From a virus, in the IMG/VR virus record IMGVR_UViG_3300035661_000137, positions 1-41,519 of that record: a stretch of 41,519 bases of DNA. One strand, given 5' to 3'. Shown in pieces: positions 1 to 41,519 of this stretch (position 1 is its first letter; the number at the start of each line of letters is the position of its first letter). The position numbers and the translations under genes are program-made. A model generated the notes under the pieces. The model was not told where the DNA came from. It searched no databases and was given only the letters and a program-made list of their open reading frames with translations.

Positions 1-40
1 CCATCAGTTCGGATTCTCCGACCAGGTATGCGGTAATCAT
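1..40 (-). CDS. HK97 gp10-like protein, 5' fragment
   Basis: This is the first 13 codons of the gp10-like gene whose complete copy is at 40861-41277. The start codon is the complement of bases 38-40. It overlaps the stop codon of the connector gene in a TGATG arrangement. The fragment exists only because the contig was cut inside its own overlap. Confidence 0.85.
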   Translation of the reverse strand, partial: MITAYLVGESELM

Positions 41-282
41 CAGACGGGAACCACGTTGCGGTAGTTGTTGAGAATCGTCTTGACCCCGGCGGGCATGTCG
101 TCGGTAATGAACGCCACAGTCTCGCTCTGAATCGACTTGCTGCTGTGTCCGATCCGTTCCAATTCGCGGTATTTGTACGCCACCAAATCAGCGCACGCGC
201 CGTCAATCTCTGGCGGCGTGCTGGCATATCCAGCGGTATAGGTCACGGTCACGTTGCCGAAGCCGCGTGTGAATACGTCATT
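1..282. repeat. terminal overlap of circular contig, left copy
   Basis: These bases repeat at 41238-41519 with an offset of 41237. Four substitutions separate the copies: 58/41295, 100/41337, 112/41349 and 166/41403. All four fall at third codon positions of the connector gene and are synonymous. The simplest reading is the end overlap of a circular or circularly permuted genome of about 41,237 bp, with the differences coming from co-existing variants. A genuine diverged terminal repeat is less likely, because the overlap starts and ends inside genes. Confidence 0.93.
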
Positions 283-594
283 GTTCAGGTGCATCCGGTG
301 CGCGGCGAATCGATAACCCGTATTCGTGGTGTTGCTGGCGGGCGGAACGGCTAAGTCGTCAACCGTGAGGCTGGCAACCGCCGTCACCGGGTAATTTGCA
401 AACATCATCGTTTGCGTGCCGGTGCCGTCGCGCATCTCGGTGTAGGAAGCCGAGGCAATTGTACGGTTGAGCCACGCCTGAATAAACTGGCTGGCCTGCG
501 TGATCATCGTACCCAGCATGGCATCGTCGCCCGTACCTGTTACGCGCAGCTTGGCTTTGACAGCCGCCAGCGTGGTGAGATCGCCTGCGGCCAT
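40..594 (-). CDS. gp6-like head-tail connector protein
   Basis: The product is 184 residues. It matches the phage gp6-like connector family (HK97 gp6 / SPP1 gp15 type): an N-terminal helical part opening with a 'TTLAAVKAKLRV' segment, a central beta-rich part, and a C-terminal helix with 'ELERIGHSSKSIQSE'. Such proteins form the ring docked beneath the portal and make the first part of the head-tail neck. It sits between the small head protein and the gp10-like protein, the normal order for HK97-type phages. Its ATG overlaps the upstream stop (TAATG) and its stop overlaps the next ATG, so the genes are probably translationally coupled. Confidence 0.85.
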   Translation of the reverse strand: MAAGDLTTLAAVKAKLRVTGTGDDAMLGTMITQASQFIQAWLNRTIASASYTEMRDGTGTQTMMFANYPVTAVASLTVDDLAVPPASNTTNTGYRFAAHRMHLNNDVFTRGFGNVTVTYTAGYASTPPEIDGACADLVAYKYRELERIGHSSKSIQSETVAFITDDMPAGVKTILNNYRNVVPV

Positions 595-800
595 TACTCA
601 GCAGCCGCTGGCGCAGCGTCAACCGATGGCGCATCGTCAACCGCTGGCTTGACTGAATCGCCCGCCAACGTGTAGCCGTGCGGCAGTAGCGCGTCGATAA
701 ACTCATCCGGTACGTTGATGAAGCCTTTTTTGTCAGCGGTATATTCAACGCCGCCAACGTAGCAGCCGCCGCAGTTCTCTGGTGCCTTCATTTTAGCCAT
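594..800 (-). CDS. small head-associated protein, unknown
   Basis: The product is 68 residues. I chose the ATG at 800 because an AAAGGA ribosome-binding site lies just upstream; the longer open frame would start inside the terminator downstream of the capsid gene. The N-terminal half has a CGGC pair and a 'YTADKKGFINVPDEFIDALL' stretch that looks like a small folded domain. The C-terminus is an Ala/Pro/Asp-rich tail. Short proteins like this commonly sit between the capsid and connector genes of HK97-type phages, but I do not recognise a named family. A minor capsid or neck role is inferred from position only. Confidence 0.7.
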   Translation of the reverse strand: MAKMKAPENCGGCYVGGVEYTADKKGFINVPDEFIDALLPHGYTLAGDSVKPAVDDAPSVDAAPAAAE

Positions 801-858
801 GTCGATTCCTTTAGGTTGGTTTTTTACAAAGCCGGTGCCGAATTGATACCGACTTTGG

Positions 859-884
859 AAAAAAGGGCTGCCCGAAGGCAACCC
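859..884 (-). terminator. intrinsic terminator after major capsid gene
   Basis: Read on the minus strand, an 8-bp stem (877-884 paired with 865-872, one G-U pair) closes a UUCG tetraloop and is followed by six T residues (859-864). It lies directly downstream of the capsid stop codon. It probably ends or attenuates transcripts so that capsid mRNA exceeds that of the downstream neck and tail genes. Confidence 0.85.
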
Positions 885-900
885 CCCACATCACGCTGTA

Positions 901-2379
901 TTAGCCGTTTGCGATATTTTTGATGAGAGAGATGGCGAAAGGCGCGTAAATCGCCAAGACTTCCTCGGAATATACGCCAAATTCATACTGGCGAGTCTTT
1001 TGCGGCCAGTCGATTTGATAGTAATCGTTTCGGGTCTTGACTTCACACACGTTCGGCACGTTGTTGCTCTGGTATTGCAGCGGGAGGTTTTCGCAATAAG
1101 CGAGGATGGTTCCGGCAGGCAGAGTGGGGTGCAGCTTGACCGGGATCATCATACCGCCGTTGAGGGCGAAGGGGTTAAAGTAGAAGGTGATAACGCCACC
1201 TGCCACAATGCCCATTGGCTCACTGCCGTTCGCGTCCATGTTGTAACGCAGCAAAGGGCCGCTGGCGTTAGACAGAACCTTCGTGGTCACGTTGTTCAGC
1301 TCCTGCGCGTTCATATACAGAACGGTCGGACTGACGCGGTAGTTATCCCACTGGCTTTTCAGCATGGCATCGATTTCAACAATCGAGCCGCGACCGGAGG
1401 CGGTTAGGGCAGTACCCGTGCCAGCGGTGCCGGTTGCCAGCGTGGTGACATAACCACCGGCGGCAGCGGCAGACAGCAGGCCGTCGAACGCGCCGCTGTT
1501 CTGCGATGCGTCAATGGTGACGGCTGTGATCGCCTGCCCAGTTCCGGTCAGCGGTGCGGAAAACTTCGCAGAGTTGATCGTGGTGATGGCTTCCAGCTTC
1601 TCGGAACCGGATACGCCTACAAACCACGCGTATCCACTCGCGCCCGACACGGCGGTGGTCGAGCAGAACAGCGAAGCGCCAAGCGTTACGGCCTGGGTAG
1701 CTTGTGCCGATTTCTGCGAAGACCCGCCGTTGACGGTGTAGCTCAGGCCATCTGCGCCGGTGACGGACACAGCCTGCTTAACGCCGCCCGCCAGTGATGC
1801 GGCTTGCAAGCCTTCGTAGGTCAACGCGACTGCATACACGCCATAAGTGGCGGACGGCAGGGTTGCGCCGGTGCCAGACGATGACAGGGTGGGCGTGACA
1901 GGCGTGCCGAGCGCAACACTGTTGTTGCCGCCGAGGATCGCGTGTTCTTCCTTTATCATCATCTGTTGCAACAGGCGGATTCCGCTGGTCGATTTCAGGT
2001 CTTCAAAGTTCCGGCCTGCGTGGACGGCTTCCATGCTGATCTGGTCTTCTTCACCGATGGTCACATAAGCCGCCGCCTTGTTTGCGGTGGTGTATGACAT
2101 GCGGCCTGAACGCTGGCCTTCCGGCACCCATGGCATCGAGGAAACACCCGAGCCGGTAATGGCGGAAATTTGCCGCCAGTTGGTTGCTGTGCCGGTGCCG
2201 CCGCCGACGCGTGGAATACTGTTACGCAGAGGGGTGATTACCGGGTACAGGTTCTTCGCCGGGCCTTGCAGGTCGTATGCGACCAGGCCAGTGCCGACGG
2301 TGATGGATTTAGCAAGGTTATCGTTCGAAGATGCTTGTGCAGTCTTCATCAGGTCGAGGGTTTCTTGAGTTACGGACAT
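901..2379 (-). CDS. major capsid protein, HK97 fold, with inserted domain
   Basis: The product is 492 residues. The N-terminal part (about 1-150, including 'SMPWVPEGQRSGRMSYTTAN') and the C-terminal part (about 320-492, including 'VCEVKTRNDYYQIDWPQKTR' and 'YAPFAISLIKN') match HK97-fold capsid proteins of siphoviruses. Between them, roughly 155-310, lies a Gly/Ser/Thr/Ala-rich beta segment with 'YAVALTYEGLQ' and 'ASGYAWFVGVSG'. It resembles a fibronectin-III/Ig-like insertion, probably exposed on the capsid surface. The ATG at 2379 has a strong AGGAG site. Terminator-like hairpins flank the gene on both sides, as expected for the most abundant structural protein. It follows the protease/scaffold gene in canonical order. 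Confidence 0.93.
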   Translation of the reverse strand: MSVTQETLDLMKTAQASSNDNLAKSITVGTGLVAYDLQGPAKNLYPVITPLRNSIPRVGGGTGTATNWRQISAITGSGVSSMPWVPEGQRSGRMSYTTANKAAAYVTIGEEDQISMEAVHAGRNFEDLKSTSGIRLLQQMMIKEEHAILGGNNSVALGTPVTPTLSSSGTGATLPSATYGVYAVALTYEGLQAASLAGGVKQAVSVTGADGLSYTVNGGSSQKSAQATQAVTLGASLFCSTTAVSGASGYAWFVGVSGSEKLEAITTINSAKFSAPLTGTGQAITAVTIDASQNSGAFDGLLSAAAAGGYVTTLATGTAGTGTALTASGRGSIVEIDAMLKSQWDNYRVSPTVLYMNAQELNNVTTKVLSNASGPLLRYNMDANGSEPMGIVAGGVITFYFNPFALNGGMMIPVKLHPTLPAGTILAYCENLPLQYQSNNVPNVCEVKTRNDYYQIDWPQKTRQYEFGVYSEEVLAIYAPFAISLIKNIANG

Positions 2380-2396
2380 GGTAGTTCTCCTGGATT

Positions 2397-2452
2397 AAAA
2401 AAGCCCGGGTCAAGGGGCTTGGGTTCAGCGTAAAAAAAGCCCGGTCAGGGGC
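2397..2452 (-). terminator. two tandem terminator-like hairpins upstream of capsid gene
   Basis: On the minus strand the first hairpin (2439-2452) has a 4-bp GCCC/GGGC stem followed by seven T. The second (2401-2420) has a 6-bp AAGCCC/GGGCTT stem with an 8-nt loop followed by four T. They sit between the protease/scaffold stop and the capsid ribosome-binding site. The first is weak. They may attenuate readthrough or protect the 3' ends of processed mRNA. Confidence 0.55.
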
Positions 2453-2475
2453 GGTGTTCGGTTGATGGAATTGGC

Positions 2476-3669
2476 TTAACGCTGCGACAGCGAACGGCCT
2501 CCGGTTGCGTACACTTTCTTGATTTCGTACAAGGCGAGTTCTTGCGGTGTCATGCCTTTGGTAATCTCTGACTCGTCAGGTGCAGATTCGAGCGCGATGT
2601 CTTGGCCTTTTTCCACTACCTTCAACACACCCTTTGCTGGCGCTGGCTGGGCTTCAAGTTCAGCCACGCGCTTTGCTAGGTCGGCGTTATCGCTTTCCAG
2701 CTTGGTCATCTTGTCGGTCATCTTGACGAGATCGTCAGCGGATTCAGCCTTTCCAGTCTCGTCATATCCCAAGCTGCTTAGGTGGTCGGATGCGGTTTTT
2801 ACTGCGTCGTGAGCCTTCTTCAGTTTGTCCTTCGCCGACGCTGAAAACGCAGCGCCCGCCTTCTCAAGGTCGCCGGTGGATTCGGCCATTTGCAATGGCT
2901 CAATGAGTGCATCGGGGTCGGCTGTCAATTCGGCTGTTTCCTCCTGCGTCATTTCTACCAGTATTGCAGCCAGGCTGTTTACCGCGTCCTTCAGCTTGGC
3001 AGGGATGGGCGAGTTGTCGCCCTCGTATTCGGCCTCCCACTCAGAGCTTTCCTTGATGTCGTTCAAGCTGCATAACACCTGCGCCAGCATGGCGACTGAA
3101 TACATGCCCTTTTCGACCGACGCTGATTCAGGCTCGGGTGGCTTCTCGGCCTTCGCCAGTTCAACAAGACGTTCCGGGGTAATCTCCCCGCTGTCCAGCA
3201 GTTCGGCCAGTTCATCCACGGCGGTCTTTTCGATTTCCTCCGCCTTGTACATGGTGAAAAGGGCTTCGGGGTTGGCCGGGCGGTCAACTAGGCTGACTTC
3301 AATCAATTTAATCCCCTTTATAATCGACTTGTTCATGGTGTCGCGCTCGGTGACTTTGCCCCCGATGCTGAATCCCTTGTACACGTTGGCCTTGACCTTT
3401 TTAACCGCTTCCGTATCGACCACATGCGCGCCGAAGAAGGTGCGCCCGTCATCCTCGACGCTCGCCTCAATCGCGGTGCCTGCTGCGCTCTTGCCGTGCA
3501 TCTCACGCACCGCGCCGAACGCCATGTAATCGGGTAAGGCGGCCTTCATTGCCTCGGGCGTGATGGTTTCCCCATCCGAGTCCACAGCGCCGCTGGAGGC
3601 GTATCCCCACACCTTGACGGTGCCGTCGTCCTGTTCTTCGGTCTTGCTGATTTCTGCGTAAAGTTTCAT
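2476..3669 (-). CDS. XkdF-like prohead protease fused to scaffold region
   Basis: The product is 397 residues. The first ~150 resemble the XkdF-like prohead serine protease domain: 'VWGYASSGAVDSDGETITPE', a histidine in 'AVREMHGKS' (candidate catalytic His), 'YKGFSIGGKV', and 'KLIEVSLVDRPANPEA' with a candidate nucleophile Ser. Residues ~160-360 are acidic, Ala/Lys/Glu-rich and helical, with a heptad-like stretch near 315-345 typical of a scaffolding segment. Protease-scaffold fusions are known in this family. The likely job is to guide capsid assembly and then cleave scaffold or capsid parts. It starts 3 bp after the portal stop and precedes the capsid gene, as expected. Confidence 0.8.
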   Translation of the reverse strand: MKLYAEISKTEEQDDGTVKVWGYASSGAVDSDGETITPEAMKAALPDYMAFGAVREMHGKSAAGTAIEASVEDDGRTFFGAHVVDTEAVKKVKANVYKGFSIGGKVTERDTMNKSIIKGIKLIEVSLVDRPANPEALFTMYKAEEIEKTAVDELAELLDSGEITPERLVELAKAEKPPEPESASVEKGMYSVAMLAQVLCSLNDIKESSEWEAEYEGDNSPIPAKLKDAVNSLAAILVEMTQEETAELTADPDALIEPLQMAESTGDLEKAGAAFSASAKDKLKKAHDAVKTASDHLSSLGYDETGKAESADDLVKMTDKMTKLESDNADLAKRVAELEAQPAPAKGVLKVVEKGQDIALESAPDESEITKGMTPQELALYEIKKVYATGGRSLSQR

Positions 3670-3672
3670 TGC

Positions 3673-5856
3673 TCACTCCTCATCTTCAGTGTTGTCTTGC
3701 TCGGTTAAAACTGGCAGCACCACGCACATGCAATTGGGGTGCAGAGGGGCATCGCCGCCGGGAAACTCATCACCAATATCAACGATCATGCCGTCAAGCG
3801 CTGCGCATTCGTCACAGCACGCTTCGGCGGTGAGCCATTCTTTCTTGTCCACCACGCCGGACGATTTCCACGCAGTCAGGTTGCCTTGGACATGCGCCCG
3901 CGCAATCTCTGTCCGTCCGACTGTCTCGGCTCGGACATCGGAAAACGCTTGGCTGTCCTGCACTTCGTCAGACAGCCGCTGACTTGCCCATCCTTCGTTG
4001 ATGGCGTTCATCACCAGGCTGCGCAACTTCTCGCGCGTGCCTTCGGTGATTGTCCAGACGGCGTTCGGATTCTCTACCAGTTCGCCTTCTATCCATTTCA
4101 TACCGACCAGCTCAGCGCCCCGGTCTGCTGCAAACTGCGCGGCTTCCTTGCTCACCTGGTCGGTGATGCCCTTGTCGCTGATTCCTACCTGTAATATCCC
4201 GACCTTGCCGCCGTCCTGCGCGATGCGTTTAAGCACCGGCTCAATGTCGCTGGCAAGCACAGCCCATCCGGCGAAGTCCAGCTCGGCCAGAATGCGTTCC
4301 ACGTCAGATGCGTCGTCCTTGTCAGAAGCGTCGTCCTTGCCCAGCTTGTCCAGCCAGTCCTGTATCTGCGCGGTCATGTCGGCAACCTGCGAACGCAGAA
4401 AGCGTTTAATAATGCGCGTGGCCTTGGATATGCCCTTGTCCACAACTGCACTGCTCGTCGCTACATGCTTTTTTTTTTCAATCTTTACGGCTTGTTCTAG
4501 CTCGCCTGGCTTCGGAGGTTCGTTGACCGGAATCGAAACAACAGGCTCAGGAGGCTCAGGCGGGTCAATCACGTCCTTGAGCAGCACTGCGCCTTGTGCC
4601 GTGTAAATCATCGGCAGGTCTCCGCCTTCGACCGGTTCCATGCCGTCATCGGCGCGCACTTCATTGATGGTGCGGGTGCCGTTGCGTAGCTTCTGGTCGT
4701 TGATCGCGGCTTGTATGTCTGGCGCGATGTCCCTGTCGGCCTGCCATGCAAAGCACAGGTCGGTATATCCGAAGTAACGCCATATCAGCGTATTCATTAA
4801 ATCTTCGACCCACTGCATCAGCGGTTGCAAGCCTTCCTGCAATGCCGCATCCTGTGCGCTCTCGGCTGTGGCTTTGTTGTTCGATTTGATGAACGGGGTC
4901 GGAGGGATGGAGAACGCGAAGCAGACGATGCGAGCCAGCCATTCGTCGAACTCATCCATGAGCGCCTGCGCCTTGGTGTCAATCGGTGTTACGCCGCCTG
5001 GAACAAACTTGGCCGTGTGCTTCGACTGGCCGGAGTTGATGCTGTCCCAGAATCCCTGGAACGCCTTTATCTGGTCGGGGTTCCACGTATCCGGCACGCC
5101 GAATATCAGGTTCGGCGTGTTGCCGTCAGTGTAATACGAAAGCTGGTTCATCTGGCGGCGCAGAGCGATGTTGACCGTCATGATGATCTGCTCGACAGGG
5201 CTGTATCCGTATACCTTGTGGGTGCGGACGTTGCGCGGCAGATAGACCAGTTCGTCGCGGCTATAATCGACCGCTGGAAGTCCCTTCAGTATCTGCTGAT
5301 AAGCCGGGTCAGGCGGCAGCGGTGTTCGCCCCGTGGGGTCGATAACGCGCTTGATAGTCCCGCCGTCGATCAGCTCAAACGCATACGGTGCGCCGCCAAG
5401 CGTCTTTCTGGGGTATACGGTGGCCGCGTCGATTACGAACATATCCTCCAGCGCCATACGAAGCCATGTCTGGAAATTGTGCTCGCCATCCGGGAATGCA
5501 AGAAACTCATGCACGGCCTTGCATCGGTCGTCCGGTTTCCGGTCTTCGTCCTTGGGCTGGACTTTCCACTGCATCTTGACCATTTGATCCTTGCGGGTCT
5601 CGATAACCATCCGCAGCAGGTCGTATCCGTCGGCCAGCGCCCGCATCTGCGCGAACGATACCGCCTCGCCAGCACGCGGCGTGAGCCGGGTATTTGCAAA
5701 GACCGGGTAGTCGAACTGCCGTCCGATTGCCTGTTCCTGTGCTACAGGGGGCAGCGGATCGCCAGGGCCGAACCAGTCCGGCTGCTTGCCGGTCAGCGCA
5801 TAGCGCACGCCAGCCACCGCACGGGCGATCATGCTAGGTTCAATCGGTGTCTTCAT
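3673..5856 (-). CDS. portal protein fused to MuF minor head domain
   Basis: The product is 727 residues. Residues ~1-430 are an HK97/SPP1-type portal ('DLLRMVIETRKDQMVKMQWK', 'NIALRRQMNQLSYYTDGN', 'ADDGMEPVEGGDLP'). A Pro/Lys-rich linker follows at about 431-480. Residues ~625-722 form a MuF-like head morphogenesis domain with 'VGRTEIARAHVQGN', CC..C near 'EACCDEC', and 'LHPNCMC'. Portals are usually 400-500 residues and MuF proteins separate, so this is a true fusion. The linker contains ten consecutive A in the mRNA (4469-4478), in the dnaX-type A AAA AAG phase. A -1 shift there would end 20 codons later and give a 483-residue portal without MuF. The start has an AAGG site. Confidence 0.9.
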   Translation of the reverse strand: MKTPIEPSMIARAVAGVRYALTGKQPDWFGPGDPLPPVAQEQAIGRQFDYPVFANTRLTPRAGEAVSFAQMRALADGYDLLRMVIETRKDQMVKMQWKVQPKDEDRKPDDRCKAVHEFLAFPDGEHNFQTWLRMALEDMFVIDAATVYPRKTLGGAPYAFELIDGGTIKRVIDPTGRTPLPPDPAYQQILKGLPAVDYSRDELVYLPRNVRTHKVYGYSPVEQIIMTVNIALRRQMNQLSYYTDGNTPNLIFGVPDTWNPDQIKAFQGFWDSINSGQSKHTAKFVPGGVTPIDTKAQALMDEFDEWLARIVCFAFSIPPTPFIKSNNKATAESAQDAALQEGLQPLMQWVEDLMNTLIWRYFGYTDLCFAWQADRDIAPDIQAAINDQKLRNGTRTINEVRADDGMEPVEGGDLPMIYTAQGAVLLKDVIDPPEPPEPVVSIPVNEPPKPGELEQAVKIEKKKHVATSSAVVDKGISKATRIIKRFLRSQVADMTAQIQDWLDKLGKDDASDKDDASDVERILAELDFAGWAVLASDIEPVLKRIAQDGGKVGILQVGISDKGITDQVSKEAAQFAADRGAELVGMKWIEGELVENPNAVWTITEGTREKLRSLVMNAINEGWASQRLSDEVQDSQAFSDVRAETVGRTEIARAHVQGNLTAWKSSGVVDKKEWLTAEACCDECAALDGMIVDIGDEFPGGDAPLHPNCMCVVLPVLTEQDNTEDEE
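4469..4478 (-). other. A10 slippery run at portal/MuF junction
   Basis: The minus strand has ten consecutive A, read as GAA AAA AAA AAG (E460-K463), which includes the A AAA AAG heptamer. The -1 frame stops after 20 more codons and the +1 frame stops two codons later, at ATG TAG. Ribosomal or transcriptional slippage would therefore yield a portal lacking the MuF domain. Whether slippage happens is inference. Confidence 0.5.
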
Positions 5857-5901
5857 TCGATGCCTTGTTTATTACTCATAAAACCAGCCGGGTGTTGTTA
5901 T

Positions 5902-7485
5902 TTATAGCCTGCCGCGCTGGGCAATCAACGTACCTTCGATCCCTCCCGAAGCCCACCCAATATCAGAGCGTTTGCTTTGGTAGATTTTCGCAGTGGCGCG
6001 AGTCTCATAGTTAGTTTCAACAGCGGCACCCCAGTCAGCAATAGCTGTAGAAGCTGCGTATGTAGTCGCGCCGTTGACGAATGGCGCGCCGCCTGTGTTC
6101 ACGCCTGCTGGGATATAATAGCTGTTCCCTATCATCGTTCCGGTTGAAGTATCCGTCGCGCTGCCGATAGCAGCAATTAAGTTCGGCTGGTAAGTCGAGG
6201 ATGCTGTAATCATGTTGCCGCTGAAGATAACTCCTGCCGAGTTCGTCCCAGCGCCATCGTTGAATGACCCCATGCAAAGCGCATGGTTGATGGAATCGAG
6301 TGTGATCCTGTTGCTGAAGAAGATGGTGCCCGTCGTACCTTTCCCATACAACAGGGTCGCGCTAAAGTTCTTTTGGTTGACGACCTTATTGCACCCGATG
6401 TAAGAACGCTCGGTTTGTAGCTTCGAGATAAATGGGATGGCAACGCCGGTCGCGGTGTTGTTGACCATCGCGCCGCCCTTCATCGAACCGAACAAGAATC
6501 CATGCGGCAGCGCGTCAGACCCCGTATATGAAAAGTCGTTGTCGTGACATATTGGGTAGTTCTGGAAGTTGTCATTGGCGCTTGCACCATCGGTTCCGTG
6601 CAGATACAGATAATGCCCGGCTGCAGAGTTCACGCCGCTGTTGTAGCGGCAGATACTGTTGTCGGCTTGCACTACCCCAACAGGGGAGGCTACGACAATA
6701 CTCGCGGTGGTAGCTGTACCCGAAATCGCCATGCCATAGTTGTTCTCGAAAATATATCGGATGTTAGAAGCGCCAAGCACACACGGAGTACTTGCCGCGC
6801 TGGCGGCCACACTGGCGCTGCAATTACGCACCCGAACCCACCCAGCATTAGATGTGTTTCCCTTAGCATAGAACGCGCCACATCGGTCGGTTACTACGTT
6901 GGTAATCGCACCCGATAATCCATTGATGTCAACTGATCCAGTTGTGATGTTGGGCGCATAAACCCCGCCCTTACCAAAACCATTGTCTACCCGTATGTTG
7001 TAGCCAGTGGCAGTCTGTGTATTGCCGCCAAACCAGAAAGCTGCCCCGGTGTTTGCTGCCCCGGTGTTAATAACCCATGGGCCGTTTATACCGAGGGCTT
7101 CGTCACCCCATTTGATTGCTGAAGTGGCATAAACAACAGAAGCATTTGCACCCATCCCGCTGGCATCGACCTTGAACGCTCCAAGGGTGCAAGCTGTTCC
7201 ACCATTATTTTGCAGGAAGGCAGTGCCTTGCCCCGCAGCAGGCTTTAGCGTCACCTGATAATCATTCAGCGGCTTGATAGTCTGGTTAGAATTGGAAAAC
7301 GCCCAGAATGTTGATGCGTGCGTATATGTACCATCATTGACTATACATATATCGGTTGCCACCATAACTGTGAGCGCTTTTTCCAGAGTCAGGAATGGGA
7401 GTGATGTAGTTAATCCGCTGTTGGTGTCAACGCCAACTGCCCATCCGTTTGCCGCGCTTTTTGAAACGTAGTATGTAATCGCCAT
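5902..7485 (-). CDS. parallel beta-helix protein (pectate-lyase-like fold)
   Basis: The product is 527 residues, rich in Asn, Gly, Ser, Thr and Ala. It starts 'AITYYVSKSAANGWAVGVDT', a typical opening of right-handed parallel beta-helix phage proteins in which a grid of 'columns' begins. Many short strands with Asn ladders follow ('YIFENNYGMAI', 'AMVNNTATGVAI', 'IFFSNRITLDSI', 'VIFSGNMITASS'). I see no catalytic motif. Such proteins serve as tailspikes, depolymerases or surface decorations. Here it lies between terminase and portal rather than with the tail-fibre genes, so a capsid decoration or neck fibre is as plausible as a tailspike. It has a GGTGG site and starts 1 bp from the preceding gene. 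Confidence 0.6.
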   Translation of the reverse strand: MAITYYVSKSAANGWAVGVDTNSGLTTSLPFLTLEKALTVMVATDICIVNDGTYTHASTFWAFSNSNQTIKPLNDYQVTLKPAAGQGTAFLQNNGGTACTLGAFKVDASGMGANASVVYATSAIKWGDEALGINGPWVINTGAANTGAAFWFGGNTQTATGYNIRVDNGFGKGGVYAPNITTGSVDINGLSGAITNVVTDRCGAFYAKGNTSNAGWVRVRNCSASVAASAASTPCVLGASNIRYIFENNYGMAISGTATTASIVVASPVGVVQADNSICRYNSGVNSAAGHYLYLHGTDGASANDNFQNYPICHDNDFSYTGSDALPHGFLFGSMKGGAMVNNTATGVAIPFISKLQTERSYIGCNKVVNQKNFSATLLYGKGTTGTIFFSNRITLDSINHALCMGSFNDGAGTNSAGVIFSGNMITASSTYQPNLIAAIGSATDTSTGTMIGNSYYIPAGVNTGGAPFVNGATTYAASTAIADWGAAVETNYETRATAKIYQSKRSDIGWASGGIEGTLIAQRGRL

Positions 7486-7486
7486 G

Positions 7487-7903
7487 TTAAGCCACCGTCA
7501 CCGCAGTTACAGCATTATTGACATCGTAGGTTGGAGTTACGGTGCTGCCATTGCTTCCGGTAATCACTGAGACATAGCCTGCCGCGTTGTAGCTTACGGT
7601 GTAGGTAATGCCGCTCTTGACGTAGGTATTAACCGTGCCGTCTGTATTGTTGGTGATGGAAGTTACTGTCTGTGTTCCACCTGTTTGGATAGCAATGCCA
7701 TTCACATACAAACTCACCGAGCCGTCCGAGTTGACGGTGGCTGTAACGCCATCCTCCATCGCGGGTGTCCACCCGGACAGCATCAGCTCAGGCGCATATT
7801 TACTATCCGCCGTGGCGTATCCGCTAGCCACGGTAATCTTTCTGCCGTCGGAAAGGGTTGCGTCTGACACGCCGCTCGGTGCATAGAATTTGATATTAGC
7901 CAT
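7487..7903 (-). CDS. small structural protein, unknown
   Basis: The product is 138 residues and has no charged core. The N-terminal part ('MANIKFYAPSGVSDATLSDG') reads like a short beta domain. The rest is Thr/Val/Ser/Gly/Asn-rich with repeated 'VT..TNNTDGTVNTYV' and 'TVSYNAAGYVSVITGSNGS' strands, as in fibre stems or surface decoration proteins. It overlaps the end of terL by 8 bp and is followed 1 bp later by the beta-helix gene, so the two probably act together, for example one as an anchor for the other. That link is inferred from adjacency and composition. Confidence 0.65.
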   Translation of the reverse strand: MANIKFYAPSGVSDATLSDGRKITVASGYATADSKYAPELMLSGWTPAMEDGVTATVNSDGSVSLYVNGIAIQTGGTQTVTSITNNTDGTVNTYVKSGITYTVSYNAAGYVSVITGSNGSTVTPTYDVNNAVTAVTVA

Positions 7904-9326
7904 TGTCTTTTCCCTCTTTGTGTTGAGCCGCTAGGCTCGCGTAAAACTCGATCATTCCAGTGGTGCCGCCAAGCAATTCAGCGAAGGCGCGGGATAGTGC
8001 ATCTACTTGGTCGTCATTGTTGCCGTTGGGGAACGTGCGCATTTCATTGACCAGCGCATCATTCCACTCGCCGCGCAACATCATCACGTTGCCAACGTTG
8101 ACCTGTGAGGCCAGCGGTTCGGCGCGTGTTACTTTGTCGCCTGTCTCGGGCGAAGTTGTAACCGAGTACCCGGCAAGTTTGCGGGTCAGGTAAAGCGCCT
8201 GCGTCTTGCCAGCCTGGCCTGGGTCTTGCGGGATGCTGATGCGCACTCCGGTGCCGTCACGGCTGGCCGTGTTCATCATCGCGGCATCACGCTCATCAGG
8301 GCCGCAACGCTTGCGCTCCATGTCACCGATGATGAATCTTCCATCCGGCAACTTTCCGAGCTTGCCACCGGCGGTGTAGTCGCCGTCAACCGTAGCGGCC
8401 AAGTCCCAGCCGCGCACCCATTCAATATGGACTGCCGGTAGTGCGTCTATTACCTGCATCTGGTCGGGCTTGATTACACCTCCGGCCAGCGGTGCCGGGC
8501 GCTGCATGTACTGGCCTGCGACCACATACGGCGCGGCCTGCTCCATGCGGCGCAGGACTTCGACGCTGTGCTTTTCCGGCCACAGCGCGGTGCCGTCCTC
8601 ATTGATCGCGGGAAGGCAGACGTGCTGCCATTCCTCTCCATTGCCGCCGTCGAGCAGCCAGCCGGACAAGTCACCTTCATGCAATCGCTGCATGATAAGG
8701 ATTATCGGTGTGTCCGGGCTGTTCTTGCGGCTTTCCAGCGTGTTCTGGAACCAATCGATCACGTTCTGCCGCATCACGTCGCTGCGGGCTTCGTCTGCCT
8801 TGTGGGGATCATCAAGGATGATGGCACCGCCAAAGCCGGGTCGATGCTTGCCAGCACCGAAGCCGGTAATGGTGCCGCCCGCGCCTGCCGAGTACATCAC
8901 ACCGCCTACGGTGGTCGTCCAGTGCGCCTTGGCCTCACTATCAAGTTGGCAGGCTGGGAAAATATCACGGTACGCCTCATGCTGGATTACCCCGCGCACT
9001 TGGGCGCTGTTGTTGGTTGCCAGCGTGGCGCTGTAACTGGCGTGTATAAATTCAGCGTCTGGAGTTTTCCCAAGCGCCCACGCGATGAAGTTCACCACGG
9101 CCAGTTCCGTCTTACTGTAGCGCGGCGGTACGTTTATTATGAGCCGCTTGCACTCGCCCCGGTACACGCGCATCAGGGATTCACAGATTATCTGGTGATG
9201 CCCGGCACGTTGCCAATTAAATCCGCGCCGTTGCAGAAACATCCAGCGGCTGAAGAAGTACAAGTCCTCCTGCGAAAGTATCGCCGCCGACTGCTTTTCA
9301 GCCGGTGTATATTCGCGCATGGTCAA
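7896..9326 (-). CDS. terL: terminase large subunit
   Basis: The product is 476 residues, the usual length. The N-terminal ATPase has a Walker A 'PPRYSKTE' (67-74, with the R-K variant seen in many TerL) and Walker B 'AIILDDP' (168-174). The C-terminal RNase H-like nuclease has 'WDLAAT' (first Asp at 308), 'DGDYTAG' (314-320) and the final acidic motif 'NDDQVDALSRAF' near 437-448. It packages DNA into the prohead at the portal vertex. Its start overlaps the terS stop (ATGA), so the two are coupled. This variant has been called 'phage uncharacterized protein C-terminal / terminase' in many proteobacterial phages. Confidence 0.96.
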   Translation of the reverse strand: MTMREYTPAEKQSAAILSQEDLYFFSRWMFLQRRGFNWQRAGHHQIICESLMRVYRGECKRLIINVPPRYSKTELAVVNFIAWALGKTPDAEFIHASYSATLATNNSAQVRGVIQHEAYRDIFPACQLDSEAKAHWTTTVGGVMYSAGAGGTITGFGAGKHRPGFGGAIILDDPHKADEARSDVMRQNVIDWFQNTLESRKNSPDTPIILIMQRLHEGDLSGWLLDGGNGEEWQHVCLPAINEDGTALWPEKHSVEVLRRMEQAAPYVVAGQYMQRPAPLAGGVIKPDQMQVIDALPAVHIEWVRGWDLAATVDGDYTAGGKLGKLPDGRFIIGDMERKRCGPDERDAAMMNTASRDGTGVRISIPQDPGQAGKTQALYLTRKLAGYSVTTSPETGDKVTRAEPLASQVNVGNVMMLRGEWNDALVNEMRTFPNGNNDDQVDALSRAFAELLGGTTGMIEFYASLAAQHKEGKDNG

Positions 9327-9814
9327 ACCTCAGTTATCAGCGCCCTCGCGGTCTCTCGGAATTCATCGTGTGTGATGGTCGGCTGCGCGTTGTTGTTGAT
9401 CTGTATAGCCGTTTCGGGCTGCCTGCCAACCACGACTTCCTTGGCCTTGCTGATTGTATCAGCACGCGCCCTGTAGTCGTTCTGATTATCACAAGGATGC
9501 GCCATGGCACCCTTGACGTTCTTTAGTGCCTGGACGTTCAGCCATTCCACGCGCATAACGCGTTCATCGACTATCTCGTTATGCACGGCAAGCGCCTGTT
9601 CCGTTAGCGTTCCCTTTGCCAGTCCAACCCGCACAGCGTCAACGATTAGCTGTTCCTTTTCAGTTCCTTTTGCCCATCCTTCCAAGCCCGAGCGTTTGCT
9701 TAACTGCGTCTTACTGATTCCGGTCTTGGCAACTATTGCGGACAGGGAAAGCCCCGCCTCGAAATACTCTTTCGCCTCCGCCCATTGTTCGGGTGTTGTC
9801 TTAATGTTCGCCAT
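9323..9814 (-). CDS. terS: terminase small subunit
   Basis: The product is 163 residues. The N-terminal ~60 contain a helix-turn-helix ('WAEAKEYFEAGLSLSAIVAK' then 'TGISKTQLSKRSGLEGWAKG') of the kind used by TerS to bind the packaging site. The central helical region should form the oligomeric ring. The C-terminal tail ('QPTITHDEFRETARALITEV') would contact TerL. Position directly upstream of terL with an ATGA overlap supports the call. A GAGGTG site precedes the ATG at 9814. Confidence 0.88.
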   Translation of the reverse strand: MANIKTTPEQWAEAKEYFEAGLSLSAIVAKTGISKTQLSKRSGLEGWAKGTEKEQLIVDAVRVGLAKGTLTEQALAVHNEIVDERVMRVEWLNVQALKNVKGAMAHPCDNQNDYRARADTISKAKEVVVGRQPETAIQINNNAQPTITHDEFRETARALITEV

Positions 9815-9850
9815 CTAGCACCTCGCCAACGCAGGCCAAGGAACGCGGCA

Positions 9851-10501
9851 TCAATTTATTGCTCCCGCCCGCGTCTGCCCATTGCCCGGAAGCAAGAGCA
9901 GGTCTGGGCGGTAGGCTGGGGGGCGGTCGATAGACGGCTCCCATGTCGCCAGCGCCTCGTCCTGCGGCACGCCATGCAGGTACCCGCGCGACAAAAAACC
10001 GGCGACGGCTTCCGCCAGCAGGGTTACTCCTAACGGGGCGAGGTCGCGCCGCCATAATTCCTCGGCGGTGTCCCCCGGCGCGATAAATACGTGGCGCTGC
10101 GCCAGCACGTCGCCGCCGTCCATGCGGTTGCTCAGGCGGTAAACGCTCCCGCCGGTCACTTTTTCGCCCATCCTGATAGCCCAGCGCACGGCGTCTTTTC
10201 CACGGTGCAGGGGGAGCAGGCTGGGGTGGTATCCGATGCCGCCCCAACGCGCGCGGAGGCGGGTGCGCTCGCCGATAAAGTCGTGGGAATGCGCGGCGAC
10301 GATAAGGTCAATGCCGTCTGGCACGGTTTCAGCCCGGAGCGCGCCAGGCGGTATTATTTTTATGCCGCGCTCGACCGCCGCGTTAAATAGCCTATCACCG
10401 AGCGGCGCGGTAACGGCGGCCACGTCAACGCCTGGAATTAACGAAATTGCGCGGAGTACCTCGGCACCAAACCATTTCTGCCCCGCGATTACTAACCTCA
10501 T
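9851..10501 (-). CDS. formyltransferase-fold protein
   Basis: The product is 216 residues with the formyltransferase N-terminal fold used by Fmt, PurN and 10-formyl-THF hydrolase domains. It opens with 'MRLVIAGQKWFGAEVLRA'. The signature is 'GYHPSLLPLHRGKDAVRWAI' with His92, and the catalytic Asp is D128 in 'MDGGD'; the 36-residue His-Asp spacing equals that in PurN and FDH. The Asn two residues before the His in Fmt/PurN is Gly here; the 'YHPSLLP.HRG' form recalls the 10-formyl-THF dehydrogenase hydrolase domain. There is no tRNA-binding C-terminal domain, so it is not Fmt. It likely moves or removes a one-carbon formyl group, substrate unknown. It is ATGA-coupled to the ABC-GNAT gene, suggesting a joint pathway such as nucleobase modification. 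Confidence 0.8.
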   Translation of the reverse strand: MRLVIAGQKWFGAEVLRAISLIPGVDVAAVTAPLGDRLFNAAVERGIKIIPPGALRAETVPDGIDLIVAAHSHDFIGERTRLRARWGGIGYHPSLLPLHRGKDAVRWAIRMGEKVTGGSVYRLSNRMDGGDVLAQRHVFIAPGDTAEELWRRDLAPLGVTLLAEAVAGFLSRGYLHGVPQDEALATWEPSIDRPPAYRPDLLLLPGNGQTRAGAIN

Positions 10502-11631
10502 GCCGCCCCGCGCGCCATTTTGAAGCCTTGTACAGCGCGTTGGTGTCCGCCGTAACCAGATGCTACTGGGCTATGCTTCGATTCCGGCGCTTTGCTCTTG
10601 TGTATACTCGCCCTGCATTTTCCCTTATGCCCCCCGCCCATCATTTGCGAAACCTGCCGCCATTTTTTATCCCGGCGCAAGGCCGCGCACAGGCCGGGGT
10701 GGGAGGTGTGGAAATAAACCGCTTTTGTACGCCCATGGTGGGCGTTCGCCTCGGTAAATTGCAGGCGGCAGACTTCGTTTAAAAATCTCAAACCGACCCC
10801 GGCACCCTGCCATTCTGGCATCACGACCATGCGACACACGCGCATTCCGCCGATTTCCAGCCTGGGCGCGGAAGCGATATGGCATACCGCCTCGCCGTCG
10901 ACGAAGCCAACAAAATACTTTGCGGACACCATGCGCGGAAGTTTCAAATAGTGATGCGGCTCAAACATTGGCCAGTAACTGCCGTTCGTCTGGAAAATCT
11001 CGAGGTCAAACTTTGGCCGTCGCCAAAGCGACCCCCGTAGCAGTTCGCCGGTCTGGGTGTTGAATACCCAGTCCGGCTCTACCCAGTCGAGTATGTCGTA
11101 ATGGCAAGACAGCAAGACGGCCTGCCCGCCACCGCGCTTCCACGCCTTGCTGAAGGCGGACGCGCCGATTTTTGCCACTTGCCGATCCACAACACTGGTA
11201 AATTCATCGACGATAACGCGCGGCCTGCCGTCGGCGATGACCCGCGCCATCCCGGCGCGGAAACGCTCGCCGTTGGAGAGCGCCTTATACGGTCTCAACC
11301 AGGCGGGGACGGAGCCGAGGCCGACGGCGGATAAAGCGCCGGTTACGGCATCAAAATCGCCGCCCGGTGCGATAGCGTCGATAATCGGCGCATTTTCAGG
11401 CCAGCCCCCGTCCCCGTCATAAATCCCGACATCCGGCCACATCTCCCTGCCTATACTGGTTTTCCCGCTCCCAGACGGGCCGACGATTACGCCGATTTTC
11501 CATTCGTCGTCGTCGGGCAAATCAGCGTCGAGGGAAAAATCCGCGCCGCTATCGCAGTTAAACAGGCTTTTTACCCGAGCCGCGCGGTAGGTATTAAAAT
11601 CGTGACAGCTATTTCTTACCCGAATTTTCAT
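10498..11631 (-). CDS. ABC-type ATPase fused to GNAT acetyltransferase
   Basis: The product is 377 residues. The ABC ATPase half (about 45-200) has Walker A 'GPSGSGKT' (51-58), signature 'LSNGE' (118-122), Walker B 'VIVDE' (139-143) and an H-loop 'LLSCHYD' (His177). The GNAT half (about 205-345) has the acetyl-CoA loop 'VVMPEWQGAGVGLRF' (269-283). The Lys/His/Ser-rich C-terminus looks disordered and basic. This matches the COG2401-type fusion, found in archaea and phages, whose function is not established. No membrane segment is present, so it is not a transporter; a DNA-linked role is more likely. It lies between the ParB-like and formyltransferase genes, in one operon. Confidence 0.88.
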   Translation of the reverse strand: MKIRVRNSCHDFNTYRAARVKSLFNCDSGADFSLDADLPDDDEWKIGVIVGPSGSGKTSIGREMWPDVGIYDGDGGWPENAPIIDAIAPGGDFDAVTGALSAVGLGSVPAWLRPYKALSNGERFRAGMARVIADGRPRVIVDEFTSVVDRQVAKIGASAFSKAWKRGGGQAVLLSCHYDILDWVEPDWVFNTQTGELLRGSLWRRPKFDLEIFQTNGSYWPMFEPHHYLKLPRMVSAKYFVGFVDGEAVCHIASAPRLEIGGMRVCRMVVMPEWQGAGVGLRFLNEVCRLQFTEANAHHGRTKAVYFHTSHPGLCAALRRDKKWRQVSQMMGGGHKGKCRASIHKSKAPESKHSPVASGYGGHQRAVQGFKMARGAA

Positions 11632-11632
11632 G

Positions 11633-12196
11633 CTAATTCACCAGAATTTTACAAACCAGCCCCATGCCTGTCAGCTTGTCGAATAGCTGCTCTTGCTCCG
11701 CGCTGTTTTTGCAATCAATCAACACGGCGTACTTTTCCTGGTAATTGAAATCCCCGGCGGGTGCCGCGCCGGACGCGTCCTCCACGCCGCCCGCCCCCAA
11801 TAGGCCGTCGATCAACGACGCGTCAAACCCGGTCAGGTCAAGGTCGAAACCTTCCGTGTCCAGTTCGGCCAGCTCAAGCGCCAGCATTCCGTCGTCCCAC
11901 CCGGCATTCAGCGCAAGTTTGTTATCAGCGATGATATAAGCGCGTTTTTGCGTCTCACTCAGGTGCGCCAGTTCGATCACCGGCACATCATCCATGCCCA
12001 GCTTACGCGCAGCCATCAATCGGCCATGCCCGGCGATGATGCCGTTATCGCCGTCAACCAACACCGGGTTGGTGAAGCCGAACTCGCGGATACTGGCGGC
12101 GATCTGGGCAATCTGTTGGTCGCTGTGGGTTCGGCTGTTACGCGCGTATGGGATCAGCGAGTCAACCGGGCGGCGTTCTATTTGCAGTTGTGTCAT
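11633..12196 (-). CDS. ParB/Srx-fold protein
   Basis: The product is 187 residues from the ATG at 12196; the longer frame begins with TTG three codons earlier. The ParB N-terminal domain shows 'VDSLIPYARNSRTHSDQQI', 'GFTNPVLVDGDNGIIAGHGR' (the GHGR box) and 'DDVPVIELAHLSETQKRAYI'. This version is normally the N-terminal half of phage ParB-methylase proteins, but here no methylase domain follows. Instead there is an acidic linker and a small C-terminal domain ending 'GMGLVCKILVN'. ParB folds bind nucleotides (CTP in true ParB) or act as nucleases. It heads the operon with the ABC-GNAT and formyltransferase genes, which suggests a target-selection or regulatory role in DNA modification. That role is inference. 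Confidence 0.85.
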   Translation of the reverse strand: MTQLQIERRPVDSLIPYARNSRTHSDQQIAQIAASIREFGFTNPVLVDGDNGIIAGHGRLMAARKLGMDDVPVIELAHLSETQKRAYIIADNKLALNAGWDDGMLALELAELDTEGFDLDLTGFDASLIDGLLGAGGVEDASGAAPAGDFNYQEKYAVLIDCKNSAEQEQLFDKLTGMGLVCKILVN

Positions 12197-12203
12197 TTGT
12201 CCC

Positions 12204-12316
12204 AAGTTTTATTTATATCAATATAAGTTTTACTTTGTTGCGTAACTTCCGCACATGATTTACATTACGGTCATCGGGTAGCAATTAAGCCGCTCGAAAA
12301 CATAAGGAGCATCAAA
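12204..12316. promoter_or_regulatory. divergent regulatory region with palindrome and direct repeat
   Basis: This AT-rich spacer lies between the leftward ParB-like gene and the rightward small-gene block. It holds a perfect 14-bp palindrome TTATATCAATATAA at 12213-12226. A direct repeat AAGTTTTA sits at 12204-12211 and 12225-12232, 21 bp apart, which is two helical turns. On the minus strand TATATT and TATAAA boxes lie in the palindrome, but I see no good -35. The layout suits an operator for a dimeric regulator of the ParB operon. The rightward promoter is unclear (TTGTTG at 12235). Confidence 0.45.
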
Positions 12317-12499
12317 ATGACCACCAAACAAACAGCCGTCAACGCCTACATCGCCAAAACCGCCGCCATACAGGCACAGATTGCAAAACTGCAGCAACTG
12401 GCAGATGACCACTTTAACCATGATGCGGACGATATCAGCTGGGGACACGTCGGCGATCTTGGCCGGATAGAAGCCGCGCTAGACGAAATCATTAACTAA
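12317..12499 (+). CDS. small helical protein, unknown
   Basis: The product is 60 residues with an excellent AAGGAG site 8 bp before the ATG. It is strongly helical ('AYIAKTAAIQAQIAKLQQLA') with an acidic C-terminal half ('HDADDISWGHVGDLGRIEAA'). It is the first of four short rightward genes with similar ribosome-binding sites. Comparable ~60-residue proteins occur in accessory early regions of many proteobacterial phages. I assign no function. Confidence 0.75.
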   Translation: MTTKQTAVNAYIAKTAAIQAQIAKLQQLADDHFNHDADDISWGHVGDLGRIEAALDEIIN

Positions 12500-12509
12500 G
12501 GAGCAAACC

Positions 12510-12707
12510 ATGACCATCTACACAGTAGCCAACCCGCAAGCCCTCGAAGCCGTCCGTCTAGCTCACGAACTCCGGGGCGCGCACCCTGACGAAGTGACCA
12601 AAGCTATCAACGCCAGCAAATGCCCGCGTAGCTTGTTTGTGCTGGCCTCAGTCCTAGCCGCAGCCACCGCGCCAGGCTCAATCAATGACCTATCAACAGT
12701 TAACTAA
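12510..12707 (+). CDS. small protein, unknown
   Basis: The product is 65 residues with an AAGGAG site. It starts 10 bp after the previous stop. The sequence is helical and Ala-rich ('PQALEAVRLAHELRGAHPDE', then 'SLFVLASVLAAATAPG'). I see no motif that identifies it. It belongs to the same rightward small-gene block. Confidence 0.7.
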   Translation: MTIYTVANPQALEAVRLAHELRGAHPDEVTKAINASKCPRSLFVLASVLAAATAPGSINDLSTVN

Positions 12708-12717
12708 GGAGTTTCAA

Positions 12718-13101
12718 ATGTCAGCATATATGGTTTCAGACCTACACTTAAACGCTATCGTCACCTATGCATCCAACAATTCTGTGTCGGTGTTCATCGG
12801 TAATAAATGGTTTGATGTTAGATGCAACGAGCAGCGCATTATAGCCATACTGGAAACAGCCAATAAAGAATCGCTGCATGTCAGATACGGCGATGACGAC
12901 GTAACCACGGGCATTAAATATAAAATTACCGACAAATACCAGTCGCCCATGCAGATCATTAAACTTTGCGACTGCTTCAATTACCAAGCCTGCGAGGTTA
13001 ACGACTATGAGCACACGCCAGCCGCCGCAATCATCAAGGCAATCATCCACAACGCCATCAACAACCTGCCTGGTTATGGTGATTTAGAGTGGTCAGTATA
13101 A
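12718..13101 (+). CDS. conserved phage protein with MSAY..SD.. N-terminus, unknown
   Basis: The product is 127 residues from the ATG at 12718, which has a perfect AAGGAG site; the frame is open further upstream but overlaps the preceding gene. The opening 'MSAYMVSDLHLNAIVTYAS' is shared by a family of phage and plasmid proteins of unknown role. The rest has alternating strands and helices with three Cys (including 'LCDCFNYQAC') that could bind metal. It is the third gene of the block and overlaps the next start in a TAATG arrangement. Confidence 0.75.
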   Translation: MSAYMVSDLHLNAIVTYASNNSVSVFIGNKWFDVRCNEQRIIAILETANKESLHVRYGDDDVTTGIKYKITDKYQSPMQIIKLCDCFNYQACEVNDYEHTPAAAIIKAIIHNAINNLPGYGDLEWSV

Positions 13102-13295
13102 TGAGCCGCCCACGCTCCCCGAAACTCGCCATGGCACTCGCCGCCCTAGCATCCGGCGAGGTCGCCAACGCGTCCAAAGCCGCCAAGCTGTACGGCGTTC
13201 AACGATCCAGCATTAGCCGGGCGCTTAGGTGTACTGTCTGCCCTCACTGTGACGGGTCTGGTCTAGCGTCAAACATAAAAAAACCGGCAGATTAG
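13101..13295 (+). CDS. small HTH / half zinc-finger protein
   Basis: The product is 64 residues from the ATG at 13101, coupled to the previous stop. 'SPKLAMALAALASGEVANAS' plus 'KAAKLYGVQRSSISRALRC' forms a clear helix-turn-helix of the kind used in phage regulators. A 'CPHCDGSG' knuckle follows, the half zinc motif seen in DnaJ-like central regions. It may be a small DNA-binding regulator for this block. Its C-terminal codons overlap the leftward terminator at 13276-13302. Confidence 0.75.
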   Translation: MSRPRSPKLAMALAALASGEVANASKAAKLYGVQRSSISRALRCTVCPHCDGSGLASNIKKPAD

Positions 13296-13302
13296 GCCAG
13301 TT
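13276..13302 (-). terminator. leftward intrinsic terminator (tR'-like)
   Basis: On the minus strand a 7-bp stem (13296-13302 with 13282-13288, one G-U pair) and a 7-nt loop are followed by a run of T (complement of the A run 13276-13283). It lies about 120 bp downstream of a TTGACA box and after the Q-like gene. It could end the early leftward operon or act as the terminator that the Q-like protein overrides to switch on the late genes. Confidence 0.6.
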
Positions 13303-13313
13303 GTGTTTTCTCA

Positions 13314-13353
13314 GGGCGAACGGGGCTTAAACAATTTGAGTTCCGCCCTTTTT
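13314..13353 (+). terminator. rightward intrinsic terminator after small-gene block
   Basis: GGGCGAAC at 13314-13321 pairs with GTTCCGCCC at 13340-13348 with one bulged base. The loop is 18 nt and five T follow. It lies 19 bp after the last rightward gene of the block and should end that transcript. Confidence 0.7.
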
Positions 13354-13401
13354 ATCTATGTGTCATCCGGGATTTACCGGACAACGTTATGTGGCGAATA
13401 A

Positions 13402-13430
13402 CCAATTGTGGCACAATTTCCGTTTGTCAA
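13402..13430 (-). promoter_or_regulatory. possible leftward late promoter (pR'-like)
   Basis: A consensus TTGACA reads on the minus strand at 13430-13425, just downstream of the Q-like gene. At 17 bp spacing the -10 position (13407-13402) reads AATTGG, which is poor, so a standard sigma-70 promoter is not certain. Its position between the Q-like gene and the terminator at 13276-13302 mirrors lambda pR'/tR'. Confidence 0.35.
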
Positions 13431-13445
13431 CAACTATTTTATGTA

Positions 13446-13943
13446 TTATCGCCCAATTTTTTCAACCATTGCCAGGCGCAATGCGTAAATAGACGAGTCT
13501 GCGCGCTCGATTACGTCCTGAATAACTTCTTTCGTCGCGGCGCTGCCTGTCCTGATCCGATTTTTCCCAAGCCCGTGACAGGCCGGGCAGGTACGGTCTG
13601 ATAACGACGGCGCTCCCGCAAATTTCTGGTACTGCTGACCGTGGCAGGTCTGACAAACATCGCCTACCCACGCCATCAGCGCCTGCACGCCCAGACGGCT
13701 ATAGCCCTGTGGATCGACCTTGCGCGCAACCATAGACCGGTATGCCCAGCGAATAAATATGTATTTGCACACCTCAATCTCCGCCGGATCATTAAGGTAT
13801 TTTATCCTGTACAAAGAAAGATACGCAGGATTCGTTGCGGTTGCCATACCGACAGCACCGAGTATATCTACGTCGCACGGCCTTTCGTGATGCTGTAAAT
13901 CTCTCGATGTTTCGGCGCGGCATATCATTTCAAGTGTGCTCAA
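13446..13943 (-). CDS. Q-like late antiterminator / zinc protein
   Basis: The product is 165 residues if it starts at TTG 13943, whose TTGA overlaps the previous stop; an in-frame ATG lies at 13928. Two CxxCxG knuckles, 'CQTCHG' (97-102) and 'CPACHG' (119-124), form a DnaJ-type zinc site, followed by a helical 'SAATKEVIQDVIERADSSIY' region. Antitermination proteins of the phage 82 Q type also carry a zinc site in a protein of this kind. It is the last gene of the leftward early operon, next to a TTGACA box and terminator, where Q normally lies. The family assignment rests on the zinc motif and position, so it is moderate. Confidence 0.6.
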   Translation of the reverse strand: MSTLEMICRAETSRDLQHHERPCDVDILGAVGMATATNPAYLSLYRIKYLNDPAEIEVCKYIFIRWAYRSMVARKVDPQGYSRLGVQALMAWVGDVCQTCHGQQYQKFAGAPSLSDRTCPACHGLGKNRIRTGSAATKEVIQDVIERADSSIYALRLAMVEKIGR

Positions 13944-14152
13944 CTTCCCCCCCCTTGGCGCAATGTCATATTCGTAATCCAGCGCCTTATCATGGACAAG
14001 ACAAAGCTAATCACGATCGCAATCAGCGCACTGGCGGGAGCGGTCGCAAAGTCACTTGTTGCCTGGATAGCGTCAATCGACAAAACAACCAGAACGGTCA
14101 GGGCGATAACCGCCAAGATAAAAATCGCTTCCTCAAAGATTTTCTTAAGCAC
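13940..14152 (-). CDS. small two-helix membrane protein
   Basis: The product is about 70 residues if it starts at GTG 14152, overlapping the NinB stop; the longer frame runs back through ninB and is unlikely. It has two hydrophobic segments, 'AIFILAVIALTVLVVLSI' and 'SALIAIVISFVLSMI', with a short loop and a basic tail. Both size and topology would suit a holin or a superinfection-exclusion protein, but it is far from the endolysin and in the early operon. No good ribosome-binding site is visible, so translational coupling would be needed. Confidence 0.45.
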   Translation of the reverse strand: MLKKIFEEAIFILAVIALTVLVVLSIDAIQATSDFATAPASALIAIVISFVLSMIRRWITNMTLRQGGGS

Positions 14153-14531
14153 CTTGTTGATACCCGTCAGGCTCGTCAACCAACCATCTAGCCTTACAAA
14201 CCGCAGCACACCAGCGCACAGGCGGCGATTTAAGCCCCTGGCTGCTGGGGTCGTCGCCAATAAGAAACGCCTGCGTTATCGCGTCCATGCACTGCTCTTT
14301 ACTAAGATCAAGGCTTGAGCCTCCAAGCATTATCAGCCCAGCGTTGCCTTCTCCTTTATCGATACCCGGCATCAAACGCCATCCGAGCATCGTTCCAGCA
14401 AGCATGTGTCGCCAGTCGTCCTTGCTAAGCCTGAACCCGTGCCAGCTTATCTGTTTAGCCAGGTCGCCACAAGCAGCGTTCAGGATTTTTCGCTGCTGTG
14501 TGGTAAGGGTCTCCTTCCATGGCTCAGTCAT
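14145..14531 (-). CDS. ninB: NinB-like recombination protein
   Basis: The product is 128 residues from the ATG at 14531, which overlaps the upstream stop (ATGA). The pattern 'FRLSKDDWRHMLAGTMLGWR' followed by a Gly-rich 'IDKGEGNAGLIMLGG' and a C-terminal helix matches NinB (lambda Orf), a recombination mediator that helps load annealase or RecA onto SSB-coated DNA. The usual NinB length is about 140. It complements the Bet and YqaJ proteins of the rightward arm. A longer frame starting at 14606 would overlap the upstream gene by 79 bp and is not favoured. Confidence 0.75.
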   Translation of the reverse strand: MTEPWKETLTTQQRKILNAACGDLAKQISWHGFRLSKDDWRHMLAGTMLGWRLMPGIDKGEGNAGLIMLGGSSLDLSKEQCMDAITQAFLIGDDPSSQGLKSPPVRWCAAVCKARWLVDEPDGYQQGA

Positions 14532-15100
14532 AATCTGCACGCGCCTTGACCGCGCTGGCCGGGGATTGTCTTCTCTCGCATACTCCCACGGTGAACGGTG
14601 AGCCATGGTCGTTGTGGGTCGATTTTAGTGATTTCGCCATCCGGTATAACGCGACCGCCATCCTTGGAGTAGACTAATCCCGTAGTTTTTTCGCTTGGCT
14701 TCGTGTTGCTCTTTTTCGGCATCGCCAACCGCCTTCGGGTGGCTGATTTTGGTTTTATCTTGGCATAAACCAGCCCTGTTTTATCACTCGGCTTATTGCT
14801 GGTCTTTTTCGGCATCGCCAACCGATCCCTGGTGGCTGATTCGGGTTTTATCTCGGCGGTCAGCGTGCGGCAAATGTGCCTCCTTCCTCCCAAACTGGGA
14901 ACTTCGTTGGTGACAATTTCCTCGGCTATCCTCAGTCTATAAACGGACTTTCTGACGGTTTCGATGTTGCGGTCTGGGAATGCATCGATTATGGCCCTAA
15001 TGGTGCATCCTTCGTTGGCCTTGATGTAGGCGTGTATATCAAGCCGAAGCTGGTACGCTATAGCGATGCGGTCTGGAGTTTTCGTTACATATTTTGTCAT
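14528..15100 (-). CDS. winged-helix protein with duplicated basic C-terminal repeat
   Basis: The product is 190 residues with an AAGGGA site. Residues ~10-75 form a winged HTH ('GCTIRAIIDAFPDRNIETVR' then 'KSVYRLRIAEEIVTNE'). Residues 83-113 and 114-145 are two copies of a ~31-residue basic repeat of the form '.IKP.SATR.RLAMPKK...KPS.KT.GLVY.'. The repeats are probably disordered DNA-contacting tails. A replication or transcription role is plausible from its position between the methyltransferase and ninB, but I do not recognise a named family. Confidence 0.7.
   Translation of the reverse strand: MTKYVTKTPDRIAIAYQLRLDIHAYIKANEGCTIRAIIDAFPDRNIETVRKSVYRLRIAEEIVTNEVPSLGGRRHICRTLTAEIKPESATRDRLAMPKKTSNKPSDKTGLVYAKIKPKSATRRRLAMPKKSNTKPSEKTTGLVYSKDGGRVIPDGEITKIDPQRPWLTVHRGSMREKTIPGQRGQGACRL
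14666..14854 (-). repeat. imperfect tandem duplication (~94 bp) in winged-helix gene
   Basis: Two adjacent copies (14854-14762 and 14761-14666) encode the basic repeats described for the winged-helix gene. They differ by a single extra codon and several substitutions, so the duplication is old enough to have diverged while staying in frame. Confidence 0.8.
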
Positions 15101-15291
15101 TTCATCATTCCCTTAAGCCATCCTGCCCGGTACGCTATCCGTTCCGAATAGCTCGAAAATTGTGGATTGCTTTTCAGGTCGCATAATTTCCCCGCAGTTA
15201 TCCCCAGTAAATATGCCAGTTTCTCCCCACTGGTCTGCCATAGATTTTGCAATTCCGGAGAATGTCCTCGACCTTTCTTTCCATCTGTCAT
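15097..15291 (-). CDS. possible overlapping small gene
   Basis: A 64-codon frame lies within the 3' end of the methyltransferase gene in another frame. Its C-terminus 'SYSERIAYRAGWLKGMMK' resembles the ends of small phage proteins of the ribosome-modulation-factor type. Its stop overlaps the next gene's ATG (ATGA), the pattern used throughout this operon. The methyltransferase domain proper seems to end near residue 195, so the last ~38 residues of that protein could be the spurious reading. I cannot decide between them without homologues. Confidence 0.35.
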   Translation of the reverse strand: MTDGKKGRGHSPELQNLWQTSGEKLAYLLGITAGKLCDLKSNPQFSSYSERIAYRAGWLKGMMK

Positions 15292-15814
15292 CGCTTGGCC
15301 CCAAATTGTTTTGTCCTGAATCGCACTGATTCGCCCACCGCTTTTTCCCGTTCACAATTCTCGGCTCAATGTATTGTGTCGTGGTCAGCAACGGCAAGCC
15401 TTTCAGCCATAAGCGGGTTTTCTTGCTTGCGTCTTCGCCGAACTGGTACGGGTTTATGATCTGGTCAGGTTTGCGAATGCGACTTGAAATTACGCTCACT
15501 GGGTTTTCTACAGCGATTCGTGGTATCGGTGCATCCATCAGCAGGCGTACAAAGTCAAGCGCGTCCTCGGTAAGCTGTGGGTCGCGCAATCCACGCGTCG
15601 TCCAGTGCATCCCGCTCACACTCAAATAAGTGCAGGGCGGGTGGAAGATTGCCAAATCCCAGTGATCTTTAAGAACCGGGAAAATGTCGCCCTGAATGTG
15701 AAATTCTGAACCGTCCTCAGACGGAAGCAAATCGCATGACCACGCGTCATGCCCCAAATCTCGGAATGCCCGCCTCACTCTGCCGGAATACTCGCAGCCA
15801 ACAATCACGCGCAT
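15113..15814 (-). CDS. cytosine-C5 DNA methyltransferase-like protein
   Basis: The product is 233 residues with a GGAGG site. It carries C5-MTase core motifs: 'MRVIVGCEYSGRVRRAFRDL' (SAM-binding motif I variant), 'DLAIFHPPCTYLSVSG' with the catalytic PPC cysteine at 61, and 'AVENPV' (the ENV-like motif IV at 103). 'SKKTRLWLKGLP' and 'RSRTFSGIAKSMADQWG' are typical of a short phage family annotated as DNA cytosine methylase. There is no obvious target-recognition domain and it is shorter than standard C5-MTases (300+), so its target may be set by a partner or be relaxed. It probably protects phage DNA or regulates replication. It lies in the replication operon. Confidence 0.82.
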   Translation of the reverse strand: MRVIVGCEYSGRVRRAFRDLGHDAWSCDLLPSEDGSEFHIQGDIFPVLKDHWDLAIFHPPCTYLSVSGMHWTTRGLRDPQLTEDALDFVRLLMDAPIPRIAVENPVSVISSRIRKPDQIINPYQFGEDASKKTRLWLKGLPLLTTTQYIEPRIVNGKKRWANQCDSGQNNLGPSDDRWKERSRTFSGIAKSMADQWGETGIFTGDNCGEIMRPEKQSTIFELFGTDSVPGRMA

Positions 15815-16483
15815 TTATTTTGCCTCCAACATGGCCTTGATTCCTGCAATTCGCTTTATCGCCATCTCCCGATCCTGCTCAGTCGATGATTCGTCAGTGA
15901 GCGTTCCATTTACCGCGACCAGCGCCAGCATAGAGCTCCCGCGTTCAGTGATAGGCGGTGGCAAGAGTCCTGCGGCGTATGCCTGGCCGATCCTGCCTAG
16001 CCTCACAGCCTCCTGTAAAACAATATCGCGCCCGTTTTTGTCATGCCCCAGTGATGCAAACCAGCGCGGCTTTATTCCGACAGACTTGTTGCTCTCAACG
16101 ATCCGGTTATACGCATCACGAAAAGCCATGCGCGCCCCGTTTTTGTCGTCAACCTGCTGGGCAATTCCAAACGCTTCACTCATTTCGTCGGTCATGACCA
16201 CACTGGCGGCCTCATCTTTATACGGCAGCATTGCCCAGGCTTCGTCTGCACCCGGCCTGCCGTCTGGGTTGGCCTTGTCGATCAGGGTGCGGATATTCGC
16301 TGGGGTGATTGTCTGGCCGTTCTCGCTCATGTGGCGGCTGAATGCTGCGCGAACTTGCGTCATGGTGTAAGCCTTCAAGATTCCCCACCACAGGCGCTTG
16401 GTTTCAACACTCGCCTCCATGCGGTAAACCGGCATAGCAGCGTCTATCAGGTCTGAGAACAGGCGTTTTTCGTTGTCAAGCAT
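15815..16483 (-). CDS. probable helicase loader / replication protein P-like
   Basis: The product is 222 residues with a GGGGAG site, overlapping the end of the DUF1376 gene by 8 bp. The N-terminal ~75 residues are helical: 'KRLWWGILKAYTMTQVRAAF' followed by 'GQTITPANIRTLIDKANPDG'. That organisation recurs in phage helicase-loader-type proteins (G39P-like and P-like), where an N-terminal helical domain binds helicase. There is no AAA ATPase motif, so it is not DnaC-like. The C-terminal half includes 'LGHDKNGRDIVLQEAVRLGR'. Its place directly after the DUF1376 replication gene supports a replisome-loading role; the family assignment is by pattern and context only. Confidence 0.5.
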   Translation of the reverse strand: MLDNEKRLFSDLIDAAMPVYRMEASVETKRLWWGILKAYTMTQVRAAFSRHMSENGQTITPANIRTLIDKANPDGRPGADEAWAMLPYKDEAASVVMTDEMSEAFGIAQQVDDKNGARMAFRDAYNRIVESNKSVGIKPRWFASLGHDKNGRDIVLQEAVRLGRIGQAYAAGLLPPPITERGSSMLALVAVNGTLTDESSTEQDREMAIKRIAGIKAMLEAK

Positions 16484-17267
16484 GATGTGAACACTCCCCG
16501 TTTACGGTGAAAGGGTCTGACTCGTCAGCCAGGAAGGCGGCGGTGGACTTGCGGTTGTTTTCTTCCCGCTGTTGGTGAGGGGTCAAAAATTGGGTTTGCC
16601 GCTTTTCGGATTTTCTAAACTTATTCGCGTTGCGCAGCCATGTGTTCAGGGCTAAATCCCAGTTTGTCATCGTAGAGCCATGCGCGACGTGGTAATCACA
16701 AAACTGCGGCAATTCGTCAAACAAAATCACGGACAGGCTGTCGGCCAGATCGTGGTGGCTTTGCTTGGGTTCGAAGTCTTCAGGCAACGAATGTTTGCGT
16801 TTTGCTTTGCTTGGCAAGCGCGGGGCGGTTGCGCCTATAGATGGTTCATGGTTATTGGTTATTGGTTCATGGTTATTGGTTATTGGTTCATGGTTAGCAT
16901 TGGCCTTAGCATGGGGCGTTAACGGGGGGGCTATAGGGAGGCTATCGTCGCCCTTTCCCCACCTCTTTTCTGCCCCACGCTTACCCCCTTCGGCCATACG
17001 CTTGTATGCCGATATTTCCTTGTCTGCGCGGGCGTTGTGATAGCCGTCGTCGAGCAATACAAAAAACTCATTCAGCACATCACGCATTGCGGCTCGGTCA
17101 TCATCGTCAACAATACAGCGACGCGCCAGTCGGTCAAAATCGCTAGTCAGCGGGCTTTCGGTGTCGTAGTAGAGTTCAAGCAGGTCGCGGTAAATGGATC
17201 GCTCAACACGGGAGAGGTGTCGTGTCGCATTGTTGAAGTCGCCGATATGATGCTGGTAGAAGTTCAT
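16476..17267 (-). CDS. DUF1376 replication initiation-like protein
   Basis: The product is 263 residues from the ATG at 17267, preceded by a GAGAAG site; the frame is open for 40 more codons upstream but family members start 'MNFYQHHIGDF'. Residues 1-90 form the DUF1376 (YdaU-type) winged-helix domain: 'ATRHLSRVERSIYRDLLELY' then 'TESPLTSDFDRLARRC'. A basic linker 'GKRGAEKRWGKG' and a repeated NHEPITN segment (about 124-142) follow, then a C-terminal helical domain with 'MTNWDLALNTWLRNANKFRK'. Proteins with this layout occupy the initiator (lambda O-like) position in many phages. The repeated codons coincide with 21-bp DNA repeats that may be the origin. Confidence 0.75.
   Translation of the reverse strand: MNFYQHHIGDFNNATRHLSRVERSIYRDLLELYYDTESPLTSDFDRLARRCIVDDDDRAAMRDVLNEFFVLLDDGYHNARADKEISAYKRMAEGGKRGAEKRWGKGDDSLPIAPPLTPHAKANANHEPITNNHEPITNNHEPSIGATAPRLPSKAKRKHSLPEDFEPKQSHHDLADSLSVILFDELPQFCDYHVAHGSTMTNWDLALNTWLRNANKFRKSEKRQTQFLTPHQQREENNRKSTAAFLADESDPFTVNGECSHHA
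16843..16896. repeat. 21-bp direct repeats in DUF1376 gene, candidate origin iterons
   Basis: A 21-bp unit (GGTTCATGGTTATTGGTTATT on the plus strand) occurs at 16843-16863 and 16864-16884, with a 12-bp third start at 16885-16896. The period is two helical turns. Initiator genes of lambdoid phages carry origin iterons inside the coding sequence, as in lambda O, so this is a good origin candidate. The alternative is a neutral coding repeat in a linker. Confidence 0.55.
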
Positions 17268-17486
17268 TCGGTTTCTTCTCGCTTTTCGTTTGTCATGAGA
17301 AAACCCTTTGTTGATCGCCTCGACCGGATGGAATGCCGGGAGACGGAGAGGCCAGAAGGCCAGGAACGGCACGACCAAGGCGATCACGAAGGATTCTCAT
17401 ATGGCCGTCATCTTTTTTTACACCTTTCCATCAGTGCAGGTAAATCTTATACCGTTCTAACAGCGGAAGCAATAGGTTTTTGCCAG
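17268..17486. other. intergenic stretch with possible leftward promoter
   Basis: No convincing gene lies here. On the minus strand TATTGC (17474-17469) and TATAAG (17451-17446) are 17 bp apart and could be a promoter for the replication genes. Only mini-ORFs of 10 and 35 codons follow, the 10-codon one ending in an ATGA overlap with the DUF1376 start. The right edge carries the inverted repeat GTTATGCG/CGCATAAC (17486-17493 and 17501-17508). Confidence 0.4.
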
Positions 17487-17497
17487 TTATGCGTCAC
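17486..17497. repeat. copy of attC-end sequence at left of cassette-like unit
   Basis: GTTATGCGTCAC here is identical to 17853-17864 at the right end of the attC-like site. The two copies are 367 bp apart and bracket the 100-residue gene, as cassette junctions (G/TTRRRY) would. A third GCGTTATGC lies at 17512-17520. Confidence 0.5.
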
Positions 17498-17789
17498 TTG
17501 GCGCATAACCCGCGTTATGCACTCGCTCCAGCGTTACAGTCTCGCCATCCCGCGTCACACGGTATGTTTCGCCTTGTGCCTTCGCCAGCAATCGCAGCGC
17601 TTTGCCAGAATATGTCACTCCGGCAATACGCCAGGTGTCGCTCTCGTACTGGTAGCCTCCAGTCTTATTCATTCTCCAGTAGAAGAATTCGAGCGGGAAA
17701 AGAACGGCTCTGGCAGTCAAAAGCCAAAGAGGAAGCATCATTCCCTCTGGGTGCTTTGCTCGCAGCCAATCCCAAATCGTGTCTCTCAT
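17487..17789 (-). CDS. small cassette-borne protein, unknown
   Basis: The product is 100 residues from the ATG at 17789, which has a GGAGG site; the frame is open seven codons further, from a TTG. It starts 'MRDTIWDWLRAKHPEGMMLP' and has a hydrophobic 'LWLLTARAVLFPLEFFYW' segment that may be a membrane-associated helix. A compact C-terminal half follows ('WRIAGVTYSGKALRLLAKAQ', 'TYRVTRDGETVTLERV'). Similar proteins seem familiar from phage early regions but I know no function. Its stop codon is made from the TTATGC of a cassette-type junction and its start lies 13 bp from an attC-like site, so the gene may have arrived as a mobile cassette. Confidence 0.7.
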   Translation of the reverse strand: MRDTIWDWLRAKHPEGMMLPLWLLTARAVLFPLEFFYWRMNKTGGYQYESDTWRIAGVTYSGKALRLLAKAQGETYRVTRDGETVTLERVHNAGYAPSDA

Positions 17790-17801
17790 ATGAACCTCCG
17801 T

Positions 17802-17859
17802 GCATAACAATTCAATCCACGGGACCGGCTACGCCGGCCCGTGATTTCCGGCGTTATGC
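17802..17859 (+). mobile_element. integron attC-like (59-base-element-like) site
   Basis: The 58-bp element folds as attC sites do. Outer 7-bp arms GCATAAC (17802-17808) and GTTATGC (17853-17859) pair perfectly. Symmetric 9-nt unpaired spacers follow (809-817 and 844-852). An inner stem of 6+5 bp (17818-17829 with 17833-17843) is broken by one bulged A at 17824, and the loop is 3 nt. The bulged A in the left inner arm and the AACAATTC after the left core match the aadA-type attC. The outer arms deviate by one base from the RYYYAAC/GTTRRRY consensus. Gene order on the minus strand (stop, element, RBS, ATG) looks like a cassette array, but polarity by the bulge is plus. No integron integrase is in the window. 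Confidence 0.6.
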
Positions 17860-17860
17860 G

Positions 17861-18118
17861 TCACATTTTTGGGAACGGTCGGCCAATGCCAATCCGCTCT
17901 AGTCGGTCGGCCAGTTCGTTCATTTTGTCCGCAATGTTGGGCGCCTGCTCTCGCACCTTCACGACCCCAAGTTCGTCGTATCTCGCGTTGAGCCGCTTCA
18001 ACACTGTGCGTTCCACGTCGGTCTGTGGTTGCGGCAGGTTGTCGAGCCAGGTGCCAATCGTTTCAAAGCTGGCCGCCATCGCCGTGGCTAAATTCGGGTA
18101 CGTCTTTTGCCATTCCAT
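17861..18118 (-). CDS. small helical protein, unknown
   Basis: The product is 85 residues with an AGGAGAG site. It is predicted helical: 'YPNLATAMAASFETIGTWLD' and 'DVERTVLKRLNARYDELGVV', then 'IADKMNELADRLERIGIG'. There are no motifs. Its TGA stop lies directly at the right core of the attC-like site. Upstream of its RBS the minus strand reads GTTACGC, which could be a second junction. It may therefore be a gene cassette too. Confidence 0.65.
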   Translation of the reverse strand: MEWQKTYPNLATAMAASFETIGTWLDNLPQPQTDVERTVLKRLNARYDELGVVKVREQAPNIADKMNELADRLERIGIGRPFPKM

Positions 18119-18147
18119 CGTTCTCTCCTAAAAAGCCGCGTAACAAA

Positions 18148-18456
18148 TCATTCCAGTAACATTCCAATCTGCTTCGCAAGCAGGTCATCACACATCGATT
18201 TTAGCTCAGCCTGGGTTCCATACTTGGCTTCAAACCTGCGTTTCCACGGGTGGATTGACGGTGCATCCTCCCCACCGGTTTGATGATGCTCCGCGCACAA
18301 AGGGAGCACGTTTGAATGCGCACCGGGTTTTGCGCGCCCGTCTATATGGTGGATGGAGACGTGGTGGTTAACGCGGCCATCAATGCGGCAAGCGATACAG
18401 CCGACCTCGCTTGCGAGCCAATCCCAATATATGCGCTCAGATGAAGTCGGGTTCAT
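18148..18456 (-). CDS. Ref-like / DUF968-type HNH nuclease
   Basis: The product is 102 residues from the ATG at 18456, which overlaps the previous stop (ATGA). Cysteines in 'VGCIAC' and the core 'VSIHHIDGRAKPGAHSNVLP' then 'LCAEHHQTG' and 'HPWKRRFEAKYG' match the C-terminal nuclease domain of phage P1 Ref and DUF968 proteins. Ref cuts DNA at RecA-bound displacement loops. Here it is a stand-alone domain like many lambdoid DUF968 proteins, probably acting in recombination or repair. It is paired with a PD-(D/E)xK-type nuclease gene immediately upstream. Confidence 0.75.
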   Translation of the reverse strand: MNPTSSERIYWDWLASEVGCIACRIDGRVNHHVSIHHIDGRAKPGAHSNVLPLCAEHHQTGGEDAPSIHPWKRRFEAKYGTQAELKSMCDDLLAKQIGMLLE

Positions 18457-18761
18457 GTCATCGCCCTTTGTATCCACGTAACAGCCTCACCAGATTTTAC
18501 ATGGGTCGAAGTCACCCTAATTAGCGTCCAGCCTGCCAGGGCAGCTTCGTTATATTTTTCGGCATCCTTGTCGAATCCCGATCCGCGTGTATGCCGTCCG
18601 CCTATCCAATGCCCACCCTCAACCTCAACGAGGAGCATCGACTCAGGCCATGCAAAATCTGCACGCCAGCGGCGCTTGGGATCGAACTTGTATTCACGCA
18701 CCGGATGTGGAATTCCGACAGCTCGCATTTGCATAGCGAGGGTATCTTCAAGCTCGCTCAT
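18453..18761 (-). CDS. Vsr/DUF559-type endonuclease-fold protein
   Basis: The product is 102 residues. The core 'RRWRADFAWPESMLLVEVEGG' contains Asp35 and the Glu46/Glu48 pair of a PD-(D/E)xK-like site in which the usual Lys is replaced. 'RHTRGSGFDKDAEKYNEAAL' then 'GWTLIRVT' is a familiar phage version of the Vsr/DUF559 fold. It may be a Holliday-junction or nicking nuclease, or a general repair enzyme. It overlaps both neighbours (repressor and Ref-like gene), so these first genes of the leftward operon are tightly coupled. Confidence 0.72.
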   Translation of the reverse strand: MSELEDTLAMQMRAVGIPHPVREYKFDPKRRWRADFAWPESMLLVEVEGGHWIGGRHTRGSGFDKDAEKYNEAALAGWTLIRVTSTHVKSGEAVTWIQRAMT

Positions 18762-18954
18762 TGATGCTCGGATACCGGCGCATGATTCTACGATGCAGAG
18801 TCAGCAGCTTGTCTCCTGCCTCCCAGCGCGGCTGCTGGCCTGAGTTGTTTTTTAATTGCCACACAGCGGATGACGTTAATCCAATCGCATCGGCGATAGA
18901 GATTAGGGTAAACCCGCGCTGCAATAGGTCATTGATAATAATTTTCCAGTTCAT
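18748..18954 (-). CDS. small HTH repressor / Cro-like regulator
   Basis: The product is 68 residues from the ATG at 18954; upstream frame codons lie in the promoter and are not used. A helix-turn-helix spans about residues 11-33 ('QRGFTLISIADAIGLTSSAV'), as in Cro/C1-family proteins. It has no dimerisation or autoprotease domain, so it is Cro-like rather than CI-like. Its promoter's -10 box ends only 6 bp before the ATG, so the mRNA is probably leaderless, like lambda cI from pRM. It is the first gene of the leftward operon and faces the rightward early genes, so it likely controls the divergent promoters. Confidence 0.75.
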   Translation of the reverse strand: MNWKIIINDLLQRGFTLISIADAIGLTSSAVWQLKNNSGQQPRWEAGDKLLTLHRRIMRRYPSINERA

Positions 18955-18960
18955 GCCAAA

Positions 18961-18989
18961 AGCATACACAATATATTTCAGATGTGCAA
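18961..18989 (-). promoter_or_regulatory. leftward promoter for repressor operon
   Basis: TTGCAC (18989-18984) and TATGCT (18966-18961) are separated by 17 bp on the minus strand. The predicted start of transcription falls at about the A of the repressor ATG, giving a leaderless message. Confidence 0.65.
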
Positions 18990-19019
18990 GATTAAAAATA
19001 TACAAATAATTGCTTGCAT
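18984..19019. promoter_or_regulatory. candidate operator half-sites between divergent promoters
   Basis: TGCAAG (18985-18990) and CTTGCA (19013-19018) are exact inverted copies. Each overlaps the -35 box of one of the two divergent promoters. A second inverted repeat, AAAATAGATTTT, lies at 19024-19035 inside the rightward promoter spacer. These are the natural places for the HTH protein to bind. Confidence 0.45.
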
Positions 19020-19042
19020 TATTAAAATAGATTTTATATTAT
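19014..19042 (+). promoter_or_regulatory. rightward early promoter
   Basis: TTGCAT (19014-19019) and TATTAT (19037-19042) are 17 bp apart. An AT-rich spacer and a 56-bp leader precede the first rightward gene with its AGGAG site. This promoter should drive the recombination genes and the genes up to mom. Confidence 0.65.
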
Positions 19043-19098
19043 TCCGTCATCGCCACAAAGCATCGGGCGACACGAACCGAACCATTTAGGAGATTGCC

Positions 19099-19437
19099 AT
19101 GCAATTTTTCAACGAACTGAACAAAGTAAACGCCGCATATTGCAGGTCGCTCGGCCTTGACGCAACGCCATACGAAACCCCGCTGTCGGCGGACGAAGTG
19201 CTGATAGCGCAAGAGCACCACTGGCTAGTGCATCGCGGCATGTCCGAAATAAAGGCTGCTGTCTGGGCACCGATCAACGTGCGCCAGGGTGTCAGCAACG
19301 CACCTATCACCGTAGTCGAGTACGCGCAGACAGCAGAGCAGAAAGCAGAATCGATGCGCTTGTTCGGCGAGTCGCTTGGTGAGTATTACGCCTCTTGCCG
19401 CAGCCGTGCGATGCGACCAACTTTTGTAGGAGATTGA
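19099..19437 (+). CDS. first rightward early protein, unknown
   Basis: The product is 112 residues with an AGGAG site. It is mostly helical ('MQFFNELNKVNAAYCRSLGL', 'LSADEVLIAQEHHWLVHRGM', 'QTAEQKAESMRLFGESLGEY'). I find no known domain. As first gene after the early promoter it may be a host-takeover or regulatory protein, but only position says so. Confidence 0.72.
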   Translation: MQFFNELNKVNAAYCRSLGLDATPYETPLSADEVLIAQEHHWLVHRGMSEIKAAVWAPINVRQGVSNAPITVVEYAQTAEQKAESMRLFGESLGEYYASCRSRAMRPTFVGD

Positions 19438-19438
19438 A

Positions 19439-19588
19439 ATGATTACACAAGAATTGAAACAACGCGCTCATATAGTGATGTGGGGATGCCTTGCATGCGC
19501 GCAGCCTTGGTTGGTGGCTGGTAGCCTGTGGGGCACATTTTGGACGGCTCTAGCGGTTGTAGCGAGCCTGATAACACTTCGAAAATGA
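19439..19588 (+). CDS. small membrane protein, unknown
   Basis: The product is 49 residues with an AGGAG site 6 bp before the ATG. A central hydrophobic stretch ('HIVMWGCLACAQPWLVAG' and 'FWTALAVVASLITL') gives one long or two short membrane helices. Its stop overlaps an ATG of the next gene (ATGATG). Small membrane proteins at this place in early operons may block superinfection, but I cannot show that. Confidence 0.6.
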   Translation: MITQELKQRAHIVMWGCLACAQPWLVAGSLWGTFWTALAVVASLITLRK

Positions 19589-19635
19589 TGACAGCAAAAG
19601 ATAGCCCAAGCGTGAACGAACTACAGGAGAATGAA

Positions 19636-19857
19636 ATGCGAACAAACTATGAAATGACAGCCGATGATCTTACCGCGCTGTTTGACGCAATGAAGCCAGT
19701 ACCGATGATCATGCTCCAATGTGCCACAGTGCGTAGCGTTCAGGAAAACGCAAATGCAGCCTGGGCGATGCTCGGCGAGAAGATGGGATTTGACCCAATG
19801 ACTGTACAGCCTACGGGTAAAGGCGACAGGTTCTTTTCGGCTGAGGAGTTGAAATGA
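19636..19857 (+). CDS. small protein, unknown
   Basis: The product is 73 residues from the ATG at 19636 with a strong AGGAGA site. In-frame ATGs at 19585/19588 overlap the previous stop and could give a 90-residue form by coupling. The segment 'ADDLTALFDAMKPVPMIMLQ' followed by 'SVQENANAAWAMLGEKMGFD' is helical, and the protein ends in 'PTGKGDRFFSAEELK'. Function unknown. Confidence 0.68.
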   Translation: MRTNYEMTADDLTALFDAMKPVPMIMLQCATVRSVQENANAAWAMLGEKMGFDPMTVQPTGKGDRFFSAEELK

Positions 19858-20276
19858 AGCCACTTGATTTATTGCGGGCCAACAACGCATGGGAAGCTGC
19901 GGAGCAGTTCGCGGAAGCAGAGGCCGGGCGGCATTCAGCTGCTGACCTAATTAGCCGCGTAGTTCCAAACCCATTTAATAAAAGTAGAGAAGGAGAGCAA
20001 CCGTATCTTTCGGTCTACGCCTTTGGCGACCACATCATCACTCTGCCATCACATGTTGAGCCGCGCTGGAACCAGTGTATCAAGGCAAATAGACTATTGA
20101 TGTGGCGCGGCTTTGCTTTCCTGCTGTCAGCCGAAGCAAAAATGGCAGAGCTGGAAGGAAATAATGACATGCGTGACGACCTGCTCACGCTTTTTGAGGT
20201 AGCCATGCAGCGTGTTTATTCTTTGCAACCTGATTTTTATGCGCAGGAACCTAAACCTGAATTGGAGAAAGTATGA
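19854..20276 (+). CDS. unknown early protein
   Basis: The product is 140 residues, ATGA-coupled on both sides. It has helical segments ('LLRANNAWEAAEQFAEAEAG' and 'LSAEAKMAELEGNNDMRDDL') flanking a strand-rich middle ('PYLSVYAFGDHIITLPSHVE'). No family recognised. Tight coupling to the genes before bet suggests it is co-regulated with recombination. Confidence 0.68.
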   Translation: MKPLDLLRANNAWEAAEQFAEAEAGRHSAADLISRVVPNPFNKSREGEQPYLSVYAFGDHIITLPSHVEPRWNQCIKANRLLMWRGFAFLLSAEAKMAELEGNNDMRDDLLTLFEVAMQRVYSLQPDFYAQEPKPELEKV

Positions 20277-20461
20277 ACGTAATCGAGTTTTTAGTCCCAG
20301 CCCCGTCCTGCCTGGTTCCTATCACCCACCCAGCCAGGGCTGTAGAACGAGAGCCTGACGTTGCTAGGACTTTCAAACAACACATGACGGCTGATCTTCG
20401 CGGAGATTACGAAAAAACGGACAGCCTGGATCGGCTGTCGAATGAGGGGCAAGCAAAATGA
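20273..20461 (+). CDS. small protein upstream of bet, unknown
   Basis: The product is 62 residues, translationally coupled to both neighbours by ATGA overlaps. The N-terminal half is Pro/Val-rich ('EFLVPAPSCLVPITHPARAV') and the C-terminal half is charged ('FKQHMTADLRGDYEKTDSLD'). It may be a lambda Gam-position gene but shares no recognisable similarity with Gam, which is much longer. Confidence 0.6.
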   Translation: MNVIEFLVPAPSCLVPITHPARAVEREPDVARTFKQHMTADLRGDYEKTDSLDRLSNEGQAK

Positions 20462-21348
20462 ACAACGAAATCGCAACAAACAAGGCCGTGCTGCCTGCGA
20501 TGCAGATGGACGAGGCCGAGTTAATGAACGTCCTTCGCAACTCGCTATATCCAGGCGCTCAGGATGATTCAATCAAGCTGGCTGTCAGCTACTGCAAGGC
20601 CGCAGGGCTAGACATCATGCAAAAGCCAGTCCACCTAGTCCCAATGTGGGACAGCAAACTGAAGCGCAACAAGGACGTAATCATGCCCGGAATCGGGCTG
20701 TACCGCACCCAGGCTGCGCGCTCTGGCGCATATGCTGGAGTCACTGAACCAGAGTTCGGCGCTGAAGTTACTGAGGTCTTCCCAGAAGAATCCGGCTATG
20801 AGGGCAAGCACATTCCGGCGCTCACCGTTACCTACCCGGCTTCATGCAAGGTGATCGTCAAGCGCCTGATGCCTGACGGCCAGCTTGCCGAGTTTGCCGC
20901 GACCGAGCGGTGGAAAGAGAACTACGCCACCGCCGGAAAGAACTCCAAGCATCCTAACTCTATGTGGGCACGCCGCCCATACGCGCAGCTTGCAAAGTGT
21001 GCCGAGGCACAGGCATTGCGTAAGGCGTTTCCGGAAGTTGGATCAGCTCCAACCGCCGACGAAATGGAGGGCAAGGAAATCGACATGGGCAGCATCGACC
21101 GCAGCACCGGTGAAGTCACTAGGCTGGAAAAGACGGAACTTCCGCCATGCGAAGACAAAAGCATAGAGCGATGGTTCTCAAATGTCGAATCCGGCAAGGC
21201 ACAAGCCTGCAACCTGATGGACTTTGCCAAGGGCAAGTTCACCCTGAGCGATGTTCAGGAAGGCCGCATCCTGGCCTTTGTGGCAGCTAAAAATAACCCG
21301 CCGATTGATTCGGAATTTACCGCAGAATATGAAGGGGCAGAAAAATGA
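20458..21348 (+). CDS. bet: phage annealase Bet (Redbeta/RecT family)
   Basis: The product is 296 residues; lambda Bet has 261. 'AVSYCKAAGLDIMQKPVHLV' then 'KRNKDVIMPGIGLYRTQAAR', 'ATERWKENYATAGKNSKHPN' and 'SMWARRPYAQLAKCAEAQAL' followed by 'RKAFPEVG' are the core of the Bet/RecT single-strand annealing fold. The C-terminal ~90 residues ('WFSNVESGKAQACNLMDFAK') resemble the helical domain that recruits SSB or the exonuclease. It anneals the 3' strands made by the YqaJ exonuclease encoded directly downstream, with which it is ATGA-coupled. Confidence 0.92.
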   Translation: MNNEIATNKAVLPAMQMDEAELMNVLRNSLYPGAQDDSIKLAVSYCKAAGLDIMQKPVHLVPMWDSKLKRNKDVIMPGIGLYRTQAARSGAYAGVTEPEFGAEVTEVFPEESGYEGKHIPALTVTYPASCKVIVKRLMPDGQLAEFAATERWKENYATAGKNSKHPNSMWARRPYAQLAKCAEAQALRKAFPEVGSAPTADEMEGKEIDMGSIDRSTGEVTRLEKTELPPCEDKSIERWFSNVESGKAQACNLMDFAKGKFTLSDVQEGRILAFVAAKNNPPIDSEFTAEYEGAEK

Positions 21349-23012
21349 GAACGATTCACAATCTTGTGCAGGGTAGCCCTGAGTGGAAAGCCCACCGCGC
21401 CACGCCAGGCATGTTCAACGGCAGCGAGATCGCCGCCATCATGGGGCTGTCGAGCTACGTCACCCGCGCCGAACTGCTGCGCCGCAAGGCCACCGGCATT
21501 GAACCTGAGTATGATGCGGCCACCTTAGATCGATTTGCAGAAGGGCACAGACGCGAGGCACTGGCACGCCCAATGGCCGAAGACATACTTGATGATGACC
21601 TATCGGCGATGGTCATGAGCGACCTTTTCGACGGCGTGCTGATCTCGGTTTCGCTTGACGGCATCAACCAGGCTTACGACACCACGTGGGAACACAAGAG
21701 CCTAAATATCACGCTGGCAGATGCGCTGGATGCTGGCTTTCTTCCAGCGGAGTATCACCCGCAATGCGAGAGCGGCCTAATGGTTTCTGGTGCCACCCGC
21801 TGCTTGTTCGTGGCATCGAAGTGGGACACAAACGGCAATCTAGTTGATGCAAAGAAAACATGGTATGAATCGAACCCGGTGATGAGAGCCGATATTATCG
21901 CGGCCTGCAAACAGTTTGCTATCGACCTCGCCGAGTATGAACACGTCGAAGCCGTTGCCGCCCCTGTCGCCGCCGCCATCGAAGCCTTGCCAGGCCTGTT
22001 CATTCAGGTCGAAGGCAAGGTGCTGGCGACCAATCTTGATTCGTTCAAGCTGGCCGCGCAGACCTTTATCGACGGGATCAAGACAGAACTGGTCAGCGAC
22101 CAAGACTTCGCCGACGCTGACAAGATGGTGAAATTCCTCAAGGATGGCGAGGAACGGCTGGCGCTGTCTAAGGATCAGGCGCTAGCACAGACCGCCAGTA
22201 TTGACGAACTGTTCCGCACAGTAGACGCGATCAGTGAGCAGATGCGGGTGAAGCGCCTGGCGCTGGATAAACTGGTGAAGGCCGAGAAAGAGAATCGCCG
22301 TGCCGAGATTGTGCGCAATGCTTCTCTGGAAATGAATAGGCACGTTGCAAAACTGAATGAGCGCATTGGCGGCCAATGGATGCCGGTTGCTAACTTTGCG
22401 CCGTTTGCCGAAGCCGTCAAGGGCTTGAAGTCGCTTGATTCGATGCGCGACAAGGTGGCGGGTGAACTGGCTAACGCAAAGATCGAGGCGAATGAACTGG
22501 CTGACCAGATTGCGGATAATACCAAAGCCATCACGGTTGACGGTGTGAACTACAATTACCTGGTTCACGACTTCGCGCAAATTTGCACAAAGCCCACGGA
22601 GGACTTCGCCGCGATTATGGCGCGGCGCATCGCCACATGGAAAGAGGCGGAAGCCGTGAAGGCGGAAGCACTAAAGAAAGCCGAGGAAGCCCGCACCGCA
22701 GCGGCGGTAGCAGCAGCGGTCGAAGCCGAGCGCATGGCCGAAGCCAAGCGGGTAGCCGAACAGGTAGCAAAAGATCAACGGGGGAAAGCGGATACCGGTG
22801 TGGGGGTAGATGTTTCCGCCCGTGCGCAGCCGGATGCAGCGAGTACCCCACCCACAGCCGAGGAAAAGCGCGCAGCCATAGTCGATAGTCAGGACGTGGT
22901 GCGCGCATACCTCAATAGCCTAGAACTGGGCGAGAAGGAGTTTAACCGACTGCGTGCCGTGCTTATGGGCTTCGTCCAATTTCAAGCACAGCATGGTATG
23001 AAGAAGGATTGA
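21345..23012 (+). CDS. YqaJ-type lambda-exonuclease-fold recombinase nuclease
   Basis: The product is 555 residues. Residues 1-200 are the YqaJ viral recombinase domain: 'GSPEWKAHRATPGMFNGSEI', 'FAEGHRREALARP' (E66, E71), the catalytic Asp105 in 'SLDGI' and 'WEHKS' with E116-x-K118. Lambda Exo is 226 residues, so more than half this protein is extra: a helical region (about 205-440) and an Ala/Glu-rich stretch (about 455-500), then a short C-terminal helix pair. The extension resembles the long YqaJ-plus-C-terminal proteins of other phages and may bind Bet or SSB. It resects double-strand ends for Bet-mediated recombination. Confidence 0.9.
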   Translation: MRTIHNLVQGSPEWKAHRATPGMFNGSEIAAIMGLSSYVTRAELLRRKATGIEPEYDAATLDRFAEGHRREALARPMAEDILDDDLSAMVMSDLFDGVLISVSLDGINQAYDTTWEHKSLNITLADALDAGFLPAEYHPQCESGLMVSGATRCLFVASKWDTNGNLVDAKKTWYESNPVMRADIIAACKQFAIDLAEYEHVEAVAAPVAAAIEALPGLFIQVEGKVLATNLDSFKLAAQTFIDGIKTELVSDQDFADADKMVKFLKDGEERLALSKDQALAQTASIDELFRTVDAISEQMRVKRLALDKLVKAEKENRRAEIVRNASLEMNRHVAKLNERIGGQWMPVANFAPFAEAVKGLKSLDSMRDKVAGELANAKIEANELADQIADNTKAITVDGVNYNYLVHDFAQICTKPTEDFAAIMARRIATWKEAEAVKAEALKKAEEARTAAAVAAAVEAERMAEAKRVAEQVAKDQRGKADTGVGVDVSARAQPDAASTPPTAEEKRAAIVDSQDVVRAYLNSLELGEKEFNRLRAVLMGFVQFQAQHGMKKD

Positions 23013-23013
23013 A

Positions 23014-23052
23014 ATGAAAATCAAAACGGAAGTTACTAATGCTAAATCCTAA
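23014..23052 (+). pseudogene. 12-codon remnant resembling ninX start
   Basis: ATGAAAATCAAAAC here is identical to the first 14 bases of ninX at 23296-23309, and the reading (MKIKT...) matches the NinX N-terminus before a stop after 12 codons. It lies directly after the exonuclease stop. The 85-residue gene between may have been inserted or swapped in after the start of an earlier ninX copy. Confidence 0.4.
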
Positions 23053-23296
23053 CATAATCGCAATGGGAATCAACCGTGGAAAATATGCGCTCTTGATATG
23101 TAACCAGGCCGGGTTAGATACCTTGCCAACGCCAATGCGAATAGAGAAGGGTGAAGGTTGGCATGAACTAGACGGCTCAATTTCCAAGAGCTTCTACACT
23201 TGGATCGAGGCAACTGTGGCCAATGTAATGGCGTTGATTATGTTGGAACTTATTACCCATAACGATGCTAAGAAACTTCTAGAACGAGTAATATAA
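23039..23296 (+). CDS. unknown small protein
   Basis: The product is 85 residues with a GGAAG site. The N-terminal half is beta-rich ('NRGKYALLICNQAGLDTLPT'), and a C-terminal hydrophobic helix ('EATVANVMALIMLELITHND') follows. The DNA is AT-richer than its neighbours, suggesting a separate origin. It overlaps the ninX start (TAATG). No family recognised. Confidence 0.65.
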   Translation: MLNPNIIAMGINRGKYALLICNQAGLDTLPTPMRIEKGEGWHELDGSISKSFYTWIEATVANVMALIMLELITHNDAKKLLERVI

Positions 23297-23691
23297 TGAA
23301 AATCAAAACAGCGAAACTAACAGGCACTGCTCTAAATTGGGCTGTGGCAAAGTGTGATAACCGCAAGGTTAGATTCGGCATAGGCGGAAGTGTAGAAGTA
23401 AGGGGACAAACTGAAGGTGGTAACGAGTTACCAGATCACTTGGACTTGTGGATGCTATGGAATCCGTCCACTAACTGGGAACAAGGCGGGTCTATTATTG
23501 ACCGCGTTAAAGGTCTTACACAGCATACATGGCTTGAAGCAAACAGGCTAGAAAGCCAATGTGAATGTCGCATACACAACTACGAAGGGGACTGGGTTCA
23601 GTTTGGGGCCACCCCGCTCATAGCGGCCATGCGCTGCTTCGTTGCCAGTAAACTTGGCGGCGAAGTTGAACTACCAGAGGAGAAAACATGA
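23296..23691 (+). CDS. ninX: NinX-like (DUF2591) protein
   Basis: The product is 131 residues. The opening 'MKIKTAKLTGTALNWAVAKC' and the tail 'GATPLIAAMRCFVASKLGGE' are hallmarks of DUF2591 (NinX), found in ninR-type regions of lambdoid phages. Function is unknown. The middle carries 'NPSTNWEQGGSIIDRV', typical of the family. It is coupled to the following gene. Confidence 0.85.
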   Translation: MKIKTAKLTGTALNWAVAKCDNRKVRFGIGGSVEVRGQTEGGNELPDHLDLWMLWNPSTNWEQGGSIIDRVKGLTQHTWLEANRLESQCECRIHNYEGDWVQFGATPLIAAMRCFVASKLGGEVELPEEKT

Positions 23692-24155
23692 AGGTTTACA
23701 AACGGATTTGCCTGCGTGACTGGCACGTTAAGGCCGCGAACGGCGACAGACAAGATTGCACGCGCGGCAAGACCTACACGACCAGCAGGCAGCACGACGA
23801 CGGAACAGTGACAGTGATGTCTAGCTTCTGGGTTCGCGCCCCGGTAGACATCTTTGAACCTCTTGAAGGCCGCGTGGAAGAAATACACGATGCCTCGGCC
23901 TGCCGGAGAGAACCTTCTAACAAAGGAACAACTGAAATGAGTAAAACATGTAACTGGGTTGAAGACGACGACGGTGTTTGGGATACTGAATGCGGAAACC
24001 GTTTTGAGCTAATCGATGACGCGCCCCACGAAAATGATATGTACTGGTGTCCGTACTGCGGCCTGAGCCTGCAAGAGGTGCGGAAAGATGCAGGGGCCAA
24101 GCCCCGAAACATACAACACGTGCCGTTTACGGCTGCTGGATGGAGTGATAAATGA
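23688..24155 (+). CDS. two-part protein with C-terminal zinc site, unknown
   Basis: The frame gives 155 residues. Residues 1-70 are a small beta domain ('VYKRICLRDWHVKAANGDRQ', 'FWVRAPVDIFEPLEG'). Residues 84-155 carry four cysteines ('CNWVEDDDGVWDTECG' and 'WCPYCG') that form a zinc ribbon common in phage early proteins. An internal ATG at 23938 has its own AAAGGA site, so the zinc part may also be made alone; alternatively two once-separate genes have fused in frame. Function unknown. Confidence 0.65.
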   Translation: MKVYKRICLRDWHVKAANGDRQDCTRGKTYTTSRQHDDGTVTVMSSFWVRAPVDIFEPLEGRVEEIHDASACRREPSNKGTTEMSKTCNWVEDDDGVWDTECGNRFELIDDAPHENDMYWCPYCGLSLQEVRKDAGAKPRNIQHVPFTAAGWSDK

Positions 24156-24532
24156 TTAACCACGATTTGCTTTTGGCTTCGGTCTCAATGGTCATTGGGG
24201 GCATAATGGGTGCGGCGATAACAAAAGAGATTCGGGCGCGTAAGCCTACCAAACTCACAGCAGATGACCCACTGTGGGGGGAATTAAACGATCAGTACAA
24301 TGAGGACTACAGAGTACTTCAGCCCATGGCCGAGCATGAGGAGAAGTGCAAGAAATGCGGCGGAACAATGTCGCCAGGAAAAGCAATACAGCAAACGTGG
24401 TCTGCCGGTGGGCGGGATTTCCCTGGCGATCAACGCGGCATAACGATGTCGCCGGGCGGAGGTGGGAAGCTGATTGATTGCCTGAAGTGCAAGAAGTGTG
24501 GATTTAGCGTTACCGATACCGGCTTGCTTTAG
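24152..24532 (+). CDS. membrane-anchored zinc-ribbon protein, unknown
   Basis: The product is 126 residues. It begins with a short hydrophobic helix ('LLLASVSMVIGGIMGAAI') and ends with a zinc ribbon: 'CKKCGG' near residue 66 and 'CLKCKKCG' near 110. The intervening segment is Gly-rich. The ribbon recalls Com-type translational activators of mom in Mu, but Com is 62 residues and has no membrane helix, so I do not assign it as Com. Confidence 0.6.
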   Translation: MINHDLLLASVSMVIGGIMGAAITKEIRARKPTKLTADDPLWGELNDQYNEDYRVLQPMAEHEEKCKKCGGTMSPGKAIQQTWSAGGRDFPGDQRGITMSPGGGGKLIDCLKCKKCGFSVTDTGLL

Positions 24533-24584
24533 CGAGTACGAGTTGAACGCCTGGTTAGCGTCCGGATATATAGGAGAAAGCGAT

Positions 24585-24764
24585 ATGTACACACCATACG
24601 ACAAAGAAACCGCCAGTACAAAAGACCGCATTGCATGGGCTTTGTGCCAGATTATTGATGACGATGCGCCTATGCGCTGGACTCGCTACAGATCAGCCGC
24701 CGGGTGCATAGCCATGAATAAAGAAGTAATGGCAGACTTGCAAGAGTTGGGCGCTAACCCGTGA
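24585..24764 (+). CDS. small protein upstream of mom, unknown
   Basis: The product is 59 residues from the ATG at 24585, which has an AGGAG site; the frame continues upstream across the end of the previous gene. It contains 'STKDRIAWALCQIIDDDAPM' and 'YRSAAGCIAMNKEVMADLQE', both helical. No family recognised. It ends 53 bp before mom. Confidence 0.6.
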   Translation: MYTPYDKETASTKDRIAWALCQIIDDDAPMRWTRYRSAAGCIAMNKEVMADLQELGANP

Positions 24765-24816
24765 TACGCGCAAAATCGGTCTCGTCGAGTAACGCGATGC
24801 CCAACCTACCTACGAT

Positions 24817-25452
24817 ATGAGCGTAACGAATTACGAAGTGCGGTACGTTGAACGACGCGCTATCGCTGACTTCATCGAAAAAAATCATTACTCTGGAAGT
24901 ATAAACGGGTGCATGGCGGATTACTGTTTTTCATTGCATGACGGCGAGCAGATGATAGGCGCGATGTTTTACGGGCGCATGGCTATGGCCGGACAATGGA
25001 AACGATTTTCGGAGCAGGAGATAGACGTTATTGAGTTGCGACGATTGTGCTGCATCGACGACACCCCAAAGAATACCGAGAGTTATTTTATCGGGGCGAC
25101 GCTGCGCTGGCTAAAGAAAAATACGCCGCATAGGGTTGTGGTCAGCTACGCCGATGCCGAGTACGGACACACCGGAATAATTTATAAGGCGAGTAACTTT
25201 GCTTTAGAAGGGAAAAGACCCGGCGCGAAAGTAATACTTTTCAACGGTAAGCGGTATCACGACAAGGCAATACGCACGAAGTACAAGGGCGAATTAAAAC
25301 CTTTTGCAGTAAGAATAAAAGCGGCGCTGGGTACTGGCGAAGCGGTATACGCAACAACAGCAGGGAAGTTTTGCTACACGTTCATATTGCGAAAACAGAA
25401 GCCGTCTAACCCTACGCTCAAGGCTTGTAATGCGAAGCCCCGCCTACCCTAA
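24817..25452 (+). CDS. mom: Mom-family DNA adenine modification protein
   Basis: The product is 211 residues, near the Mu Mom length (about 230). It has the Mom-type GNAT-like core: 'ELRRLCCIDDTPKNTESYFI' (73-92) and 'VVVSYADAEYGHTGIIYKAS' (107-126) followed by 'NF'. Mu Mom converts adenine in DNA to N6-carbamoylmethyl-adenine and so blocks restriction enzymes. The ATG has no good ribosome-binding site, and a small hairpin CGTAA/TTACG (24822-24835) covers codons 2-7, so translation may be controlled as for Mu mom. The gene is last in the rightward operon and its 3' end overlaps the convergent DUF1353 gene by 35 bp. Confidence 0.85.
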   Translation: MSVTNYEVRYVERRAIADFIEKNHYSGSINGCMADYCFSLHDGEQMIGAMFYGRMAMAGQWKRFSEQEIDVIELRRLCCIDDTPKNTESYFIGATLRWLKKNTPHRVVVSYADAEYGHTGIIYKASNFALEGKRPGAKVILFNGKRYHDKAIRTKYKGELKPFAVRIKAALGTGEAVYATTAGKFCYTFILRKQKPSNPTLKACNAKPRLP

Positions 25453-25798
25453 CGCCCGCCCACAGCAACGCAGCCTGCCAGGGCGGCGTATTCGTTGCCA
25501 GCGCGGCTTCTTTCAGTAGGTTGTCACACTTTGCGCGGGGAAACAGCTTGACGGAGTAGGCGAAATCGTGAAGGCACGCGGCTTCATCTGCCACGTCGCC
25601 AACCATCCAATAAATAAGCGGAAGCCGTGGCGTGCTGTTCAGGTCTGTAATGAATCCTTCGCGCACTGTAATTAAAATCTGTAGCGACTCGCTCCAATAC
25701 ACCATCGGTCGGGTCAAGCGCCACAATCGGCGACCTTCCCGCGTGCGTTCGTCCAACAGCACAGCCTCGAATGGAGTAAGGAATTCTGATTTTGTCAT
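25418..25798 (-). CDS. DUF1353 family protein
   Basis: The product is 126 residues with the full DUF1353 pattern: 'LLDERTREGRRLWRLTRPMV', 'ITVREGFITDLNSTPRLPLI' and 'DEAACLHDFAYS'. The His-Asp of 'LHDFAY' is characteristic. Such genes sit near the lysis or tail-fibre end of many phages and their function is not known. It is the last leftward gene of the late block and is preceded by a truncated paralogue. Confidence 0.85.
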   Translation of the reverse strand: MTKSEFLTPFEAVLLDERTREGRRLWRLTRPMVYWSESLQILITVREGFITDLNSTPRLPLIYWMVGDVADEAACLHDFAYSVKLFPRAKCDNLLKEAALATNTPPWQAALLWAGVRVGGASHYKP

Positions 25799-25815
25799 TT
25801 TAGTTTATCCCTTAT

Positions 25816-26016
25816 CTATTGGATGGTTGGTGACTGACAGAAACCAGGTATGCCTTGATCCAATCGCATATCTGTGACGATCCCTTCACGCACTGTAATC
25901 AAAACGTCTGGCAACTCGCTCCAACCGACACAGTATTGGAGAGGTTGGGCAATACGCCACAATTGGCGACCTTCCCGCGTACGCTCATCCAACAGCACTG
26001 AGAAGAACTGTGTCAT
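25816..26016 (-). CDS. truncated DUF1353 paralogue
   Basis: The product is 66 residues from the ATG at 26016, which overlaps the previous stop (ATGA). It repeats the N-terminal half of the adjacent DUF1353 protein: 'SVLLDERTREGRQLWRIAQP' and 'VLITVREGIVTDMRLDQG' align with residues 13-52 of the neighbour. It lacks the C-terminal 'LHDFAY' half. It is a tandem duplicate that has been cut short, and it may still be expressed. Confidence 0.75.
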   Translation of the reverse strand: MTQFFSVLLDERTREGRQLWRIAQPLQYCVGWSELPDVLITVREGIVTDMRLDQGIPGFCQSPTIQ

Positions 26017-26516
26017 TTGCATTTAATCGATCCAACGTAAACCCGATATGCTTTGACCCAATCGGTTGCAATGGCCTGCTGTGCCGTTTTCAGCGGGATT
26101 GTGCCGTAGCATATAAGCTGCTTCAGTTTCGTCTCAACCACGTCCTTTGTAAGCGCCCCACAAGTTCCGGCGTAGGCTTGCGGCCATAGGTTCGCCGGGT
26201 CAGCCGGTGATCCGCCAAGCTGGAGACTAATCAAATGATCCTCCTCCACGTCCGCCGGGTTCTGGTCTGCATAGTGCCATGCCGCAAGCTGCTTAGCCTT
26301 CAGCCGGTTGGTGTAGCTGGCCGGTGGGCGCACGGTCTTTGTCCATCCTGATACGCAGATGGTCTTGCCGATGGTGGCTTGTGTGACATCTGGATTGAGT
26401 GCGCCAGGCGTGCGGGCTGGGTCTGGCAGAGCGCCAGCCAAAGCCGCGCAAGACCAGAGCACTATCAACATAGCTATCGCCACTATCAACAGCCAGAAAG
26501 CTTTAATGATAGTCAC
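26013..26516 (-). CDS. exported HNH-like protein
   Basis: The product is 167 residues. Residues 1-29 are a signal peptide or anchor ('FWLLIVAIAMLIVLWSCAAL'). The mature part has 'EEDHLISLQLGGSPADPANL' followed by 'WPQ', in which Asp93-His94 and Asn109 match a betabetaalpha-metal-like site, and four Cys. Similar exported proteins are common in phages and Proteobacteria, where they are described as HNH-like nucleases. A periplasmic role (degrading host or competing DNA, or in lysis) is inference. It overlaps the lipoprotein gene by 4 bp. Confidence 0.65.
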   Translation of the reverse strand: MTIIKAFWLLIVAIAMLIVLWSCAALAGALPDPARTPGALNPDVTQATIGKTICVSGWTKTVRPPASYTNRLKAKQLAAWHYADQNPADVEEDHLISLQLGGSPADPANLWPQAYAGTCGALTKDVVETKLKQLICYGTIPLKTAQQAIATDWVKAYRVYVGSIKCK

Positions 26517-26782
26517 TTAATTGCATCCAGGAGCGTAATCGGGCTGGATGCCGCGCCAGCGGGTAGGCATAAAACCTTGAGCGCCGGGATGATTTCTGGA
26601 TTGCGAATCGCCGCGCTTAACGGCGTGCCACAAGCCGCCGCCACCCATAGATGGATGGCGTTGTCATTTGCAGCTTTGATGCCCACAAGTGCGGCAGCCT
26701 CGCCCGCGTTGATGGCCGCTTGTTGCGTGGCGCAGCCCGTGAGCATCAATCCAAGCGCAGCCAGAATCATTGCATGTTTCAT
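26513..26782 (-). CDS. small lipoprotein, possible outer spanin
   Basis: The product is 89 residues from the ATG at 26782 with an AAGGTGA site. It has a lipoprotein signal 'MKHAMILAALGLMLTGC' with Cys17 in an LTGC lipobox. The mature part is Ala-rich and includes 'WVAAACGTPLSAAI'. A lipoprotein close to the lysis genes could be an outer-membrane spanin, but no matching inner-membrane spanin is obvious and the Pro-rich character of lambda Rz1 is missing. It is translationally coupled to a 37-codon ORF. Confidence 0.65.
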   Translation of the reverse strand: MKHAMILAALGLMLTGCATQQAAINAGEAAALVGIKAANDNAIHLWVAAACGTPLSAAIRNPEIIPALKVLCLPAGAASSPITLLDAIK

Positions 26783-26892
26783 AACTTCACCTTTCGGACA
26801 GTTACAGCGCCAGCGGATTGCCCATAGCGCCGCCCGAACAGGCGAAGAATCATCCTGATAAGCCAGCACCATAGGCGAGTGTCGTGCTTCAT
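26779..26892 (-). CDS. 37-residue basic peptide
   Basis: The ORF is joined to its neighbours by TGATG at its start and ATGA at its end, so it bridges exactly between the Ig-like gene and the lipoprotein gene. The peptide is basic and amphipathic ('LWCWLIRMILRLFGRRYG'). It could be a small membrane-active protein or simply a coupling device. No family known. Confidence 0.5.
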   Translation of the reverse strand: MKHDTRLWCWLIRMILRLFGRRYGQSAGAVTVRKVKL

Positions 26893-27185
26893 CAGCCTAC
26901 GGTGACAGTGACCGAACCGGCAGACTGGCCGAACTGAGGCGCAGCGATGGTGAACGGGTCTGACACACCCACAGTTCCGAACAGGGCACCAGCCGAATCA
27001 ATCCGCTTGGCCTGTGCGGTGTAGACACCATCGGTCGAAATGTCGAACGTAGCGGAAGGCGTGGCGGCGGTCTGCGACTGGACGACAGCGCCGGATGCGT
27101 CAAGAACGTCAATGACCCAATCCGCCAGAGTTTGACTGGATGCGAGTTGGGTGTCTATGGGGGTGATGTTTACGATTACGTTCAT
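26892..27185 (-). CDS. small beta-sandwich protein, unknown
   Basis: The product is 97 residues with an AAGGA site. The sequence alternates strands: 'MNVIVNITPIDTQLASSQTL', 'WVIDVLDASGAVVQSQTAAT', 'VYTAQAKRIDSAG'. This suggests a fibronectin-III/Ig-like single domain, as in small phage decoration proteins. Position after the lysis genes gives no further clue. Confidence 0.65.
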   Translation of the reverse strand: MNVIVNITPIDTQLASSQTLADWVIDVLDASGAVVQSQTAATPSATFDISTDGVYTAQAKRIDSAGALFGTVGVSDPFTIAAPQFGQSAGSVTVTVG

Positions 27186-27195
27186 GGTATTCCTT

Positions 27196-27375
27196 TCAGC
27201 GTGGTGGAGGTAAATCGCGCAGTGCGACAGCGACGACGGTTGTAACGGTCGCCATAATTACCTTGAGGTAATCAGGCCGCAGCGTTGGGTCATTGTAGGC
27301 CATTGCCGACCAGATGCAGAATGCAACGAGGCCAACAAAGGCGAGCACAAATGTCTTATTGTCGGGTGCGTTCAT
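27196..27375 (-). CDS. small two-helix membrane protein (holin-like)
   Basis: The product is 59 residues. Two hydrophobic segments ('FVLAFVGLVAFCIWSAMA' and 'VIMATVTTVVAVAL') are separated by 'YNDPTLRPDYLK', and the C-terminus is 'RDLPPPR'. The topology suits a class II holin, in a region with endolysin and lipoprotein genes. Its ATG overlaps the stop of the HNH gene. It competes with the protein at 28772-29122 for the holin role. Confidence 0.6.
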   Translation of the reverse strand: MNAPDNKTFVLAFVGLVAFCIWSAMAYNDPTLRPDYLKVIMATVTTVVAVALRDLPPPR

Positions 27376-27980
27376 AGTAGAAAACCTCTTTGTTGCGTGA
27401 AATCAATCGGATGTTTGGCGTTCTTTTGTCGATTACACGTCGCACGCAGCAGTTGTATATTCTCGTCAGTGTTCGAACCGCCCAGCGCGAGGGGCATGAT
27501 GTGGTCTAAATGGTAGTCCGTGCCGAGAGGCTGCCCACAGCAGGCACATTTACCGCGTTGGAGCTTGAATAAGCGAACAGACAGGCCTTTTGACAGTTTA
27601 CCGCCAGATGCGCGCCCGCGCCGGTTTAGCTTTTGGATGCGCGTAGCTTCTGTATTTGCTGCCCTCCGCGCTGCTACTACCGCATTACAGTGTTCCTTGT
27701 TTGCCATGCGGTATGCCGCTTGTCTTGCTTTAACTTTTTCTAGATTTGCCGCGTAATACGCCGCGTGTCTTGCATTAACTTTTTCTTTATTGGCTGCGTA
27801 GTGTGCTGCTCCGATTGCCTTCACTTTTTCTTTATTTGCTGCGTAATATGCAGCGCAGGAGGCATTATGGCGCTCTGCGTTAGCCGCGTAGTATGCTGTG
27901 GAGCTGGCTATCGCACATAGCTTGCACTTGCCGTCGGCGTAACGTTCGGTCTCGCTGCTGCACTTTTTGCAGAATTTCAT
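27372..27980 (-). CDS. HNH endonuclease with 15-residue repeats
   Basis: The product is 202 residues from the ATG at 27980, with an AAGGGTG site. Residues 1-28 are a zinc ribbon ('MKFCKKCSSE', C4, C7, C19, C22). Residues 29-~117 are six copies of a 15-residue repeat ('AYYAANKEKVKAIGA' type), probably a basic helical DNA-spanning arm. The C-terminal HNH domain has 'CACCGQPLGTDYHLDHIMPL' and 'ALGGSNTDENIQLLRATCNR' followed by 'QKNAKHP'. Stand-alone HNH genes of this kind are often homing endonucleases, and it lies in the lysis region where it is not needed for growth. Confidence 0.82.
   Translation of the reverse strand: MKFCKKCSSETERYADGKCKLCAIASSTAYYAANAERHNASCAAYYAANKEKVKAIGAAHYAANKEKVNARHAAYYAANLEKVKARQAAYRMANKEHCNAVVAARRAANTEATRIQKLNRRGRASGGKLSKGLSVRLFKLQRGKCACCGQPLGTDYHLDHIMPLALGGSNTDENIQLLRATCNRQKNAKHPIDFTQQRGFLL
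27633..27896 (-). repeat. 45-bp tandem repeats in HNH gene
   Basis: Five full and one partial 45-bp units, each encoding a 15-residue repeat beginning AYYAAN or a variant, run through the middle of the HNH gene. Units two to four are most alike, pointing to recent expansion. Confidence 0.85.
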
Positions 27981-28074
27981 TTGACACCCTTCACGGTAAT
28001 TGAATGGTGCCGGTAATCCGCTTGGTGAAGCAAGAGGAAAGCCTTCGAAAGCCTGTCCCGACACATCAATCATA

Positions 28075-28275
28075 TCAGATGTTTCGTATCCCCTTCATCT
28101 TCTCACGCAATTCATAGTCTTCGCGGCATTCGGCACAGCAGAAAATCCGCCCAGTCTTCACCGGTTCATTGCAGTTATAGCACGCACCACAGGCGGACGG
28201 CGCAGGCTTGCGGTAAGCCATCGCCAGTGAGCGGTCGCGTTCTTCGCGCTCGGTTGCGCGGTCGCTGTCATCCAT
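28075..28275 (-). CDS. small zinc-finger protein
   Basis: The product is 66 residues and overlaps the endolysin stop (TGATG). It has a charged N-terminal helix ('DDSDRATEREERDRSLAM') and a C4-type zinc site: 'CGACYNCNE' and 'CCAECREDYE'. This resembles TraR/DksA-type or recombinase-associated small zinc fingers of phages. A DksA/TraR-like role on RNA polymerase is possible, but the coiled-coil tip (DxxDxA) is represented only by 'DDSDRA'. Confidence 0.7.
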   Translation of the reverse strand: MDDSDRATEREERDRSLAMAYRKPAPSACGACYNCNEPVKTGRIFCCAECREDYELREKMKGIRNI

Positions 28276-28775
28276 CAGAATCCCCCCATTCTATTAAGCC
28301 AGCCGACAATAAAATCCAGTTGCGTCCTATCCCGATTTATAATCTCGCCATAAAAGCGATACCTGGTGTTTATGTATCGGGCACGCAACAGGTCTGGACT
28401 GATTGCGGCAAGCGCAGCAATCGTCGCCTTGCCGACTATGCCATCAGCAGGCGTGCCGCACGCGGTTTGCAGCAGCTTGATTGCACGACTCACGCCATGA
28501 TTGATAGCCGCGTCAAAATGAATGTCGCGCACCGATTCAGGCACAACTGGGCATCGAGCCGCCATCCAGTAATTGCGGAAATAGATTCGCGTAACCTCGT
28601 CCTGAGTAATCAACCTGACGGTTATGGTCGGTTGCTTTTGGTCGATGCGCCACTGGTCGTAAACCGCCTGGGTAATGCCCATGTTGGTCGCGCCGCCACG
28701 ATCTGACGGGTGATCGACAAAGCCACCCTCACTGGCAATTGCCGCTGAAACAAGCGTGTCAAAATCGTTCATCAT
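28275..28775 (-). CDS. endolysin, GH108 N-acetylmuramidase
   Basis: The product is 166 residues. 'ASEGGFVDHPSDRGGATNMG' contains the catalytic Glu16 in the EGG motif of GH108 muramidases. The C-terminal half ('YWMAARCPVVPESVRDIHFD', 'ACGTPADGIVGKATIAAL') is the peptidoglycan-binding PG_binding_3 domain. No signal peptide is present, so it needs a holin. It cleaves the glycan strands of peptidoglycan. It is ATGA-coupled to the upstream holin-like gene. Confidence 0.93.
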   Translation of the reverse strand: MMNDFDTLVSAAIASEGGFVDHPSDRGGATNMGITQAVYDQWRIDQKQPTITVRLITQDEVTRIYFRNYWMAARCPVVPESVRDIHFDAAINHGVSRAIKLLQTACGTPADGIVGKATIAALAAISPDLLRARYINTRYRFYGEIINRDRTQLDFIVGWLNRMGGF

Positions 28776-29122
28776 TCAATACCCGTAACCCACTTGCCTG
28801 TTTTGATGAACACCCAGATTATTACGACGAATGCGACTATGGGCGCAATTACCTTCACCCCGCCGCTTATTAGTTTCAGAGTCAGAATGAAGCCCTTTGC
28901 ATTATTCCACGCCTCCAGCACTTCAGCCACGCGGCTAAGCTCTCCAGTCAGAGACTGGAGCAATTCGGCGGTTTCGCGGTTGCTTTCCAGCAGTTTTTTG
29001 ATGGTTTCTTCACAATCGTCAAGCCGGTTGTGCATGTGGAGTATTGAATCAGCATCAGACTTGCGTCGGTGGACGTGAGCTTGCGATTCTTCGGGGTCAG
29101 TTTTGCGCCTATTGTTTTGCAT
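28772..29122 (-). CDS. putative holin
   Basis: The product is 116 residues from the ATG at 29122. The N-terminus is charged ('NNRRKTDPEESQAHVHRRKS'), the centre is a coiled coil ('HNRLDDCEETIKKLLESNRE'), and the C-terminus has a membrane segment ('VIAPIVAFVVIIWVFI') ending in 'KTGKW'. It lies directly upstream of the endolysin with ATGA overlap. Coiled-coil plus one C-terminal helix is unlike lambda S, so it could instead be a phage lysis regulator or a class III holin. Confidence 0.6.
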   Translation of the reverse strand: MQNNRRKTDPEESQAHVHRRKSDADSILHMHNRLDDCEETIKKLLESNRETAELLQSLTGELSRVAEVLEAWNNAKGFILTLKLISGGVKVIAPIVAFVVIIWVFIKTGKWVTGIE

Positions 29123-29149
29123 CAAGGTTTAACCTTTTGTAGCTTATGT

Positions 29150-30919
29150 TCATGGTGCAATCTCCGTGATGCGAATGCTTGAGGACATAACGCCGCCAAG
29201 TTTTCTAGTTCCACCTTGGCCGTTAAAAGTTATCGTGCCCCCAGTGCTTCCACCAATCCGTACCGTAAAAGTGGTTGCCGTAGTGGCATTAGATGGGGCT
29301 TTTACAGAGAATGTTGTGGGGTGTCCTGTTCCACCAGTGTCGTAATATGAAGACATAGCGCCTATTGCCGAGGCTGTGCTATCCCTGAAAAGCGCCCCTG
29401 TAGTCCAGTCACTTGATCCATTGGAAGCAAAATAGGTAACATCAATAACCAGCGTACTCGTTGCTGACAATGGCGTTATTGCAAGCGACATGAACTGGTC
29501 ACCCTCGTTGTTCTGTGGGATGGTGTCGTCAAATGTAATTTGTGTTGTTCCTGTGGCACTCGCCCCATTATCGTAATGAACGACTTGGAGTATTTTAGAT
29601 ACAGGCGGCACAACAATCGCCTGAAGCGCGCGCCCGCCAGAACCTTGCACCGTCGTCGGCGCGGTAGCCCATACCCCCGCCGTCGCTTCCGTAATGTCGA
29701 TAAATCCAACCACGCGGAACGGCACGTTGGAGCGTGCGGTCGTCGAATAGATGACGCTGGCGCTGTCCGCCAACCCCGCCCCGCCTTCCGCCGTAGTTGA
29801 GATAAGCGTGGTTTCATCAAGGTTTACACCGCCCGTCAGGTTGACGACGGCAAGCTCAACTGCTCCCCCGAGGCTGGTTGCGTCAATGGCAATGATAACC
29901 AGCCGCGCCGACGTTGCGTTGACTGTTCCGAGCGTTGAACCGTTAGACACGACGACCGAGACCGCTGTACTGACTATGCGCTTGTTGACTGTGCCGCTTG
30001 TCACCGGGGTCGAACGGAAGCCGAGCACCGTTGGGTTTAACGTCAGAGTCAGCGCGTTGGAGGCAACCGAAGCCGCGACTGGCTGAATCTGCGCGTCGGT
30101 TGCTGCGGTAATCGCCGCCTGAACCATTGCCGTGGTTGCAACTTTGGTAGAGTTGTCAGTAGTGTTTGGGGTCTGTGTCACATCTTTGCCAAACAGCCTA
30201 ATGACCTGATACACCGATCCATCCGACACAACCTCGATTCCCTGGTTCGCTGTCACCGTGTAGCTGGTCGGCGTGGTGCCGTCAGGCATTTTATAACTGG
30301 ATGCGGCTGGGCTGATCGTCTGCGTATTACCGTCCCCACCCCACAGCGCGAAACTAAGGTTGCTGTTGCCGATAGGTGTCGGCAGGGTGACGGTTACGGT
30401 TCCGGTGAGTTTGAAACGCCCGCTGGATTGCCCGATTGTCAGCGTGGTGTTCGCGCTCAGGGCGGTGAATGTCGCGCTTCCGGCAAATGCCATCATGGGT
30501 GCGCGCAGGTCGGTGATGATGCTGTTTGTGATTGTTGTCATGCCGACCGTCATCGACACGCGTGCAATGGCGATCTTCAGGGCGGGGACGGCGGGGTCAA
30601 CTGGGCTGACTGCCTCGGCTCCGGTCGCCACCCCGATCACGCCTGTCAGCGAATCGATGTATACAATGTCCTTGCGCGGGTTTGCCGCAGGCGCGGTCAA
30701 CGTGGCGGAGGTCTGCAAGGCAACCTGCACCGGCATCGCGCCAACGCCCGGAATCGCCCCGGCGTCGAGCTGCACAGTCATGTTAGGAGAGGCGACGGCG
30801 TGCGGCGCGAAGTTGTCCACAATCGTCGTGGAAACGGATGAGTTTGCATCCAATTTTCCCCGATAGGTAGTCGGGTCGTCTGTATTGAAATTCGGCTGCG
30901 AGAAGGTTGCGACGGTCAT
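29150..30919 (-). CDS. tail fibre / receptor-binding protein
   Basis: The product is 589 residues. The N-terminal ~150 ('FSQPNFNTDDPTTYRGKLDA', 'AVASPNMTVQLDAGAIPGVG', 'PRKDIVYIDSLTGVIGVATG') resemble the head-proximal part of fibre proteins that attach to the tail tip. The remainder is Thr/Ser/Val/Gly-rich beta stem and tip. A helical linker near 270 ('TTAMVQAAITAATDAQIQPV') could trimerise. The likely role is host recognition. It follows the DUF4376 chaperone-like gene. Confidence 0.75.
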   Translation of the reverse strand: MTVATFSQPNFNTDDPTTYRGKLDANSSVSTTIVDNFAPHAVASPNMTVQLDAGAIPGVGAMPVQVALQTSATLTAPAANPRKDIVYIDSLTGVIGVATGAEAVSPVDPAVPALKIAIARVSMTVGMTTITNSIITDLRAPMMAFAGSATFTALSANTTLTIGQSSGRFKLTGTVTVTLPTPIGNSNLSFALWGGDGNTQTISPAASSYKMPDGTTPTSYTVTANQGIEVVSDGSVYQVIRLFGKDVTQTPNTTDNSTKVATTAMVQAAITAATDAQIQPVAASVASNALTLTLNPTVLGFRSTPVTSGTVNKRIVSTAVSVVVSNGSTLGTVNATSARLVIIAIDATSLGGAVELAVVNLTGGVNLDETTLISTTAEGGAGLADSASVIYSTTARSNVPFRVVGFIDITEATAGVWATAPTTVQGSGGRALQAIVVPPVSKILQVVHYDNGASATGTTQITFDDTIPQNNEGDQFMSLAITPLSATSTLVIDVTYFASNGSSDWTTGALFRDSTASAIGAMSSYYDTGGTGHPTTFSVKAPSNATTATTFTVRIGGSTGGTITFNGQGGTRKLGGVMSSSIRITEIAP

Positions 30920-30926
30920 TTAATTT

Positions 30927-31469
30927 TCACCATGTGATTGATTGAACATCTGCAACGGTGGCCGCTGCGCGTATCGCCGCTTTCCTCGTCTGCTTATGCT
31001 GGAACAGCGGGAACACCTGCGCCAGCACAGCAGCGGCCAAACCCTGAAGCTGGATGCGGTTCATTGTAACCGGGTTGTTCGAGTTATCTAACCACGCAAA
31101 TCCGGTCGGCAGGCTTGAGCCAAACGGAACTGCCGAAATGGTGCGTCCCAAAGTGCGCTGCGAGATTTCGTCTGCTTGGAATGTTGTCCCCATGTAGGCC
31201 ACAGGCGCTTGCGATGCCGTGTCGTAGGTCGCATCAATCAAGGCAAGCTGCGCGGCTTTCGCTTCCACCAAGCTGATGCCCGGAGTGGCGACAACCTGTT
31301 GCCCATAAACCTGCCACGCTTGGTCGTTGCGTGCTGCCCATTGCGCGGGCGTGACTTCGATCAGGTAATCTGACCCGGGCAGGCTCGGCCATTCCCCCGC
31401 GTCGGTATCAATCCAGTCGATGATCGGGGCGGGGTTTGATGCAGGATTGAAGTAGGCGAATTTAGGCAT
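30927..31469 (-). CDS. DUF4376 tail fibre-associated protein
   Basis: The product is 180 residues. The C-terminal ~110 match DUF4376: 'AKAAQLALIDATYDTASQAP', 'AWLDNSNNPVTMNRIQLQGL', and a final 'ADVQSITW'. The N-terminal ~65 ('KFAYFNPASNPAPIIDWIDT', 'QWAARNDQAWQVYG') is typical of fibre-adjacent proteins. These proteins are tail fibre parts or assembly chaperones. It lies between the tip protein and the fibre. Confidence 0.82.
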   Translation of the reverse strand: MPKFAYFNPASNPAPIIDWIDTDAGEWPSLPGSDYLIEVTPAQWAARNDQAWQVYGQQVVATPGISLVEAKAAQLALIDATYDTASQAPVAYMGTTFQADEISQRTLGRTISAVPFGSSLPTGFAWLDNSNNPVTMNRIQLQGLAAAVLAQVFPLFQHKQTRKAAIRAAATVADVQSITW

Positions 31470-34373
31470 TTAGAAACCCGATGCTGTCCAGTTTACCGTG
31501 CCGCCAATGTCCGTTCCGCTGGTGTTGAAAACGTGCAGCGTGCAGCCGGTGGATGTGATATTACTAGCCGACGCAAACAATGCGGTCGATCCGATCACCA
31601 AGCAATTTACGAACGGCGGTGAGTGAAACGGCGTGGTGAAGGTGACGGCAGTCCCGCCAGCGGCGACAACCTGATTTGCGCCGTCCTGCTGGGTTTTGTT
31701 CTGCTTGTCAGCGGTCACGGTGAATGTGCTGATATAGCTCGGCACGGCTCCGGGTGTCTCAGTCACGCGGCCTTTGAAATATCGTAGCTGCGCGCTGCCG
31801 GTCGTCCATGCGGTGTAAGCGTTGGGATCACTTGCGCCGGACAGCCAGTAATCAAGCGAGAACGCCGTGTTCGGTGTGCCCGATACGCTTGGACCAGGTG
31901 TCGCGGTGATAATAGGCCATACACGCAGCGTGTCGTTATATACCGTATCAACTGTGTTCTCGGTATAGGTCGCGTTCGCAACAGGGTCGGGGACGTAAGG
32001 CGTTGAGCCGGAATAGACCACGCCGAAGTCCTCCCAGTGCGTGTAATGCGAACAGGCGAATGTTCCGAGCGGCGACAGTATGCCCGTCCAGTGTTTCAAA
32101 AATCCGCTCACGGTGCCGGTAAGGCTAGGGCATTCCTGCGCCTGCGCAATGGTGGCGTTTTCGTTCGTTACCGTCAGCGTTGTGGTCGCCATCACCGGCG
32201 AAAGCTGGTCGGCAATGTCACGCCCTCTGATGGCGAACTGCCACGAGCCGGGTGGCACGCTGGCGTTGGTCATCTCGGTGCCCATCGCTGATTCAGTCAG
32301 CGGGGTTAGGTCACTCCACAGCGTCAACGCCTGCGCGCCGTAGCGTATGTCGTAGCCCTTTAGAGCAAAATCCACCAGCCGTGTCCAGGTGAAAACAACC
32401 GTACCTCCTGATTGTTTGACCGTAAACCCGGTCACGTTTGGCGGGTCGGGAGGCCCGGCTAGGACGTGCGTGTATACGGTCGCCGTTGACGAGTCTTGCA
32501 GCGCCGCGCCGTATTGGTTGAAGGCCGGGAATTTCAAATAAAGCGTCTGCCCGATCTGGTCTGAGCTGTACGGGAAGGTGAAAATCGCATCATCAAGCCT
32601 AGCGAATGCCGAGCCGGTAACATGGCTGCCGTTTGTTGTGCCGTATGCCCCACGCCGTAGATATGTGAGGCTGTAATGCCCCGCGCTGGTCAGCGTTGCG
32701 GTTTGGTAGCTCAGTATTTCGCCGTCAACGTAACTGACGGTGTGGAACGCGTCTGCGTCGGCCTGTGTGCCTGATAACATCGTCCCGCCGCTGATCGTCA
32801 GGTCAACCGCCAGCGTGGCAATCGTGTCTGGGTCTAGCCCCACGTTCAGGCCGTTGGTGAGCGTACCCATGCGGGCGCTGCCTTGAATTGACCCGACCTT
32901 GCGATATGTCGAGTTATCGCTTGACACGAGCACATCGCAGCCGCCCCAATTCGTGCCGCCGCATACCGCCACCCATACTTCAAGCCCGGTTGTGGCAATC
33001 GCCACAGGCGCTTCGAAGATTATGGGCGTATTACTGGCCGTCGGGGTGACGTTGTAATTCGCATTATAGCCGTTGCCCGCCTGGTAGGAATATAAAGCCG
33101 GGGATGCCACTCCGAACGGGAATTCCTCGGCGGTCACAGTCAGCAGGCCGTCTTCGTCTTCCTCGATTGCTATGATTCGAACTTGGAACAGGTCTAAGCC
33201 AAGCCCGGAATCGGTCAGCGTCACGATGTCCATCGGCTCCAAAAGGCAATAGTTCCAACCCAGCCGGAACTCGTACTCGTTGCGGATATACAGGCTGCGT
33301 TGGAGTATTGTTTGTGCGACGAAGCGGGCGGTGGCAGCGTCGCAGATAGCGTGCATCTGTCTGGTGTCGGCAGAGCGCAGGCCGAACAGTTCGATATTCG
33401 CCTGGTCTTTCGCTTCAGCAATTTCGATATTGTACTGGTTTGCGCGGTTGACAAACTCGACTTGAACCTGGTTGAACGCATCGGCCTGAGTTTTGCGGCG
33501 AACAATAACCGGGTCACTGTCGCCGTTTGGCTGATAATCGTCGTCCGTGAGGCCGTACTGCACCGCGATATTCGGCGTGTAGGTAACGCCGTTTCCGGTT
33601 ACGGTCGCGTCGCCGTATGGTATCAGCTTCAGCACGCCCTCAGAATACACCAAGGCGGTGTTGGTCAGTTCGGCAAGCACGGCTAAGTGTTCCTGCGCGG
33701 GTTTCTGCTCAGTGAACGCGGGAGAGATAAGCAGCCCGTTTGCCACGCAATAATTCGAATAGGATGTGAGGCTTGCCAGCGGGAACGATGGAGCCGCGCC
33801 ATAATTCGCATTGGTCAGAAAATCCGTAACTATGGCGCTTGGGTTGGCATCTCGGATTACGCTTGAGAAACCGAACGCGCTATCCACCTCAACGCTGTGG
33901 TTCGGCAATTCGCCAGATTCTCCAAGCTGATACGCGCCATTCGCCAGATATGCCACGCCCGGATACCCGATGGCCTGCGTAGGGTGGTTGGTGGTGAGGT
34001 AGCCCCACGTCGTTTGCGGATAAGTGCCGGTGAAAGTGGACAGCCCCAGATTAGCGGCAGTAGTAAGATTCTTTGTCGCCCATATCGCGCCGATGCCGGA
34101 AATCGGCCCTTCACACAGCCCCATGATAACAGCGGTCTGATATGTGAACGTTGTGCTTGTTGTCGTGCCGCCGCCCTTGCCGCCGCTTGACTGCGTGCTG
34201 GTGTTCGCTATGGCGAGAAAATCCCCGTACCAGAGCAGGTTTACGGAAACGCGGGTTTTTCCGTAAACGATGGGTAGCGGATAACCATAGGCCGATGTTT
34301 GTACCCGTAAGGCTCCCAGGGCTGGCGTTTGACTGCCAATCGTAGTATTCCCGCCTCCGAATAAGCTGCCCAT
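31470..34373 (-). CDS. tail tip / central fibre protein (J-like)
   Basis: The product is 967 residues. The start ('GALRVQTSAYGYPLPIVYGK', 'TSTTFTYQTAVIMGLCEGPI') and the middle ('FRLGWNYCLLEPMDIVTLTD', 'FHTVSYVDGEILSYQTATL') match the tip proteins of GTA-like and DUF2460-type tails. A fibronectin-III-like domain ('PPNVTGFTVKQSGGTVVFTW') lies near 640-700, followed by a beta-rich C-terminus that probably touches the cell. It forms the baseplate hub and tip with DUF2460, DUF2163 and NlpC/P60. It overlaps the NlpC gene (TAATG). Confidence 0.9.
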   Translation of the reverse strand: MGSLFGGGNTTIGSQTPALGALRVQTSAYGYPLPIVYGKTRVSVNLLWYGDFLAIANTSTQSSGGKGGGTTTSTTFTYQTAVIMGLCEGPISGIGAIWATKNLTTAANLGLSTFTGTYPQTTWGYLTTNHPTQAIGYPGVAYLANGAYQLGESGELPNHSVEVDSAFGFSSVIRDANPSAIVTDFLTNANYGAAPSFPLASLTSYSNYCVANGLLISPAFTEQKPAQEHLAVLAELTNTALVYSEGVLKLIPYGDATVTGNGVTYTPNIAVQYGLTDDDYQPNGDSDPVIVRRKTQADAFNQVQVEFVNRANQYNIEIAEAKDQANIELFGLRSADTRQMHAICDAATARFVAQTILQRSLYIRNEYEFRLGWNYCLLEPMDIVTLTDSGLGLDLFQVRIIAIEEDEDGLLTVTAEEFPFGVASPALYSYQAGNGYNANYNVTPTASNTPIIFEAPVAIATTGLEVWVAVCGGTNWGGCDVLVSSDNSTYRKVGSIQGSARMGTLTNGLNVGLDPDTIATLAVDLTISGGTMLSGTQADADAFHTVSYVDGEILSYQTATLTSAGHYSLTYLRRGAYGTTNGSHVTGSAFARLDDAIFTFPYSSDQIGQTLYLKFPAFNQYGAALQDSSTATVYTHVLAGPPDPPNVTGFTVKQSGGTVVFTWTRLVDFALKGYDIRYGAQALTLWSDLTPLTESAMGTEMTNASVPPGSWQFAIRGRDIADQLSPVMATTTLTVTNENATIAQAQECPSLTGTVSGFLKHWTGILSPLGTFACSHYTHWEDFGVVYSGSTPYVPDPVANATYTENTVDTVYNDTLRVWPIITATPGPSVSGTPNTAFSLDYWLSGASDPNAYTAWTTGSAQLRYFKGRVTETPGAVPSYISTFTVTADKQNKTQQDGANQVVAAGGTAVTFTTPFHSPPFVNCLVIGSTALFASASNITSTGCTLHVFNTSGTDIGGTVNWTASGF

Positions 34374-34804
34374 TAGTTACCGCCCCACAATGAAAAGAAC
34401 TTGACCGGGCGTGCGCCCAGCTCGCCGGTATCGCCTCGGCCTAAAATCACCCCTTCCATCCGATACGCATGGATTATTTCAGGCCACTTGATGACGATGG
34501 CTGCGTGCGAGAAAACCCGCCCGAATTTCCACAGCGCCACGTCACCCGGCTGTGGTGTTTCGACCTCATGTCCCAAACGCATCATGCCGTCGAGATATGT
34601 TTCTTCGCTGCGGTGGAACATAAAATCCTGAGGATAATACGGGATTTCCTGCTTTTCGATCAGCCCGATCCCCTCGTAAACTTCAGCCAGCAGCATAAGG
34701 CAATCCACACCCGCGCCCTTGACCCGTGCGGCGTGGTGGTATGGCGTGCGCAGCCACGTCATCGATTCGGCAATCACTTCCTGGCGCTGTTCCGCTTCGT
34801 TCAT
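34373..34804 (-). CDS. NlpC/P60 tail peptidase
   Basis: The product is 143 residues. Cys35 in 'GAGVDCLMLLAEVYEG', His100 in 'FSHAAIVIKW' and His112 form the NlpC/P60 site. 'PYYPQDFMFHRSEETYLDGM' is typical of the tail-tip version. It cleaves peptidoglycan peptides during DNA entry or processes the tip. Together with DUF2163 and DUF2460 it is a fixed set in siphoviruses of this type. Confidence 0.92.
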   Translation of the reverse strand: MNEAEQRQEVIAESMTWLRTPYHHAARVKGAGVDCLMLLAEVYEGIGLIEKQEIPYYPQDFMFHRSEETYLDGMMRLGHEVETPQPGDVALWKFGRVFSHAAIVIKWPEIIHAYRMEGVILGRGDTGELGARPVKFFSLWGGN

Positions 34805-35659
34805 TTAGAGTGCTGTCTCGGGTGTCGGGACATAAGGGAAGCCCCTAAACCCGATGAGGTTGTTAAACTTTGTGCTCTGGCACGTCGCCTGCGTTTTGTC
34901 GCAGCCCGGGTAGGCGGTGAAATTATCGCCTGCCGATGGAGCAACCGAAAGCGGATAACTTAGCGTCGCCTGACCGCCGGTGTAGGTTTGGATATTTCTC
35001 TTGACTCCGTTATTCGCGCCGCTGGTAAAGACTAAAGTGCCTTGGTCGAACCAGCCCGATGCCTGGGTCAAGTTGCACGGCAAAACCCGCGTGGTCGCCC
35101 CTGCCGAAATGGTGCCAGTGATAGCAAAACTCGCCTTTGTCAGCCCGCAGCCGGTGTCATACAGGGTATGAATGCACTGCGGTGAATACAGGTTGCGCGG
35201 CATATTTACGTTGAGCAGTTCCAGCGCCGACTTTACCGTCAGATTCGCCTCGGTGCGCCCGAACTGGCTTTCCGACATTGTTCCATGGAACAGCAACACC
35301 GTTCCCGCGCTGGTATCGCCCCATGTCGGCATGAATACGCGTTCCAGCCGAACCGTCGCACCGTCAAGCCCGCCGTTGTGGAGCGATTGCAACACCGCCA
35401 CGCCGCCTATCAGGTTGGTGGGCGCTGCATACAGGGTGAGGTCAAGCGTGTCCACTTCAACGCCGATTAGGGTACGAGTCCTGCCGCGCTTAAACTTCAG
35501 GTCGGTACTGCTGAAGGTGTTGCCGGAGTAGCGCAGGTCAATATCGGCGCTGGTGTAGCGGTATGCGGTTCCGGCTGCGGTGGTGATGGTCAGCAAGTCA
35601 GCCATCAAAAACTGCTGACTAGCAAGCAGGGCGATAAGTTGTGCGCTGGCCGCCCTCAT
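34805..35659 (-). CDS. DUF2163 / phage BR0599 tail protein
   Basis: The product is 284 residues from the ATG at 35659, coupled to the upstream stop by TAATG; an upstream in-frame start is less likely. The N-terminal DUF2163 part ('MRAASAQLIALLASQQFLMA') is followed by a C-terminal BR0599 domain ('CIHTLYDTGCGLTKASFAIT' and 'DKTQATCQSTKFNNLIGFRG'). Four cysteines in that domain bind the iron-sulfur cluster known in lambda gpL-type tip proteins. It links the distal tail ring to the tip. Confidence 0.9.
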   Translation of the reverse strand: MRAASAQLIALLASQQFLMADLLTITTAAGTAYRYTSADIDLRYSGNTFSSTDLKFKRGRTRTLIGVEVDTLDLTLYAAPTNLIGGVAVLQSLHNGGLDGATVRLERVFMPTWGDTSAGTVLLFHGTMSESQFGRTEANLTVKSALELLNVNMPRNLYSPQCIHTLYDTGCGLTKASFAITGTISAGATTRVLPCNLTQASGWFDQGTLVFTSGANNGVKRNIQTYTGGQATLSYPLSVAPSAGDNFTAYPGCDKTQATCQSTKFNNLIGFRGFPYVPTPETAL

Positions 35660-36273
35660 TAAACTTTGTTCCCGGTTGCGCCGACGAATTCCATCTGCTT
35701 CAATTCCCACAAATTCTGTAAGAACTGCGAAAACTCAGCCATGTCAGAGGTAAATCGTACGCGGAAATAATAAGAGCCAGTCCATGTCATCGCCTGCCCC
35801 GATGTCGGGATATTACCGGCGGTGAACGTCACCACGCCAGTGCTACTGATGGTGTAATGGGTGGTGACGGTCTTCAGCGTGCCGTTTACATAGATGCTTG
35901 GTGTGCCGTTGACGTTCTGCACCGGCTCGGAGAATCCGCCATAAGCGCGAACAAGCTGGAAGGCCGTGGTGGTTCCGTCGCCTGTGCCGAAGTTATGCGC
36001 GGTTACAGCGTGGTCGCTGGGGTCGCTGAACAGGAACGAATCGTACTGGCCTTGTCGGGCAAGGAAAAACCCAGCCAGCGTTTTGAGTTCGTTGTTCGCC
36101 ACATCATCGCGCAGCACTTCGTAAGACAATTTGAACGTATAGAGCGGGTACGACATGAACGCCGCCCGCAGTTCCTTACCGCTTACGGCGCGCATGACTT
36201 TTGTGGAGAACTCAGGCGCTTTTACCGAGTCCCATTTAAGACCGGCCATTGTCGGGAAAACCGAATTAGACAT
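35659..36273 (-). CDS. DUF2460 distal tail protein
   Basis: The product is 204 residues from the ATG at 36273. 'FPTMAGLKWDSVKAPEFSTK' and 'AVSGKELRAAFMSYPLYTFK' and 'FFLARQGQYDSFLFSDPSDH' are the DUF2460 (TIGR02217) core. The C-terminal half has a beta sandwich with 'TPSIYVNGTLKTVTTHYTIS'. It forms the distal tail ring or adaptor. It overlaps the tape measure stop by 8 bp. Confidence 0.92.
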   Translation of the reverse strand: MSNSVFPTMAGLKWDSVKAPEFSTKVMRAVSGKELRAAFMSYPLYTFKLSYEVLRDDVANNELKTLAGFFLARQGQYDSFLFSDPSDHAVTAHNFGTGDGTTTAFQLVRAYGGFSEPVQNVNGTPSIYVNGTLKTVTTHYTISSTGVVTFTAGNIPTSGQAMTWTGSYYFRVRFTSDMAEFSQFLQNLWELKQMEFVGATGNKV

Positions 36274-38821
36274 GGGCAAAATTCCGTGTTTGAGTTTTCA
36301 GGGCTTTCACTAATGAGCTTCCGTGCTCGGTAAACAGACGTTTGACCGAATGCGCATCGACCGCGTTGATGTGTACAGTAACTCCGCCGCCTGTGCCGCC
36401 GCCGTCAGCCATGTCGCGAATCACATCAGCCTGTTTTGCCGGTAGAACCATCTCGCGCTGGTGCAGTTGTGCTAACGGGTTGACCCCGCCGGGGATGTCA
36501 TAACCGTTTTCAGCCGAGGCCAAGTAGCCCATTGCAATTCCGTAAGTAGACGCGCCGACACCGGGCGCAGCAGCCCATCCCCAGCCAGGGATTACGGCAA
36601 CCGAAGCCATTGCGGCGGTTGCAGCAATGGCGGCATTACTCGCCACCCCGGCAACGCCGACAATTTTCTGCTGCGCGAGCTGGGTAGCGGTTGCCGCTGT
36701 CTGGACGGCTTTTTCCTCCGCTATTATTCCGGTGGAAATCAGCAACTTCATGGCCTGTTTTACCGCCCAGTCAGCCACCATCTTGACACCCATATCAACG
36801 AATGTGCCGAGGATGGCTTTAGCTATGCCGCCCATTGCGTTTTTGAATGTCATCGTTCCTTGTATCATGCCCTTAATGCTGGAACTGAAAGCACTTGAGA
36901 TAGGCGCAAATATGCCCTGCCAATCCTTCCGAACCGAAATACTGGCGTTGTGCTCAAGCTTGGTCATGTCGAGCGCGTGCTTCCGCGTCATCTGCTCAAT
37001 CTGATCCATCGCCGTCCGCCTGGCGACCACGTCATCCTTAATGAATTGCAGTTTATCCTGTGCGGCCTTCAGCTCGATCTGGAATTCCTGTTCCTTCAGC
37101 TTGCGCAGGCCGTTTATTTCGTCGGCTTCGGATATGTCGCCCATTTCCTTTTTGAACCGCAGGCTCTCGCGCTCAATGTCGATCCGAGCGGCTGCCGATT
37201 CTCTTACAGCGTCAATTTTAAGCTGCTCAAGCTTGTCCATTTCAGCGGTATGCGCACGTTCGGCTTCTTCAACCTTGCGCATTGATTCAATGTACCGGTG
37301 ATCTTTCTCGCCGTATGTGTCGCCGATGAGTTTGGCTTGCTGCTTCGCCAGCGCGACCTTTTGCGCGGTATCGCTCTTAGCAAGTGCCATCTGATAATTG
37401 ATTTCAGATATTTGCACCGCCAGCGCCTCATGAGCCTGTTGCTTGCTGGCTGCATACAGTTCGTGTTCGGCAGCCAGCCGGTTCTTTGATCCGCGCTTTG
37501 ACGCATTAACCTTAGCCGTCCAGAACTCGACTTCCATCTGCGTCGATTCCTTGAAAAACCCAAGCTCGTCTTCTTTCTTTTTCTCCAGTGCTTCCTTCCA
37601 GATAGTCATCTGGCTCGCGGCAGCGCCTGTTTTTGTCTTCGTTCCGGTGTCGCCGCCGATATGCCCGGTCTTTGCGCCGTCCTCGCCGCCCTTGGGTGCC
37701 GCCGCCGATACGCCTCTTAGCTCAGCGGCAGCGGCGTGCGCTTCGTCCTTGATTTCCTTGATGCGGCGCTTGAAGTCGTCCCAGATTGCACCGGCTTGCA
37801 ACGGGTGGGTGTACATCGCCATCACCATTGCTATTGCCTCGCCTGCCATCTTGAGCATAGTCACCACGCCCAGGATGGCGAATTCAACGAACTTGAACAC
37901 CGCACCTATCGCGCTCATCACGGTGTTGAGGATGCCGCCCTTTTGCGATGACTCGGTAAACGCCTTCGCAAGTGTTACAAAGACTGGCAGCATGTCTGCA
38001 CCGATGCGGTTATACATAGCGCCCATCGTCGCGTGCAGAACCTCGAATTTCTCATTTGCCGCATCGCCCTTTTCGATGGTTTCCTTGTCGAGAATAATCC
38101 CGAGTTCGCGCGCTTTCTGCGCCATATCGTTAATCCCGTCACTGCCTTTGTTCAGCGTCGGGATTAGTTCCGTCCCGGCCCGCCCTAGTAACTGCACCGA
38201 GTTGGCGGTCTTGTTTGCGCCATCTTCTGCATTTTTGTAAGCGTCCGCGATCTTCATAAAGATTTCGTGCGGGCTGCTGTTCTTCACTTCCTCCTGAGAA
38301 ATACCGACATTGTGAAACGCCGCCACCGCCTCTGCCGATCCGCTATTTGCCGCGACAATCATCAGCGACAGCTTGCGCATCGCCGTGGCCATGGAATCCA
38401 CGCTGCTGCCGCTAAGGGATGCCGCAAAACCAAGTTCCTGAACCTGGTCGGTGGTCATGCCTGTTTTCTGCGAGGTAAGCAGTATCTCTTCGGACAGTTC
38501 AGCGAATCGCTTGCCCAACTCGCCGAGGCGTTCGCCGATGAATCCAGCGGCCATAACTTCGCCCAACAGAATGAATTTTGATCGCAGCGAATTGAGGCCG
38601 CTGGATAATCCTTCCAGTTTCTCGGTCGATTCCTTCGCGCCGTGGGCGACATTCTGCGCCACCTGCGACATGCTGGATTTGATGCTTGAGGCCATCCCCT
38701 TAAATGAATCGCCCATCACCCCGGTCGAACGTTTAACCTCGTTCGCGGCCTGTTCCATCCCGGCCTTTAGCTCTCCGGTATCAGCGCCGAACTTTACCTG
38801 CGTGTCGTAATTGTCAGCCAT
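36266..38821 (-). CDS. tape measure protein
   Basis: The product is 851 residues, which by the 1.5 angstrom-per-residue rule would give a tail of roughly 130 nm. The N-terminus is 'DTQVKFGADTGELKAGMEQA' with long helices and coiled coil. Hydrophobic segments occur near 310-350 ('AIGAVFKFVEFAILGVVTML') and 725-760 ('AAIAATAAMASVAVIPGWGW'). The C-terminal part has 'HINAVDAHSVKRLFTEHGSS'. It fixes tail length and may act in DNA ejection. It is preceded by a terminator-like hairpin. Confidence 0.92.
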   Translation of the reverse strand: MADNYDTQVKFGADTGELKAGMEQAANEVKRSTGVMGDSFKGMASSIKSSMSQVAQNVAHGAKESTEKLEGLSSGLNSLRSKFILLGEVMAAGFIGERLGELGKRFAELSEEILLTSQKTGMTTDQVQELGFAASLSGSSVDSMATAMRKLSLMIVAANSGSAEAVAAFHNVGISQEEVKNSSPHEIFMKIADAYKNAEDGANKTANSVQLLGRAGTELIPTLNKGSDGINDMAQKARELGIILDKETIEKGDAANEKFEVLHATMGAMYNRIGADMLPVFVTLAKAFTESSQKGGILNTVMSAIGAVFKFVEFAILGVVTMLKMAGEAIAMVMAMYTHPLQAGAIWDDFKRRIKEIKDEAHAAAAELRGVSAAAPKGGEDGAKTGHIGGDTGTKTKTGAAASQMTIWKEALEKKKEDELGFFKESTQMEVEFWTAKVNASKRGSKNRLAAEHELYAASKQQAHEALAVQISEINYQMALAKSDTAQKVALAKQQAKLIGDTYGEKDHRYIESMRKVEEAERAHTAEMDKLEQLKIDAVRESAAARIDIERESLRFKKEMGDISEADEINGLRKLKEQEFQIELKAAQDKLQFIKDDVVARRTAMDQIEQMTRKHALDMTKLEHNASISVRKDWQGIFAPISSAFSSSIKGMIQGTMTFKNAMGGIAKAILGTFVDMGVKMVADWAVKQAMKLLISTGIIAEEKAVQTAATATQLAQQKIVGVAGVASNAAIAATAAMASVAVIPGWGWAAAPGVGASTYGIAMGYLASAENGYDIPGGVNPLAQLHQREMVLPAKQADVIRDMADGGGTGGGVTVHINAVDAHSVKRLFTEHGSSLVKALKTQTRNFAHV

Positions 38822-38836
38822 GGTGGTTCTCTGGGC

Positions 38837-41519: not shown

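Follow-up and report, generated by a model that had tools for sequence, protein, structure and literature searches.

The window analysed here is the whole 41,519-nt stretch of a viral record (IMG/VR IMGVR_UViG_3300035661_000137), and it carries terminase, portal, head protease, tape measure, tail, RecE and RecT genes. Within a minus-strand operon, two short ORFs, P0001 and P0002, stand between a Ref-like gene and a DUF1376 replication-type gene, and are separated from each other by a hairpin (Table 1). Searches of Pfam and PHROGs gave no function for either ORF, and the AlphaFold model of P0002 was of low confidence (pLDDT 53), too poor for a structure search. No tyrosine integrase was found in the record, which is possibly incomplete (no match to TIGR02249 or PF00589), nor did it contain the intI and attI of a complete integron. 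A short tandem repeat (TTCATGGTTATTGGTTATTGG units) lies within the DUF1376 gene at 16844-16895. Elsewhere in the window, the large-terminase match (phrog_38) at 7914-9386 begins about 230 positions into the profile and crosses two in-frame TGA codons upstream of the ORF start; this gene may be split or truncated.

Table 1. Coordinates of genes and attC-related features in the window
Feature	Position	Strand	Basis or detail
DUF1376 replication-type gene, downstream in operon, likely start ~17267	16476..17387	-	Pfam PF07120, E=1.3e-28
R-type core GTTATGC at other end of P0002 cassette, then GTCAC as at 17853-17864	17486..17492	+	exact 12-bp repeat
P0002, 100-aa ORF, reversed cassette gene	17487..17789	-	RBS, L055 homologue, third-position excess
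GCATAAC-CCGC-GTTATGC, R'' and R' 4 nt apart	17503..17520	+	sequence
RBS of P0002, CCTCC on + (GGAGG on -)	17795-17799	-	sequence
attC site	17802..17859	+	covariance model, folds, architecture finder
R'' of attC	17802-17808	+	7 nt
First spacer	17809-17813	+	5 nt
L''	17814-17816	+	3 nt
Extrahelical C	17817	+	
Stem, left arm, outer	17818-17823	+	6 bp
Extrahelical A	17824	+	
Stem/loop	17825-17837	+	5 bp, loop TAC
Stem, right arm	17838-17843	+	6 bp
L'	17844-17846	+	
Second spacer	17847-17852	+	6 nt
R'	17853-17859	+	
Predicted integrase crossover G|TTATGC (TAA|C type core on -)	17853..17854	+	R' core in canonical position; from integron G|TT rule
P0001, 85-aa ORF, upstream of attC in operon	17861..18118	-	N-terminal match to L156 gene
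Ref-like (RecA-dependent nuclease) gene, next upstream in operon	18148..18477	-	PF16786, E=1.7e-23

The attC site and its polarity

An attC-like fold of the aadA type, with perfect 7-bp outer arms, had been proposed at this place in a first-pass annotation, and closer analysis agreed with it on each of these points. The layout is R''(7), 5 nt, L(3 bp), bulged C, 6 bp, bulged A, 5 bp, loop TAC, 6 bp, L(3 bp), 6 nt and R'(7), and these dimensions equal those of aadA-type attC sites. The outer arms, GCATAAC and GTTATGC, are paired over 7 bp, in an imperfect inverted repeat with the R'' and R' cores; the latter are one position off RYYYAAC/GTTRRRY, as are some plasmid sites (GTTATGC in L057). One detail of the earlier description had to be revised. 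The hairpin was correctly placed, but its supposedly symmetric 9-nt unpaired spacers consist, on the left, of a 5-nt spacer, 3-bp L and bulged C (C17817), and on the right of a 3-bp L and 6-nt spacer. The bulged A17824, six base pairs deeper in the stem, is the second extrahelical base on the left arm. Both strands folded more stably than dinucleotide shuffles (z = -3.7 and -3.0), and neither strand has a T-run directly after the hairpin, as an intrinsic terminator would have.

Both extrahelical bases are on the 5' arm of the plus strand, and these bulges, together with the short spacer, put R'' on the left, so that the attC reads on the plus strand and the minus strand is the predicted recombinogenic 'bottom' strand, bound by the integrase. 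As both flanking genes are on the minus strand, the site points against them, which confirmed what had previously been a suspicion.

The first-pass annotation had proposed a check by attC covariance model. This was carried out with a model of our own construction, not those of IntegronFinder or HattCI, built from 13 plasmid-integron attC sites that included none from phages and not the site itself. It matched 17802-17859 along the full 60 positions, on the plus strand only, with 51.3 bits (E=2.6e-13), and this was the sole match in the window. Specificity was high: 826 kb of viral loci selected by pattern contained a single match at E<=0.1. There was no match at E<=1 in 453 kb of sequence around relatives of the DUF1376 gene, so the attC is not a long-standing part of this neighbourhood. 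An architecture finder, written after the site was already known and hence, unlike the covariance model, not independent of it, scored the site at 28, compared to a maximum of 22 among 20 Markov-shuffled windows; in eleven plasmid-integron regions the same finder recovered 26 attC sites, all with a 5-nt first spacer. An Rfam search of the window returned no attC-type family, and an alignment with long attC sites (A2) was dropped because the stems were misaligned. Judged by its sequence, 17802-17859 is a genuine integron-type attC site, inverted between two genes of a tailed phage.

A probable reversed cassette and the relatives of the flanking genes

The first-pass annotation had also described a cassette-like ORF bracketed by junctions, with GTTATGCGTCAC at both 17486 and 17853, and GTTACGC ahead of the RBS of the neighbouring gene. 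The two copies are exact, forming a 12-bp repeat, GTTACGC is present at 18138-18144 on the minus strand, and the ORF ends exactly at an R-type core, which forms its TAA stop (GCATAA|C, 17492-17486). The unit 17487-17853 is thus bounded by GTTATGC cores at both ends (17486-17492 and 17853-17859). Read on the minus strand, it consists of crossover, attC, RBS (GGAGG), ATG, ORF and GCA TAA at the next core, which means that the cassette bears its attC ahead of the gene, in reverse. In a canonical cassette the gene is followed by an attC of the same polarity, whereas here the gene is on the minus strand and the attC on the plus strand.

The 12-bp repeat runs 5 bp past the core, which a simple insertion model does not demand. 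Inside the 3' end of P0002, GCATAACCCGCGTTATGC at 17503-17520 has just 4 nt between its R'' and R' boxes. The covariance model gave no match there, but the arrangement of the boxes suggests a stem-less attC scar left by a lost neighbouring site, which may account for the 5-bp extension. At 18134-18160, before the P0001 RBS, the minus strand reads G-AAT-GATTT-GTTACGC, in which a bulge, L'', 5-nt spacer and R'' would be spaced as in one half of an attC site. This could be the decayed attC of a P0001 cassette; it was likewise without a covariance-model match.

The closest relatives of both flanking genes were found within inverted attC arrays, that of P0002 in L055 and that of P0001 in L156. P0002 and its L055 homologue are 67% identical, and of the 95 nucleotides at which they differ, 56 are in the third codon position, an excess which indicates that P0002 is a real gene in the minus-strand frame. 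The L055 contig (3.9 kb) was binned in a bacterial MAG, none of whose other contigs has an attC match at E<=0.01. The attC sites of L055 are all inverted, and its gene order is a holin-like gene, the P0002 homologue, and then genes with phage homologues, including a PAPS reductase and a methyltransferase of phrog_757, the same family as the window gene at 15113-15814. From this gene content we infer that L055 is phage-derived. L156 comes from a 61-kb viral contig, in which a gene with a P0001-like N-terminus is followed directly by an inverted attC; the similarity covers the N-terminus only (51% identity over the N-terminal 37 aa of P0001).

Searches for relatives elsewhere were negative. By tblastn, P0002 had no match in plasmids and neither P0001 nor P0002 was matched in annotated phages, and a DNA search of plasmids was likewise negative. 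When 53 relatives of the DUF1376 gene were examined as candidates for the empty site, no attC was present and none was close enough to give a clean junction; L002, for example, was only 48% identical in the neighbouring gene.

Inverted arrays and integrases in viral contigs

A pattern scan of viral contigs using aadA-like sequence patterns, a sample rather than a census, yielded 88 viral stretches, and the covariance model made 265 matches in 80 new viral loci. An initial, exact attC pattern was abandoned, as the covariance model showed that its matches in viral contigs were mostly due to chance. Sites were oriented by simple ORF calls, with a stop before and an RBS and start after each site. 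Before de-duplication, the viral loci contained 141 inverted and 6 canonical attC sites between co-directional genes. Once near-identical contigs and L249/L255 (two loci of an IntI-bearing record of bacterial type) were removed, 81 viral loci and contigs remained, the window and L055 among them. These contained 125 inverted and 4 canonical sites (103 of 233 de-duplicated sites had no orientation call), and 59 of the 81 had at least one inverted site. In contrast, all 26 attC sites of plasmid integrons were canonical, with agreeing polarity features, and lay on the gene strand. The difference did not depend on gene calling: by the longest ORF between sites, 67 were opposite and 19 the same in viral arrays, against 1 opposite and 20 the same in integrons (p=5e-10).

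At 83 of the 141 inverted sites (before de-duplication) the preceding, upstream gene ended with its stop codon exactly at the TAA|C of R'; from the attC to the start of the following gene the median distance was 21 nt. Large terminases of several types were present in at least 20 of 47 array records tested. Block inversion of an ordinary array was rejected as an origin, since gene and attC polarity would then stay matched. Phage genes separated by reversed attC sites represent a widespread and apparently undescribed pattern. One cassette gene (L127) had 20 relatives in other viral contigs, with attC sites at few of these.

Pairs of otherwise different contigs had single blocks of 150-800 bp in common. 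Among the 153 block ends lying away from contig edges, 24 were no more than 10 nt from a crossover point, where 2000 null draws gave a mean of 3.4 and at most 11; 39 were in or beside an attC (null mean 12.7, maximum 24). In the pairs L215/L218, L199/L229 and L269/L204, the common block was about one unit and ended at attC sites. The placement of block ends supports site-specific exchange, although it falls short of proof.

An intact, full-length IntI of 326 aa (TIGR02249, 474 bits; cut-off 265) is encoded in L234, a record with a terminase, directly after the inverted array and in the same transcription direction as the cassette genes. In the integrase-bearing phage contigs, as in ordinary integrons, the 5' end of intI is where the array begins. 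IntI gene and attC sites thus keep their canonical relation, and what is reversed is the cassette genes, which run towards intI. A possible attI in L234 is suggested by position only. A search with this IntI found seven further viral contigs; all six relatives tested were above the TIGR02249 cut-off (280-475 bits) and inside co-directional gene runs, and several of these six contigs had weak attC-like sites (19-20 bits, or detected by the finder only) upstream of intI on the opposite strand. An N-terminal integron integrase fragment beside an inverted attC array in L225 (7669-7869) has the same geometry as L234, that of a decayed platform.

Possible origin of the putative cassette and relation to known integrons

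The unit 17487-17853 is probably a reversed integron-type cassette with a genuine attC at 17802-17859, and would represent a one-site remnant or minimal form of the inverted-array arrangement that is widespread in phages. The first-pass annotation had favoured entry from a chromosomal integron, a view that found no support: relatives of the flanking genes were found only in phage-like inverted arrays, and none in plasmids (P0002) or annotated phages (both). The best reading of the comparisons is that the source was a phage-borne cassette pool.

An integron integrase would fold and cut the bottom strand, here the coding strand, and would move whole attC-RBS-ORF units precisely. As units move whole, each incoming gene would have its own RBS and stop and be read from the phage operon promoter. 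In the integrase-bearing phage contigs the genes run towards intI, so transcription would enter from the phage side and not from a Pc promoter, and with transcription entering from the other side, the reversed gene is in the useful orientation. Selection for expression from the phage operon may have created, or may keep, a separate pool of reversed cassettes. The phage studied here has no integrase, so movement would need one in trans, presumably from the host or a co-infecting phage, and with one attC and no integrase in the window the site may be immobile. A broader proposal, for which the prospects appear evenly balanced, is that tailed phages of many lineages share an integron system of their own, with reversed attC sites, attC-RBS-ORF-TAA cassettes read from the operon promoter and moved by a phage-carried or borrowed IntI, and intI at the downstream end of the operon.

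Among the alternatives, it is possible, if distinctly less probable, that the attC is vestigial and no longer recombines, persisting as a stable hairpin between operon genes, where it would serve mRNA stability, translational insulation or weak termination. The single site, the lack of an integrase in the record and the stem-less scar nearby at 17503-17520 would all fit, but the bulges, spacers and cores are intact and high-scoring, signs of decay are absent, and the same layout is mosaic in other phages. It is unlikely that the phage captured an ordinary, co-oriented cassette from a bacterial chromosomal integron, the minus-strand ORF being incidental or the cassette one of the rare reversed ones. 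The attC is close in sequence to those of mobile integrons, and reversed cassettes such as parDE3 are known in V. cholerae (PMC11014356), yet the minus-strand ORF is a conserved coding frame with relatives in phage-like inverted arrays and none in plasmids, and viral contigs as a rule show the inverted layout. A 12-bp target-site duplication by another small mobile element, placing GTTATGCGTCAC at both ends, is very improbable: the exact repeat does exceed the 7-bp core, but 7 of its 12 bases are attC core, the 367-bp unit is without transposase or terminal inverted repeats, and the additional GTCAC could also be what remains of the end of an adjacent cassette. Intergenic GC-rich inverted repeats are common, but a chance hairpin or intrinsic terminator can practically be dismissed, given the E-value of 2.6e-13 from the model built on plasmid attC sites, the scarcity of matches in the 826 kb of viral loci (one at E<=0.1) and 453 kb of relatives (zero at E<=1), and the absent T-run.

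Similar sites have been described previously. CALINs, clusters of two or more attC sites spread over no more than a few kb, were reported in 2023 in virulent phages without an integrase, and IntI1 recombined five of six phage attC sites tested (Qi et al. 2023, PMC9892861). The present phage resembles these in having attC without an integrase, but with a single site in the window it falls short of a CALIN. The arrays of TJE1 and PH101 were described as typical, with genes in one direction, and divergent attC directions were noted in P12002L, but neither systematic inversion of attC relative to genes nor a cassette pool so arranged was described there (PMC9892861). The TJE1 array was canonical also by our orientation test. 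A literature search with limited coverage of subscription journals and preprints found no report of reversed attC arrays or systematic inversion in phages.

With class 1 integron cassettes (aadA-type, 60-bp attC) the site shares its architecture, spacers and two bulged bases, as well as the G|TTRRRY-like crossover and a stop codon often placed in the core; it differs in that the gene opposes the attC, the attC is upstream of the gene, and this phage has no Pc/attI platform. Arrays of small genes of unassigned function separated by attC sites are also found in the sedentary chromosomal integrons of Vibrio type. In bacterial integrons the bottom-strand selectivity of the integrase sets cassette orientation, placing genes for Pc (PMC11023631), and in those of Vibrio type reversed genes such as parDE3 are exceptions (PMC11014356), whereas here they are the rule.

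If the phage arrays are what they appear to be, phages would have a cassette pool distinct from that of bacterial integrons, along with a mechanism dedicated to gene mosaicism, and cassette orientation would be set by the source of transcription rather than by an integron platform. Phage genomes are mosaics of small genes of unassigned function, for which a site-specific exchange mechanism is usually not known; precise attC borders, common units and IntI in phage operons would supply one. Surveys that assume a gene followed by an attC of the same polarity pair each gene with the wrong site in inverted arrays.

Two further viral sequences carry integron integrase genes with attC-like sites. In the deposited genome of a tailed virus, Virus Rctr41k (L283, KX853513), a gene annotated as xerD (4680-5678) is integron-integrase-like and 47% identical to the IntI of L234, and after it six long (~130 nt) attC-like sites at 6641-10101, unmatched by the covariance model, lie between co-directional genes in apparently canonical polarity. 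In L281, three attC-like sites at 4962-6377 with GAAC/GTTC cores (GAACAATTG...TGAACCGAAGTGC) are on the strand opposite the integron integrase gene of that contig, and are possibly a divergent type of phage attC.
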